NCBI GenBank assembly: GCA_001804705.1
Contig: MHAY01000056.1
Span: 1 to 56,982, forward strand
Reading direction: 5' to 3'
Length of the DNA stretch: 56,982 nt
DNA from: Ignavibacteria bacterium RIFOXYC2_FULL_35_21
GTDB taxonomy: Bacteria; Bacteroidota; Ignavibacteria; Kapaibacteriales; UBA2268
Shown: positions 1 to 56,982 of the stretch, in pieces
Position numbering within the stretch: the stretch's first letter is position 1
Layout: every line of letters begins with the position of its first letter
Position numbers and translations under genes: made by a program
The notes under the pieces: model-generated
The model's input: the letters and a program-made list of their open reading frames with translations, nothing else
Told to the model about the DNA's origin: nothing
Database searches by the model: none

Positions 1-45
1 CGAGGATAATATAGGTGTTTACTCTTTTTCTTACTGCTGTCCATA
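1..45 (-). CDS. N-terminus of a putative transposase (runs off the left edge)
   Basis: Only the first 15 codons are inside the window (protein start MDSSKKKSKHLYYP). The ATG at 45 is preceded at 7 bp spacing by AAGGAGG, one of the strongest ribosome binding sites here, so translation very likely starts at this codon. The basic, lysine-rich start and its place just inside an IS-like terminus suggest IS3-type OrfA. Fifteen residues cannot prove this. Confidence 0.4.
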
Positions 46-97
46 GTTTTTCCTCCTTTTTGTTGATTCAAAAGTCAACGCTATTTAGGACAGCACA
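1..97 (-). mobile_element. Terminal end of an insertion sequence, probably IS3 family (partial)
   Basis: Read on the minus strand, a terminus beginning TGTGCTGTCC at about position 97 is followed within 50 bp by a strong Shine-Dalgarno and an ATG at 45. A TG-starting end with this CTGTCC motif and an open reading frame starting about 50 bp inside is typical of IS3-family (IS150-like) elements. The rest lies left of the window, so the other end and the target duplication cannot be seen. The family assignment is inference. Confidence 0.4.
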
Positions 98-178
98 AAA
101 ATTTAATTGTTAATTATTAATTGTGAATTGAAAATTCAGGAAATTATTCACTATTCGTTATTCACTATTCATTAAAAA

Positions 179-1300
179 CTACCCTGTAGTTTTCCTGTAT
201 CTCCAGGTCGAGAGGCTAATCATTAGAAGAGCTAAACCAAAGAGCATCCAGAACTGCTTTTGCACCTCAAAGAATCCCGAGCCTTTGAGGAGAACTCTTC
301 TCATTATTTCAATGAAATGGGCAACAGGATTAAATAATGTGATGATTTGCGCCCAGCCGGGCATGCTGTCAATGGGTGTGAATAATCCGCTCATCAGCAT
401 AAACAAGACCATAAAGAACCATGAGAGAAATAATGCCTGTTGCTGGGTTTCAGCTATTGTCGAGATAAATAATCCGATAGCTTGAATGACAAGAAGGTAG
501 GTCGAAGCAAGAAAGAATATGAGAAAAATGTTTCCTAAAATCGGAACGTCAAAGATAAGTTTTGCTATGACCAATCCCAATGCGAGTTCAAAGTTTGCGA
601 GAAACCAGAACGGGAGCAGTTTTCCGATTATAAAATGTCTTTTCTTGATTGGTGTAACGTTTAATTGTTCTATTGTACCTATTTCTTTTTCCCTGACTAT
701 ATTCATACTCGAAAGAAACATCCCGACGACAGTAACAAGCAGAACGAGAATCCCGGGCACCATATAATGTTTGTAGTCAAGCTCCGGATTGTACCAGTAT
801 CTTACGATTGTATTAATCATGCTGAAATTAGAACGCATGAGGTTGTATTTGAAATCTGCTATAATATCCTGATTGAAGCCGAACACAATTGATGATGCGT
901 AAGACTGAATAACCGCAGCAGCGGCTCCGTCTTCGGCATTAATGATAAATTGTACTTTCCCTTTTCCGGTGTTGAGCAAATTCTTTTCAAAATGCTGGGG
1001 TATTATCAAGGCCATTCTTGCCTTGTTGACAGCCAAATCATTTTTTACACTCTCATCGGAATAACTGCTTCCTACATATTTAAAATAATTAGTAGAGACG
1101 AATTTGTTAATCAGAGACCTTGAAAAACTGCCGTTGTCCATGTTCATTACAACCATGTCAACCTTTTTGATTTCGAATGTAGCGGCATGAACGAGTACCA
1201 GCAATTGAAATAAAGGCAGAAGGAAAATAATCGGGAGCATTTGCTTATTCCGAAAAATCTGGATGAACTCCTTTTTTATTATAAATAGAATTGTTCTCAT
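179..1300 (-). CDS. ABC-2 type transporter permease (YhhJ/YbhR-like)
   Basis: Inner-membrane permease of the ABC-2 family, the class that exports drugs or polymers together with a separate ATPase. The N-terminus carries the family motif KKEFIQIFRNK, then a first membrane helix, a periplasmic domain of about 140 residues and five helices in the C-terminal half, with the conserved segment REKEIGTIEQLNVTPIKK in between. I place the start at the ATG at 1300 (373 residues) because family members begin there; a TTG at 1324 would add eight residues. No ATPase or membrane fusion partner is in the window; an IS end lies 82 bp downstream and may have separated it from its operon. The palindrome at 1330-1345 is a candidate repressor site. 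Confidence 0.85.
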   Translation of the reverse strand: MRTILFIIKKEFIQIFRNKQMLPIIFLLPLFQLLVLVHAATFEIKKVDMVVMNMDNGSFSRSLINKFVSTNYFKYVGSSYSDESVKNDLAVNKARMALIIPQHFEKNLLNTGKGKVQFIINAEDGAAAAVIQSYASSIVFGFNQDIIADFKYNLMRSNFSMINTIVRYWYNPELDYKHYMVPGILVLLVTVVGMFLSSMNIVREKEIGTIEQLNVTPIKKRHFIIGKLLPFWFLANFELALGLVIAKLIFDVPILGNIFLIFFLASTYLLVIQAIGLFISTIAETQQQALFLSWFFMVLFMLMSGLFTPIDSMPGWAQIITLFNPVAHFIEIMRRVLLKGSGFFEVQKQFWMLFGLALLMISLSTWRYRKTTG

Positions 1301-1329
1301 TCTAATTTTTTTAAAATTAACCAAACAAT

Positions 1330-1345
1330 TTAACCAATTGGTTAA
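1330..1345. promoter_or_regulatory. Perfect 16-bp palindrome upstream of the ABC-2 permease (candidate operator)
   Basis: TTAACCAATTGGTTAA is a perfect inverted repeat centred about 37 bp upstream of the chosen permease start. ABC-2 exporters are often controlled by TetR-type repressors that bind palindromes of this kind. No regulator gene is nearby, so the operator role is inference. Confidence 0.4.
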
Positions 1346-1733
1346 TTCAAAAATATGAATTTAATCTAATTTACCAAAACATTTATAATAATTTCAATAA
1401 AGTTAAAAGGCTATCACTATTGCCCCTTATTAAATGGGATTAGTGGATTGTTATTTAATTACATATTTCCGGTATATATTATTTAGATAAAAAATTAAAA
1501 TTTTCGCATAGAGTTTACATATCTGTAACATACGAAACTCCTATACCACTCTTATCTCTTAGGGATTACATAAAATCAATTACGAATTATGGCCCTTCGA
1601 CTTCGCTCATGGTAACATTATTACGAGTGGTGAATATATATTTATTCTTTCGAGATTGTTCAAGAGTTTGATTAAATAATCCCCAAAATTTTTTAATTTC
1701 GACACTTAATAATATAAAATAGAAAAAATCAAA
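1346..1733. other. Intergenic spacer, no gene seen
   Basis: AT-rich spacer between divergent genes. The only recognisable item is a repeat fragment at 1591-1610 (CCCTTCGACTTCGCTCATG). It matches, in the opposite orientation, the motif at 56571-56590 near the right edge (CTGAGCGAAGTCGAAG). It must also hold the promoters of both flanking genes, but I could not identify them. Confidence 0.4.
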
Positions 1734-2861
1734 TTGGAAAAAGTTGATATTACCATTATCGGTGCCGGTGTTGTCGGGCTTGCAATAGCGGCAAATGTAT
1801 CTGACAAAAGCCGAAATGTTTTCGTTGTCGAACGTAATGAGTCATTCGGACAGGAGACTTCCAGCCGCAACAGCGAGGTTATACATGCAAGCATTTACTA
1901 TCCGCGAAATTCACTAAAGGGAAAGCTCTGTCTCGAAGGCAATGAACTTATGTATGAGCTTTGTAAAAAGTACAACATTCCTCACCGAAACACAGGAAAG
2001 CTGATTGTCGCTGTTAGTGAAGAGGAAGAAGTACAGCTCCCTGAACTGCTGAACACTGCAATGAACAATGGTGCAAAAGCCGTTAAAATCATTTCAAAAG
2101 ATGAAGTAAAAAAGCTGGAGCCAAGCGTCGAGGCAAGGGCTGCCATACTTTGTCCTACATCCGGGATTGTTGACTCGCACAGTCTTATGAGGCATTACGA
2201 AGCTATGGCAATCGAGAATGGTGCTAATGTCATCTATGGTATTGATGTTGTTTCTATTGATAAATCCGGCGACGGCTACATTATCGGTTACAAGGACAGA
2301 AGAGGAGATACGGGGAAATTCCAAACACGAATACTGATGAATTGTGCAGGATTGGAATCGGGAAACATTTCCGAACTCGCGGGAATTAATCAGGACGAAG
2401 CAGGCTACAGGATTCAGCTTTGCAAGGGTATCTACTTCCGTGTTAAGCATGGCATAGAAAAATTTCCGAAGATGTTGATTTACCCTGTTCCTCCTATTCA
2501 CGGTCACGTAGGTATTCATACCACACCCGACCTTGGCGGCGGAATGAGGCTGGGACCTCATTTCTACTGGACTGAGGAAACTGATTATAATGTTGACGAT
2601 AGTTACAGAGAGAATTTCTTCAATTCAGCAAGACAGTTTCTTCCTTTTCTTAAAATCGAAGACATTCAACCGGATATTGCGGGATTTTATCCTACTCGTC
2701 AAAAGCCCGGTGAAGGATTAATTGATTTCATCATCAAGAATGAGTCCGATAAGGGATTAGACAACTTCATCAATCTTGTCGGCATCGAATCCCCGGGATT
2801 GACTGCATCACCTGCGATTGGGAGATATGTGAAAGAGATGGTAAATGAAATTAATAATTGA
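1734..2861 (+). CDS. FAD-dependent oxidoreductase, L-2-hydroxyglutarate oxidase-like (LhgO/DAO family)
   Basis: The N-terminus has an FAD-binding Rossmann fold with GAGVVG at residues 10-15, followed by the acidic end of strand 2 (VVERN). The stretch TSSRNSEVIHASIYYP is characteristic of L-2-hydroxyglutarate dehydrogenases/oxidases, which oxidise L-2-hydroxyglutarate to 2-oxoglutarate. The C-terminus has the usual closing motif GIESPGLTASPAIG. The 375-residue length is close to the family norm. The start is a TTG with no good Shine-Dalgarno, but no ATG in frame lies close upstream. It stands alone, so the exact substrate is not shown by context. Confidence 0.85.
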   Translation: MEKVDITIIGAGVVGLAIAANVSDKSRNVFVVERNESFGQETSSRNSEVIHASIYYPRNSLKGKLCLEGNELMYELCKKYNIPHRNTGKLIVAVSEEEEVQLPELLNTAMNNGAKAVKIISKDEVKKLEPSVEARAAILCPTSGIVDSHSLMRHYEAMAIENGANVIYGIDVVSIDKSGDGYIIGYKDRRGDTGKFQTRILMNCAGLESGNISELAGINQDEAGYRIQLCKGIYFRVKHGIEKFPKMLIYPVPPIHGHVGIHTTPDLGGGMRLGPHFYWTEETDYNVDDSYRENFFNSARQFLPFLKIEDIQPDIAGFYPTRQKPGEGLIDFIIKNESDKGLDNFINLVGIESPGLTASPAIGRYVKEMVNEINN

Positions 2862-2912
2862 AAATTGATAATTGATAATTATAATTCTGAGTGATTAATT
2901 TTAAGTTTTGAA

Positions 2913-3122
2913 TTATTGGTTAATTCTGTTCCGAGCAAATAAAATAGCAGATTTAGCACCATCTGCCTCGAGGTCGGGTAATTCAGTTAATATTTCCTTC
3001 AAAGTCAAACCGGCTGACAATAAATCGAGTATATCATTTACCCTGATTCTCATACCCCGAATGCAGGGCTGACCGCCGCATTGTTCGGGATTAATTGTTA
3101 TTCTGTCGTTTATTATCTTCAT
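2913..3122 (-). CDS. DUF433 domain protein (VapB-like antitoxin), orphan
   Basis: A 69-residue protein with the complete DUF433 pattern: ITINPEQCGGQPCIRGMRI near the start, then a predicted helix-turn-helix (VNDILDLLSAGLTLKEIL) and PDLEADGAKSAILFA. DUF433 proteins are usually antitoxins next to a DUF5615 PIN-like toxin. No such toxin is on either side: a flavoprotein gene lies 50 bp downstream and a divergent secreted-protein gene upstream. It is therefore an orphan antitoxin or a relic. Confidence 0.85.
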   Translation of the reverse strand: MKIINDRITINPEQCGGQPCIRGMRIRVNDILDLLSAGLTLKEILTELPDLEADGAKSAILFARNRINQ

Positions 3123-3294
3123 AATCTTTTTCTTTAATTATTTCCAGACGTAAATTTTTAAAATAATTTCAATTCATTAAATAATTAATTCACTTAGTAA
3201 AAAAGAAAAAAAGATTTTGTAAATTAATCCCTGAATTAAATTGCGGTAACTGAGAAAAAATGAATTACAAATAAATCAGCAGGCAGGTGACAAT

Positions 3295-4839
3295 ATGAAA
3301 ACAAAATTATTTGTATTTGTAAGCTTATTCGTTATTACAGCTTTCACAAACCTGAATTGCATAGACTACTACGTTTCACCTTCGGGTGATGACAATAATA
3401 CCGGTACTGAATTATTACCATTCAAAACAATTCAGAAAGCAGCAGATGTGGCTGTCGGAGGGGATAATATTTATATCAAAGAAGGTGTATATAATGAACA
3501 TGTTATTTTAAAAAATACTAAACCTGACTTGTTAATTATCAGAAGTAATCCTGGTGATACTGCTATAATTGATGGTACAGGATTCGATGTTTATTGGAGC
3601 GGAATAGTCGATATTGTTGGACAACAAAATATTCATATTGAAGGATTAAGAGTAATTAATTCAAATGGAACCGGCTTTTGGTGTGATTCGTCAAGAAATA
3701 TAACAATAATTGCAAATAGCACCTATAACACTGCCTCCTCAGGCATTGCAGCATGGAATAGTAATAGTATTATTATTTACCGTAACAAAATTGATAATGC
3801 ATGTTCAAATATGTCACAGGAATGTCTTACTGTTGCGGGATGTGACTCTTTTGAAACCCGGGATAATTCTGTTTCAAAATGTTATAAGGAAGGGATGTGT
3901 TTTAAAGATGGTTCAAGAAATGGTGAAGTTGAGAGAAATATTGTATATGATGTGATTAATAAATTAGGAATTTATGTAGATGCCTGGGATAAGCACACAT
4001 TTAATATTAATGTCTATAACAATGTTGTACATAATTGCAATTCAGGTGTTGTTCTTGCTTCTGAAATGGGCGGATTATTAGAAAATATTTGGGTTTACAA
4101 TAATATTCTTTATGATAATAAATTCTTAGGAATTGATGTATCTTATAACGGTGATGACACCACAGTAAAAGTTCATCCCATAAAAGATGTTTATATTATT
4201 AACAATACTGTTGTTAATAATGGACAGGAATGGGGTGGTGGCATTGCAAACAGCAATAGAGATGCGACAAATATAATTGTAAGAAATAATATTTGTAGTA
4301 ATAATCTTTCATTTCAAATCGCACACGAAGGCATTAATCCTTCGAATATGGAAATTGACCATAATTTAATCTGGGGTTTCAGAGATTATCCCGATGAAGA
4401 AAGAGGAACTGATTATGTAGAAGCTGACCCTATGTTTACTGACACAACAGCTAAAAATTTTCACATTATTCTTGGTTCTCCGGCAATTGATGCAGGTTCA
4501 CCCACTGATGCGCCAATATTTGATTTTGAATATAACTTAAGGCCTTATGGCAATGGATTTGATATTGGAGCATATGAATATTATCCTATTGGAGCAGTTG
4601 AAATTGAAAATGATGAAACTAATATTGAAATCTCTCCCAACCCTTTCAGCGATTTCTGTGTCATCAAAACAGAAGCTTTTGCAGATATTGAAATATTCGA
4701 TTCGTTCGGAAGGAGCATCATAAAAGCTAAGGGACAGATTGTCTGGGAGCCTGATTTTAATTTATCTGAAGGTGTTTATTTTGTTTCTGGAAGATTCAAC
4801 AATAAAACTCTGACAAAACCGCTCATTTTTCTCAAATGA
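3295..4839 (+). CDS. Secreted right-handed beta-helix protein with T9SS sorting domain
   Basis: A Sec signal peptide (about residues 1-22) is followed by DYYVSPSGDDNNTGTELLPFKTIQKAADVA, here abbreviated to its key elements SPSGDD and PFKTIQKA, the standard opening of DUF1565/pectate-lyase-like parallel beta-helix proteins. About ten coils rich in NNxV/NI follow. The last 75 residues start with ISPNPFSD and end GVYFVSGRF..TKPLIFLK, a type A T9SS sorting domain, so the protein is probably exported across the outer membrane and attached to the surface or released. A good Shine-Dalgarno (AGGTGA) precedes the ATG. The polysaccharide ligand or substrate is unknown. Confidence 0.85.
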   Translation: MKTKLFVFVSLFVITAFTNLNCIDYYVSPSGDDNNTGTELLPFKTIQKAADVAVGGDNIYIKEGVYNEHVILKNTKPDLLIIRSNPGDTAIIDGTGFDVYWSGIVDIVGQQNIHIEGLRVINSNGTGFWCDSSRNITIIANSTYNTASSGIAAWNSNSIIIYRNKIDNACSNMSQECLTVAGCDSFETRDNSVSKCYKEGMCFKDGSRNGEVERNIVYDVINKLGIYVDAWDKHTFNINVYNNVVHNCNSGVVLASEMGGLLENIWVYNNILYDNKFLGIDVSYNGDDTTVKVHPIKDVYIINNTVVNNGQEWGGGIANSNRDATNIIVRNNICSNNLSFQIAHEGINPSNMEIDHNLIWGFRDYPDEERGTDYVEADPMFTDTTAKNFHIILGSPAIDAGSPTDAPIFDFEYNLRPYGNGFDIGAYEYYPIGAVEIENDETNIEISPNPFSDFCVIKTEAFADIEIFDSFGRSIIKAKGQIVWEPDFNLSEGVYFVSGRFNNKTLTKPLIFLK

Positions 4840-4859
4840 ATTTAATTTTCGGTTGAGAT

Positions 4860-5159
4860 ATGAAAGTTCTGAGAGTAAAAAATATAAATGACTGCTTCGA
4901 GAGTACGAATGTCAGGGATGCTATTGTTGATTCACCTATCAACAAGAAATTTATTGACTACCTTGGTAAAATGGGAAAGCTGATTTACGAAAACTCTCTC
5001 GAAAAGCCGTATTTCAAGGTGATTGTCAGGGCAAAATACACAATCAAGGGTTCGCAGGGTAATAAGACAATACGTATGATGTTCCCCGAAAATGCTGGTG
5101 ATGAATATGTAGATGAGATTGTTGATTACATAAATAGATTTAAAAAAATTGATAATTGA
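4860..5159 (+). CDS. Hypothetical 99-residue protein
   Basis: I do not recognise this family. The protein is soluble, mixed alpha/beta and mildly basic, with no signal peptide, membrane helix or metal motif. It starts 20 bp after the beta-helix gene on the same strand and could be cotranscribed. Its last codons and stop run into the AT-rich repeat tract, so the C-terminal FKKIDN may be repeat-derived. Codon use looks normal for the window. Confidence 0.6.
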   Translation: MKVLRVKNINDCFESTNVRDAIVDSPINKKFIDYLGKMGKLIYENSLEKPYFKVIVRAKYTIKGSQGNKTIRMMFPENAGDEYVDEIVDYINRFKKIDN

Positions 5160-5425
5160 TAATTTAAAATGCAAAATTTAAAATGTAAAATGCAAAATGC
5201 AAAATTTAAAATTTAAAATGTAAAATTTAAAATGTAAAATGCAAAATGCAAAATGTAAAATTTAAAATGTAAAATTTAAAATGTAAAATACAAAATGTAA
5301 AATGTAGGGGCAGAAAATTTTCTGCCCATTATGATAATCAAAAATAATGCAAAATTTAGGGTCAGGCCTGCGTGTCTGTCCATAATAAAACACGAATTGA
5401 AAATTGATAATGTAAAATTTAAAAT
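5156..5425 (+). repeat. Tandem AT-rich repeat tract (TAAAATGYAAAAT-type units)
   Basis: About 270 bp made of irregular copies of 9-10 bp units such as TAAAATGTAAAAT, TAAAATGCAAAAT and AAATTTAAAAT. Shorter pieces with related wording (AATTGAAAATTG, AATTTAAAAT) lie at 2862-2880, 7840-8025, 12220-12260 and 54230-54310. The tract also contains two hairpin repeats (5308-5327, 5359-5381). Units lack the conserved repeat/unique spacer alternation of a CRISPR array. Confidence 0.75.
5308..5327. repeat. Perfect 20-bp palindrome, GTAGGGGC-type intergenic hairpin
   Basis: The arms GGGCAGAAAA and TTTTCTGCCC are exact reverse complements, preceded by GTAG. Two degenerate relatives follow at 5359-5381 and 5426-5451 (GTAGTGTCAGGCCC...TGTCTGCCC), the second forming the leader of the next gene. 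Confidence 0.7.
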
Positions 5426-5470
5426 GTAGTGTCAGGCCCTTGTGTCTGCCCAATGATGAAAGGAACAAAT

Positions 5471-6079
5471 ATGAAAAACCGTGGTAAAAAAGAAATTCGA
5501 CCAAGAAGAATCTTACAATTTAAAATTTCATTAATTGATATCGAACCAAAAATTTGGCGCCGTTTTTTAGTGCCTGACGATATTGATTTTGAAAGATTCC
5601 ATAATATTATTCAGATAATTATGGGCTGGGAAAACTATCATCTATTTAGTTTTGAAAATAAATTCTGCCTCATTGATACCGATAAGGATGGATTTGCTGT
5701 TGATTTTATGTGGCCAGCTCTCAAACAAAGAAAGCAAACATTCATAGCTGAAACGGTCTTCCTAAATAACATATTTACCACACCAAGACAGAAAATGATA
5801 TATACTTATGATTTTGGAGATACTTGGGAACATGAGATTGTCCTCGAAAAAATTCTGGACAGGGATAAAGAACAATCTTTGCCAAATTGTCTGAATGGTG
5901 AAGGCAATTGCCCTCCTGAAGATTGTGGTGGTGTTCCCGGTTATTATGATTTCATTGAAATAATGCGTAATAATAAACACCCCGAACATAAAAGGATGGT
6001 TGAATGGTACGGAGAAGTATATAACCCTGATTATTTTTCACTGGATGAAGTTAATGCGGTTTTTGTCAGTCGAAATTAA
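5471..6079 (+). CDS. Plasmid pRiA4b ORF-3-like protein
   Basis: The protein matches the pRiA4b ORF-3 family: an N-terminal ILQFKISLIDIEPKIWRRFLVP, then FERFHNIIQIIMGWENYHLFSF, YTYDFGDTWEHEI and CPPEDCGGVPGYYDFIEIM, all in the standard order. The family is often found on mobile elements; its biochemical role is not established. I choose the ATG at 5471 because AAAGGAAC lies 7 bp upstream; the reading frame is open back to a GTG at 5429, but that part is a hairpin repeat. The protein is then 202 residues. No transposase is adjacent. Confidence 0.85.
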   Translation: MKNRGKKEIRPRRILQFKISLIDIEPKIWRRFLVPDDIDFERFHNIIQIIMGWENYHLFSFENKFCLIDTDKDGFAVDFMWPALKQRKQTFIAETVFLNNIFTTPRQKMIYTYDFGDTWEHEIVLEKILDRDKEQSLPNCLNGEGNCPPEDCGGVPGYYDFIEIMRNNKHPEHKRMVEWYGEVYNPDYFSLDEVNAVFVSRN

Positions 6080-6194
6080 ACCTGACGTGGATTTAAATAT
6101 ATTTAACTTCTGTTCAAAAGTATATTGTTATTTACAAAAATCTCATTAATTTTAAGTATTGTAATATTTTAGAAAATAATTCTCTGGTTAAAAT

Positions 6195-6845
6195 ATGAAA
6201 AAGTATTTTTTTATTATTTTATTATTTATTTATTCTTCAATTGTTTTACCTGCTCTAAATCCACAGCAGGACACAGTTGTCAAAGATGAAGACAAGGTGT
6301 ATTCATCTTTGGATACTGCATTGATGAATCCAACATTAGTTTATAATCTCAGCCTCGATAACAGCGAATTAAGAGCCTTGCCGAAAACTATAAGCACTTT
6401 TGTTAATCTGAGAGAACTTGGGCTGATGATTAATAATTTAACAAAGCTACCTGAGTCTCTCGGTAAACTGACAAACCTCCGGAAGCTGGATTTGTTCCAA
6501 AATAGGATAAGGAGCCTTCCTAAAAGTATTATCAATTTACAGGAACTTGAGTTGCTGGATTATTCTGACAACGGCATAAGCAAAATACCAGAAAGCATCT
6601 TTACTTTAAAGAAGCTGAAAAGGCTGATTCTCAGTTCAAACAACATTGGCAGTGTTCCGAAGAACATTGAGAAACTAACTAACCTCGAGTATCTCGATTT
6701 GATGGGAAATAATTTATCAAAATTACCTGATAATATTGCAAAGCTGACCAACCTGAAGCACCTGAACCTGAGACAAAATAAATTCTCTGACAAGGAAAAA
6801 GAAAAGGTTAATTCATTGCTTCCGAATACAAAGGTGAAATGGTGA
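6195..6845 (+). CDS. Secreted leucine-rich repeat protein
   Basis: A signal peptide (residues 1-20) is followed by about six leucine-rich repeats of 23 residues from residue 50 to 210, with pattern LxxLxLxxNxLxxLPxxIxxL, as in the LPxxI class of bacterial and eukaryotic LRR proteins. There is no lipobox, membrane anchor or T9SS domain, so it is probably periplasmic or released. LRR arcs bind other proteins; the partner is unknown. The gene stands alone, between a pRiA4b-like gene and a convergent LysE gene. Confidence 0.8.
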   Translation: MKKYFFIILLFIYSSIVLPALNPQQDTVVKDEDKVYSSLDTALMNPTLVYNLSLDNSELRALPKTISTFVNLRELGLMINNLTKLPESLGKLTNLRKLDLFQNRIRSLPKSIINLQELELLDYSDNGISKIPESIFTLKKLKRLILSSNNIGSVPKNIEKLTNLEYLDLMGNNLSKLPDNIAKLTNLKHLNLRQNKFSDKEKEKVNSLLPNTKVKW

Positions 6846-6855
6846 AATATATGTA

Positions 6856-6877
6856 GGGGTAATTCATGAATTACCCC
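6856..6877. repeat. Perfect 22-bp palindrome (GTAGGGG...CCCC hairpin)
   Basis: The arms GGGGTAATTCA and TGAATTACCCC are exact reverse complements, again preceded by GTAG as at 5304. It lies 11 bp after the LRR gene stop and 57 bp beyond the convergent lysE-like stop, so it could act as a terminator, but it lacks a T-run. Confidence 0.65.
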
Positions 6878-6933
6878 AACGGCTCGTATCAATAAATATC
6901 AGCAATTTAAAATTAAGAATTCAAAATTATAAA

Positions 6934-7647
6934 TTAGAAAAAGAGGGCGAACTTCAATACTTCTGCCCAATGTATAAATGCCCTAAAACCGAGTATTGTG
7001 CCGAATCCTATGAGAGTGAAACCTGCAAATTGGTGAATACGTGCCATAAACTGTGGAGACATCTTCTCGCGGTAATGCGTAAGTATTCTCAAGACTATAT
7101 ACAGCCAGAGGAAATTTCCCAAGCCAAAACCTAATGAAAAAATCACATTGTTTATAGCTGTGTCTTCAATAATACCAAAACTGTGAACGTTCATCGTAAC
7201 ATAAGCCATAGAAGGAAGGAAAGTGGGATTAGCTATATTTGACACAGCAACGACAAATCCAAGAAGAAAAGGTCCTTTGTGAGCAAGATTATCGAGGAAT
7301 TTGTTTTTTGGCTTTATTATATCATTTTCAGTGTTTTTGATTTCATCCCTGATTCGGAATTGGTATATTCCAATAATGATAACCGATACAATAACCACAA
7401 TCTGGAAAATGAGCAGTACAATAGGATATCCATTGAAAAAGTTAGTAACCAGTGAAACGATTGCCGAAGCGGCAAACATTGAGATGAGGCAGAAAAATAC
7501 GTCCATTAAGCCTGTACCTAATGAGGCAGATAAAGCATGACGAAGTCCTTTGTTCAATCCCAGCTTTATTGCCGTTACAGCAACCGGACCCGGCGGGATG
7601 CCCATTACAATTCCGATTATCACTCCGGCTAAAATGGATACAAGCAT
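6934..7647 (-). CDS. LysE family amino-acid/metabolite exporter
   Basis: A 237-residue inner-membrane protein with about six hydrophobic helices. The first helix carries the hallmark GIVMGIPPGPVAVTAIKLGL, followed by GLRHALSASLGTGLMD, both typical of LysE/RhtB exporters. Helix 4 has GFVVAVSNIANPTF, the usual N-P motif. The family exports basic amino acids, homoserine lactones or similar small molecules. The substrate cannot be told from sequence. A perfect inverted repeat 58-77 bp upstream (7705-7724) may regulate it. Confidence 0.85.
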   Translation of the reverse strand: MLVSILAGVIIGIVMGIPPGPVAVTAIKLGLNKGLRHALSASLGTGLMDVFFCLISMFAASAIVSLVTNFFNGYPIVLLIFQIVVIVSVIIIGIYQFRIRDEIKNTENDIIKPKNKFLDNLAHKGPFLLGFVVAVSNIANPTFLPSMAYVTMNVHSFGIIEDTAINNVIFSLGFGLGNFLWLYIVLRILTHYREKMSPQFMARIHQFAGFTLIGFGTILGFRAFIHWAEVLKFALFF

Positions 7648-7704
7648 ATTTTAGTCTTTTCAATCCCCTATTTTCAACATCAAGGAAAACAAAGATAATA
7701 AAAA

Positions 7705-7724
7705 GTGTGTAATTTATTACACAC
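7705..7724. promoter_or_regulatory. Inverted repeat upstream of lysE-like gene (candidate operator)
   Basis: GTGTGTAAT and ATTACACAC are exact reverse complements separated by TT. The site lies 58-77 bp upstream of the LysE-family start, where a regulator could act. It is followed on the plus strand by a run of T, but no plus-strand gene precedes it, so an operator is more likely than a terminator. Confidence 0.35.
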
Positions 7725-8036
7725 AATAATATTTTTTTTTCATTATATATTTACATCTTTATACATTATTGACCCATTTTAATATTACTTACTCATAATA
7801 AATGTCATATTAGTATTTTCATAAGTATTTAATTTTCAATATGCAATTTTTAATTTTCATTGAATTTTTAATGAATAAATTTTCAAAACATTCATTTAAT
7901 TAAATTATTTGCTCACAAGCGTAATAAATTGATAAATTGTTTTTAAGTTTAAATCTATTTTAAATTGAAAATTGCAAAATTGATTGAAAATTGTAAAATA
8001 GAAAATTATAAATTGTTCTATTAGAAATAATAATTA
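7725..8036. other. AT-rich intergenic spacer, no gene seen
   Basis: Divergent promoter region between the lysE-like gene and cobB. It contains AATTGAAAATTG-type repeat words at 7960-8025. I looked for a cobalamin riboswitch ahead of cobB and saw no recognisable B12-box or conserved stems. Confidence 0.4.
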
Positions 8037-9479
8037 ATGTTCAAGACAACAACAGGGATAGTTATTGCCGGTACAGGCGGGGATTCAGGAAAGACATTTG
8101 TCAGTTGCGGGCTCATTGCCGAATTAAAAAGAATTGGCTTGAAGCAAAGCATCTTCAAGAAAGGTCCCGATTATATTGACCCGGCATGGCTGAAACTATC
8201 ATCAGGTACTGTCGTAAGAAATCTCGATACATACCTAATGGGTAATGATAATGTTATCAAATCTTTTCTGAGTCATTCTAAGAATTCTGATATTTCAGTA
8301 ATTGAAGGTAACCGGGGATTGTATGACGGATTTGATTCTTCCGGCACTCACAGCACTGCCGAACTGTCAAAGCTCTTGAAAGTTCCGGTCGTTCTTGTTC
8401 TTAATGCTACTAAAATGACAAGGACTGCCTCAGCCATTGTTTTGGGATGCAAGACACTTGACAAAGATGTCGTAATCTCGGGTGTTATCTTAAATCAGGT
8501 GGGGGGCAAAAGACATGAAAAAATCCTCAGGGAAACAATAGTAAATGATACAGGTATTTCGGTTTTAGGAGCAATTCCAAGAATGAAAAATGCTGAAATT
8601 CTGCCATCACGTCATTTGGGATTAATCACACCCGGAGAGTATTCCTCAGCTTCGAAATCAATTGAAATAGTTAGGAAAGTTGTTAGCGAACATGTTGATA
8701 TTGACAAGCTCATTGAAATTGCTAAGACTGCCCAAACAATTAATTTTGAATTTCGTTCTGAAGAAATAATAAGAGATGGAAAAGGACTAAAACTTGGGTA
8801 TTTGAGTGATAAAGTATTTTCATTTTACTATCCGGAAAACTTTGAAGTAATGGAAGAAAGAGGAGTAGAATTAATAGGAATTTCCTCCATTCAGGACACT
8901 CGCCTGCCTGATATTGAAGGGCTGTACATTGGCGGGGGTTTCCCTGAATCAAACATCGAAGAACTGATTAACAACCGCAGTCTGATGAATGATATCAAAT
9001 ATAAAGCAGAGAAGGGACTTCCGATATATGCCGAATGTGGCGGTTTGATTTATCTTTCCGAATCAATTGAATACAATGGCAGCACATTCCCTATGGCAGG
9101 TGTATTTCCAATTAAAATCAAATTGGAAAAAGAACCCCAGGGACATGGCTACATGATTGTAAAAGTTGATAAGCCAAACCCTTTTTTTGAAGTTGGAACA
9201 GAAATAAAAGGGCATGAGTTTCATTACTCACATGTCATAACCCAGCACTCAACACTCAACACCCAACACCCAAAACTCAACACTCAACACCCAACACTCA
9301 ACACCCAACACTCAAAAATTCAAACCTGTCTTTCTGTTCAGCGTGGTAAAGGAACAATTGACGGAAGAGACGGACTTTTTTATAAAAATGTATTTGCGAG
9401 TTATTTGCATATTCATGCACTCGGATGTCCGCAATGGGTGGAAGGTGTAATAAGGATGATGAGAGGGATAAACTATTAA
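8037..9479 (+). CDS. cbiA: Cobyrinate a,c-diamide synthase (CbiA/CobB)
   Basis: ATP- and glutamine-dependent amidation of the a and c side chains of cobyrinate in cobalamin synthesis. The N-terminal dethiobiotin-synthetase-like ATPase has GTGGDSGKT (residues 13-21) and GPDYIDPAW; the C-terminal class I glutamine amidotransferase domain has the nucleophile in YAECGGL (Cys334) and closes with FASYLHIHALG. Between the conserved GHEFHYS and the final strand there is a 28-residue insert of four 7-residue units (TQHSTLN-type, residues 402-429) encoded by a DNA repeat that also occurs in spacers. No other cobalamin gene is nearby, so the rest of the pathway lies elsewhere or the strain salvages precursors. 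Confidence 0.9.
   Translation: MFKTTTGIVIAGTGGDSGKTFVSCGLIAELKRIGLKQSIFKKGPDYIDPAWLKLSSGTVVRNLDTYLMGNDNVIKSFLSHSKNSDISVIEGNRGLYDGFDSSGTHSTAELSKLLKVPVVLVLNATKMTRTASAIVLGCKTLDKDVVISGVILNQVGGKRHEKILRETIVNDTGISVLGAIPRMKNAEILPSRHLGLITPGEYSSASKSIEIVRKVVSEHVDIDKLIEIAKTAQTINFEFRSEEIIRDGKGLKLGYLSDKVFSFYYPENFEVMEERGVELIGISSIQDTRLPDIEGLYIGGGFPESNIEELINNRSLMNDIKYKAEKGLPIYAECGGLIYLSESIEYNGSTFPMAGVFPIKIKLEKEPQGHGYMIVKVDKPNPFFEVGTEIKGHEFHYSHVITQHSTLNTQHPKLNTQHPTLNTQHSKIQTCLSVQRGKGTIDGRDGLFYKNVFASYLHIHALGCPQWVEGVIRMMRGINY
9240..9323 (+). repeat. In-frame 21-bp tandem repeat inside cbiA
   Basis: Four copies of a 21-bp unit built from ACCCAACACTCAACA-like words, each giving one 7-residue unit (T-Q-H-[SP]-[TK]-L-N). 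The same wording on the other strand (GTGTTGAGTGTTGG, GGGTGTTGGGTGTTGAG) occurs in non-coding DNA at 54192-54206 and 54314-54330. It therefore looks like a spacer repeat that entered or expanded within the gene without breaking the frame. Confidence 0.8.
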
Positions 9480-9525
9480 TATACCTTGCTGCTTGTTTGG
9501 AATTTTGGAGTCCTGATTAATTTTT

Positions 9526-9732
9526 TCATACATCGAGAGCCTTGAACAAATCTTCCGAACTACCGGATGAATAATTTCCAGAATCATATTCGGTTTTTGA
9601 TTCATGAACTTCCCCGATAAATTTTTCTCTCTTCTTTTCGTCAAGCCTTTTTTGAATAATGTCAAAAAAAATCTCTTGGGATTCCAAAGGCATTCCATCT
9701 ACTTTTTCTAATAAATCGTTGAACCGGTGCAT
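9526..9732 (-). CDS. Small antitoxin-like protein, orphan
   Basis: A 68-residue acidic/basic mixed helical protein of the form MPLESQEIFFDIIQKRL..KKREKFIGEV, ending GSSEDLFKALDV. This layout resembles antitoxin components of RelE/ParE-type addiction modules that end SVEDLMKEL. A clear Shine-Dalgarno (GGAG, 6 bp before ATG) supports translation. No toxin gene follows on its strand: cbiA ends 46 bp away in the convergent direction. The family call is by general resemblance only. Confidence 0.55.
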   Translation of the reverse strand: MHRFNDLLEKVDGMPLESQEIFFDIIQKRLDEKKREKFIGEVHESKTEYDSGNYSSGSSEDLFKALDV

Positions 9733-9923
9733 AAATTCTCCAAATGATACGAAATGTTAAACGAATCAGTTTTTGGATTATTATAGTAACATTTCTTATA
9801 TATACCTTTCTTTCTTGTCAGCAAGGAAATGGTTTGAAGTATAACAAATTATTATAAATATTTCTGATTATTCCTTAAGTTCGTAATCATAACTGAAGTT
9901 CAAACATATTGCTGGAGCTGATT

Positions 9924-12209
9924 ATGCTGACTAGCTTAAGAAAAATTGCTCTGTGTATTTTTTCTTTTTTTACTGTTATTACTTATCCGGGGATAACTGC
10001 CGCAAAGCCATATGAGAATTACTCCGATTTTCTTAATGAAATTAAAAACATCACGATTGATTACACAAATGCTTATCCTGTTACAGAATATTTTCTGACA
10101 CGCGACGTAGCAACCATCAGTCTCGATTCTGGCATTGTGTACCTGTGCAAACCAATAAATAACAGGAGATGTTTAGCTGTTTTTATTGGAAAAGGTACTT
10201 TAATGTTTGAACCTCCAATCAAGGTTGAACAGGACCAGCTCGAAAGATTCCTGAAAACAAAAAGCCTGAATGCCGCATTTTCGGCGATGCTGCTATTTTG
10301 CGGGGATAGCACTGTTAACGAAATAATGAATAATAATTTGCGTGTGAAAGCAGTAAAATCGAAAGATGCTGAAATGATGATTGATAATTTTATTGAATAT
10401 GAATCAAACCATGAAAAAACTGCTTTCAATTCCACTATATCAAAAACTTTGCTCGAGGATGAATCCAATGATATCTTCTATACATACTTCGATATGGATG
10501 ATTACGAAGACCTGTTTTTCTGCATTGATTCGTATGAAGAAGAAGAAGTAACTCTGCTCAGGGGTGAATGGTACCCAGTATATGGCAATATGAATGAAGA
10601 TATAAACCAGTTTCACTTTATGGGTGAAAATCCTGAAGAAATTTCATATGATTCAACAAGAGGAAAAAACAATGAAATTGATATTGTTAAGCATATAATT
10701 AATTGTACAATCAACGATAAACTTGAATTAAATTGCACTGATAGTCTTGTAATTGCTACCCGTAAAAATGGATTAATATGGCTTCCCCTCGAATTGTTTT
10801 TTGAACTAAATGTAATATCAGTAAAAGATGCAGATGGAAAAGATATGGAATTTTACAAAGGTGAAAAATCCCCGATTTTATGGGTAAAAATGCCTCATGT
10901 TTATAATGCTCCTGATATATTTTCAATTAAAGCTGAGTATTCAGGTAAAATGTTAGAAAGATATGGTGATTATATCGTTTTAAAATCATCATTAGGGTGG
11001 TACCCAAGTTACGGTTTTTATGAAAGAACACTATTCGATTTAACATTCAGAACTCCCGAAGAATATGCATTTGTGAGCATTGGTGATTTAGTTTCAGAAA
11101 GTACAGAGAATGATGTCTATATTTCTCATTGGATAACACCATATAAATGTATGATAGCATCATTCAACATAGGACTGTTTACCAGAAAGGAATTTAAAGT
11201 TGAGGGTTGCTCCCCTGTTGAAATATTATATCGAACGACAGATCAATGGAAAGCAGTTGCTGAAGATGCACAGTTAAGTTTAAGTTTTTATTCAAAATGG
11301 CTTGGTACTCTTCCTACGAAAAAGTTCTATGCGACCGAACTTCCTGCAGGTCATGGTCAATCATTCCCAGGTATGATACATCTTTCATCGGGTGCATTTT
11401 TCAGTCAATCAAAAACAGGATGGGAAGAAAGTTTTGTTTCACATGAAGTTGCACATCAGTGGTGGGGTAATAGTGTAGATACAAGATCATATCGTGATAC
11501 CTGGCTCAGCGAAGGATTTGCAGAATATTCATCATTTATGTACACACAGATGGTATTGAAAGATAACGAAAAGTTTTTCAAATTCCTCAGCAGGTCTCGA
11601 ACGGAAATCATGAACCTAAGAAAATCATTTCTTGGCAGTGGTTTTGAACAAGGTCCAATCGCACTCGGACATCGCATCAGTTCAAGCAAAACACCCGGTG
11701 ATTATAGCCTGATAATTTATCAGAAAGGTGCTTGGGTTCTGCACATGCTCCGTAATATTTGCATTGATTTGAACACGCTGAAGGAAGATGTATTCCTGAA
11801 TATAATGAAAGAATTTTATAATAAATACAAGGGAAGCTACGCATCTACCCGTGATTTCCAGAGAATTGTCGAAATAAATACAGGTTTGGATTACTCTTGG
11901 TTTTTTGACCAATGGGTTGACGATACAAAAATACCCACTTATAAAGTTGCAACTAAATATACACAAACACCGGAAGGTAAATACAAAATCCGGGTCAGGG
12001 TAAAACAGGAAAATGTTCCTCCGACATTCAAGATGTTTGTACCTATAGCAATATTCGGTAAGGAAGACCAGGTGGTAAGGGTAAGGACATTTATTACAAA
12101 TGAGGTTTGCGAATTCGACCTTCCCTTAATTCCTTTTGAGCCTGATAAAATCCAGTTCAATGAATTTGAATCCGTACTATGTGATTACGATGATGAAAGC
12201 TGGGATTGA
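9924..12209 (+). CDS. Secreted M1-type zinc metallopeptidase
   Basis: Starts with a signal peptide (residues 1-22). The gluzincin zinc site is complete: HEVAH at residues 507-511, with the second glutamate of WLSEGFAEY at 530, the HExxH-x18-E spacing of M1 aminopeptidases. The exopeptidase GAMEN motif is not seen; its place is taken by AGHGQSFPGM. The C-terminal part (FFDQWVDDTKIPTYKV) is the usual end of bacterial M1 proteins. I use the ATG at 9924 because GGAG lies 6 bp upstream; a TTG at 9909 would add five residues. There is no T9SS domain, so the product is likely periplasmic. Monocistronic. Confidence 0.85.
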   Translation: MLTSLRKIALCIFSFFTVITYPGITAAKPYENYSDFLNEIKNITIDYTNAYPVTEYFLTRDVATISLDSGIVYLCKPINNRRCLAVFIGKGTLMFEPPIKVEQDQLERFLKTKSLNAAFSAMLLFCGDSTVNEIMNNNLRVKAVKSKDAEMMIDNFIEYESNHEKTAFNSTISKTLLEDESNDIFYTYFDMDDYEDLFFCIDSYEEEEVTLLRGEWYPVYGNMNEDINQFHFMGENPEEISYDSTRGKNNEIDIVKHIINCTINDKLELNCTDSLVIATRKNGLIWLPLELFFELNVISVKDADGKDMEFYKGEKSPILWVKMPHVYNAPDIFSIKAEYSGKMLERYGDYIVLKSSLGWYPSYGFYERTLFDLTFRTPEEYAFVSIGDLVSESTENDVYISHWITPYKCMIASFNIGLFTRKEFKVEGCSPVEILYRTTDQWKAVAEDAQLSLSFYSKWLGTLPTKKFYATELPAGHGQSFPGMIHLSSGAFFSQSKTGWEESFVSHEVAHQWWGNSVDTRSYRDTWLSEGFAEYSSFMYTQMVLKDNEKFFKFLSRSRTEIMNLRKSFLGSGFEQGPIALGHRISSSKTPGDYSLIIYQKGAWVLHMLRNICIDLNTLKEDVFLNIMKEFYNKYKGSYASTRDFQRIVEINTGLDYSWFFDQWVDDTKIPTYKVATKYTQTPEGKYKIRVRVKQENVPPTFKMFVPIAIFGKEDQVVRVRTFITNEVCEFDLPLIPFEPDKIQFNEFESVLCDYDDESWD

Positions 12210-12338
12210 TTTGGAGAGAATTTTCAATTTATAATTTTCAATTTTCAATAAATTTAAAATATTTAATTTAATAATTTAAAAAATTATATATTATTTGGTT
12301 AAGATAAATAATCCTGCTTAACATGAATAAATATTACA

Positions 12339-13157
12339 ATGGCTGATAAAAACAAAAATATTGACACTCTGATTGCATTGTTGAGGGATGTTAATGACTA
12401 TAACATTGCCCTCGAACAGCATTGGTACAGGATTCCCGTAAATAGTGCGCCGAGTATTGTGCATGAAAGAAGAATTAAATATATTGCTTTTTACCAGACT
12501 AAAAAATTCGGAGCTGATGCTTTCGTGGTAAGATGGTTTGCAAGAGTTAAGAAAATAAGAATAGTTCACCGCCAGGATTTGTTTGGTAAAGAAAAGAAGA
12601 ATATAAAAAGCAGGAAAATTTATTATAAACTTGAATTTGAAAAATTGAGAGAGCTTCCGAAACCCATACCAAGTTTAAGGCACAGGCCCATAATATTTGT
12701 TCAGACAACATTCAAAAAGTTTCGCACCGCAAAAGAAATAAATGACCTGTTTATTGAAAGCCCGATTGAAGAGAGGATGTGGGATGCTTTCAGGAAAGAA
12801 GAAATTAATGCTGAACGCCAGTACGAGGTGATTTATGGCAAAGGGAATAATCAAAGATATTATCTCGATTTTGCAATGTTCTGCAAATCCCGCAACCTCG
12901 CTGTCGAGTGCGATGGCGATACTTATCATTCAAAATTAGAAGATGTTAAAAAAGACAAGCACAGGGATAATATTCTCGAGAGCCAGGGTTGGAATATTTT
13001 GAGATATACAACTGATGACATCAAATATAAGATTGATAATTCAATAATGCAGGTGAAGGAAGCAATCAATAATTACGGTGGGATTGAAAAACCTAAGGGC
13101 GAATTTCAATATGTAATTACAAAACCATCAAAACAGGATAAATTATTTTATATATAG
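12339..13157 (+). CDS. DUF559 (Vsr-like PD-(D/E)XK fold) protein
   Basis: The C-terminal half (about residues 140-235) is a DUF559 domain: SPIEERMWDAF, then YYLDFAMFC, LAVECDGDTYH, and DNILESQGWNILRYTTDDI, the order of the Vsr-like endonuclease fold with the expected catalytic acids (LDF; ECDGD). The N-terminal 130 residues are not recognised; they are basic and may bind nucleic acid. DUF559 proteins are linked to DNA repair or mobile DNA but few have been tested. Monocistronic, ending 6 bp from the convergent M28 peptidase gene. Confidence 0.75.
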   Translation: MADKNKNIDTLIALLRDVNDYNIALEQHWYRIPVNSAPSIVHERRIKYIAFYQTKKFGADAFVVRWFARVKKIRIVHRQDLFGKEKKNIKSRKIYYKLEFEKLRELPKPIPSLRHRPIIFVQTTFKKFRTAKEINDLFIESPIEERMWDAFRKEEINAERQYEVIYGKGNNQRYYLDFAMFCKSRNLAVECDGDTYHSKLEDVKKDKHRDNILESQGWNILRYTTDDIKYKIDNSIMQVKEAINNYGGIEKPKGEFQYVITKPSKQDKLFYI

Positions 13158-13163
13158 AAGTTA

Positions 13164-14396
13164 TTACCTTATAACACCGAATGTTTTTGTTAAGCTTTGT
13201 CCACCACCGGAAAATCTCACAAAATAAATACACGGTGAAAGACTTCGGCAATCAAAATTGATTGTTGGATTAACTGACAATAATGAACCCTCATACAGCA
13301 CAGAAACACGGTTTCCAAGCATATCAAATATTTCCAATTTGCAGTTTCTACTATTAATTCCATTTATTGTTATGTTGATAAAATCCGAGGTTGGATTTGG
13401 GAAAATTGAAATATTGTCAGATATAATTACAATATCATTTACACTGTTTGGCTTATAATCATAAGCATAATTCATAACAAGAGCCAAAGCAAGTTTAGTA
13501 TTATTTAAAAAATATTGTTGATTAAAATATTTGACCAAATCATGTTCCGAATGGTATAATGACATATCGTCCAGCATATCGGCAAGTCCGATTGCTGAGA
13601 ATCCATTATGCCAAAAATAGTCGGCATCACCCGAAAACCCGATGTAACTACCTTTGATGGTTTTTATTTCAGGTATCAGTGAAATATTATGTAACAAGCA
13701 AATATTAATAGCTTCTTCAGCAAAATTTAAAGATTGAGCTACTTTTACATATTTAATTCTAACCAAACCGTCATTATCCATATCCCATCCAAGCATATCA
13801 AGATTAATGTATAATTTGATTTTTTCACTATTTTTTTTTGCCAAATTTGCATAATAACCACTGCCTACCGTTCCAAATTCTTCTTCATCCCAGAAAATAA
13901 ATTTAAGATTGTATTGAGGTTTATAATTCCTTATTAACCTCGCAATTTCAATAATCGCAGCACAGCCACTTGCATTATCATTTGCACCGGGAGATAGATA
14001 CTTTGTTTGCCCGTTGCCATCTTCAAAACATTCAGAATCAAAATGGGCTCCTATTATAACAATACTATCCTGGTATAGTGTTCCATCCATTTCCCACATT
14101 ATATTTTTACAAGTAGCAGAACATGTCTGATAATTCGTTTTGTATCCTAATTCTCTGCCCTTAGCATACAAATATTTTTCAGCAAGTTGATTACCTGCCG
14201 TATTGTACTTTCTTTTGCTAATTAAAGTATCCCTACCATCAATTTTAACAATTTGTTCGCCCGACAAATCCTTGACAGTATAAATAAGAGAGTCAATTGA
14301 AACAGAATCAATGAGGGTATTATCTATGGTATAAGAGAACAATGTTGGAAATTCTATAATGAACAAACAAAAAGAGATAATTATTCGGTTTATCAC
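13164..14396 (-). CDS. M28 family zinc aminopeptidase-like protein with T9SS sorting domain
   Basis: A secreted peptidase: signal peptide (1-22), then an M28 domain with all metal ligands visible: GAHFDS (His118), PGANDNASG (Asp140), WDEEEFG (Glu171/172), NLDMLGWD (Asp200) and a late His in YHSEHD. M28 enzymes are two-zinc exopeptidases. The last 75 residues, starting ISIFPNPTSDFINI and ending YFVRFSGGGQSLTKTFGVIR, form a type A T9SS sorting domain, so the enzyme should reach the cell surface. Start is GTG; no nearer ATG fits the signal peptide. Confidence 0.88.
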   Translation of the reverse strand: MINRIIISFCLFIIEFPTLFSYTIDNTLIDSVSIDSLIYTVKDLSGEQIVKIDGRDTLISKRKYNTAGNQLAEKYLYAKGRELGYKTNYQTCSATCKNIMWEMDGTLYQDSIVIIGAHFDSECFEDGNGQTKYLSPGANDNASGCAAIIEIARLIRNYKPQYNLKFIFWDEEEFGTVGSGYYANLAKKNSEKIKLYINLDMLGWDMDNDGLVRIKYVKVAQSLNFAEEAINICLLHNISLIPEIKTIKGSYIGFSGDADYFWHNGFSAIGLADMLDDMSLYHSEHDLVKYFNQQYFLNNTKLALALVMNYAYDYKPNSVNDIVIISDNISIFPNPTSDFINITINGINSRNCKLEIFDMLGNRVSVLYEGSLLSVNPTINFDCRSLSPCIYFVRFSGGGQSLTKTFGVIR

Positions 14397-14611
14397 TTTA
14401 GCCCCCTTTTTAAAATTTAAACAAATGTCTCTTTATTTAATACCTAAGACAATGTAATTTATTAAAAAGTTACAAGAACGATAGATGAAAAAAAGAAATA
14501 TTATTTAAATAATGAATCTAGAATTTTATGAACTTCATAACTTCATTTCTATATTTCAGAAAATATATTCCGGATGAAAGATTTGTAAAACCAATACAAA
14601 TTTGTTGGATT

Positions 14612-15547
14612 TTAATAAATACTCATATCCTGAGCTGAGATTACATTTCCATTCCATTTTGTTTTTATTTGGTTGAGCAAATCATTATCCGAATCACCCC
14701 AATAAAGCTGATGATAGAGCAACAGTAAAGAGGGATTTATTTGCGAAGCTATTTCACCCAATTCATAAGTCGAGGTATGATATTGGGGATGGTACTTCTG
14801 CCATTTTGCTTCCCTTGTCTTCAGTTTTTCAGCCGAATAAACCTCGTGAATTAATATATCGGCTCCTTTGCCCTTTTCAATTAATTTTTTGTTAGGCCTG
14901 CAATCGCCCGATATAACAATTCGCTTGTCTGGAGTAATAACCAGAAAGCCATAAGATTCTTCCCAGTTCCCATGTTCTACCTGAAAAGCTTCGACTGTAA
15001 TATTACTATCTTTATAAAATACTCCTTCTTTAAATTCAGTTACATTAACTCTCCAGCCTCTGTCATTTGCCTGTTCAAGACCATGAAGACGAACATTAAT
15101 ATCTTCGTCGTAAGCTTCGAGTATATTATTAGTCATAGATTTCAAGCCTGTAGGCCCATAAGCTTCAAGCGGAACATCACGCCCCATTACCCATGGAGTA
15201 AAAATCAGGTCGGGATAGCCGACAGTATGGTCGGAATGAAGATGGGTAATGAACACATGATTTAAATTCTTTACATCAAATCCTTTAAATTTCCCCCCAT
15301 ATTTTGGATTTAATTTTGAAGCATTTCTAACTAAACCGGGACCACAATCGAATATATACGGTGTATTGTTAATCAACAAAAGAACCGAAATACCCGAATG
15401 CTCCGGGTCCGGATTAGGAGTGCCTGTTCCGAGAAAAATAATTTTTGTTATTTCAGAAGGGACATAATCTTTTGCATTAAACTGATAATATCCACCTAAG
15501 ATGATAATTAATAAAATAATTAATCTACTTATAAATGGAATTTTCAT
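14612..15547 (-). CDS. Metallo-beta-lactamase-fold hydrolase (RNase Z/arylsulfatase-like), membrane-anchored or exported
   Basis: An N-terminal hydrophobic segment (residues 8-22) is followed by an MBL domain with ITHLHSDH, the metal-binding HxHxDH motif, then a later His (VEHGNW), ISGDCRPN and LLYHQLYW as further ligands. The start IIFLGTGTPNPDPEHSG matches the RNase Z/AtsA-type branch. An exported location argues against tRNA processing and for hydrolysis of a small ester. The substrate is unknown. It stands next to the restriction-modification genes but shares no obvious function. Confidence 0.8.
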   Translation of the reverse strand: MKIPFISRLIILLIIILGGYYQFNAKDYVPSEITKIIFLGTGTPNPDPEHSGISVLLLINNTPYIFDCGPGLVRNASKLNPKYGGKFKGFDVKNLNHVFITHLHSDHTVGYPDLIFTPWVMGRDVPLEAYGPTGLKSMTNNILEAYDEDINVRLHGLEQANDRGWRVNVTEFKEGVFYKDSNITVEAFQVEHGNWEESYGFLVITPDKRIVISGDCRPNKKLIEKGKGADILIHEVYSAEKLKTREAKWQKYHPQYHTSTYELGEIASQINPSLLLLYHQLYWGDSDNDLLNQIKTKWNGNVISAQDMSIY

Positions 15548-15605
15548 ATCACTACCATGAATATTACAAAATTATTTTTAAGAATTATTTTAACAAGAAA
15601 CAGAA

Positions 15606-16424
15606 TTATTTTTTAACCATTTCTTTTAATAAACCTATAATTCTTAATGATGTTTTTGCTATATCAATCATGATTGGAAGCATTTCATTTTCTTTCCAAG
15701 TTGTAGCTTTGGTATAAATTGACACAGCCTGAAGCATGACCAATTGGCTTTTTATAGAAATAAAAATATTTTCACAACTATTTTGATTTATCTGCAAACT
15801 ATAATTAGCAGCAGTTAATCGATCAATTCTATTTAATGATCCAGCATCATGTCTTAAATCTACTACCCTACCATCAGGACGTCGAACAGAAACTGTTTCA
15901 GTGATGAAATTTGATCCTTGTAAAAATAAGACATATGGGAAATGTTTCTCATCAACCATAATATTTCTTATTTCATTTATATTTTTGTGAGAACGTTCAA
16001 TGGCATTTCCAGCAACCATTATGTCTTGATCCTTATTTTTCCCAACTAAAATACCCTGACTAATATTTTCTATATCTTTTCCTTGATATTTCGCTTCAGA
16101 AACTAATACAATTCTCCAATTGTTCTTCTTGTCTTTAACCTCAATAATACCACCATCGGGTTTTATTGCTGATTTTTCGACGAAAATTGTGACACCTAAA
16201 CGGTTATCAACCTTGTTGAGTTTTTTATTAATTTCTTTTTTTCCAATTTGGTCTCTATATCGAAATTCTAATTTAGGAAATTCATTTTGTAAAGCTTCAA
16301 AAGCATGTTTTGAAACATCTTTTACTGAAACATCGTGTTGCTGTGCAGAAATACCAAATATACCCTTAGGGCCTTGGCTTTTCACATGCTGCTTAGTTAA
16401 TCTATCTGTTTGTGTTTTTTTCAT
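15606..16424 (-). CDS. Type II restriction endonuclease, EcoRI/RsrI family (predicted GAATTC)
   Basis: The 272 residues align with EcoRI from residue 1 to about 209 without a gap, offset by one. Catalytic residues are present: Asp90 (KPDGGI), Glu110 and Lys112 (SEAKYQG), matching EcoRI Asp91, Glu111 and Lys113. Base-contact residues are also kept: Met136, Asn140, Ala141, Arg144 (MVAGNAIERSHKN) and Arg199, Arg202 (NRIDRLTAANY). The protein differs at EcoRI positions 114 (His to Tyr), 138 (Ala to Val), 192 (Glu to Arg) and 193 (Tyr to His), where EcoRI mutants are known for relaxed specificity. It follows its methyltransferase gene after 16 bp. Confidence 0.95.
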   Translation of the reverse strand: MKKTQTDRLTKQHVKSQGPKGIFGISAQQHDVSVKDVSKHAFEALQNEFPKLEFRYRDQIGKKEINKKLNKVDNRLGVTIFVEKSAIKPDGGIIEVKDKKNNWRIVLVSEAKYQGKDIENISQGILVGKNKDQDIMVAGNAIERSHKNINEIRNIMVDEKHFPYVLFLQGSNFITETVSVRRPDGRVVDLRHDAGSLNRIDRLTAANYSLQINQNSCENIFISIKSQLVMLQAVSIYTKATTWKENEMLPIMIDIAKTSLRIIGLLKEMVKK

Positions 16425-16440
16425 CAGGAGACTATTACAT

Positions 16441-17388
16441 TCAATTAATCAATTTTGCAAATGAATTAAATACCTCCCCCACAGTAATGTTCTTCAAAAT
16501 AGTGTAAGGCTTAACGAAAAAATTCCCTTCAATTTGAGAAAGATGTAACTTTAAATAATCATTAAGCTTAGGGTCAATATCTACAAGAATAGAATTTCTT
16601 GCTTCTTCGATACAGACACGACCAGTGGTGCCTGAACCAGCAAAAAAATCTAAAACCGTAGAGCCTGGATATGATAATCCACGGATGAATCTTCGTATAA
16701 TTTCTACGGGTTTTTGAGTAGGATGCCCAACTCTTTCTTTAGAATTGCCATTAAGCCTGTTGAACTCCCAAACGTTTGTTGGATTTTTTCCTTTATCGAT
16801 ACTTCTCGGATTTAAACGTTTATCTTTTTTATAAAGTATTTTAGTTTCATCATCGAATGGAATTCTAACAGAATCAAGATTAAAATAATACTTTTCAGTT
16901 TTGGACAGCCAAATTGCTTCTTCATGTCTATTGGCAAAAAAACGATGCGCACTCATTCCATTTTTATAATACCAAATTATTAGATTTACAAAGCGAAGAT
17001 GTGTTGAATGTCTTGTATAGTGCAGTATTTCTAGTAAATCACCTTTCTTAAGATCTTGATATTGGAATCCACCAAAAATAATGCAATTTCCTGAGTTCGA
17101 TAAAATTCTGTAAATTTCATCTACCCATGTCTTTGCCCATTTTAGGTAGTTTTCAAATGTATCCCAATAATCTAGATCTAAATTATATGGTGGGTCAATT
17201 AAGACTAGTTGTATTGAAGAGTCCGGTATTTGTCGTAATACTTCAACGGCGTCATTGATAAATATCGCATGAATTGTCTTTTCCACTTTATGCAGGTTAA
17301 AATCAATATCAGAACTGTGTCGAACTCCATTTTTCCTCTGGATGTTTATGGCGATATGGCCTTTGTTGAAATGAGATTTATTCGGCAT
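16441..17388 (-). CDS. Adenine-N6 DNA methyltransferase, M.RsrI-like (predicted GAATTC)
   Basis: A beta-class methyltransferase: the catalytic motif DPPY (residues 65-68) precedes the S-adenosylmethionine motif DFFAGSGTTG (about 247-256). It matches M.RsrI along its length, with the shared blocks KSHFNKGH at the start, NGMSAHRFFANRHEEAIW, KDKRLNP, KNPTNVWEFNRLNGNS and RVGHPTQKP. M.RsrI methylates the second adenine of GAATTC, so this enzyme should protect host DNA from the endonuclease just downstream. Methyltransferase first, endonuclease second is the RsrI order and favours protection on entry into a new host. No controller (C) protein gene is seen. Confidence 0.93.
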   Translation of the reverse strand: MPNKSHFNKGHIAINIQRKNGVRHSSDIDFNLHKVEKTIHAIFINDAVEVLRQIPDSSIQLVLIDPPYNLDLDYWDTFENYLKWAKTWVDEIYRILSNSGNCIIFGGFQYQDLKKGDLLEILHYTRHSTHLRFVNLIIWYYKNGMSAHRFFANRHEEAIWLSKTEKYYFNLDSVRIPFDDETKILYKKDKRLNPRSIDKGKNPTNVWEFNRLNGNSKERVGHPTQKPVEIIRRFIRGLSYPGSTVLDFFAGSGTTGRVCIEEARNSILVDIDPKLNDYLKLHLSQIEGNFFVKPYTILKNITVGEVFNSFAKLIN

Positions 17389-17616
17389 TTTACCAACTCA
17401 TATTTCTTTTTAATATAAATAATTTAGTTATTTGAACAGTCTGTTTTTTTTATAATCAAGAATAATTGGTAACTCTTTTATATGCAATATACTAATTTTT
17501 TTTTTTAAATTTTAATATATATATCATGTATAGTTAACCAAAAAATGGATTATTTATGATCGAAAGTAAAAAATGAAATACTCCGAAAAATATAATATTT
17601 CATATAAACTTTATCA

Positions 17617-19788
17617 TTACCTCACAACCATGAACTTCTGAATTGAATTTTTAATTTTTAAAAAGTAAATACCATTTTCAAGATTTGAAACTTCAATGCT
17701 ATGTCCTGAATTGATTGCTCCATGCCATAAGCTTATCCCAAGAGTATTGATTATCTCTGCTTCACCTTCTAAACCTGAAACGATGAGATAATCCGAAGCG
17801 GGATTCGGATATAAGACGAATACCGGATTTAAAACAAAATCTTCTCCGACAGATGTTGATGGTTTTTTCAAAAACCATGGGATGGCAGTCGAATCTGTTT
17901 TCAGAAAATCCAGTAAGAGATTAGCCACTTTCGTGCGTCCACTTGGGGAAGGATGAGTGCCGTCATTGACAAAGTCAGCACGAATCCAAAACAATCCGTC
18001 AGCCTCTCTTGGCTTTTCACCTTGTGCCCAGAGATAAGGTCCCCACGAAAGCCAGGGTGATTTTGGATTTGTTCCCGAATAACTTATAGCAGTATCTCCG
18101 TTGATTTGTTCTTCGAGCAGCCACTTGACTGAGAATCCCGTTTCGTAGGCATAAGGCTCAGGATTAAGTTGTGTGGTTGCGTAGCCGCCATAAGTACGGC
18201 TCGATAAATACGCAATTTTTATGTTCACATATTTTTGTTTCAATATTTTTACTATAGCTTTCAGTTCTCTTTGAAGTGTTTGTGCATGAACAGGGAAAGC
18301 ATCCTTTGGCTGGGCATCTGCTTCCTTTAACCAAACAACCTGAACCTGTTCAGGTTTCAATCCCGCATTGTAAAGTCTTGTTTCGATAATATTCCAGAAT
18401 GTTGCCGATGAATTTGATATTACAACTGCTGTCTGTCCGCTCTGAGCTCCGTCAATGATTGTACATCTCGGATTCTTCATAGTATCAATATCTGCAATTT
18501 GTTTGAATGTAGAAAATTCCTGTGTGCAATTCGACATACCTACAGACAGTAAAACTATCTTCCCGTTTGGGTCGGTATTACCTAATGTGTTCAATGGAAG
18601 GATGCTATTTCCAATTTGAATACCGTCAGAATTATGTTGTACAGGTCTTTCATTCATACCATTCGGATAAAGCCCTCCTTCAAAGTTCTTCCATTTGCCA
18701 GTTCCGAGTTCTGTAAGAGGTAACGTATCATTCTCAACTGTATCAATTTTTACCGGCAGGTGAATGTAGCGAGGGTCATGCATCTCCTCGCGGTATTTTT
18801 GAGTAACATAAGCATTTTTCTCAATTCTCGAATCTCCCCAGTTGGCATAAGCACCTGGGGGCCAATTAGCATCAATGTAACTGAATCCCTTTATTTCTGT
18901 GTGAGTCTCAATAAATTCCCAAAACTTCGCAAACCAGTTATTCCAGTCATTGACACCATCTGTGCTGTCAGCACTTATGTTCATCCCCTGTGCTGAAGAC
19001 TCGCTCATATATACAGGCTTGCCTTTACTTCTTGCCATTTGAAGAAATCTTTCTGATTTTCCCTTTCTCGTAATCTGCCCTCTGTCAAAATCAGGTAAAG
19101 ATGCATCGAAATGATTGGGATGGAAAACATCCAAACCGAACCAGTCTGCATACTCATCGCCGGGATACCACCTTGCACCTCTTGCATCAACCGAATCGAA
19201 ATCATTGGGTGCATCAGGCTCGTAGCACCAAATAAGAGCAATAGAATCCCTGAAACCACGTGATTCAAACATATCGGAGATTTTCTTGTACATTTTTACA
19301 TATTCGTAAGGATGATATCCGCCTCCGTTCCATCCTGGGCCCGCACCATTGAATTCACCTCCTATACGGAGAAACATTCTCTTTCCATAATTCTTAGATA
19401 ATGTAATTATACTGTCAATTATATTATCATATTGAGTGCTATTTGCGATAATGCTGTCAGTGGCAACATCACTAACAAGGAACAAACTTAATTCAGGGAA
19501 AAAGCCAACAGAGTCTGCTGAATGATAAAAATTAGCTAATCCTTTATATGATTGTGCAGGTCCGCGAGTTCCGGGAATACTAAAGAAAAATCCGCGAACA
19601 GCCGGTTGAATTGTAGAATCAAACAATGCTTTTGTCAGATATCCTTCGAGAGGGTCCTGTGTAGTCTCATAGGTCATCAGCTGGGCACCGTGATAAACTC
19701 TTCCGTCGGGTGGCTCGAACTTCGCATCGGCAGCGCAAAGGTTTGTTGAAATAATGAACAGCAAACAAATTTGTAGTATCTTTTTCAT
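17617..19788 (-). CDS. Secreted GH26-like glycosidase fused to an SGNH-like domain, T9SS sorted
   Basis: Four parts: signal peptide (1-19); a TIM-barrel domain (about 30-345) like family 26 glycoside hydrolases, with likely acid/base Glu145 in LRIGGEFNG and nucleophile Glu263 in PVYMSESSAQG; a second domain (about 390-640) with features of SGNH hydrolases or esterases, a first block VLLSVGMSN and a last block NDGTHPSPSG containing the Asp-x-x-His pair; and a T9SS type A sorting domain (about 655-723, starting YPNPASDY). GH26 enzymes mostly cut beta-mannans. The pairing suggests an enzyme that acts on an acylated polysaccharide at the cell surface. Substrate and SGNH activity are inference. 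Confidence 0.75.
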   Translation of the reverse strand: MKKILQICLLFIISTNLCAADAKFEPPDGRVYHGAQLMTYETTQDPLEGYLTKALFDSTIQPAVRGFFFSIPGTRGPAQSYKGLANFYHSADSVGFFPELSLFLVSDVATDSIIANSTQYDNIIDSIITLSKNYGKRMFLRIGGEFNGAGPGWNGGGYHPYEYVKMYKKISDMFESRGFRDSIALIWCYEPDAPNDFDSVDARGARWYPGDEYADWFGLDVFHPNHFDASLPDFDRGQITRKGKSERFLQMARSKGKPVYMSESSAQGMNISADSTDGVNDWNNWFAKFWEFIETHTEIKGFSYIDANWPPGAYANWGDSRIEKNAYVTQKYREEMHDPRYIHLPVKIDTVENDTLPLTELGTGKWKNFEGGLYPNGMNERPVQHNSDGIQIGNSILPLNTLGNTDPNGKIVLLSVGMSNCTQEFSTFKQIADIDTMKNPRCTIIDGAQSGQTAVVISNSSATFWNIIETRLYNAGLKPEQVQVVWLKEADAQPKDAFPVHAQTLQRELKAIVKILKQKYVNIKIAYLSSRTYGGYATTQLNPEPYAYETGFSVKWLLEEQINGDTAISYSGTNPKSPWLSWGPYLWAQGEKPREADGLFWIRADFVNDGTHPSPSGRTKVANLLLDFLKTDSTAIPWFLKKPSTSVGEDFVLNPVFVLYPNPASDYLIVSGLEGEAEIINTLGISLWHGAINSGHSIEVSNLENGIYFLKIKNSIQKFMVVR

Positions 19789-19953
19789 TATTATTTCTTA
19801 TAATATTTTAAAACAAATTATGCTTTCTTGAATAACACAAATTAATATATTCGGTTGCAAGATTAGTAATAATTGTTAACGGGGCAGAATATGAAAAAAC
19901 TAATCTATTTATTTTTTTTAATATTAAAAAAAAGAGGGAAATTATATAATAAT

Positions 19954-19980
19954 CCGTCAAGGATTTGGAATCCTTGACGG
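19954..19980. terminator. Perfect 12-bp-stem hairpin after the cytochrome-porin gene
   Basis: CCGTCAAGGATT and AATCCTTGACGG are exact reverse complements with a 3-base loop. It starts 12 bp past the stop of the minus-strand cytochrome-porin gene. No T-run follows, so it may be an intergenic hairpin repeat that also serves as terminator. Confidence 0.5.
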
Positions 19981-19992
19981 AATTGGTATAGA

Positions 19993-21279
19993 TTAAAACA
20001 TAACTCTCACATTCATAGATATTTTATCAATAAGCGACTTTGCATCTTTATCAGATAAGTCTTTTTCATAATATAAAGACGTTCTAATATTTTGGTTAAC
20101 TATGTAAGTAATTACCGGCACTATTCGTTGATATTCAAAAATATATTTTCCGTTAGCATCTTTGTCATTTGAATTAAATTTGTCATAATGCAAAGCAAAT
20201 TGCCAACTTTCATTTGGCATATAACCGGCTTCGACAGCCATACCGCTGTATTTGAATTTATCTGCGGGTTTTGTTGCAGCCAAAGCCCAATTCTCGTCCT
20301 CCGCCATAACATACGCAGCCTGCAAATCAAACATATTTCGATAGCGAATGTTCAACTGTGGTGAAATCCTGGTAAATTTATTTTCTATTTGTGTCAGTTC
20401 AGGAATTTGTACGCCTGTGTTTTTTGTATCCGTTCCACTGTAATAATGGATTGTTACAGTAGAGCCTTCAAAATCCTCAGAAACGGATTCAGGCAAATTC
20501 AGAACTAAACCACCCCACATATTCAATAATTGATTAACAGATACTCCCTTGGTGCCGGGAGATACTCCTAAATATAATGTGGCATAATCATTATAACCAA
20601 AATATTGTATTCCGGGACGGGCACTGGACATGTTAACAGAGTTTTCACCTCCTCCATCGGAAGTTTTTTTCAGAAATACTTCGCCTTTAAGGTTCGGTAG
20701 TTGAGGAAGTCTGTTCGGGTATGATGCAAATTCCATAGGAGAAATATTACCAATCTGCAAATTCAGGTAAGAAGTTGTTAATAGATTGGTAAAATTAAAA
20801 TAAAACCAATTAAGTTTAAAACCTCCTGTGGTATATTCCATTTCTGTAAAAAATGATATGTCCTTATATATTGAACCCGCAACAAAAAACTGGATCCAAT
20901 TAGGATTGCCAAAAGTCCAGCGGTTTGTTTTTTCTGTTGAAGAATCCTGTTGGAATGAATTTGTTTCCATCATTACAGGGGTAATGTTCAATCGAAAACC
21001 AAACAGGTGTGAAATTTCGTCAAGCAGCACTCCGCCAGCGGTTATTGGATAATTCTTATCACTTGCTTTCTCTAATTGATAACCGTTCTTCAGGAACTTC
21101 TCGCCCTGAGGATTAAGCCGCGGAAAAACAGTATGGCAATAATTACAGGCTACACCTGTCTTTCTTGACCATTGGCTTGTCGCTTTCAAAGGAGTATAGC
21201 TGAGAAAACCAACAGTAATAAACATAACAAAGATGAGTATATATCTTCTTACACTCAAACAAGTATAAACATTTTTCAT
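19993..21279 (-). CDS. Fused monoheme cytochrome c-porin (Cyc2/PCC-like outer-membrane protein)
   Basis: After a signal peptide (about 1-34) comes WSRKTGVACNYCHTVFPRLN followed by PQGEKFLKNGYQ, a single c-type heme site (CNYCH, residues 45-49) of the type at the N-terminus of Cyc2-like proteins. The remaining 370 residues are rich in alternating beta strands with aromatic girdles and end in Phe (NVRVMF), as expected for an outer-membrane barrel. Cyc2 is an iron oxidase in which heme and barrel are one chain; this family may move electrons across the outer membrane. I start at the ATG at 21279 because GGAGG lies 7 bp upstream; a TTG at 21285 adds two residues. No partner cytochrome is adjacent. 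Confidence 0.75.
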   Translation of the reverse strand: MKNVYTCLSVRRYILIFVMFITVGFLSYTPLKATSQWSRKTGVACNYCHTVFPRLNPQGEKFLKNGYQLEKASDKNYPITAGGVLLDEISHLFGFRLNITPVMMETNSFQQDSSTEKTNRWTFGNPNWIQFFVAGSIYKDISFFTEMEYTTGGFKLNWFYFNFTNLLTTSYLNLQIGNISPMEFASYPNRLPQLPNLKGEVFLKKTSDGGGENSVNMSSARPGIQYFGYNDYATLYLGVSPGTKGVSVNQLLNMWGGLVLNLPESVSEDFEGSTVTIHYYSGTDTKNTGVQIPELTQIENKFTRISPQLNIRYRNMFDLQAAYVMAEDENWALAATKPADKFKYSGMAVEAGYMPNESWQFALHYDKFNSNDKDANGKYIFEYQRIVPVITYIVNQNIRTSLYYEKDLSDKDAKSLIDKISMNVRVMF

Positions 21280-21577
21280 AAACAAACCTCCATTTTATTT
21301 ATAAACAGATTAAAAAGTATTAATTAATGGATATAATTTACGATTTTTTTTTAAAAAAAAAGGAAATGCTATGCAGTATAATAGTTTAGCATAACCTAAA
21401 TTATCATTGATACCGCACAGCTGTTTAAGGTATGTTAATTTTTTTTTTGGTTTAAGAAATAAATTTTGTAACAAAATCGCTTTTTTTGTGTTATTGCTAT
21501 ATCTACCGAGCATAAATAAAAAAAAATCTTTAAATTGGAAGATTCTGATTGTATAATTTGTAAAAAACGGAGAAAAG

Positions 21578-22960
21578 ATGAAAATTAAAGTTATGTCGTT
21601 TATCACAGCCGTGTTATTAGCTGTATTAATTTTATTAACTTCTTGCGGTGATGACGGGAATCCTATTGACGGAACATCACCTAACATACAAACACTGACA
21701 ACGAACACTGCATTCATCGGACAAGCAATAATAATTAAAGGTGCGAATTTCGGGACATCCCAAGGCAGCGGTTACGTTTCATTAAATGGTGAAAAACTCG
21801 ATGATACAAGCCATTACTCATGGTCTGACACCAGGATTGTTATTATTATCCCATCCTGGGCAGTAACAGGCGGTGTTGAGGTAAATGCCAATGGCATGAC
21901 AAGTAATTCTGTAAATCTTACTGTAAATGCACTTCCCGAATCTTCCTCGCCTTTCATTGATTATTTAAGCCAGGATATTGCCCAACCCAGGCAGACAATT
22001 TCAATTTACGGCAAAAACTTTGGAAATCTTAAAGGTTCTGTCGAATTCAAAGGTGCTAAAGTCGAAGACAATGATATTACTTTTTGGGGTGCAACAAGAA
22101 TCAGCGTCAAAGTACCGGATGAAGCCTTAACCGGAAAAATTGTTGCATTTACTTATGACAGCACAGGTACAAATACTGCCGAGTTCAGGGTGCAGAACCC
22201 TAATCCAATTGTAGATATGGTGAAAATTGACACGGGAACATTTGTCATGGGTTCCGATAACTCCAGCCTTGCAAATATTTCCTGGTGTTCTCCTGCACAT
22301 AATGTTCAAATTACAAAAGCATTTTATATCGGTAAGTATGAGGTATCACAAAAGGAATACGAAGAAGTCATGAACGGTTCAAATCCAAGCAGGGAAAAAG
22401 GCGATTCATATCCTGTTGATGGTGTTACATGGTTAAATGCAGTAAGATTTTGTAACCTTGCATCAAAAATGGAAAATTTTGATACATGTTACACAATAAA
22501 CGGTAATGATGCAACTTGTGATTTTAATGCAGACGGTTACAGGCTTCCCACTGAAGCAGAATGGGAATATGCCTGCAGGGCAGGTACAACTAGTTTATAT
22601 GCAGGAAATATTGATGAATTAAGCTGGAATAATGAAAATACACCAAGTAATGATGGTAAACCTAAACATCCGCAGAATGTCGGAACTAAAAAGCCTAATG
22701 ACTGGGGAATTTATGATATGCATGGCAACGTCTATGAATGGTGCTGGGATTGGTATGATGCAGGTTTTTATGAGCAGAGACCTAATCCTGATGTTGACCC
22801 AACAGGTCCTTCGATAACTGATGACAAGCAAAAAGTTTACAGAGGAGGTTCATATAGTCATGGCCTTTTATATTCAGCTTCTGCATTTAGAGAAGGAAGA
22901 AATATTTCAAGTGCGAATTTCGATCTTGGATTCAGAGTAGTAAGAAAAGCAAAGAATTAA
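21578..22960 (+). CDS. Lipoprotein with IPT/TIG domains and a SUMF1-type (FGE-sulfatase-like) domain
   Basis: A lipoprotein signal peptide ends at LLTSC (Cys23). Two IPT/TIG immunoglobulin-like domains follow (about 33-115 and 125-205; each has the motif GxNFG). From about 210 to 457 is a SUMF1 fold with MVKIDTGTFVMGS, KYEVSQKEYEEVM, YRLPTEAEWEYACRAGT, DMHGNVYEWCWDWY and YRGGSY..GFRVVRK. The copper-binding cysteines of true formylglycine-generating enzyme are missing after RGGSY, so this is a structural or binding member, not a sulfatase activator. GGAG before the ATG supports the start. A rho-independent terminator follows. Confidence 0.85.
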   Translation: MKIKVMSFITAVLLAVLILLTSCGDDGNPIDGTSPNIQTLTTNTAFIGQAIIIKGANFGTSQGSGYVSLNGEKLDDTSHYSWSDTRIVIIIPSWAVTGGVEVNANGMTSNSVNLTVNALPESSSPFIDYLSQDIAQPRQTISIYGKNFGNLKGSVEFKGAKVEDNDITFWGATRISVKVPDEALTGKIVAFTYDSTGTNTAEFRVQNPNPIVDMVKIDTGTFVMGSDNSSLANISWCSPAHNVQITKAFYIGKYEVSQKEYEEVMNGSNPSREKGDSYPVDGVTWLNAVRFCNLASKMENFDTCYTINGNDATCDFNADGYRLPTEAEWEYACRAGTTSLYAGNIDELSWNNENTPSNDGKPKHPQNVGTKKPNDWGIYDMHGNVYEWCWDWYDAGFYEQRPNPDVDPTGPSITDDKQKVYRGGSYSHGLLYSASAFREGRNISSANFDLGFRVVRKAKN

Positions 22961-22982
22961 TTCAAAAATGAAATATAATTAT

Positions 22983-23024
22983 AAAAGTCAACCAGTGTGA
23001 ATTACCACAGGTTGACTTTTTTTT
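22983..23024 (+). terminator. Rho-independent terminator of the IPT/SUMF1 lipoprotein gene
   Basis: AAAAGTCAACC pairs exactly with GGTTGACTTTT across a 16-base loop (with TGTG/CACA inside it), and eight T residues run on from the stem. It begins 23 bp after the stop codon. Confidence 0.85.
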
Positions 23025-23096
23025 GTTGCTTTGAAAATAATATTTTATTAAGTTAAACAGTGATTGATATTCGAACACCAAGGGAGGTGATAAGAG

Positions 23097-23279
23097 ATGA
23101 TTCAGAAAACATTTGATTGCGTTGATTTACAAAGAAAAATCAGAAATAAATTAGTCATGGAAGCAGATATGAATATTGACAAATTTTTCGAACTTTTAGA
23201 TAAAAAGGTTAAGTCAAGTGAAGTAAATAAAAAATTAATCGAAAGATTGGAATTAGAAAAGCAGATGACAACTGCTTGA
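23097..23279 (+). CDS. Small 60-residue protein with a very strong ribosome binding site
   Basis: Preceded by AGGGAGGTGAT, almost a perfect anti-Shine-Dalgarno match, 6 bp before the ATG. Few genes in this window have such a site, so the frame is surely translated. The protein starts IQKTFDCVDLQRKIRNKL and is helical and charged, with no membrane segment. The K-T-F-D-C-V start resembles a widespread group of 60-80 residue proteins of unknown role, some near toxin genes. It has its own spacer after the upstream terminator and ends at a hairpin (23418-23440), so it is probably a monocistronic unit. Confidence 0.75.
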   Translation: MIQKTFDCVDLQRKIRNKLVMEADMNIDKFFELLDKKVKSSEVNKKLIERLELEKQMTTA

Positions 23280-23417
23280 TTTAATTTTGAAAAAACATTA
23301 TTTTGTTTATTATTTTTTAAAGGAAGCATATAAGAGAAAGTAAATAAAAATTTATAAGCGTGGTCTTGTTCGCGTGATTATATAAAAAAATTCTTATTCT
23401 ATTTCAAATCAAATAAT

Positions 23418-23440
23418 CAAGGGGCTTCTATAGCCCCTTG
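23418..23440. terminator. Hairpin between the small ORF and the convergent efflux operon
   Basis: CAAGGGGCT and AGCCCCTTG pair exactly across a 5-base loop. It is 13 bp past the stop of the minus-strand RND gene and also downstream of the plus-strand small gene, so it can serve as a two-way terminator. T-runs on either side are weak. Confidence 0.6.
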
Positions 23441-23452
23441 TTCAATTCTACA

Positions 23453-26400
23453 TCATATACTTTTCTTCTTACTAAAAAGCTTATCAAATTTCTGATATAC
23501 AACCGGAACAAGCACGAGTGTTAATACCAGTGAACTGAGTAATCCGCCGATTAATACTACTGCCAAGCCTGATTTCGATTCGGAGCTCGCCGCTGTCGAA
23601 AGTGCAATAGGGAGCATACCGAATACCATTGCAAATGTAGTCATCAGTATGGGCCTGAATCGTGTCTGTGCGGCTTCGAGTAATGCTTCATAAGTGTTTA
23701 ATCCTCTCTCAAGTTTCATCTGGTTTGTCCTGTCAACCAGCAAAATTGCATTCTTTGCTACCAATCCAATAAGCATAATCATACCGAGCATAGAATATAT
23801 TGATATTGACTTCATAGTCAATGCCAATCCGAGAAACGCACCTATTATTGCCAGCGGTATAGAAAACAAAATCACAAACGGATATTTGAATGAATTATAA
23901 AGGGCTATCATTATCATATATACGAACAGGATACCTGCAAGAAGAGCATACATCAGGCTCTGCATAGAATCCTTCATATTTTCAAGTTCTCCGGTCAGTC
24001 TGAATGTAACTCCTGAAGGAAGCTCCACATTCTTTAATTTGGCAAATATGTCATTGGCAATCACACCGCTGGTTTTGCCATAAGCCTGTGACATAACATT
24101 GATGGCAGGAGCCCTTCCCTCGCGTTCGAGTTTTGTGGGACCAACAGTCTGATAAACATTTGCGAATTGCTTTAGCTGAATCTGCTGTCCCTTATTGTTC
24201 ATAAAAGTAAGGTTAGCGGCATCATCAGGATTGGAACGGTCAAACTGGTCAAGCTGAACACGAATATTATATTCCGTCAAACCCTCTCTGTATTTTGAAT
24301 CATCATCTCCTGTAAGAGCTATACGCAGGTTTTGTCCGACATCCATTATCGTTAATCCAAGAGCAGATAATTTTTCCCTGTTAATTTCAATTCTTAACTC
24401 GGGTTTTCCTTCCTCGGAGGAAAGACGAACATCATTTGTTCCGTCAACGGTTTTGGCAATGTCTGCTATTTTAGTCGCCGCCTGAAGCACCTCATCAAAG
24501 GTTGCTCCCTGAACGAGAATCTGAATTGGTGTCCTTGTAGTCGTCCCCATCAGTGAAACGGGACTAACCCTGCACTTCAATCCCGGCAACTTAAGTACTT
24601 GTGCTTTTATCCATTGCCCTATGGCACCTGTTGTTGCCTTTCTTTCATTTTTCGGCACAAGAGTTACATAAATATCTGCCGTATTATTGTTATAAAATCC
24701 GAACAAGCCTTCGGATGCGGCACCAACGCTCGTCAAAATGGTTTTCACTTCAGGGAAAGTGCTTATTATCTTCTCAACTTTTTGAGTAACCTGATTTGTA
24801 TATTCAATCGAGGCACCCGGGTCGAGTTCTACAGAGACAACCATTTCGCCTCTATCCACCTGAGGCATGAATTCATTACCAATAAAACCCATACCAGGCA
24901 GCATTAACGAAAGAACAAGAAGAATTAAAGTCATTATTGCAACCTTTCCTCCATTATGCAGCCCCCAATTCAGTACTCTTGAATAATATGAAGTAAACTT
25001 TTTAAAGAAATTTTCAAACCAGGTGCCGAACCGTCCCATCAAAGAATTTTTGGCAAGATGTTCAAGCTTGGTGAAACGCGAAGCGAGCATTGGCGTTATT
25101 GTAAACGATACAAGAAGGCTCATTAAAGTCGAGAATACAACAACAAGTGCGTATTCTCTGAGGAAGTTTCCTATTACACCGGTAATCATAGCAAGAGGTA
25201 TAAACACGACAACATCAACAAAAGTAATCGAGAGAGCGGCAAAGCCAATCTCATTTCTTCCTTTCAAAGCCGCATCTCTTTGGTTTTCTCCCATCTCCAA
25301 ATGGCGGTATATATTTTCAAGAACAACGATAGAATCGTCCACAAGAATACCGATTACAAGCGACATCGCAAGCAGTGTCATCATATTCAGGGTGAATCCG
25401 AAGATGTACATCATGAAAAATGTCGAGATAAGTGACGAGGGAATAGCGACTAAAATTATAAATGAATTTCGGAAGCTGTGAAGGAAAATCAGCATAACAA
25501 ATGCAACAATCAAAATCGCAAGAAAAAGGTCAAACTTCACACCGTTTGCCGATTGCATTATAAATTCGGATGCATCCTGTGCAACACCGAATTTTAATTC
25601 TATTTCCTTGTTCTCCTTTTCAAGTTTCTTAAATTCATTCAATACAAGTTCGCTGACTTCGACTGTATTTGCGTCAGTCTGCTTTTGGATAGTAATACCA
25701 ACAGAGTTAATACCGTTAAGCCTGTTTATGTTTGTTATATCTTTTGTTCCGTCTTCCACTTCGGCAATATTACATAGCTTAATTTCACCACCCTGCCTGC
25801 TCCTTGCAACGACAAGGTTTCTCAGTTCTTCGACAGAATTAAATTTACCTGCCACCCTTACAACATATTGTCCTTCGTTTTCTTTTATATTTCCTGTCGG
25901 AAGGTCGAGATTAGCCGCTTTTACCGACTGGGCAATAGCAAATAATGAAAGATTATAGGATTTTAATTTATGTGCATCAACATTAACTTTTATTTCTCTT
26001 TCTTCACCGCCCAGCATAGTAAACAATCCCACACCTCCAAGCTTTGATATTCTCGGCTGAACTCTGTCTTTAATGAACTGATAAAGCTGTCGGGGAGGAA
26101 GCTTGCTATAAACCGCCGCCCTAATCACAGGCAGTTCGTCAAATGCAAGTTTGGTTATTACAGGAGCCCTGACATCTTTCGGAAGCTGCTGCATAATCCC
26201 ATTGACTTTCCTTTGAACATCCTGAATAGCAAAATCAATATTAACATCGAGTTCAAACTCAATCCTCACAAGAGTCATTCCTTCCAAAGATGTAGAGCGG
26301 ATTGTTTTCACCTTATCCAAACCTGACACGGCATCCTCAATAGGTTTTGTAACAGATGTTTCCACCTCACTTGGCGAGCCACCGGGATAAACCACTGTAA

Positions 26401-26539
26401 CTATTGCCATAGGGAGAGTCATCTTCGGCATTAAGTCGTAATTCAAGGTTATAAATCCATAAATTCCCAGTACACCGAGAAATGAAAATAATACGATGAT
26501 TAGCGTAGGCCTTTTTATTGATAGTTCTGTAATTGTCAT
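23453..26539 (-). CDS. RND efflux pump inner-membrane permease (AcrB/HAE1 family)
   Basis: A 1028-residue RND transporter with the standard plan: one N-terminal helix (about 12-30), large periplasmic loops after helices 1 and 7, and twelve helices. The proton-relay motif in helix 4 is visible as GILVDDSIVVLENIYRH, and helix 6/loop has GRNEIGFAALSITFVDVVVFIPLAM. It pumps hydrophobic compounds out through the fusion protein and TolC-like channel encoded just upstream, from which it is separated by 11 bp. Regulation is probably by the MarR protein at the head of the operon. The exact substrate range is not visible. Confidence 0.93.
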   Translation of the reverse strand: MTITELSIKRPTLIIVLFSFLGVLGIYGFITLNYDLMPKMTLPMAIVTVVYPGGSPSEVETSVTKPIEDAVSGLDKVKTIRSTSLEGMTLVRIEFELDVNIDFAIQDVQRKVNGIMQQLPKDVRAPVITKLAFDELPVIRAAVYSKLPPRQLYQFIKDRVQPRISKLGGVGLFTMLGGEEREIKVNVDAHKLKSYNLSLFAIAQSVKAANLDLPTGNIKENEGQYVVRVAGKFNSVEELRNLVVARSRQGGEIKLCNIAEVEDGTKDITNINRLNGINSVGITIQKQTDANTVEVSELVLNEFKKLEKENKEIELKFGVAQDASEFIMQSANGVKFDLFLAILIVAFVMLIFLHSFRNSFIILVAIPSSLISTFFMMYIFGFTLNMMTLLAMSLVIGILVDDSIVVLENIYRHLEMGENQRDAALKGRNEIGFAALSITFVDVVVFIPLAMITGVIGNFLREYALVVVFSTLMSLLVSFTITPMLASRFTKLEHLAKNSLMGRFGTWFENFFKKFTSYYSRVLNWGLHNGGKVAIMTLILLVLSLMLPGMGFIGNEFMPQVDRGEMVVSVELDPGASIEYTNQVTQKVEKIISTFPEVKTILTSVGAASEGLFGFYNNNTADIYVTLVPKNERKATTGAIGQWIKAQVLKLPGLKCRVSPVSLMGTTTRTPIQILVQGATFDEVLQAATKIADIAKTVDGTNDVRLSSEEGKPELRIEINREKLSALGLTIMDVGQNLRIALTGDDDSKYREGLTEYNIRVQLDQFDRSNPDDAANLTFMNNKGQQIQLKQFANVYQTVGPTKLEREGRAPAINVMSQAYGKTSGVIANDIFAKLKNVELPSGVTFRLTGELENMKDSMQSLMYALLAGILFVYMIMIALYNSFKYPFVILFSIPLAIIGAFLGLALTMKSISIYSMLGMIMLIGLVAKNAILLVDRTNQMKLERGLNTYEALLEAAQTRFRPILMTTFAMVFGMLPIALSTAASSESKSGLAVVLIGGLLSSLVLTLVLVPVVYQKFDKLFSKKKSI

Positions 26540-26550
26540 TATTTTTTACC

Positions 26551-27603
26551 CTACTTTACAATTTTGACTGAGGAATTATCCTGTAAATTTATTTGTCCGC
26601 TCGTAACGACATTTTCTCCGGGCTGTAACCCATTCAGCACCTGTATAATATCTGTATAGATTGCACCGATAACAATGCTTTTTAATTTAGCTTTATTATT
26701 TTCAACCACGTAAACTTGAGGTGATTTGATGCTTCCGACCAATGCAACTCGAGGTACAACCAGCGATGAATAAGATTTGACGGTATTGAAAGTACAGTTA
26801 ACAAACATACCAGCCTTCAAAGGACTGCGGCTGTTGTTTTTCATTTCTATCTCAACCGGATATGTATGAGCTTCATCAGATTTGGAATTAATATTTTTAA
26901 TTGCACCTATGAAAGTAACCTCGGAATACACATCAGTCTTAATCTCTACTTTATCGCCGGTTTTCATTTTGAACACATCTTTTTCGGCAACATTCACTTT
27001 TATTTTCAGTGAGGATATGTCAACTATGTTTGCTACCGGAGTGTTTGTTGAGACATAAGTTCCAACCTCGACATTTCTTAAAGTAACAATTCCCGAAATC
27101 GGTGATTTGACCTTTGTGTCTTCGAGCTGCCTTTTTGTAGTGATATATTGCGATTCGGAGGATTTAAATGCAACAACCGCCTGTTCGAGTTGTGCGTCAT
27201 TAACAGATTTTTCTTTATTCAATGCTTTATACCTTTCGAGGTCTTTCTTTGCTTTTTCGTAATTAGCCTCTGCAATATTATAAGCAGCCTCCTTAAGTTC
27301 ATCATCAACTTTAGCAAGCAAGCTCCCGGCACCTACACTTTTTCCGACATCAAAATAAAGAGCTACTACTCTGCCCTGAGTTTCAGAAACAACGTTGACT
27401 TCTCTTTCGGCATAAGCTGTTCCGACAAGAGTAAGCTCCTCATCTAATGAACTGAGTTTAACTTTTTCGGCAGTTACAGGAACAGTTTCTAACCTGACAG
27501 TACTTTTTGCTCTTTTTTCCATTGTCGCTTTGTTTGTCATTAGCAGAACTACTACTCCTGCAAGTACAACAACAATAAACACTAATAATAAAATCTTTTT
27601 CAT
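26551..27603 (-). CDS. RND efflux periplasmic adaptor (membrane fusion protein)
   Basis: A 350-residue AcrA/MexA-type adaptor: an uncleaved or lipid-free N-terminal hydrophobic segment (3-23), a first lipoyl half (VVSETQGRVVALYFDVGKSV), a coiled-coil hairpin (about 95-155), the second lipoyl half (TKVKSPISGIVTLRNVEVG) and a beta-barrel domain with PLKAGMFVNCTF. It links the inner-membrane pump to the outer-membrane channel. Second-last gene of the four-gene operon, 33 bp after the TolC-like gene. Confidence 0.93.
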   Translation of the reverse strand: MKKILLLVFIVVVLAGVVVLLMTNKATMEKRAKSTVRLETVPVTAEKVKLSSLDEELTLVGTAYAEREVNVVSETQGRVVALYFDVGKSVGAGSLLAKVDDELKEAAYNIAEANYEKAKKDLERYKALNKEKSVNDAQLEQAVVAFKSSESQYITTKRQLEDTKVKSPISGIVTLRNVEVGTYVSTNTPVANIVDISSLKIKVNVAEKDVFKMKTGDKVEIKTDVYSEVTFIGAIKNINSKSDEAHTYPVEIEMKNNSRSPLKAGMFVNCTFNTVKSYSSLVVPRVALVGSIKSPQVYVVENNKAKLKSIVIGAIYTDIIQVLNGLQPGENVVTSGQINLQDNSSVKIVK

Positions 27604-27636
27604 ACCTGTCCTCTGTTTATAAATATTAATTTCAAA

Positions 27637-28950
27637 TTATTGGCCAATGGCTTTTTCGAGCTTTGCAATTGCAATCTTAAATTCAACAATTGCAGATATA
27701 TGATTTATGTCAGCAATCAACAAAGCAGTCTCTGCATCCACAAGCTCCGAATTAAGCACCATGCCTGCTTTAAATTTTTCATTAGTTACTCTGTAATTTT
27801 CTTTTGCATGGCTGCTGTTTTCCTTAGCGTACTCAATTTTCTCTTTTGCTTTGACAAGCGACAGATAGCTTTGGGAAACCTCCAGATTGACACCATCGCG
27901 AATCAGTTCCGTTGAGTATCTTGTTTGCTCCAGCATAGCCTTTGCCTGTTCCACCTGATGCGATGTTGTCAGCCAATTCCAGATGTCAAAAGAAAAATTC
28001 AAACCCAAATCCCAAGTGTTTCTGAACTCATCTTTAGTCGGCATTATTCTTTGGTTTGGACGTGAGTAGTAGTAATTGGCGGCTAAATTCACCTGCGGAT
28101 ACCACCCTGCATTAGCCATCCTGACACCCGATTCGCTTGATTTAATCCTGTATTCCATTCCCTTTAGCTCAGGTCTGCTCTTATAAGCTTTTTCAATAAG
28201 TGATTCGAGAGTTGGCATATCACCGTACTCATCTTCTGCAATTTCGGAAATAGATGTGTTCTGCAATGTTGGCAATCCGATTAAATTATTAAGTGCCATT
28301 CTTGTTATTTGAACTGCATTTTCAGCATCAATTCTAAGCAATTTCAGATTAGATAGCTGAACTTTGACTTTCAACACATCATTGTCTGTAGCAAGATTCT
28401 GTTTATAGAAATTTTCTATATCTTTCAAATGTCCTCCCACTTGTCCTATGTTTTCGTTAACCGTTTTAGCAAGCTGAAGAGCATTAAAGTGGGACCAGAA
28501 AGCATTTTTTATATCAAAAATTAATTGGCCTCTATCTTTTTTCAGGTCTTCCTGTGTAGCCAAGGAATTGTATTCCATCATGTCGCTATTGCCCGATAAT
28601 CTCATACCGGTAAAAAGTGGTTGTTGGAGGGTTAGCTTAAGTTGATAATTATTCAAAACAACAGGGAATATATCAAGTCCCGAAGTATCCCCCGGAAATC
28701 TAAATTTTTCTACCTCACTCAACCTTGTATAGACGCCTGTCATTTTTAATGAAGGCAGCCTCGCTGCATTGACTTCGCTAAGTTTTTCTTCGGATGCTTC
28801 CACCTTCGATTTGGATATCTTCAGTGTCTTGTTCTGCTCGAGTCCCAGCTTTATACAATAGTCGAGGGATAATACTTTTTTATCCTGCGCTAAGCCATAA
28901 TAAAAAATCAACGGGAGCAGAAATGGCAATAAGAAATTTTTTAAATTCAT
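27637..28950 (-). CDS. TolC-family outer-membrane efflux channel
   Basis: A 437-residue outer-membrane factor with signal peptide (1-21) and the two TolC repeats: the first from about 26 with LSLDYCIKLGLEQNKTLKISKSKVEASEEKLSEVNAARLP (key motif: NKTL..AARLPSL), the second near 250 with SRPELKGMEYRIKSSESGVRMANAGWYPQV. Long heptad helices fit the periplasmic tunnel. It is the second gene of the marR-led operon and provides the outer-membrane exit of the pump. Confidence 0.92.
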   Translation of the reverse strand: MNLKNFLLPFLLPLIFYYGLAQDKKVLSLDYCIKLGLEQNKTLKISKSKVEASEEKLSEVNAARLPSLKMTGVYTRLSEVEKFRFPGDTSGLDIFPVVLNNYQLKLTLQQPLFTGMRLSGNSDMMEYNSLATQEDLKKDRGQLIFDIKNAFWSHFNALQLAKTVNENIGQVGGHLKDIENFYKQNLATDNDVLKVKVQLSNLKLLRIDAENAVQITRMALNNLIGLPTLQNTSISEIAEDEYGDMPTLESLIEKAYKSRPELKGMEYRIKSSESGVRMANAGWYPQVNLAANYYYSRPNQRIMPTKDEFRNTWDLGLNFSFDIWNWLTTSHQVEQAKAMLEQTRYSTELIRDGVNLEVSQSYLSLVKAKEKIEYAKENSSHAKENYRVTNEKFKAGMVLNSELVDAETALLIADINHISAIVEFKIAIAKLEKAIGQ

Positions 28951-28965
28951 TTTAAACCTATTCTA

Positions 28966-29436
28966 TTATTCTATTTTTTCGTTTTCAAGACATTTATCTG
29001 TTTTGAGATTGTTATATACTTTTTTCAACAGGGTAGTAAGAGTATCAATTTCTTTCTCAGACATATTTTTAAGAGCTTTCCGAAGTTCATTAATAGCAAT
29101 AGGAACAAGCTTTTCACGCAGGCTTTTACCTTCTTCTGTAAGATAAATCAAATTATTTCTTCTGTCCCCGGCATCTTGCACCCTTACGATAATATTTCTT
29201 TTTTCCATGTTATCAATCAATCGCACGACAGTTGTTTTTTCCTTTGAAATTGATGCCGAAAGAACCTGTTGTGAAATGCCGTCTTTTGACCACAAAGACA
29301 TAAGAATACCCCATTGTTCGGCGGTAACCTCATACCCATGTTCAGCAAATGATTTTGTTATCGAATTTTTTAATGCCCTTCCCGTATGGCCTATTAAAAA
29401 ACCAAGTTCCCTGAAAAGCTGATTATAATTTTTCAT
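28966..29436 (-). CDS. MarR-family transcriptional regulator of the efflux operon
   Basis: A 156-residue winged-helix protein with MarR signatures: TAEQWGILMSLWSKDGISQQVLSASISKEKTTVVRLIDNMEKRNII (key words AEQWGIL and KTTVVRLID), then the wing VRVQDAGDRRNNLIYLTEEGKSLREKL. It is the first gene of the operon, 15 bp before the TolC-like gene, and very likely represses it by binding the palindrome at 29454-29471 until an inducer is bound. Confidence 0.92.
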   Translation of the reverse strand: MKNYNQLFRELGFLIGHTGRALKNSITKSFAEHGYEVTAEQWGILMSLWSKDGISQQVLSASISKEKTTVVRLIDNMEKRNIIVRVQDAGDRRNNLIYLTEEGKSLREKLVPIAINELRKALKNMSEKEIDTLTTLLKKVYNNLKTDKCLENEKIE

Positions 29437-29453
29437 AATAGTTGCATTAGCAA

Positions 29454-29471
29454 TAGTTGTAACTACAACTA
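29454..29471. promoter_or_regulatory. MarR-type operator palindrome
   Basis: TAGTTGTA-AC-TACAACTA is a perfect inverted repeat of 18 bp ending 18 bp before the marR start. This is the size and symmetry of MarR operators, and the position inside the operon's promoter suits autorepression. Confidence 0.7.
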
Positions 29472-29527
29472 ATTTATGAAAAAATATTTTAAATAAAAAT
29501 AAATATTTTTTAAAATAATTTATTGGG

Positions 29528-29563
29528 ATGAATAGCCACTATCTTCAGATAGTGGCTATTCAT
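29528..29563. repeat. Perfect 17-bp-stem hairpin, GAATAGCCACTATCT family (full copy)
   Basis: ATGAATAGCCACTATCT pairs exactly with AGATAGTGGCTATTCAT across a TC loop. Related copies lie at 54831-54860, 54947-54970 and 56410-56435. Here it sits 7 bp after the anmK stop and could terminate that transcript. Confidence 0.8.
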
Positions 29564-29570
29564 TATTAAA

Positions 29571-30749
29571 TTATGGAATTGCTATAACACCGGGAACTGT
29601 TTCTTTTGAAGCTCCTGTAACGGAAGGGATATTCCCCGAAAGTCCGCCAAGTGTCCTGTAAGCAAGATAGGCGAAGCATAATGCTTCTTTATAATCAGAT
29701 GGTATTCCGAATTTATCAGACTTGTCAATTATTATATCAGGAAGTTCTTTTTTTAATAAATCAATTAAAAATACATTATCGGAGCCTCCGCCCGATGCTA
29801 TTATACGTAGTGGATTATAAGCAAAGAGACGAATGTTTTCAGCAATACTCCATGAAGTAAACTCGGTGAATGTTCTGACATAATCTTCTTTCTTTGTATT
29901 TACAGAGCCGTATTCATTAATTAAAGATTCAAAAAAATCTTTGCTGAAAAGTTCCCTGCCGGTGGATTTTGGAGGCTGTTTTTTTACGAATGGAATTGAT
30001 TTCAAATTATTCATTAATTCAGGAATAACAGAACCTTTCTCAGCAATTTCACCGTTCTTGTCATATTTTAAATCAAAGAATCTCTGAACTGCCAAGTCAA
30101 TGAAAACATTTCCGGGGCCTGTGTCGAATGCTTTAACATCCTCTTTTTTACAGTCAGCAGGTAAAATTGTAATGTTTGATATTCCTCCAATATTAATTAC
30201 TATTCTATTTTCATTCGTATCCCTGAGAAATTCAAAATCAAATATCGGTACGAGTGGAGCACCCTGCCCGCCAAGTGCAATATCGCCAGACCTGAAATCT
30301 CCGACTACTGTCTTATTCACCAATTTTGACAACGCAGAGATAGAAGCTCCCTGAAAAGTTGAGAATATTTGCATACCGGCAATCTCTCTGCCTTCTGGTT
30401 CATGCCATAGAGTTTGTCCGTGAATACCAACAGCATCTAACTTTTCAATTGGGAATCCCGAATCCATACATAATTTTCTAACAGAATCTGCAAATAATTT
30501 AGCTAATGCAAAATTCGACAATGAAATATCTGAAACAGGAACAGGTTCAGTGATAATTCTGAAAATTAACTCTCTGATTTCTTCAGGTATTTCATAACAT
30601 GCTGTGGCTATAATCTCAAATATATGCTTGCCTTCATGATTTGAGAACAGTGCTATCGCAGTATCCACGGCATCAACAGATGTGCCTGTCATTATACCGC
30701 AGACATACCTCGGTTTCGATAGCCATTCTGATGAGTTAAGAATATACAT
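29571..30749 (-). CDS. anmK: Anhydro-N-acetylmuramic acid kinase
   Basis: Phosphorylates and opens 1,6-anhydro-N-acetylmuramate to N-acetylmuramate 6-phosphate in recycling of cell-wall peptidoglycan. The sequence shows the AnmK signatures GIMTGTSVDAVDTAIA at residues 19-34, DAVGIHGQTLWHEPEG, VVGDFRSGDIALGGQGAPLVPIFD, INIGGISNIT, DTGPGNVFID and the C-terminal ASGGGSDN. Length (392) is normal. It is separate from the efflux operon, with a hairpin between them. Confidence 0.93.
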   Translation of the reverse strand: MYILNSSEWLSKPRYVCGIMTGTSVDAVDTAIALFSNHEGKHIFEIIATACYEIPEEIRELIFRIITEPVPVSDISLSNFALAKLFADSVRKLCMDSGFPIEKLDAVGIHGQTLWHEPEGREIAGMQIFSTFQGASISALSKLVNKTVVGDFRSGDIALGGQGAPLVPIFDFEFLRDTNENRIVINIGGISNITILPADCKKEDVKAFDTGPGNVFIDLAVQRFFDLKYDKNGEIAEKGSVIPELMNNLKSIPFVKKQPPKSTGRELFSKDFFESLINEYGSVNTKKEDYVRTFTEFTSWSIAENIRLFAYNPLRIIASGGGSDNVFLIDLLKKELPDIIIDKSDKFGIPSDYKEALCFAYLAYRTLGGLSGNIPSVTGASKETVPGVIAIP

Positions 30750-30866
30750 ATTTATTATACTTTAAATATGCAACAAATTTTAGTTAAAAAATAATTTTCA
30801 ATTATCTTCTGCAATTTACGTCAACAAATTATCCAAATAAATTGTTAATCACAAAAAGGTGTTGCA

Positions 30867-32243
30867 ATGATTAAGGCAAGGTATTTTTTTATTGTTTCAA
30901 TGCTGTTATTATCCGCACAGTTGCTGTTCACTCAGGAAGTTCAGGTACCAATTGACAACGAAAACAAAATCAACGTAATTGACAAAGAAATGGAATCAAA
31001 ATTGGCATTATTTACCGAGTATCCTGATTTTATTGATGCAAAGCTGTTTCAACTAACCGATTCATCTTATATTCTTGAAATTCAGTATAAAGTTGATGAA
31101 AGATTAATGAGGCAAAGAAAAAATTTGTCAAAAAGCGAGGCTGATAATCTTAGGATTCAGGTTACAAACTGTATAAAAGAAAAATGTCCCGTTGCTTTAA
31201 TCAATCAGGAAGGAAGGTCAACCCTGCTGTGGGGAACGACATTTCTCGGTTTATATTCCTGGGATTGGATGGTACCATCAATAATTAATTCCGATAATTC
31301 TTCGGTAAACGTTTTTCTTGGATTAACAACTGCGGCAATGAGTTTCTTTATTCCATATTTGTTAACAGATAATGCACCTGTTAGCGATGCTGCTGCAAAT
31401 TTGAGTATAACGGGTGGTCTTTTAGGAATCTTCCATGGAATGTTTCTTTATGGTTTGTTAAATGATTATGATTATGACTTTTTTTATGATACTGAGCCAA
31501 CTAATTATTATCTGTTAACTTTAGCAATGAGCATTGGTGAAACATTTGGAGGCTATTATTTAGCTACTTCCACAAATATGACTGAAGGCAAAGCAAGTAT
31601 GCTGTCGGGCATGAGTGCTTTTGGAATTGGATACGGATTTGGCATTCCTTATATTTTTGGTGCTGATGACTCCAAAGTATATTTTGCAAGTGCTTTGCTT
31701 GGCAGTGGAGCCGGATTTTTCTTTGGTAACATGCTGGCAAATGGACAAAACTACACAGTAGGTGATGCAAGTATGTTTTCAACACTGACCTTCCTCGGTG
31801 CTTATACCGGCTTAGTGCCAAATATAATTGCCGAAACAGGGGATGGAGAAATTGTTGTTGCAAGCATGCTTGCCGGGGCAACAGCCGGAATCATCCTTGG
31901 AGATAATATTTTAAAAGGAAAGGATTTCACGAAAAGCCAGGGAACAATGACAGCAATCGGAACACTTGCCGGCGGTTTAATGGGTGGTGCTATCGGATAT
32001 CTTTTAGATGATGCTACTGAAGGCAATGGTAAGATAACAATGTTAATGAGTTGTGCAGGAGCTATTACAACATTCGGAATAATGTTCAATCATTATTCAC
32101 ACCAGGCTCAAATTCCCGAGAATAGGACATCGCTTGAATTTCTGTTTTCTCCCGAAGGATATACTTTTTCAAACATGAACAAGGGAAAGGATTATTTTAA
32201 TCCAAAATATTATCCTGTTTTTTCGCTGAAATATAATTTTTAA
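30867..32243 (+). CDS. Glycine-rich multi-helix membrane protein of unknown function
   Basis: I do not recognise the family. After a signal peptide (1-22) and a soluble part with basic and acidic residues (to about 105), the protein has four or five imperfect repeats of about 50 residues, each a small-residue helix pair of type ASxLxGxxAGxxxGxxL (for example SALLGSGAGFFFGNML, SMLAGATAGIILGDNIL, AIGTLAGGLMGGAIGYLL). The C-terminus ends YYPVFSLKYNF, with a final Phe as in outer-membrane proteins. A pore-like or packing role of the glycine zippers is possible. AAAAGGTG precedes the ATG. Monocistronic. Confidence 0.6.
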   Translation: MIKARYFFIVSMLLLSAQLLFTQEVQVPIDNENKINVIDKEMESKLALFTEYPDFIDAKLFQLTDSSYILEIQYKVDERLMRQRKNLSKSEADNLRIQVTNCIKEKCPVALINQEGRSTLLWGTTFLGLYSWDWMVPSIINSDNSSVNVFLGLTTAAMSFFIPYLLTDNAPVSDAAANLSITGGLLGIFHGMFLYGLLNDYDYDFFYDTEPTNYYLLTLAMSIGETFGGYYLATSTNMTEGKASMLSGMSAFGIGYGFGIPYIFGADDSKVYFASALLGSGAGFFFGNMLANGQNYTVGDASMFSTLTFLGAYTGLVPNIIAETGDGEIVVASMLAGATAGIILGDNILKGKDFTKSQGTMTAIGTLAGGLMGGAIGYLLDDATEGNGKITMLMSCAGAITTFGIMFNHYSHQAQIPENRTSLEFLFSPEGYTFSNMNKGKDYFNPKYYPVFSLKYNF

Positions 32244-32322
32244 TAGAGCAGATACTTTTTTTAAAATTAATTAATTTCATTTACGACTTATCATTTTTAA
32301 CGGGGTAATTTTCTCTTCTGTT

Positions 32323-33078
32323 ATGAATGACATAGTGATTGAAATAAAGAATTTGTTTGTGAATTTCGCAAGGTATTCTGCTCTTGAAAACCTGAATCTG
32401 AGCATACCGGGAGGCAGTTTTGTCTCAGTTGTGGGTCCTAACGGAGCAGGTAAAACTACATTTCTTAAAGTCATACTTGGTTTGCTCAAACCAAATCAGG
32501 GTTCAATTACTATTTTGGGAAAGCAAACTGATGAACTTTCTCCTTTCGACTTAGGATATGTGCCTCAAGTAAAAACATTGGACAGGTCTTTCCCAGCAAT
32601 GCCAATCGAACTTGTTTCAACCGGATTGAAAGCAAAATGGCCCGGCAAAATGAAACAAAAGGATAAAAAACCGGTAATGGAAATACTCGAAAAAGTCGGT
32701 GCCGGAAATCTTGCAAAACGCCCTCTTAACAAGCTTTCCGGAGGTGAGCTTCAAAGGGTTTATCTCGCAAGGGCATTAATCCGCAAGCCAAAAATACTTG
32801 TCCTGGATGAGCCAGCTACCGGAATAGACTGGATAGGCGAAAACGACATTCACAAAATCATTGATGATTATAAATCCGAATTTAATGCGACTATTATCAT
32901 GGTTACTCACGATTGGGAGGCGGCTTACCATCACGCTGACCACGTTTTAATGTTAAACAGGCATATCCTCTGTTTCGATACTCCTGATAAAGCATTTACC
33001 GAACAATGCCTCAGGCAGACTTTTGGACATGTCGGACATCGCCATGAAATGATTTTCGTCGGGAGGCACCATGATTGA
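32323..33078 (+). CDS. Metal ABC transporter ATP-binding protein (ZnuC/MntB-like)
   Basis: A 251-residue ABC ATPase with Walker A GPNGAGKTT (38-46), Q-loop YVPQ, signature LSGGELQRV (138-146), Walker B LVLDEP (159-164) and switch His in MVTHDWE. The closest pattern is the Zn/Mn uptake branch (GKLSGGELQR; FGHVGHRHEM at the end). The C-terminus is histidine-rich, common in zinc systems. It overlaps the permease gene by 8 bp. The periplasmic binding protein (ZnuA-like) is not in the window. Confidence 0.88.
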   Translation: MNDIVIEIKNLFVNFARYSALENLNLSIPGGSFVSVVGPNGAGKTTFLKVILGLLKPNQGSITILGKQTDELSPFDLGYVPQVKTLDRSFPAMPIELVSTGLKAKWPGKMKQKDKKPVMEILEKVGAGNLAKRPLNKLSGGELQRVYLARALIRKPKILVLDEPATGIDWIGENDIHKIIDDYKSEFNATIIMVTHDWEAAYHHADHVLMLNRHILCFDTPDKAFTEQCLRQTFGHVGHRHEMIFVGRHHD

Positions 33079-33886
33079 AGCATTTATGCAGTCATTTATG
33101 TTAAGAGCTATGCTCGCGGGCATTCTCGTTGGATTTATGTCGAGCTACTTTGGTGTTTTCATTGTTCAGAGAAGGATGAGCTTTATGGGTTCGGGCCTCT
33201 CTCATGCCGCTTTCGGAGGCGTGGCTCTCGGCATACTTCTAAGTACAGAACCGCTCTGGATAGCAATTCCATTTACAATCATTGCATCAATTGGTATCAC
33301 ATTATTAAAAGACAAGACAAAACTCGGTAGCGATACGTCTATCGGCATCTTGTTTGCTATTTCTGTTGCTCTCGGTATTATTTTTCTTTCATTGAAACGC
33401 TCATACACTGCCGATGCTTTTGCTTATTTATTTGGCTCAATACTATCTGTTCAAACTTCCGACTTAATAGTTACAATGATATTAGCCTTATTAACTGTTC
33501 TGACATTTTTCTTTTACTGGTCCCGATGGGCTTATTCAACTTTCGACAGGGAACTTGCCAGCACCGATAGAATACACGTAACTATTGATGATTATGTATT
33601 GAACATCCTTCTTGCAATAACAATTGTTGTTTCAGTCAAACTCGTAGGCATTATACTCGTAGCGGCATTTCTTGTTATACCTGCGGCATCGGCAAGACTA
33701 ATAGCGGGAACATTTTTCAGTATGACAATTATTTCAATATGCCTCGGCGTTATTAGTTCAATAATTGGTTTAATAACATCTTATATATTCGACCTTCCGA
33801 GCGGAGCTACAATAATACTCGTTCAGGCATTAATTTTCTTCATTGCTATAGCATATAGCAAAGTTTCAATTAAAGAGTCAATTTAA
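33071..33886 (+). CDS. Metal ABC transporter permease (ZnuB/MntC-like)
   Basis: A 271-residue inner-membrane protein of the ABC-3 family with about eight helices. It shows the family motifs SYFGVFIVQRRMSFMGSGLSHAAFGGVALG near the N-terminus and LLAITIVVSVKLVGIILVAAFLVIPAASARLIA in the second half (key words SHAAFGG and VIPAASARL). GGGAGG lies upstream of the ATG. It forms the channel for the ATPase encoded immediately before, for Zn or Mn uptake. The next gene is convergent, with only 2 bp between the two stop codons. Confidence 0.9.
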   Translation: MIEAFMQSFMLRAMLAGILVGFMSSYFGVFIVQRRMSFMGSGLSHAAFGGVALGILLSTEPLWIAIPFTIIASIGITLLKDKTKLGSDTSIGILFAISVALGIIFLSLKRSYTADAFAYLFGSILSVQTSDLIVTMILALLTVLTFFFYWSRWAYSTFDRELASTDRIHVTIDDYVLNILLAITIVVSVKLVGIILVAAFLVIPAASARLIAGTFFSMTIISICLGVISSIIGLITSYIFDLPSGATIILVQALIFFIAIAYSKVSIKESI

Positions 33887-33888
33887 AA

Positions 33889-35199
33889 TTAATTATCAGA
33901 CTCATAATCGGTAGGTATCGGAAGTTTAATCATAATACGTGTATAATTTCCCGGGTCGCTTTCTGCCGCAAATTCCCCGTCATGAAGGTCGAGAATCCTT
34001 TGAACGATTGACAAGCCCAAACCGGAACCCTGCTGTTCGTGAGCTCTGCGGTCGAACTGAATATAAGCATCGATGCCCTGAATCTGTTCGGTAGTCATTC
34101 CTCTGCCGTGGTCGATGAAGGTTAGTATATAATTATTATCTTTAACAAACGAGAATACTTCAATTCCGGTACCCGGGTCGGAGTATTTATTGCAGTTTCC
34201 AATAATTTCTTCGACTATTTTATTTATATATTCTTCATTCATTGCCACAGGTGAATCGGCAAGTTCAATCTTAATATCGTCCTGCCTGCCTGCCTGCATT
34301 ATATTCATCATGATTCTATCATAAATAATAGGCTGAACTGAAGGACTAATGTCCTTCTTAAGGTTTTGAATGTCGAAAACATTAGTGGAAATTATTGTAA
34401 GCCTTGCATAAAAAAGGTAGTTTTCGAACAGTCTCTTTAGTCTTTCTGCTGAAGAATGAATATCTCTTATAATTTCCAAATAATCTTCCGAATCTTTTAT
34501 ATCGGATTTACTGAATGTCTTAATAAGATAGTCTGAAAAACCAAGAATCTGATTAATAGGTGTCCTGACTTCATGGGGCATGGTCATTGTGAGGTCCGAT
34601 TTGAGTGTTTCGATTTTTTCACCGAGCTGGACTTTGCTTTGTGCGAGTTTCATCGTTCTCGAAGCAACCATCTGGTCAAACATCCCCTGAGCTTTCGACT
34701 GGCTTTCCTGCAATGTGAATTTTTCAATTGAGATTCCGAGTAACATAGAAAACATTTTTACATGTTGATAAAGGTGATGTTCCGGTGGATAGAGATTGTC
34801 GAGAACATTAATTAACACTAAAGCTGTTACACCGCCTGAAGCGACAACGGGACATATTATATAATTATTCTTTTTATTTGAAACCTCATCGGTAAAAAAT
34901 CCGATGCTTCCTGTCTGCAACGATTTCCCAAGTGAACCGGAATCAATTATTTTTTGGAAAAACCGTGTAACTTCGCCTTGATAGTTATCAGGTAGAACAG
35001 AGTTAAATTCAAATTCAAATGTTTCCTGATTAAGTAAATATAAAGACGCATAACTTGCAGATGGAAACTGCAACAAAACACCTAAGCCTTGGCTTATCAA
35101 TCCGGATATGCTTTTTTCCTTGACAAGTGAAGTACCAAATTCTTCGGTGGCTTTATAAAAAGCTTTTAAATCTTCTTTGAGTTTAATATCTTCTGCCAT
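33889..35199 (-). CDS. Soluble GAF-domain sensor histidine kinase
   Basis: Residues about 15-170 look like a GAF sensor domain (ends near LLGISIEKFTLQESQSKA). It is followed by a coiled coil and a HisKA domain with phosphoacceptor His in MPHEVRTPINQILGFSDYL, then a HATPase domain: N-box EIIGNCNKYSD, G1 DHGRGMT, G2 QGSGLGLSIVQRILDLHDGEF. No membrane helices, so it senses a cytoplasmic signal. It is the last gene of a three-gene operon (36401 to 33889) with an HDOD protein. No response regulator lies nearby. Confidence 0.85.
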   Translation of the reverse strand: MAEDIKLKEDLKAFYKATEEFGTSLVKEKSISGLISQGLGVLLQFPSASYASLYLLNQETFEFEFNSVLPDNYQGEVTRFFQKIIDSGSLGKSLQTGSIGFFTDEVSNKKNNYIICPVVASGGVTALVLINVLDNLYPPEHHLYQHVKMFSMLLGISIEKFTLQESQSKAQGMFDQMVASRTMKLAQSKVQLGEKIETLKSDLTMTMPHEVRTPINQILGFSDYLIKTFSKSDIKDSEDYLEIIRDIHSSAERLKRLFENYLFYARLTIISTNVFDIQNLKKDISPSVQPIIYDRIMMNIMQAGRQDDIKIELADSPVAMNEEYINKIVEEIIGNCNKYSDPGTGIEVFSFVKDNNYILTFIDHGRGMTTEQIQGIDAYIQFDRRAHEQQGSGLGLSIVQRILDLHDGEFAAESDPGNYTRIMIKLPIPTDYESDN

Positions 35200-35215
35200 A
35201 TAAATAAATAAAAAA

Positions 35216-36073
35216 TTATTTTAACAAAAGAATTCCAACTGATTGCCTGTATTCGGAAATAATACTATTATACATTTTCGCAAAAGTATCGGGCGGAATA
35301 TTCAATATCTTCCATACTTCTTCGCTGGGAGTATAAACAAGATTATCGCCCGGATTCCCAAGTTCCATTATTCTGGCAATTACATCGGCTAAATGAACAC
35401 AAGCCGTCAACTCGGGAGTACCTTTGCCAATACCCTGACTATGATGATATTTGATTGCATGATTAATTGACGAAGGCAACTGCCATTTATCGGCAAGCAT
35501 CTCGCCAACATCAGTGTGAGTGAAGCCATAGATTTTACTTTCGGCATCCCGAATCAAAAGCTTATTATCAAGCCCATATTTAATGATTTTGTCATATTCT
35601 TCGCCAAAAGTCCGTATGAAAAATAGTTTACCAATGTCGTGGACAACACCTGCAAGAAAATAATTTTCTGTATTTTTTATGCCGATCAATTTTGCCAGTT
35701 TTTTTGAGATAATCCCTACGGCTATCGAATGTTTCCAGAAGTCAACTATGTTAAAATAAGCAAGAGACTTAATATTTGAAAATACATCAATAACCGATAG
35801 TGTAAGAACAATGTTTTTTATTTCGCTGAATCCAATATAAAAGATTGCCTGAGAAATTGTATCGACGCTGCTTTGCAATCCATATGCAACTGAGTTTACA
35901 ATTTTCAAAATTTTTAACGTTGAAGATTGATCTTTTAAAATAATATCGGCAATATCTTGTACAGTAGAGCGCGGGTTCGACAAGGCTTCCAGCAACGATG
36001 TGTATATTGTCGGTAGAGTTGGGAAATCACCAATCTTATCTACCATTGTACTTATATCAAGTTTGCCTGTCAT
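35216..36073 (-). CDS. HDOD domain signalling protein
   Basis: HDOD proteins are HD-hydrolase relatives that lack several catalytic residues and take part in signalling rather than hydrolysis. This one has the family pattern FPTLPTIYTSLLEALSNPRSTVQDIADIILKDQSSTLKILKIVNSVAYGL (key words DIILKDQSS and IVNSVAYG), then GVVHDIGKLFF. The start is chosen at the ATG at 36073, giving 286 residues and a 4 bp gap to the previous stop; an upstream TTG at 36091 would overlap the preceding gene by 14 bp. Middle gene of the operon. Confidence 0.8.
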   Translation of the reverse strand: MTGKLDISTMVDKIGDFPTLPTIYTSLLEALSNPRSTVQDIADIILKDQSSTLKILKIVNSVAYGLQSSVDTISQAIFYIGFSEIKNIVLTLSVIDVFSNIKSLAYFNIVDFWKHSIAVGIISKKLAKLIGIKNTENYFLAGVVHDIGKLFFIRTFGEEYDKIIKYGLDNKLLIRDAESKIYGFTHTDVGEMLADKWQLPSSINHAIKYHHSQGIGKGTPELTACVHLADVIARIMELGNPGDNLVYTPSEEVWKILNIPPDTFAKMYNSIISEYRQSVGILLLK

Positions 36074-36077
36074 ACTA

Positions 36078-36401
36078 TTATTTTCTCGCAATTATATTCA
36101 CCGCACTAATAATACCAAGGTCAATCAGGTCTTTTTCGTTATCATTTCTTGGCTGCCAGTTAAGCCTTTTCGACAATCTTTCTAAGCCAAGGTTTATCAT
36201 ATCCTCGGTTAGCTCATCTAATTCGTCGCTGTCTGATGTTTTGATGGAAATACATGATATATTCCACATCTTTAGAAGTTTTATGTGCTGTTCGTTTATT
36301 TCAACACCGGTTGAAATAAGCGTCTGTCCGAAAGAGTTAACAACAGGTTCGCTAACAACCATTCCGGCATTAACATTATTTGTAGCAACAATCTCAGCCA
36401 T
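36078..36401 (-). CDS. Small protein like the N-terminal domain of HD-GYP proteins
   Basis: A 107-residue soluble protein. Its first 60 residues follow the pattern of the domain that precedes HD-GYP phosphodiesterases (AGMVVSEPVVNSFGQTLISTGVEI, then EQHIKLLKMWNISCISI), but no HD-GYP domain follows it. The rest is acidic and helical. It is the first gene of the operon and is followed at 4 bp by an HDOD gene, so it looks like a separately encoded partner of that protein. The assignment is by motif only. Confidence 0.65.
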   Translation of the reverse strand: MAEIVATNNVNAGMVVSEPVVNSFGQTLISTGVEINEQHIKLLKMWNISCISIKTSDSDELDELTEDMINLGLERLSKRLNWQPRNDNEKDLIDLGIISAVNIIARK

Positions 36402-36911
36402 TATTTATATTCATTATAAATAATATGTAATATGATAAACTCAATATAATTATTAATTCTTATTTTTTCAACTATTTTATAAATAATATTATTCCAAAAA
36501 TATTATTTTCTTATTTTTTGGTTATTAAAAGGACAAATTTCTTTTTAGAAGTTATTTTGTTACAATGTACTATTAAGAAATGGCAATACAAATTTGTTCC
36601 TAAATAAATACGGAAATACTTATTAACTCACCTTACGCATAAATTTTACAAACCTTAGTCAAAACCTTATTTCACCCTTTTTACCTTAGTAACAAAACTT
36701 ATTATTCTACAAATCAAACCTTATTACCTTATTTTGATTTTGATTTTTGGTTGAATAGGCTAATAAGGTTAATATAGCCGGTTACTTTACTTTTTACTAA
36801 GGTTAAATGTACTAATAAGGTTTTTAAAATTACATAGGTAATGAGTAGTAATAAAGTTTTCAATATTGCGTAACATGAGTTATTAAAGTAAAATATCACA
36901 TAATGGAATAA
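36402..36911. other. 510-bp spacer with a repeat element, no gene seen
   Basis: No credible coding frame is present. It holds the 184-bp repeat described separately (36624-36807), the promoter of the minus-strand signalling operon near 36402-36500, and the end of the respiratory operon at 36912. Confidence 0.5.
36624..36807 (+). repeat. Long intergenic repeat, copy A (inverted relative to copy B at 56717-56892)
   Basis: About 180 bp that reappear on the opposite strand near the right edge with only a handful of base changes and one 8-bp length difference. The left part is built of CCTTA words (36631, 36653, 36665, 36684, 36719, 36727) and the right part of the complementary TAAGG (36766, 36799, with 36816 just outside), so a long folded structure is possible. 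It has no open frame. Confidence 0.85.
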
Positions 36912-38213
36912 TCACTTCAATTTATTTCCATATTCCTTGAACATAAATTCAACTACTGCTTCCGCTTCCTTGGGTTTCAGGGCTTGATTCGGCATTTCGG
37001 GATACTCGGGATTCACCTTTACAGGATTCAATATAAATTTCACCATGCCTTCCTTATTATTTAGATATTTTATTAATATTTCTTTATGCGGCGGGCCTAC
37101 AAGCTTTTGGTCGAACCTGTGACAGGCTGTGCATTTTGCCTTATATATTTCCTCACCGTTTACCTGAGGTGCTTTCTTTCCTTCTTTTTCGAGTAAAGCA
37201 ATCTCAAACTGGCCATATTTATCTGCAAGAGTCAGAATTTGTTGTCTTGAACTTAATGATAATGCAGACTGGTCTTTCAATATTATAAAGGTAAATGCTA
37301 ATAATATTAAGTAAAATGAATATGAAATTGATTGGTATTTGTTGTACCTGACGCCCGCATAAGACAAGTGCATGAAAATCAGCAGTGCTATTAAAGACAG
37401 CATTCCAAACAGGAAAGAGCCGCTATTCATTAGTTTATCAGGTGTAGCATAAATGTCTATTGCGAGAATAAAAGGTTGTATGAATGCAAATCCCAGGGCG
37501 AGCCAGGAATTGATTTTTTTTGCATAATCCGAATAATCCTGAGCTTCATTCTCTTCGAACTTATCCCAATAAAAATATTTCACAATAAAAGCAGTTGCCG
37601 ATATCGAAAACGAAATAGTAATGAACTGAATAAACTTAATCACAGCCTGGGTTGTAAACACAATATCGAAAAAACCACCTGTAAAGCTCCAGTTATCCGA
37701 GTCGGATGACAGATTAATCAATCCGAAAAATAATCTTAATGAAGCCATAAGAAAAACTATTCCGGCAATTCCAGCGATAGTGTTTATCCTTTTTGTACGG
37801 TTTTCATTGTTCTGCACTTCAACGGGTATTAATGTGAACTTGTATAAATATATAAAAACAAGTGCTAAAAAGAATACGCAAAATGAAATGATGAAAAATA
37901 GAATAATATCATTGTTGACCTTATTCAAAATCTGGATGTATATTAATATAATGCTGAATATCGGGACAACGCCTAATCCCAGAGTCATAGTTTTGTTTGG
38001 GGTAATGAGTCCTATGTAATCCTTTGATAATTTGAAATAATTATTATTATTTTTTCTTGAAGCTGTGATTTTATATATAAAAGACAATATCAGGCTGGCC
38101 AGTAAAACTCCGGAATATATTGAAAAAATAATCAGAGCCAAACTTAAAAGATATTTGAGAAGCTCGAGGTTGGCTCCCGAACTTGGAATAATCAGCTTAT
38201 CAAAAAAATCCAT
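36912..38213 (-). CDS. Polytopic membrane protein with C-terminal monoheme cytochrome c domain
   Basis: About ten membrane helices fill residues 1-320. The C-terminal 90 residues are a cytochrome c domain with CTACH at 361-365, the loop KLVGPPHKEIL and a later Met (PEMPNQAL) as likely sixth heme ligand. It is the last gene of the ACIII-oxidase operon, 24 bp after ctaB, so the heme domain probably works with the oxidase on the periplasmic side. The membrane part is not a family I can name. It may deliver electrons to the oxidase or be an assembly factor; both are inference. Confidence 0.7.
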   Translation of the reverse strand: MDFFDKLIIPSSGANLELLKYLLSLALIIFSIYSGVLLASLILSFIYKITASRKNNNNYFKLSKDYIGLITPNKTMTLGLGVVPIFSIILIYIQILNKVNNDIILFFIISFCVFFLALVFIYLYKFTLIPVEVQNNENRTKRINTIAGIAGIVFLMASLRLFFGLINLSSDSDNWSFTGGFFDIVFTTQAVIKFIQFITISFSISATAFIVKYFYWDKFEENEAQDYSDYAKKINSWLALGFAFIQPFILAIDIYATPDKLMNSGSFLFGMLSLIALLIFMHLSYAGVRYNKYQSISYSFYLILLAFTFIILKDQSALSLSSRQQILTLADKYGQFEIALLEKEGKKAPQVNGEEIYKAKCTACHRFDQKLVGPPHKEILIKYLNNKEGMVKFILNPVKVNPEYPEMPNQALKPKEAEAVVEFMFKEYGNKLK

Positions 38214-38237
38214 ATAATAACCTCTTCATCCTTATCA

Positions 38238-39119
38238 TCATAATAGTTTTTCTACCGACAGCACAAGTGCTACGGCAAGCACATAAAGATTTACATTCAT
38301 AAAAGCAAATCTGATAATATTCTTTTGTTCAAATTGTTTCAGCAGGGTTCTTGTTCTCCACATCAGCCAGCAGCCTGCAACAAATAAAATAATATTTGAC
38401 AGCAAATTATCCGACATGCCAAACAGTGGTATCAACATACAGCTTGCTGCAAGAGAGGCAATCCACACATACGTTATTCCCGTTAAATTCTGTCTGCTTA
38501 TAATGTCAGTAAGAGTTGGAAATCCTGCTCTACGGTAATCTTCTTCGTAAATCAGCAGCAGAAGCCAGAAATGGGGAATCTGCCAAATGAAAAAGAATAA
38601 ACTTAACGCCCAAGCCTGGGGATTTGATAGTTCACCTCCGCCCCCTGCCCAGCCGATTAAGGGTGGTATTGCACCGATTAATGCACCGGGAATTACGGCA
38701 AGCGATGTTTTCATTTTTAATGGCGTATATACTAAATTATACCATAATAAAGTGAAAACTCCAAGCAGGAAAAGTATGATATTACCTGTCGCAAAGAGTA
38801 AACCTGCACCTGCCATTGACAATACTGATGCTATCATAAAACCCTGCGCAGGTGTAAGCTTTGCCGAGGGTATGGGCCTGTTCATCGTTCTCTTCATTAA
38901 TGAATCAGGCATATACTCCTGAAATTGATTAAATGCAGATGAACCGCATGCAAGCAGGAATACACCAAGAATCGGTAAAATTATCCCTTCGTCAATTTTT
39001 CCGGATGCCAATACATAGCCCAATGCTGTGGATATTGCAACAAAAGATGTAATTCTGACTTTCCCCAGCACGAGGATTATTTTAAGATAATATGTAATAT
39101 TTTGCACTATATTTTTCAA
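38238..39119 (-). CDS. ctaB: Protoheme IX farnesyltransferase (heme O synthase)
   Basis: Adds a farnesyl group to heme B to make heme O, the precursor of the heme A used by the oxidase encoded alongside. The UbiA-type prenyltransferase signature is present near residue 63 (NQFQEYMPDSLMKRTMNRP, with the Asp and Arg-rich motif) and the second motif EEDYRRAGFPTL near residue 190. About nine helices, 293 residues. The start appears to be TTG, as no ATG precedes the conserved part. Lies 13 bp after the subunit II gene. Confidence 0.9.
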   Translation of the reverse strand: MKNIVQNITYYLKIILVLGKVRITSFVAISTALGYVLASGKIDEGIILPILGVFLLACGSSAFNQFQEYMPDSLMKRTMNRPIPSAKLTPAQGFMIASVLSMAGAGLLFATGNIILFLLGVFTLLWYNLVYTPLKMKTSLAVIPGALIGAIPPLIGWAGGGGELSNPQAWALSLFFFIWQIPHFWLLLLIYEEDYRRAGFPTLTDIISRQNLTGITYVWIASLAASCMLIPLFGMSDNLLSNIILFVAGCWLMWRTRTLLKQFEQKNIIRFAFMNVNLYVLAVALVLSVEKLL

Positions 39120-39132
39120 GATTAATTGATGA

Positions 39133-39792
39133 CTAATATGTTAATAATGCATACTTCTCAGTTGTAGTCTTATAATAATTGAATGCACCTGTAGAATCGG
39201 CAATCCATTTTTCAAATTCCTTTTGTGTTAAAACATGTATCTTTGAATACATATTCGAGTGCCTCAATCCGCAGTATTCAGCACAAGCAATAATATAAGT
39301 TCCAACTTTTTCAGGGTGGATGACCATGTAATTCTGCCTACCGTAAATCACATCTTCTTTGATTCGAAACGCAGGTATATACAAAGAGTGATTGACATCC
39401 ATCGAATTTAGTTCAAGTTTTATTGGCCTGTTAGCAGGCACATAAAGCTCATTCGATTTCTTTCCGTTGTTATATTCAAACTCCCAAGCCCACATTCTTG
39501 CTATAACCTTGACCGTCATCGCTCCTTTGGGTACTACACGTGATTCGTGGAACACAGCATAGCCGAAGTAAAACATCACAAGTACAAGTATTGTGGGAAT
39601 AACAATCCATAAAATTTCGAGAGTATTATTACCTTCGATTTGAGATGCTTTCGGATTTCTTTTCTTGTTGTATTTGATGACAAAATATATCATCGCAGCA
39701 GTTACTCCAAGTAGAAAAAGAACAGAAATACCTACAATCAACAGCATAACGCTGTCAACCGATTCTGCATATTTAGTAGCTTCACCAAGCAT
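39133..39792 (-). CDS. Cytochrome c oxidase subunit II (CuA site)
   Basis: Two N-terminal helices (about 17-40 and 60-80) anchor a periplasmic cupredoxin domain. The binuclear CuA site is complete: His in VNHSLYIPAFRI, then CAEYCGLRHSNM, giving the two cysteines, the His and Met ligands. The aromatic electron-entry patch is seen in ARMWAWEFEYNNG. At 219 residues it lacks the fused C-terminal cytochrome c of caa3 enzymes, so electrons must come from a separate cytochrome. It is coded after subunits I, III and IV in this operon. Confidence 0.92.
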   Translation of the reverse strand: MLGEATKYAESVDSVMLLIVGISVLFLLGVTAAMIYFVIKYNKKRNPKASQIEGNNTLEILWIVIPTILVLVMFYFGYAVFHESRVVPKGAMTVKVIARMWAWEFEYNNGKKSNELYVPANRPIKLELNSMDVNHSLYIPAFRIKEDVIYGRQNYMVIHPEKVGTYIIACAEYCGLRHSNMYSKIHVLTQKEFEKWIADSTGAFNYYKTTTEKYALLTY

Positions 39793-39803
39793 ATTTCACA
39801 ACC

Positions 39804-40097
39804 TCATCTAAAGAATACATCGAAAGCAGTTAATACAAACACAGATAGCAGCGTCATCAGGGCTATTGCAATAAAAACTTTGAAAATTTTCTCTTCAAAC
39901 TTTATGTGCATGAATATATTTATAACAAAAGCGGATTTCACAGCCGCAATTAACAAAGCAACCGCTAAAGCTATGTTCCCTAAATTAATTCCCGATATGC
40001 TGACAGTGGTTACAGTTAAACCTACCAGCACAAGCCAAATGAGAACATAAGTTCCATAACCAACCGAATGATTTTTTTCAGAATGTTCGTTAGCCAT
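39804..40097 (-). CDS. Cytochrome oxidase subunit IV (CtaF/COX4 family)
   Basis: A 97-residue protein with three helices: VLIWLVLVGLTVTTVSISGI, LGNIALAVALLIAAVKSAFVINIFMHIKFE and a third near the end; key words are ALLIAAVKSAFVINIFMH, the family hallmark. It is a small structural subunit of bacterial aa3/bo3 enzymes. It sits between subunit III and II genes, with 9 and 11 bp spacers. Confidence 0.85.
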   Translation of the reverse strand: MANEHSEKNHSVGYGTYVLIWLVLVGLTVTTVSISGINLGNIALAVALLIAAVKSAFVINIFMHIKFEEKIFKVFIAIALMTLLSVFVLTAFDVFFR

Positions 40098-40106
40098 CCT
40101 TCACCC

Positions 40107-40748
40107 TTAGCGCATTAAATAAAACAACGGAAACAAAAATATCCATATCAGGTCAACCAAATGCCAGTATAATCCCGAATTCTCGAGCTTAACATAATTT
40201 GTAGGTGTAATACTATTTCTGGTGATGAAGACAAACATAAACACCAGAATCGTCATACCCGCGATTACGTGCAGGGCATGAAGCCCTGTCATTGCATAAT
40301 ACATACCATAGAACAAATATTCACCCCTTGGTTTATCAATTAATACATCCGAACCGGGAAAAAAGCCATGCTCAAATTTTGCCGACCATTCAAAATATTT
40401 ATTTACTAAAAAACCGAGAGCAAGAATTTTCGTAGAAGCGAGAAGAAACAGTGACAATCCTTTCCTGCTTCTCTGCATCGCTGCAATAGAGAGAGCCATT
40501 GTCATACTGCTCGTAAGCAGAATGATTGTGTTGAATGTTCCGATCCCCACATTCAGCTCTCTTGCCGCAATATGAAACTCATGATAATACTGTAGTCTGT
40601 ATGCCATATACAGCAAGAATAAACCTCCAAACAAAAGAAGTTCGGTAAACAGGAAAAGCCACATTCCCATCTTGGCGCCTGTGTCGTCGCGGTGAACATG
40701 CTCTTCATGTAAATTTTCAGTATGATTTTTTATAACAGTATCGCTCAC
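40107..40748 (-). CDS. Cytochrome c oxidase subunit III
   Basis: A 213-residue protein with five helices. Signatures: KMGMWLFLFTELLLFGGLFLLYMAYR at the first helix and GMYYAMTGLHALHVIAGM, then YWHLVDLIWIFLFPLFYL at the C-terminus, all standard for subunit III of heme-copper oxidases. The start GTG overlaps the subunit I stop (GTGA), a sign of translational coupling. Confidence 0.92.
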   Translation of the reverse strand: MSDTVIKNHTENLHEEHVHRDDTGAKMGMWLFLFTELLLFGGLFLLYMAYRLQYYHEFHIAARELNVGIGTFNTIILLTSSMTMALSIAAMQRSRKGLSLFLLASTKILALGFLVNKYFEWSAKFEHGFFPGSDVLIDKPRGEYLFYGMYYAMTGLHALHVIAGMTILVFMFVFITRNSITPTNYVKLENSGLYWHLVDLIWIFLFPLFYLMR

Positions 40749-42370
40749 TTAGCCTCCTCTTCACCATAATTGTAGGGCCCATGAGTAATCACAGGTATCT
40801 CATCGAAATTATGAACAGGAGGCGGCGAAGGTATCGTCCATTCCAGTGTCTTACCGCCCCATGGATTGGCTTCCGCCTTAGCTCCTCTTTTTATGCTCCT
40901 GTGAAGGTTTCCAAACATCAGTAATATTCCCGAAATCAGTATCCATGAACCGACCGTTGATATTATTTGTAATGTCTGAAACTGTGGCAGGTAATCCCAA
41001 TATCTTCTTGGCTGTCCCTCGTATCCAAGTATGAACATTGTAAAGTACAACATGTTGAATCCGATAAAAATCAATGCGATTGACCATTTTGCCACTTTTT
41101 CATTATACATCCTTCCGAACATTTTCGGGAGCCAGTAATGAAGTGCGGCAAAGAAAATCATGACAGTGCCGCCAAACATCACATAATGAAAATGGGCGAC
41201 TACGAAATATGTATCGTGTACATGAACATTTGTTGCAAGGGAACCGAGAACCAGTCCGGTCAATCCGCCGATTGAAAACAGAAAGATAAACATCATAACG
41301 AATAACAATGGGGCACCGGGTGTGATTGAGCCTTTATACAAAGTTGCAACCCAGTTAAACACTTTCACTCCGCTGGGTATAGCCACTAAAAATGTCAGCA
41401 GTGAGAAAATAAACCTTGAAGTATCACTTATACCCGTAGTAAACATGTGGTGAGCCCAAACGAAATAACCTATAAATGCTATTGCAAGGCTCGAAAATGC
41501 TATAGCTTTGTATCCAAAAATCGTTCTTTTTGCAAATGTAGGTATTATCTCAGAAACCGCACCCATAGCCGGCAAAATCATTATATATACTGCAGGATGA
41601 GAATAAATCCAAAATAAATGCTGAAAGAGAAGAGGGTCGCCTCCCAACGCAGGGTCGAAAATACCAAGTGAAAATGCCCTTTCAACTATAACAAGTATAA
41701 TTGTTATACCAACGACCGGTGTTGCAATCACCTGTATCCATGCAGTCGAATATATAGCCCATACAAACAATGGCATTTTAAAAAATGTCATTCCGGGTGC
41801 TCTCAGCCTGTGAACTGTTGTAACGAAGTTAATACCGGTCAGTATAGAAGAAAAGCCGAGTATAAAAGCCGCAAACAATGGCAATGATACATTTGTTCCA
41901 GTTCTAAGACTGTACGGCACATAAAATGTCCAGCCTGTGTCAATTGGTCCTCCCTGAAGAAAAAGAGAAGCAATCGCAAAAATACCGCCAACAACATATA
42001 ACCACCACGATAACAAATTCAAACGTGGAAAAGCAACATCCCTCGCACCAATCTGGAGGGGTAGCATGAAATTACCGAAAACGGCGGGTAATCCGGGAAT
42101 GATAAACAAAAATATCATTATGACACCGTGAAGTGTAAAGAATGCATTATATGTCTGTGCATCCATTATAGTTTTACCCGGAGTCAGCATTTCCAGTTTC
42201 ATTAAAAAACCGAGCGTAATACCAACAAGCAAAAATGCCATCATGCCTGTCATGTACATTATGCCGATTCTCTTATGGTCTGTAGATAGAATCCACTTGA
42301 AGATTCCCTTGTGCTTGCTCTCTGCCTGCAGAAAGTTTATATATGGTTTTGATTCACTATTTTCACTCAT
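40745..42370 (-). CDS. Cytochrome c oxidase subunit I (A2-type heme-copper oxidase)
   Basis: The 541-residue catalytic subunit has about twelve helices and all heme and copper ligands: TLHGVIMIF, IYSHPAVYIMILPAMG, WAHHMFTTG and HDTYFVVAHFHYVM. In the fourth of the D-channel positions the usual Glu of XGHPEVY is absent and YSHPAVY is seen instead, the mark of A2-type oxidases such as the Rhodothermus caa3. It reduces O2 to water and pumps protons. The first codon overlaps the Sco gene stop by 4 bp. It sits between ACIII and its own small subunits in one operon. Confidence 0.95.
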   Translation of the reverse strand: MSENSESKPYINFLQAESKHKGIFKWILSTDHKRIGIMYMTGMMAFLLVGITLGFLMKLEMLTPGKTIMDAQTYNAFFTLHGVIMIFLFIIPGLPAVFGNFMLPLQIGARDVAFPRLNLLSWWLYVVGGIFAIASLFLQGGPIDTGWTFYVPYSLRTGTNVSLPLFAAFILGFSSILTGINFVTTVHRLRAPGMTFFKMPLFVWAIYSTAWIQVIATPVVGITIILVIVERAFSLGIFDPALGGDPLLFQHLFWIYSHPAVYIMILPAMGAVSEIIPTFAKRTIFGYKAIAFSSLAIAFIGYFVWAHHMFTTGISDTSRFIFSLLTFLVAIPSGVKVFNWVATLYKGSITPGAPLLFVMMFIFLFSIGGLTGLVLGSLATNVHVHDTYFVVAHFHYVMFGGTVMIFFAALHYWLPKMFGRMYNEKVAKWSIALIFIGFNMLYFTMFILGYEGQPRRYWDYLPQFQTLQIISTVGSWILISGILLMFGNLHRSIKRGAKAEANPWGGKTLEWTIPSPPPVHNFDEIPVITHGPYNYGEEEAK

Positions 42371-43158
42371 TTTTCCTGGCCTGCGATATTATTTTTTCTT
42401 CCTTTAACTAATAAAATTGATATAAATACAACCACGAATAACAGGAGAATACCACCTGCAACTTTTGTAAAGTTGAAAACATATTTTTTACCATCGGCAT
42501 CGTAGCTGTAACAGAATTGGAGAACCTTGTTAATCGTCGGTGATGATTTCCCTTCGCTAGCCTCAATCAGAGCCATTTTCAAGTCGAAGGGCAAAAACGT
42601 TGTCCCGAATAAATAACGTGATATTACACCTTTTGGTGAAAGAACGATAACAGTAGAAGTGTGAATAAAATCATCGGCTGTGTCCCTCATGAAATAAAAG
42701 CCGACGGCATCAGTTAAAGCCCTGATGCTTGCACTGTCGCCCACCATAAACTGCCACGCATCCTTCGGTATCTTCTTCTCCAATCCTGCAAGATAATTAT
42801 TCTTCCATTTATAAGCATCGGCAGCTGTCTCATTTTGGTCGAAGCTTAATGTAATTATCTGATATTCCTTTCCTGCTTCCATGTCCATTTTGTCTATTGT
42901 CTCGCTCAATCCGTTAAGAAGAGGCGTGCATATATTCGGGCAATGATAATAAACGAGTGCAAGAACGGTCGGCTTGTTTATTATTGAATCCAAACTTAAT
43001 GTATCGCCTGTTGAGTTGACAAATCTCAGGTTCATTGGTATCGTTTTATCTAATTGTTCTTCGAGTCCGACTACAGGTTTCTTTTTTAAATCCGAGTAGG
43101 AGTTAACAATACACGTAAACATGAGGATTAACAGCAATATTAAATTTTTTAGTTTCAT
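42367..43158 (-). CDS. Sco1/SenC-family copper chaperone
   Basis: A thioredoxin-fold copper carrier for the CuA site. The signal or anchor is at 4-22; the copper ligands are the two Cys of YYHCPNICTPLLNG and the His of DDFIHTSTVIVLSP. A C-terminal membrane helix (about 233-252, ILLLFVVVFISILLVKG) follows the fold. It stands directly upstream of the oxidase genes and overlaps subunit I by 4 bp. Confidence 0.9.
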   Translation of the reverse strand: MKLKNLILLLILMFTCIVNSYSDLKKKPVVGLEEQLDKTIPMNLRFVNSTGDTLSLDSIINKPTVLALVYYHCPNICTPLLNGLSETIDKMDMEAGKEYQIITLSFDQNETAADAYKWKNNYLAGLEKKIPKDAWQFMVGDSASIRALTDAVGFYFMRDTADDFIHTSTVIVLSPKGVISRYLFGTTFLPFDLKMALIEASEGKSSPTINKVLQFCYSYDADGKKYVFNFTKVAGGILLLFVVVFISILLVKGRKNNIAGQEK

Positions 43159-43167
43159 AACATTATT

Positions 43168-44115
43168 TCAAATTGTTTGATTTACTTTTATTAATCCTGA
43201 TAGATAATTATATAAAATTGACAGGTCATCTTTAGACAACAGCATAATATCAGGTTTGAAGCCGCTCTGTCTGTTTGTTATAACAAAATTCAAAAATTCG
43301 TTAGCACCTCCTCTCCAAATCTGAGATTTCAATAAAGTTGAAACGGCTTTCATCTTATTTACGGCAATCGTATTGAATATATCATATCCTGGTTCATTAG
43401 GATTATTTTTTATATGTTCGATAATTTTTTTCACATTATCTTTATCAGATTTTGATTCATCTGCCAATTTTACGACTGCCATGCTGACTGGTATCTGTGA
43501 TGGGACCTTTCTTCCGGCAGACAGACTGTAAGTTTGGTCCATATCTTTAATTTCACTTTCAGTTACACCCGGAAGCTCAGGAGTTATTGTTTTCATATAA
43601 TGGATGATATCCAGCCTGTCTTCAACCGAAAGGAAATCATAAGAAGTCATGCCCGTTTTAGGAATTCCCTCCTGCAAAGTTTTAAATATTTGGGAAAAGC
43701 TGTTTCCGTTTTTCCATCCTTCCGATTCATGATAATTTCTTGGTTTAGGCTGTAATGCTATTCCCCCGGGGCCATCGCCGTTGCCCTGTTCTCCATGGCA
43801 AACGGCACAATTAGCAATATAAAGCTCTTCGCCTTTTTGAATTTGCTTCTCACTTGGCTTCTTTATTGTAACTAAATCAATACCAACCGAAACTTCACCC
43901 TTAACAGGTGTCAAATCTTCAATAACTTCTGTAGTATCTTTCAGTACGGGCGGTGTCTCGTTTGTATGAATAATATCGAGCTTATGAATGTAAATAAGGC
44001 CGATGAAAACAAATGCTGCAATAAAATACGGATATATTATGCCGAACCACCTGACAGGTGTTCTCAGCACATTCCTGAAATTTATTTCTATTTCCTTATC
44101 TTTCATATCCTGCAT
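43168..44115 (-). CDS. Membrane-anchored monoheme cytochrome c
   Basis: One N-terminal helix (about 20-42) and a class I-like cytochrome c domain with CAVCH at 103-107, followed by GEQGNGDGPGG and a Met (PKTGMTSYDFL) as the likely sixth ligand. The C-terminal 110 residues have no clear domain. It lies between actF and the Sco gene, so it is well placed to carry electrons from ACIII to the oxidase, whose subunit II has no heme of its own. The carrier role is inference. Confidence 0.82.
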   Translation of the reverse strand: MQDMKDKEIEINFRNVLRTPVRWFGIIYPYFIAAFVFIGLIYIHKLDIIHTNETPPVLKDTTEVIEDLTPVKGEVSVGIDLVTIKKPSEKQIQKGEELYIANCAVCHGEQGNGDGPGGIALQPKPRNYHESEGWKNGNSFSQIFKTLQEGIPKTGMTSYDFLSVEDRLDIIHYMKTITPELPGVTESEIKDMDQTYSLSAGRKVPSQIPVSMAVVKLADESKSDKDNVKKIIEHIKNNPNEPGYDIFNTIAVNKMKAVSTLLKSQIWRGGANEFLNFVITNRQSGFKPDIMLLSKDDLSILYNYLSGLIKVNQTI

Positions 44116-44142
44116 TTGTTTTTCCTTTTTTCCTAATCTACA

Positions 44143-45333
44143 TTACAAATGAAACTCAATGCTCCGTTTCAGTTTCGGGTCACCTACCGGCAATAGGTTT
44201 GTATTTTTTGCCCTCATTGTAAAAATTAATATTATTATTCCTACACAAAGAATGGGATAACCAAGCTCGTTCCAGCTAAATGCAATTCCCGACTTGCTGT
44301 AATTCGGCATCACCAGCCAATACAAATCATAATAATGTGAAAACAGTATCCAGATTGCTGCAAGTTTCAATCTCTTGGGGTCTTTTTTTGACGGCTGGGT
44401 TAAAAGTAAAGCATAAGGTACTACGAACCTGAAAACAACCATTCCAAGACTTATGTATTTCCAGCTACCTTCCCAGCGGTTAATGAACCAATACGTTTCT
44501 TCAGGCAAATTAGCATACCAAATCAGCAGGAACTGGCTGAAAGCAATGTATGCCCAAAAGTTTGTGAAGGCGAACATCAATGCACCCAGGCTGTAATAAT
44601 GGTCGCTTTTTATTTTCACTCCAAACAAATCAAGCTTGGCTAACCTGACAACTGCAAAAGTTGTAGCGGCAAGTGCTGCCATTAAACTACCGGAAAAATA
44701 ATAAACACCGAAAATTGTCGAAAACCAGTGAGGCTCGAGGCTCATAAGCCAGTCAACAGCTACTATCGTTATTGTTATACCAAAGAAAGGCATGAAGATG
44801 GCGGCAAAGATTGTGTTCCTCTTTGTCAGGCTTTGTTCCATGGTTTTGTCCTGCTTCTTTGAATTGCCAATGAAAATAAAATAGAATAACCACCATATAA
44901 TGAAAATAACCGCCAGCCTTACAAAAAAGAATGTTTCATTCAGATAGGGAGATTTCCCCGCAAGAATAGCATCCTTTGCAACTGCTTCAACGTGTGACCA
45001 ATGGAACACACTGTGCATATTTAACAAAAATGGCAGGGCAAGAACCGGTACAATAAAAATTACTGCACTTAAAAACTCTGTTATTCTCCTGAATACAACA
45101 CTCCATACAGCACCTACAAGATATTCCAAGGCAATTAGAAATAGTGAAGCAACTCCGATGCTGAGAACAAATGACGAACCGATTATGCTGTTATATGCAG
45201 TTCTTTCGGGATTTGTGATATAAGAAACAATGACAATAATCAAACCTAAGATAGTAAATGCCAAGCCTGCATATTTTGCTTTTATGGGCAATTCTTTTTT
45301 CTGATAATCCAATGTGAAGCCTTTATCGCTCAT
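44143..45333 (-). CDS. actF: ACIII subunit ActF (membrane quinol-side subunit)
   Basis: A 396-residue protein with about ten helices, homologous in layout to ActC and characteristic of the sixth ACIII subunit: RRITEFLSAVIFIVPVLALPFLL, ITIVAVDWLMSLEPHWFSTIFGVYYFSGS and AFTNFWAYIAFSQFLLIWYANLPEETYWF (key words VDWLMSLEPHWFS and FSQFLLIWYANLPEE). ActC and ActF together flank the quinol and proton path in known ACIII structures. The start overlaps the ActDE stop by 4 bp. Confidence 0.9.
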   Translation of the reverse strand: MSDKGFTLDYQKKELPIKAKYAGLAFTILGLIIVIVSYITNPERTAYNSIIGSSFVLSIGVASLFLIALEYLVGAVWSVVFRRITEFLSAVIFIVPVLALPFLLNMHSVFHWSHVEAVAKDAILAGKSPYLNETFFFVRLAVIFIIWWLFYFIFIGNSKKQDKTMEQSLTKRNTIFAAIFMPFFGITITIVAVDWLMSLEPHWFSTIFGVYYFSGSLMAALAATTFAVVRLAKLDLFGVKIKSDHYYSLGALMFAFTNFWAYIAFSQFLLIWYANLPEETYWFINRWEGSWKYISLGMVVFRFVVPYALLLTQPSKKDPKRLKLAAIWILFSHYYDLYWLVMPNYSKSGIAFSWNELGYPILCVGIIILIFTMRAKNTNLLPVGDPKLKRSIEFHL

Positions 45334-46469
45334 TTCAAATCATCCTCCTTAGCATTGACTGCCCTTTGTAAAGCCCTGACATACAGAATGACAGCCCATC
45401 TTTCGTCGGGAGTAAGTTGTTGAGCATAAGAAGGCATTATGTTTTGTCCTTCCGTAATTACAGCGAAAATTCTCCCGTCCGTCCAAGTCCTTACCTTATC
45501 CGAATGTAGGCTGGGAGGATTAGGAAACTGCCCGTTGAGCCTTGCATCTCCCTTGGCAAAATTTCCGTGACAGGGACTGCAATACGTATTATATTTCTTC
45601 TTACCGAGTGTAAGTGTCTTTTCATCGGGAATAAACGGATTCACTAACTTTTCTCCTGCAATATCAGGCTGTCCTGCGAACATGTACGGCATAGAACCTC
45701 TGGCAACCGTCCCTGAAACAGGATTTCTCATTCCGAATCCGTCTTTAAATATCTTACTGTGACTTTGAGGCATAACTCTGCTTTGCTCCATCATCCAGTT
45801 GAATGGCTCCATATAAAGTAATTTATTCAATGTGAAATATGATGCTCCCGAAATAATAATAGCTGTGAATAAAAGAAAAACCATAAATTTTAATTCAAAT
45901 ATTTTCGGCTTTTTATTTAACTCTGCAATATCAAAATTAATTTCACTGATTCTCTTTGCACCAAGTTTTTCAAATAACTTTTTCACCCTAACTACATCAA
46001 ATAGGGAATCCTCTGCTTCGATGCTTATACCGAATTTATCATTCGACACGCTTTTCATATAATCAGTGTCATGCAGTGGATGGCTTAAATTCGGAAATCT
46101 GAAATAAAGAAATAACATTGTCAGCACTGTACCGACAGAGGCAATTAAAACAGTAACCTCAAATGTTACCGGAATAAATGCGGGAAAAGCAAAGAAAGGC
46201 TTTCCCCCTATAACGACAGGATAGTCCATAGACATTGACCACCACATGAAAAATAATGCACCAATAGCACCCGTCAAACCGAGTGCCAGTGCGAAATATC
46301 CAAGCTTTGAAGGCGGAAGTTTCATCTTGATGTCCAAGCCATGCACGGGATAAGGAGTGTTCACATCATACTTTGTATAACCTTCCTTCTGCACTGCTTC
46401 CACAGCCTGAACGATTTCATCGGGTGTATCAAATAGACCGGTAACTGAATATAAATTTCTATTTTCCAT
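45330..46469 (-). CDS. Fused ACIII subunits ActD (DUF3341) and ActE (monoheme cytochrome c)
   Basis: Residues 1-175 are an ActD/DUF3341 domain: the ferredoxin-like start SVTGLFDTPDEIVQAVEAVQKEGY, two helices at about 55-78 and 100-120, and the loop FRFPNLSHPLHDTDYM. A third helix (about 195-213) leads into a cytochrome c domain with CSPCH at 297-301, GNFAKGDARLNG and a distal Met in QNIMPSYAQQL, the form of ActE. In Rhodothermus and Flavobacterium, as I recall, these are separate genes. The fusion fixes a one-to-one ratio and puts the heme on the periplasmic face by the ActD helices. Overlaps neighbours by 1 and 4 bp. Confidence 0.88.
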   Translation of the reverse strand: MENRNLYSVTGLFDTPDEIVQAVEAVQKEGYTKYDVNTPYPVHGLDIKMKLPPSKLGYFALALGLTGAIGALFFMWWSMSMDYPVVIGGKPFFAFPAFIPVTFEVTVLIASVGTVLTMLFLYFRFPNLSHPLHDTDYMKSVSNDKFGISIEAEDSLFDVVRVKKLFEKLGAKRISEINFDIAELNKKPKIFELKFMVFLLFTAIIISGASYFTLNKLLYMEPFNWMMEQSRVMPQSHSKIFKDGFGMRNPVSGTVARGSMPYMFAGQPDIAGEKLVNPFIPDEKTLTLGKKKYNTYCSPCHGNFAKGDARLNGQFPNPPSLHSDKVRTWTDGRIFAVITEGQNIMPSYAQQLTPDERWAVILYVRALQRAVNAKEDDLK

Positions 46470-47839
46470 TATTGAGCACCTCCATGATGAGTTGGCTGTC
46501 CCCCGGTAATAACACTCTTAACTTCGGCTATTGAGACTACAGGCATTGTCTTGATAAATATCAGAATCCATGTAAAGAAAAATCCGAAACTGCCTATCAA
46601 AATTCCTGTATCAATCACTGTCGGTGTGTAAATACCCCAGCTTGACGGCAGGTAATCACGTGAAAGTGATGTAACGATAATCACAAATCTTTCGAACCAC
46701 ATTCCAACATTAACAAGTACACCTATTATAAACATTATCGGAATTGAACGCCGGATTTTCTTAATCCAGAACAATTGAGGAAAAATAACATTACAGCTTA
46801 CCATCGTCCAGTATGCCCATGCGTAATCGCCGAATGCACGGTTGACAAACGCAAATGTTTCTATCGGATTGCCGCTGTACCATGCTATAAAGAATTCCAT
46901 TGCATAAGCATAACCGACCATCGAACCTGTAACGATAATGATTTTATTCATTTTCTCGAGTGTATCAAGCGTTATGATATGCTCATAATTGAAAATTTTC
47001 CTTACAAATATCAGAACGTTCTGCACCATAGCAAATCCCGAGAACACAGCTCCTGCAACGAAATATGGCGGAAATATTGTCGTGTGCCACCCGGGAAGTA
47101 TTGACACTGCAAAGTCAAAGCTTACTATTGTATGAACCGACAATACAAGCGGTGTTGCAAATCCTGCGAGAACCAGGTAAACCATTTCGTAATGATGCCA
47201 GTGCCTGTTAGAATGTCTCCAGCCAAGGCTTACGATTGAATATATAACTTTCTTGATATTGTTTACTGTTTTGTCTCGTAGAGTTGCAAAGTCGGGGATC
47301 AAACCGACATACCAGAAAATGAATGACACCGTAAAGTATGTTGACACTGCAAATACGTCCCACAAAAGCGGTGACGTGAAATTAACCCAAAGCGAGTTTT
47401 GATTCGGATAAGGGAATAACCATCCGTCTAACCAGGGCCTGCCTACGTGAATTAACGGGAATAGTCCTGCCGTCATAACGGCAAATATTGTCATACCTTC
47501 TGCGAATCGTGCTATACCCGTTCTCCATTTTTGCCTGAATAAGAATAAAATTGCCGATATTAATGTTCCTGCATGCCCGATACCAACCCAAAAAACGAAG
47601 TTCACAATATCGAATGCCCAGCCCACCGGATTGTTGTTTCCCCACATTCCGGTACCATACACAAATGTCAATCCAAGGCATGTTGCTCCGAAAAGCATTA
47701 AGGTAACAGATATTGTCAATGCAATATAGTATTTCTTATTAGGCCTGGTCTCAAGCGGCTTTGATATAAGATCGGTAATCTCGGCAAAGGTTGGCCTGCC
47801 TTCAATGACCGATAGTTCCCGTGTATAATCAACACTCAC
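46469..47839 (-). CDS. actC: ACIII subunit ActC (NrfD/PsrC-like quinol oxidase membrane subunit)
   Basis: A 456-residue integral membrane protein with about ten helices and the NrfD-family form: [31 protein letters not shown], then [21 protein letters not shown] and [16 protein letters not shown]. Key words are [13 protein letters not shown], the conserved quinol-site segment. It takes electrons from menaquinol and passes them to the iron-sulfur subunit ActB. The GTG start overlaps the actB stop by 4 bp. Confidence 0.92.
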
Positions 47840-50800
47840 GATTGACCCTCCGCCGCTTTGTTCCTCAATCTTGCAATGTATGTTACATTTGGCTTAATAT
47901 TCAACTCTTCCAAAACATGATACCCAAGTTTGTGATTTCTTATATAATCAATTGGTGAATCTTTTTCATGTGCATCGCCGAAAGTAATGGCTTCTGCCGG
48001 ACATGCTTCCTGGCATGCGGTTTTGACTTCACTTCCTTTTAATGGTACTCCGTTCTTTATAGCTTCCTGCCTTGCTTCCATTATTCTCTGAACGCAGAAA
48101 GTGCATTTTTCCATCACACCACGCGAACGGACTGTAACCTCGGGATTCTGCATCAGGCTCAGTGAATCCTTATTATAATAGCCGTCTGCAAAATGATTTC
48201 TGAAATTATAGAAATTAAATCTTCTTACTTTATAAGGGCAGTTGTTCGAGCAGTAACGTGTTCCGACGCACCTGTTGTAAATCATCTGGTTCAGTCCGTC
48301 AGGGCTGTGGTTAGTAGCAACAACGGGACAAACATTCTCGCATGGTGCATCATCGCAGTGCATGCAAAGCATAGGCTGGTTACTGGTTTCAGGCTCTTCC
48401 GGCGAGTCGCTGTAATACCTGTCAACTCTAATCCAGTGCATTTCCCTTCCTACTTTTACCATGTCTTTCCCGACAATCGGAACATTGTTTTCGACATTGC
48501 AAGCAGATACACAGATGCCGCATCCAACGCATTTGTTCAGGTCAATTGCCATTGCCCATTTTGTGCCTGTGTATTGCACCCTGTTAACTATCGAAATATC
48601 TTCTATTTTCGGTTTTCCTTCTCTAAAGAAATCCGGATTTTTAATATAAGCGGCAACTGTTCCTTCCTGTATAATGCTTCTTTGTTTATGAAACTCCATC
48701 ACCTCAGGTTCATTGATTGCATGATGCTCCTGTGTCGAAGCAAATTTATATTTCCCACTTGCTTTTGAGATGCTGATACCTGAAATTAGCATTGGAGTAT
48801 AATTTTTCTTTGAAATGAATTGTATTCCATCGAAACCAACTTTTGAGCCGACTGTTCCGCCAACTTTCCTTCCATAACCCAGTTCTATTGAAACAACACC
48901 ATCAGCCATACCAGGTTGAATCATAACGGGGACTGATAATTTCTTTCCACTTGCTTTGATTTCTATGTAGTCGCCGATTTTTACACCAAGTTGTTTGGAT
49001 GTATTCAGAGAAATTGATGCATAATTGTCCCATGTTACTTTTGATACAGGATGAGGAAGCTCCTGAAGCCATCCGTTGTTTGCAAACCTGCCGTCACCGA
49101 TTGTGTAATTCCTCGTTAACATTAGGATAACACCTTTTGAATCTGGGTAGTGGAGCAATTCATTTGCACTCGTATAAATCTCTCCAATTGTTTGAGCAGG
49201 TGCTTTATAATTCACAACACCATCATGGAGTGCGGCAAACCAGAATGAACGGAAATCCGATGCAACTGAAAGCGAAGGATAAATATTCTGTTCCCAGTTT
49301 TTCATCATATACTGATGGTAGCCGTCTTCAGAATAATTCTCTGCATTTCCACCTATCAATAGATGAAGTATTGATTCCTTCTGCCTTGTATTATATAGAG
49401 GTGCAATAACAGGCTGTTGCAAACTAAATAGACCTGTCCTTGTCTGAAAATCTCCCCAGCTTTCAAAGTTGTGATGAATCGGCAGAACATAATTGCTTCT
49501 GACAGAAGTATCATTTTCATTTTCACACATTGTAACAACAACAGGTACTTTCTTCAATGCTGATGCATATCCATAATCAGGTGCAAAATGGAAAACAGGA
49601 TTTGTATCAAAATGCAGAATAACAGCCACATTACCGCCATTCATTGAATTAATCAACGATTCAATTTCAGCATTTTCGGAAAGAGGCATTTGTTTAACAT
49701 TTCCTCTTTCCTTATTATATAAAGCATTATTTCCAAGTACATCATTCAAAGCATTCACAGCAATATGAACTTCTTCGGAAAGAATATCCCCAGCATAAAC
49801 AATTGACTTCCCTTTGTTTGAAATCAAATCATTCACAAGAGAATTTAATACGTTCTCGGATAGTTTATATTTACTTGTAATTCCTTTGAGATTGTATTGC
49901 CCAATTTTTGCTGATAGTGATGGATTAAGTGTTGTCGAAGTAACTTTCCTGACAAATATAATTTCATTCAGGAGGCTCATTACAAACTCAAACTGCGCAT
50001 CAGGTTTTATTCTAAGCCTGTGGTCCGAGTTCATTCCCGTAAGGCTCATACCACCTTCGGCAACATATAGCCTGTTGAAATTCTTTGCATCATCAACATT
50101 TCTCTTTCCTGCAAACAATCTTATTTGCTCGACAAAGTTTCCTTCATTCCCGAGAAAATCTGATTCAAGTGAAAGTATAACATTTGCATCACCCCAGCTA
50201 ATCACAGGAAAGTTTGATTCACCATAGCATTGCTTCCATGCAGACTGCCTGTTTTTATCATTGAAAAGTTCATAAGAATATACTTTCCCTGTCGGATATT
50301 TTAATTTGAAATCTTCAAATAGTTTTTTCTGTGAAGGTGATAGAACAGAGTGAGTAATAATAGCAATCTCTTTATTATCTGCCGAAGCTTTATTCATAGC
50401 CTCTATAATTTTATTATCAATATTTTTCCAATTAGCCGGTTTGAATTTACCGTTAGCTCCCGACAAAGGCTCCTTCAGCCTTTCCGGGTCATAGAGATTA
50501 AGAATATTTGCCTGTCCTGCCGCACAAATCTTTCCTCTGCTAATTGGGTGGTCGGGATTGCCGTCAATCTTTATAGGTCTTCCTTCCCTGGTTTTAATCA
50601 AAATTCCGCAGGTATTTGAACATCCTGTGCAGGTCGAAGCATAATAGTTTGCTACACCGATTGTCAAGTCGTCAGGCTTTTTGTTGTAAGGAATAATCTC
50701 GCCTTTATCCCGGTAATCAGTGCATGCAGTTGCAGCAAAAGCCGCAGAAGCACCTGCCAGTGCAAGGAATTTCCTGCGTGAGTGAGAAGGTTGAGCATCG

Positions 50801-50922
50801 AGATTGAACTCCTCGGTCATTCCTTCAGCAAACTCATTTTCTTTTGCTTTCGCAAAATTGAGGCTGTTCTTTAAATCATCCAAGCTAAGCCAGAATTTCT
50901 TATTTTCTTCATTCCTGCTCAT
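47836..50922 (-). CDS. actB: ACIII subunit ActB (molybdopterin-like domain without cofactor fused to iron-sulfur domain)
   Basis: A 1028-residue periplasmic subunit. A Tat signal ([10 protein letters not shown], Arg49-Arg50) ends at TAC, whose Cys67 could be lipidated. Then a molybdopterin-oxidoreductase-like fold runs from about 90 to 730; it has CTGCSNTCG at its start, and family members lack the Mo cofactor. From about 755 a four-cluster ferredoxin domain shows [38 protein letters not shown] and CTFCVQRI...CQEACPAEA. These relay electrons from ActC to the cytochromes ActA/ActE. Start overlaps the small Tat gene by 4 bp. Confidence 0.93.
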
Positions 50923-51122
50923 TTAACCGAACCTCTTTTATTTCTTTTAACAGCTTCAGGATGTACAGACACTTGTAAAGTGTTGTTGCCCGCTAAACTT
51001 TTTCTATCTTTTTTCCCGGAGCCGACAAGCTTAGTTGCCGCCAGTCCTGCTGTGCCTATTCCAAGCACACCGAGGAATTTTCGCCTCTTCAAAATTTCAT
51101 TATTTATATTTTCTTTTTTCAT
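50919..51122 (-). CDS. 67-residue twin-arginine signal peptide protein in the ACIII operon
   Basis: The whole protein is a Tat signal (KRRKFLGVLGIGTAGLAATKLVG, key word RRKFLGVLG, residues 13-21) plus a short basic tail [17 protein letters not shown]. The shape is like the small 'formate dehydrogenase region TAT target' proteins found beside Tat-exported molybdoenzymes. The gene lies between actA and actB and overlaps actB (ATGA), so it is translationally coupled to it. It may help ActB assembly or be a small subunit; the sequence does not show which. It is not one of the six named ACIII subunits. Confidence 0.75.
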   Translation of the reverse strand: MKKENINNEILKRRKFLGVLGIGTAGLAATKLVGSGKKDRKSLAGNNTLQVSVHPEAVKRNKRGSVK

Positions 51123-51147
51123 ATATACTCACTTTGCATTTCATTCT

Positions 51148-51720
51148 CTATCTGTGACATGCATTGCAGTTGTCAGGACCATTCTTAATCTGCCTTGCAA
51201 GTTCAGGTAATTTCTCATGTGCATTGCGGTGGCAGTTAAGGCATGAGCCCATCGTAAACGAGTGAACCTGCGAAACCACATCCATCCTTGCCACATCACC
51301 ATGACAATTCTTGCAGTCAATTCCTTTGTTAACATGAACGCTATGATTGAAATAAGCATAATCAGGCACGCGGTGAATTCTCTTCCATGGAATTGCTTTT
51401 CCCGATTTAAAAAATCCTGTCAGTTTAATTATTTCCGGTTTGTCTTTTCTTGCTATTGTGTGACAGTTCATACAAATTGATGCCGTTGGTATCGTTGCAA
51501 ACCTCGACTTTTCGACTCCTGTATGGCAGTACTGGCAGTCAATCTTCATAGTACCCGCATGAATCTTATGTGAAAAATTGATTGGCTGTTCCGGAGCATA
51601 GCCGATGCCGTCGCGTTCGGGACGCGATATAAAATAAGTTAAAGTAAACGATAAAATAATAACAAAAACAGTTACAGGTAGCCTTACTTTAAGAGCATAA
51701 TCCAATACAGTTTTCTTCAC
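51148..51720 (-). CDS. actA: ACIII subunit ActA (pentaheme cytochrome c)
   Basis: A single N-terminal helix (about 12-32) anchors a periplasmic domain with five c-type heme sites in 190 residues: CQYCH, CMNCH, CKNCH, CLNCH and CNACH. Extra His residues (NFSHKIHAGT; YFNHSVHVN; QVHSFTMG) are likely distal ligands. This is the ActA pattern; it passes electrons from ActB to the monoheme cytochromes. First gene of the 14-gene operon. The start is GTG with AAGG upstream. Confidence 0.93.
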   Translation of the reverse strand: MKKTVLDYALKVRLPVTVFVIILSFTLTYFISRPERDGIGYAPEQPINFSHKIHAGTMKIDCQYCHTGVEKSRFATIPTASICMNCHTIARKDKPEIIKLTGFFKSGKAIPWKRIHRVPDYAYFNHSVHVNKGIDCKNCHGDVARMDVVSQVHSFTMGSCLNCHRNAHEKLPELARQIKNGPDNCNACHR

Positions 51721-52098
51721 CTGCTGCCTTCAATAAAATTCAACATCAATGAATGGTACTTAGAACAATAACAGAAAATACTAACCAGAATAATAGAGAG
51801 TGTCTTATAAAAATAACTCTCAAAGAACTTTAACAATTAAAATCAGACAATAACATCTTTAATTAACAAACTGACAACATGTATAGTTTTCAAAACTAAT
51901 AAAACCACAAATAACATACAAATCTCATTTTTTATAACCTTTTTGTTATTAGGCATTGGCACTTGATTTACAGTTATTTAGGCAAAACTAAAAAAATATT
52001 ATTTTTTCATTTTTCTAAAAATTATTATAAGCAACACTGAAACATTTTCCCATTTTTTTTGTTATTACATAAAACAATAATACAGAAAGGGAAAAACT
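51721..52098. other. 378-bp divergent spacer, promoter region of the respiratory operon
   Basis: AT-rich, no credible coding frame. It must contain the promoter of the minus-strand ACIII-oxidase operon and that of the plus-strand propeller gene. I found no FNR box or strong palindrome, and the -7/-33 elements used in this phylum are too degenerate to place by eye. Confidence 0.4.
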
Positions 52099-54189
52099 AT
52101 GAAAAATATTCTAATCTTTCTTTGCTTGTTAATTTTAATTCAATTGAATTTACTTAGTCAGTGGGAACAGTGTAATACCGGATTATATGGTGGTAATATC
52201 AGAACCATAGCCAATGATGTTGATAATATTTTTATAGGTACTAAGGAAGGTGGTGTATTTCTTTCTACAAACAGAGGAAACAATTGGAAAGCAAAAAATA
52301 ATGGTTTAACAAAATTGTATGTTCAATCATTATTAATAAATGGGAATAATATTTTTGCAGGAACATGGGGTGATGGAATATTTTTATCCACTGACAAAGG
52401 AGACAATTGGACTGTAAAAAACAATGGTTTAACAAACTTATATATTCAGTCACTCGCAGTAAGCGGAAATTTTTTATTCGCTGGAACACTAGCAGTAGGA
52501 ATATTTATTTCAAGTGATAACGGGAATAATTGGATTCAAAAAAATAATGGTATCACAAACAGTTTATCCATCCAAACAATTACAGTAAATGGAAACAATA
52601 TTTTTATCGGGACTATGGGAGGTGGAATTTTTCTATCAACAAATAATGGCGATAGCTGGTCGGAAAAAAATGAAGGATTAACTAATCCCGATGTTCGAGC
52701 AATATCAATGAACGATAGTTTATTAATTGCAGGTACAATGGGTGGTGGAATATTTGTATCTTCTGATAACGGAAACAACTGGATAGAAAAAAATAATGGA
52801 CTGACTTACCCTGATGTTCAGGCAATAACAATAAATGATAATTATATTTTTGCCGGGACTCTAGACCATGGTATATTTCTTTCATCAGACAATGGTAACA
52901 GTTGGGAACGTAAAAATAATGGACTAATAAATTGGACCATCAATGCTTTATCCTTAATCGGTGATGATGTCTTTGCAGGAACTAATGGTAATGGTATATT
53001 TACAACTTCTGATAATGGGAATTATTGGTACCCAAGTGTATCTGGTTTAACATATTTAGACATACTCACACTGACAACAAATGGAAATAATATTTTTGCA
53101 GGCACTAAAGGTGGTGGAATCTATCTTTCAACAGATTATGGAGAAACATGGATTGAAAGGGATTCAGGTGTGACAAAATTAAATGTCAACACAATTGCAG
53201 TAAATGGAAATGATATTTTTGCAGGTTTGGAATGGGGTGGTATTTATTATTCCTCTGATTATGGCATTAACTGGTCAGAAAGAAATTCAGGTTTAAAAAA
53301 TTTAGTAGTACGTTCGCTTGTTTTTTATGATACCAATATTATTGCCGGAACGGTAAAATATGATACTTATATACCAAGTGGAATTTACATTTCAACTGAC
53401 AACGGGAATATCTGGTTAGAAAAAAACAATGAATTAAAACATGAATCTGTTTTATCTTTTTTAGTAAAAGGCGATAGTTTGTTTGTCGGTACTTTAGGAA
53501 GGATTTTTCTTTCAACTGATAAAGGAGATAATTGGGTTGAAAAATATGAAACTAATTTTGGTATTCGTTCATTAAAATTATGTGGAAATAATATTGTAGC
53601 TGCTATTGAAGCAAAAGAAGGAATAGTAATTTCATCAGACAATGGGGAAACATGGACTGAGAAAAACTCTGGATTAACGAAAAGGTTAGTATATGCATTA
53701 ACGGTTATTGATAATAATATTTTTGCCGGTACAATGGGTGGTGGAATTTTCTTATCCACTAATATTGGTGAATCCTGGACTGTTATTAATTCAGGATTAA
53801 CAAATAAGATTGTAATGTCATTAACAATAAATGGAGATTATGTATTTGCAGGTACTGAAGAAGGTAAGATATTTAGAGCTAAGCTTAGTGATTTTGGAAT
53901 TAACATTGCGAATGATGATATGCATTTGGGAAATAATTTAAAAATTTCTCCCAATCCCGCTTCCTCATCCATTAATGTTGCTTATAATTTGCAATCAACA
54001 GGCACTGCACAACTAATAATAACAAATTCTTACGGTCAGCAGGTATATAAAACAAATGTGATTAATATAAATCTGGATCTTGAACAAAAACATTCAATAG
54101 ACATCAGCACTTTTCCTAATGGTTTGTATTTTGTTACTCTGCGTTCACCTTCTGTGGCACTGACCAAGGGAGTGGTGGTGCTGAAGTAA
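52099..54189 (+). CDS. Secreted beta-propeller (BNR/Vps10-like) repeat protein with T9SS sorting domain
   Basis: Signal peptide (1-21) followed by about fourteen tandem repeats of roughly 40 residues from 25 to 600, each of form LSTDNGxNWxxKNNGLTxxxVxSLxxxGNNIFAGTxGGGIF. Such repeats form beta-propellers, known from sialidase-like, photosystem-assembly-like and Vps10 proteins. No catalytic residues are evident, so a binding or adhesin role is more likely than enzyme action. The last 75 residues (ISPNPASSSINV...GLYFVTLRSPSVALTKGVVVLK) form a T9SS type A sorting domain. AAGGG precedes the ATG. Confidence 0.85.
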   Translation: MKNILIFLCLLILIQLNLLSQWEQCNTGLYGGNIRTIANDVDNIFIGTKEGGVFLSTNRGNNWKAKNNGLTKLYVQSLLINGNNIFAGTWGDGIFLSTDKGDNWTVKNNGLTNLYIQSLAVSGNFLFAGTLAVGIFISSDNGNNWIQKNNGITNSLSIQTITVNGNNIFIGTMGGGIFLSTNNGDSWSEKNEGLTNPDVRAISMNDSLLIAGTMGGGIFVSSDNGNNWIEKNNGLTYPDVQAITINDNYIFAGTLDHGIFLSSDNGNSWERKNNGLINWTINALSLIGDDVFAGTNGNGIFTTSDNGNYWYPSVSGLTYLDILTLTTNGNNIFAGTKGGGIYLSTDYGETWIERDSGVTKLNVNTIAVNGNDIFAGLEWGGIYYSSDYGINWSERNSGLKNLVVRSLVFYDTNIIAGTVKYDTYIPSGIYISTDNGNIWLEKNNELKHESVLSFLVKGDSLFVGTLGRIFLSTDKGDNWVEKYETNFGIRSLKLCGNNIVAAIEAKEGIVISSDNGETWTEKNSGLTKRLVYALTVIDNNIFAGTMGGGIFLSTNIGESWTVINSGLTNKIVMSLTINGDYVFAGTEEGKIFRAKLSDFGINIANDDMHLGNNLKISPNPASSSINVAYNLQSTGTAQLIITNSYGQQVYKTNVININLDLEQKHSIDISTFPNGLYFVTLRSPSVALTKGVVVLK

Positions 54190-54570
54190 AAGTGTTGAGT
54201 GTTGGATTTTAAATTGTAGAGATTTAAAATTTTAAATCCCATTATAAATTATAAATTTTGAATTTTAAATTCATTGAAAATTGTAAAATTGAAAATTGAA
54301 AATTCTTTGTCTTGGGTGTTGGGTGTTGAGTTGCTTTGCGAACTTCGCAGCTTCTTTGCGACATCGCGTGAAACAAATTTGTTTTGTTGTGGGTTACCGG
54401 CTATGGATGCTGAAATAAATTCAGCATGACATTGTATATAATTCCTATTTTGCATTTTGCATTATCAGTTAATATATAACCTCTATTCGTAATTCATAAT
54501 TCATAATTCGTAATTGATTTGTTGTATAATTATTCAATAAAGGTTAATTTTGTAATCTCGATAAAATACG
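54190..54570. other. Spacer with several repeat types, no gene seen
   Basis: Contains GTGTTGAGTGTTGG (54192-54206) and GGGTGTTGGGTGTTGAG (54314-54330), the non-coding kin of the cbiA insert; AATTGAAAATTG words (54280-54302); and a hairpin at 54407-54427 with arms ATGCTGAA and TTCAGCAT, followed by GACA, a sequence type common between genes of related bacteria. It leads into tRNA-His. Confidence 0.6.
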
Positions 54571-54646
54571 GCGGGGGTAGCTCAGTTGGTAGAGTCCCAG
54601 ATTGTGGCTCTGGTTGTCGCGGGTTCGAGCCCCGTCCCTCGCCCCA
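54571..54646 (+). tRNA. tRNA-His (anticodon GTG)
   Basis: A full cloverleaf: acceptor GCGGGGG/CCCTCGC, D stem GCTC/GAGT, anticodon stem CCAGA/TCTGG with loop TTGTGGC (anticodon GTG), T stem GCGGG/CCCGT with loop TTCGAGC. The discriminator base is C and CCA is encoded. The base before position 1 is G (54570), giving the genome-encoded G-1 opposite C73 that histidine tRNA needs. Confidence 0.95.
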
Positions 54647-54830
54647 AAACCCTGTGTTTATCTTACATAGCTTCGTAACCGGACATCTCGGACATTGCGT
54701 GTGTGATAATACTGAGGTTCTGTGTTCTAAATGAAAATTTAATTATAAAGAAGGAAATTGAAAATACTATTAATTCTTTCCTTTTTTTATTCCGAAAATA
54801 TTATGACATATTAGAATTGTTCTTTTTTTT

Positions 54831-54970
54831 GAATAGCCAATATCTTCAGATAGTGGTGGTTTTTTTAACAGAGTTCCAATGTAGAGATAGGTCTTAGGCC
54901 TGTCTCTACAGGGATAAATTACATATGTGCATGGATTTCGTACACACTACTTAAAAGTAGTAGCTATTCA
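54831..54970 (+). repeat. Cluster of hairpin repeats between tRNA-His and icd
   Basis: Three units: 54831-54860, a diverged GAATAGCCAATATCT/AGATAGTGGTGG hairpin related to 29528-29563; 54881-54909, GTAGAGATAGG...CCTGTCTCTAC, a near-perfect palindrome with a GTAG start; and 54947-54970, ACTACTTAAAAGTAGTAG followed by CTATTC, a shortened relative of the first family. The surrounding 432-bp spacer (54647-55078) has no credible gene. Confidence 0.65.
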
Positions 54971-55078
54971 GAACTTTGAATACAAAAAGAATCTATGTCT
55001 TTTTATTTAGTTTATTTGAAATTATTTTCTTTAAAATAAAATAATACAAATTTTTCCACAAAAAGATGAGATAAAAAA

Positions 55079-56344
55079 ATGGCTGGAACAAAAATTACTG
55101 TAAAAGACGGGATACTGAATGTCCCCGATGACCCTATTCTACCGTTTATTGAAGGCGACGGCACAGGACCCGATATTTGGGCGGCAACTGTTCGCGTGCT
55201 CGAAGCCGCAGTTGAAAAGGCATACAAAGGCAAAAAGAAAATCGTCTGGCGTGAAGTTCTCGCCGGAGAAAAAGCATTCAAAGCAACGGGTGAATGGCTT
55301 CCTCAGGAAACTTTGGATGTGATTAAGGAACATATCGTAGGAATCAAAGGTCCATTAACGACACCCGTTGGAGGCGGCATCCGTTCCTTAAATGTGGCTC
55401 TGCGTCAGATTCTCGACCTTTATGTCTGCCAAAGGCCCGTCCGCTGGTTCAAAGGAGTTCCTTCACCCGTAAAAAAACCTGAACTTACCGACATGATTAT
55501 TTTCAGGGAAAACTCCGAAGATATTTACGCTGGTATCGAATGGATGGCAGGAACACCAGAGGCAAAGAAAATAGTTGATTTTCTTATAAAAGAAATGGAT
55601 GTTAAAAAAATCAGATTCCCTCAGACATCGTCAATCGGCATCAAGCCTGCATCATCCGAAGGTTCAAAGAGGCTTGCACGTGCGGCAATCAATTATGCAC
55701 TGAAACACAAAAAACCTTCGGTCTGCTTCGTGCATAAAGGCAACATCATGAAATTCACGGAGGGGGCTTTCAAGAACTGGGGTTATGAAGTTGCCGAGGA
55801 AGAATATGGAGACATGACTTTCACATGGAGGCAATACGACAAGATTAAAGCAGAACAAGGCGAGGCTGCAGCAAATAAAAAACAGGAAGAAGAATTGAAA
55901 TCAGGAAAACTGCTCGTTAAGGACTTTATCGCTGATGCATTCTTACAGCAGATTCTTACACGTCCCAACGAGTATTCGGTAATAGTAACGATGAACCTGA
56001 ACGGCGATTACATATCGGATGCACTTGCCGCTATCGTCGGCGGTATCGGTATCGCTCCCGGTGCAAACATCAACTACATCACAGGACATGCAGTATTCGA
56101 GGCAACACACGGCACAGCCCCGAAATATGCTAACCTCGATAAAGTCAATCCCGGTTCATTAATCCTTTCGGGAGTGATGATGTTTGAATACCTCGGCTGG
56201 CAGGAAGCCGCAGGCCTGATAGTAAAAGGAATCGAAAACACAATCGGCAAGAAGCAGGTTACCTACGATTTTGCCCGTTTGACCGAAGGCGCAAAGGAAC
56301 TCAAATGCTCCGAATTCGGAACCGCAATAATCGAAAACATGTGA
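55079..56344 (+). CDS. icd: NADP-dependent isocitrate dehydrogenase
   Basis: A 421-residue enzyme like E. coli Icd. It oxidises isocitrate to 2-oxoglutarate and CO2 in the citric acid cycle. Substrate site [13 protein letters not shown] carries the serine that in E. coli is phosphorylated; the metal site is [20 protein letters not shown] preference is shown by HGTAPKYA (Lys-Tyr pair) and YDFARL (Tyr and Arg). The end [13 protein letters not shown] matches E. coli Icd. No isocitrate dehydrogenase kinase is seen. A rho-independent terminator follows. Confidence 0.95.
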
Positions 56345-56373
56345 TTATTAAAATATAATTTGTGATGATGATG

Positions 56374-56407
56374 AGCCTGTGGTTTTTTGCCGCAGGCTTT
56401 TTTTTGA
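56374..56407 (+). terminator. Rho-independent terminator of icd
   Basis: AGCCTGTGG pairs with CCGCAGGCT (one G-T pair) across a loop of TTTTTTG, and eight T residues follow. It begins 30 bp after the icd stop. Confidence 0.9.
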
Positions 56408-56409
56408 AT

Positions 56410-56435
56410 GAATAGCTACTATCTTAAGATAGTGG
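56410..56435. repeat. GAATAGCTACTATCT-family hairpin (partial copy)
   Basis: GAATAGCTACTATCT followed by TAAGATAGTGG, a shortened variant of the full hairpin at 29528-29563, here directly after the icd terminator. Confidence 0.65.
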
Positions 56436-56568
56436 AAAATGAAAACAAACATACACAAGGAATTTATCCCCAGTTTTGAAAAAAATTTCAATTGCACTGT
56501 AACATTTTTCATTATTTTGTGTCTTTAACCCGGATTATTCAATAGAAATTGAAATGGTATAATTTAAT

Positions 56569-56626
56569 GTCATGCTGAGCGAAGTCGAAGCATCTTTCCC
56601 CCTTTTTCAAAGGGGGATTAAGGGGG
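56569..56626 (+). repeat. Spacer repeat: CTGAGCGAAGTCGAAG motif and CCCCC/GGGGG hairpin
   Basis: TGTCATGCTGAGCGAAGTCG is followed by AAGCATC and then CCCCCTTTTTCAAAGGGGG, a perfect short palindrome with a second GGGGG run. The first motif is present in reverse at 1591-1610. Both wordings are common intergenic repeats in related bacteria, as I recall. Confidence 0.6.
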
Positions 56627-56716
56627 TTTCAGAATCTTCGTCGTTACACTTTTCTCAGAATGTCAGTCAGGCACTTGCTTTTAGGATAATAATAAACTTC
56701 TAATGAATAATTTGGG

Positions 56717-56892
56717 TTTAACCTTAGTAAAAAGCAAAGTAACCGGCTATATTAACCTTATTAGCTTATTCAACCAAAAATCTAAAGGGTAATAAGGTTT
56801 GATTTGTAGAATAATAAGTTTTGTTACTAAGGTAAAAAGGGTGAAATAAGGTTTTGACTAAGGCTTGTAAAATTTATGCGTAAGGCGAGTTA
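56717..56892 (-). repeat. Long intergenic repeat, copy B (inverted relative to copy A at 36624-36807)
   Basis: The reverse complement of this 176-bp stretch aligns with copy A from end to end with a few substitutions and one internal length difference (about 8 bp, where copy A has extra TTTTGA). Boundaries are sharp: TAACTC on one side, GGTTAAA on the other. Here it separates the icd 3' region from a group II intron end. Confidence 0.85.
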
Positions 56893-56928
56893 GTAATTCG
56901 TAATTGAATTGATAAAAGTTCAATAGAA

Positions 56929-56982
56929 ATCAAGTAGGAGGTAAGGGATTATTTCCCTTACCGTCCTCTCACACCACCGTAC
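56929..56982 (-). mobile_element. 3' end of a group II intron (domain VI and end of domain V; partial)
   Basis: Read on the minus strand, the sequence starts GTACGGTGGTGTGAGAGG, the typical tail of domain V plus linker, then a stem GGTAAGGGA/TCCCTTACC with outer AGGA/TCCT pairs (domain VI), and ends ACTTGAT. The A at 56935 is 7 bases from the 3' end at 56929, the place of the branch-point adenosine. The intron body and its reverse transcriptase would lie to the right of the window. Confidence 0.75.

Follow-up and report, generated by a model that had tools for sequence, protein, structure and literature searches.

EcoRI is the textbook example of an enzyme that discriminates extremely well between sequences, and it has been reported to become looser when position 114 or 138 alone is changed. 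The window, i.e., the whole 56,982-nucleotide stretch of contig MHAY01000056.1 from Ignavibacteria bacterium RIFOXYC2_FULL_35_21 (assembly GCA_001804705.1; 4.15 Mb in 105 contigs), encodes an EcoRI homolog that differs from EcoRI at positions 114, 138, 192, and 193, which raises the question of whether this nuclease is naturally relaxed or still specific for GAATTC. We consider it likely that the locus is an ordinary two-gene Type IIP GAATTC system in which the recognition surface has been re-balanced.

The nuclease and its four altered positions

The nuclease gene starts with ATG and has an open, full-length frame (Table 1). The protein matches the EcoRI family profile PF02963 with 402 bits (cut-off, 22) over profile positions 1–251 of 257, and EcoRI chains in the PDB match it with an E-value of about 5e-101. 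When aligned with EcoRI of an E. coli plasmid, 160 of 272 positions are identical (59% identity). There are no gaps or insertions over EcoRI residues 4–239; a first-pass annotation of the sequence had rightly called the alignment gap-free and had been too cautious in ending it at about residue 209. As that annotation also stated, the catalytic residues Asp91, Glu111, and Lys113 and the base-contact residues Met137, Asn141, Ala142, Arg145, Arg200, and Arg203 are kept, and so are Gln115 and Glu144. EcoRI numbering here counts Met as residue 1 (PDB entry 2OXV then has Thr138), and the residue number in the window protein is the EcoRI number minus 1. A predicted model of the nuclease (pLDDT 81, from a 16-row alignment) matches EcoRI–DNA complexes with Z-scores of 27.5 to 27.8 (2OXV: Z 27.8, rmsd 2.5, 238 residues), and the next family in this fold comparison is SgrAI, with Z 8.9. 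The protein is a full-length EcoRI-family endonuclease, with the catalytic and contact residues and the predicted fold of EcoRI (1CKQ and 1ERI; A138T mutant, 2OXV). The family has one copy in the window's genome and none in the 14 control genomes.

Table 1. Coordinates in the window of the two genes and of the codons at the four altered positions
Feature	Coordinates	Strand	Basis
EcoRI-family Type II restriction endonuclease, 272 aa	15606–16424	-	ORF, Pfam, EcoRI alignment, model
Codon, Tyr at EcoRI position 114	16086–16088	-	Alignment
Codon, Val at EcoRI position 138	16014–16016	-	Alignment
Codon, Arg at EcoRI position 192	15852–15854	-	Alignment
Codon, His at EcoRI position 193	15849–15851	-	Alignment
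M.RsrI-type (beta class) adenine DNA methyltransferase, 315 aa	16441–17388	-	ORF, PF01555, M.RsrI match

Both the alignment and the codons bear out the four residues listed in the first-pass annotation, i.e., Tyr114, Val138, Arg192, and His193, and residue 197 differs from EcoRI as well. Since 112 of the 272 positions differ from EcoRI, four given positions would all differ by chance with a probability of about 3%, rate differences being ignored. The accessible text of PMC11755562 describes EcoRI A138T as promiscuous, with star cutting raised at AAATTC, and the title of 2OXV names an A138T promiscuous mutant of EcoRI, both in agreement with the earlier description of A138T as a relaxed mutant. 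H114Y, described earlier as a star mutant, is indeed named in the same accessible text, which uses it, together with saturation mutagenesis, to assign His114 a role in recognition and catalysis of EcoRI. These are laboratory single mutants of EcoRI, whereas the window nuclease is a naturally divergent background; it has the residue of H114Y at position 114, and its position 138 is also changed, but to Val. Positions 192 and 193 are presumably relaxed-specificity sites of EcoRI as well (E192K; a Tyr193 mutant); among the accessible papers, none pairs EcoRI with E192K or with Y193H.

A naturally relaxed nuclease would cut GAATTC plus one-base variants (likeliest AAATTC) in the cell, with a methyltransferase that protects this wider set. 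Tyr114 is consistent with this explanation, and so is Val138, a beta-branched residue similar to the Thr of the mutant that is promiscuous at AAATTC. A natural precedent for star activity is LraI from Lactococcus raffinolactis, an EcoRI-like isoschizomer; according to the accessible part of PMC5896346, its site at normal salt is G/AATTC, and at low salt AAATTC is cut in addition. LraI was compared with the window nuclease by described activity and neither supports nor refutes a role of the four residues. Given mainly the partners of its relatives, described later, we nevertheless think that the window nuclease is unlikely to be relaxed.

A clade with its own residues at positions 138, 192, and 193

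Relatives were taken from the best 80 of 274 genome matches, nine plasmid or phage loci, matches in the searched genomes, and 11 viral contigs. The viral relatives were found using alignment A2, and none with the window protein alone as query; the plasmid/phage search matched 19 plasmid records and one phage record. Dropped before counting were a 31% partial match (L009), six fragments, overlaps, or matches below the cut-off (L015, L016, L017, L107, L112, and L113), and L001 and L098–L106, which are the window itself or duplicate loci already collected. L012, L013, and L109 were kept though their genes look broken or frameshifted, and the near or exact copies L074/L094, L144/L145, and L011/L049 were each counted as a row. 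The residue table has 108 rows and the tree 106, without L153 and L154 (35%, partial). The tree is a single “quick” tree with many weak branches, midpoint-rooted, its root not being inferred. EcoRI-family genes were found in two of 369 genomes of the class to which a PS1-clade MAG among the relatives (L081) belongs, which we take to be Alphaproteobacteria.

Across the 108 rows, the most frequent residues are His at position 114 (90 rows; Tyr, nine), Ala at 138 (66; Val, 27), Glu at 192 (52; Lys, 24; Arg, six), and Tyr at 193 (74; His, 25). Two rows have the Thr of the A138T mutant at position 138 by nature, L041 and L013, the latter from a gene that looks broken. The minimum number of changes on the tree is 10 for position 114, 21 for 138, 24 for 192, and 10 for 193, and the column entropies lie at the 49th, 73rd, 89th, and 63rd percentile, respectively.

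The window nuclease falls in a 20-row branch (SH-aLRT 95). Together with a viral-contig row (L147), joined to it by residues and 69% identity, this branch makes up the 21-row clade considered here, in which His193 and Lys/Arg192 are found in all 21 rows, Val138 in 16, and Tyr114 in two. At three of the four positions, the window nuclease has what is normal for its clade, not an odd stack of its own. The identical four-residue set is found in one other row of the 108, a Planctomycetaceae MAG (L040) outside the clade. As 49 of the 272 columns set the clade apart from the 81 other rows, the four positions appear to belong to a broad divergence, and 138, 192, and 193 are, as judged from the alignment, part of it. 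The first-pass annotation had offered two readings, a re-balanced network that keeps specificity and broader cutting; in view of these clade norms at three positions, the former fits better, and the latter has gained no positive evidence. According to the former, the recognition scaffold of this divergent branch would have changed at 138, 192, and 193 along with much else, and substitutions that loosen EcoRI itself would leave discrimination intact in the clade background. The clade residues at these three positions thus probably do not make the nuclease careless.

Asp91, Glu111, Lys113, Gln115, Met137, Asn141, Ala142, Glu144, Arg145, Arg200, and Arg203 are invariant in all 21 clade rows, and this invariance of the base-contact residues argues against a clade that reads a different specific site, with a changed outer base pair and methyltransferases that followed. 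A different site would accord with the 49 distinguishing columns and with position 197, which is Ser or Thr in 21/21 clade rows versus Met in 50 of the 81 others and which a reference title in PMC11755562 ties to recognition by EcoRI. In its accessible text, however, the same paper describes I197 as having no role in specific recognition, and the partners of the clade nucleases are of the M.RsrI and M.EcoRI types. We regard a changed site as quite improbable.

The first-pass annotation had proposed to check whether the four positions co-vary, and this was borne out for one pair. Val138 occurs with Glu or Asp192 in 0 of 27 rows, and a Pagel test of Val138 versus acidic 192 gave p = 0.006 with all 106 rows of the tree and p = 0.02 with the 85 rows left when the clade was dropped; for non-Ala138 versus acidic 192, the values were p = 0.015 and, with the clade dropped, p = 0.029. 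The other pairs were not significant in this test, with p = 0.13 for Val138 with His193, p = 0.11 for acidic 192 with non-Tyr193, and p = 0.36 for Tyr114 with Val138. The p values are from seven tests run with a purpose-written script on the quick tree and are uncorrected. Co-variation tests on independent pairs had too few pairs and no power. Hence, a mutual adjustment of 138 and 192 has moderate support, and nothing indicates that 114 is part of the coupled set.

Near the base of the midpoint-rooted tree, L037, L039, and L040 also have Val138 and Lys/Arg192. With the root not inferred, the Ala/Glu/Tyr set of EcoRI itself might be the derived one.

Methyltransferase partners

The methyltransferase gene lies 16 bases upstream of the nuclease gene on the same strand. 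Its product has a DPPY motif before an FAGSG motif (beta class) and matches N6_N4_Mtase (PF01555) with 187.6 bits. The best solved relative is M.RsrI (E 1.4e-105; 356 bits, residues 1–289; next, 128). Based on these matches, the adjacent methyltransferase is of the GAATTC type; it is M.RsrI-type (beta) and not M.EcoRI-type (gamma). A plasmid search with the methyltransferase returned one record, an Acinetobacter plasmid already among the relatives.

The EcoRI system has a gamma, M.EcoRI-type partner, whereas the window has a beta, M.RsrI-type partner whose gene precedes that of the nuclease. The RsrI system of Rhodobacter sphaeroides is like the window in combining an EcoRI-type nuclease with an M.RsrI-type methyltransferase, a likeness judged from the methyltransferase; no sequence of the RsrI nuclease was present among the matched plasmid/phage records or the best 80 of 274 genome loci. 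According to the accessible parts of the respective papers, RsrI cuts G/AATTC as an isoschizomer of EcoRI and shares about 50% identity with it (PMC4081073), the RsrI system with M.RsrI serves GAATTC (PMC11473606), and M.EcoRI modifies GA(m6A)TTC (PMC3646050). In the ordinary GAATTC system that we favor for the window, the M.RsrI-type enzyme would methylate an adenine in GAATTC, and the EcoRI-type nuclease would act as a dimer and cut unmethylated G/AATTC.

Within the clade, the partner is beta, M.RsrI-type in four of 21 rows and gamma, M.EcoRI-type in 17. The four beta rows (L020, the window, L018, and L019) branch outside an all-gamma 16-row sub-branch (SH-aLRT 100). The gamma gene lies upstream of the nuclease gene in 17/17 clade loci and downstream in all 60 other loci that have one plus-strand gamma gene, and these opposite sides suggest that the gamma partner of the clade was acquired in a separate event. 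With two unrelated partner classes in the clade, both with GAATTC as the prototype site, exchange would be easiest if the nuclease still cuts GAATTC, and a nuclease with a widened site would hardly survive capture of an ordinary GAATTC methyltransferase. This argues against a relaxed window nuclease, as residues that are clade-wide would have required widening of both unrelated methyltransferase classes.

The outcome would be different if both classes already cover such sites, in which case a naturally relaxed clade (His193, Lys/Arg192, and mostly Val138) could have been tolerated across phyla, with the Tyr114-bearing window nuclease among its most relaxed members. Some star sites might be protected by a methyltransferase of the GAATTC type. 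The accessible text of PMC3646050 cites older reports that M.EcoRI methylates off-site at high dose, and the paper's own assay showed no M.EcoRI star activity and a fidelity index of at least 16. M.CjeNI, considered here for its site, was first reported to recognize GAATTC and later found to recognize RAATTY, as stated in the accessible part of PMC3526280. In Prevotella intermedia, according to the accessible part of PMC5608340, a nuclease gene has an M.EcoRI-like gene on its upstream side and no GAATTC methylation was seen; the authors consider the enzyme inactive. The accessible parts of PMC5608340, PMC10287943, PMC3526280, and PMC11473606 contained no clade member with a known methylation motif. 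We give such clade-wide relaxation little credence, slightly less than relaxation of the window nuclease.

This natural clade has residues other than those of EcoRI as its normal state at 138, 192, and 193, next to GAATTC-type methyltransferases. If the clade enzymes are strict, they are ready material for finding background residues that restore specificity; otherwise, the customary annotation of such systems as GAATTC would be wrong for a whole branch.

Some loci have unusual partners. In L042 (3024–5820), a single EcoRI-type nuclease gene lies between an upstream M.RsrI-type gene and a downstream M.EcoRI-type gene, perhaps a transitional stage in the exchange of partners. Both methyltransferase types are also present in L051, L074, and L094, where the beta gene is located farther upstream. 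The gamma methyltransferases of L026, L029, L032, L034, and L147 share a very long stem (1.57 changes per column), and the nucleases of these loci are still 69 to 74% identical to that of the window. The specificity of these methyltransferases may have shifted.

Sites and surroundings in the host genome

For GAATTC, the observed/expected ratio (O/E) is 0.58 in a sample of about 241 kb from the window's genome. Two same-genus genomes that lack the EcoRI family gave 0.58 (157 kb) and 0.64 (99 kb); avoidance of GAATTC in the host is no stronger than in these genomes and thus not specific to the nuclease. AAATTC is not avoided, with an O/E of 1.10 in the host sample and 1.00 and 1.09 in the two same-genus genomes. 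The host value counts at most weakly against a nuclease that cuts AAATTC in the cell, since avoidance of GAATTC in the host is not specific either.

Other sites are depleted in the sample of the window's genome. GTCGAC was seen 0 times versus 36.5 expected (strands counted together), and its O/E is also 0 in the same-genus genome G002; strong avoidance is also seen for GTATAC, ATCGAT, and CAGCTG. The depletion of these four sites may reflect the action of other restriction systems.

A search of three same-genus genomes found no EcoRI-family member. In the window (13164–19788), the restriction–modification pair is located between a glycosidase-like and a metallo-hydrolase gene, with a peptidase-like gene beyond the hydrolase, and in G003, of the same genus, the peptidase-like gene stands between the glycosidase-like and metallo-hydrolase genes, and there is no such pair. 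The metallo-hydrolase call is based on Pfam, and the glycosidase and peptidase labels on reading of the sequences. Hence, in this small sample of three same-genus genomes, the pair is lineage-specific, and it lies in a rearranged spot. Its absence there and from the matching spot in G003 indicates that the pair is dispensable, as would be expected if the nuclease were inactive and the four changes reflected drift in a decaying gene. The full-length open frame, the kept catalytic residues, and the sharing of the residues with the clade make a decaying gene highly improbable.

A DUF559/MTES_1575 endonuclease-like protein is encoded a few genes from the pair (12339–13157, plus strand). Among the phage and plasmid loci, Helicobacter phage Pt11509_1 (L010, 3028–4443) carries a shortened EcoRI-type nuclease gene (156 aa), adjoined by an M.EcoRI-type gene annotated in two pieces. 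On the Paracoccus marcusii plasmid of L009 (2260–2976), the gene of a distant EcoRI-family nuclease (31% identity across half of the query) lies next to that of a DNA adenine methylase.
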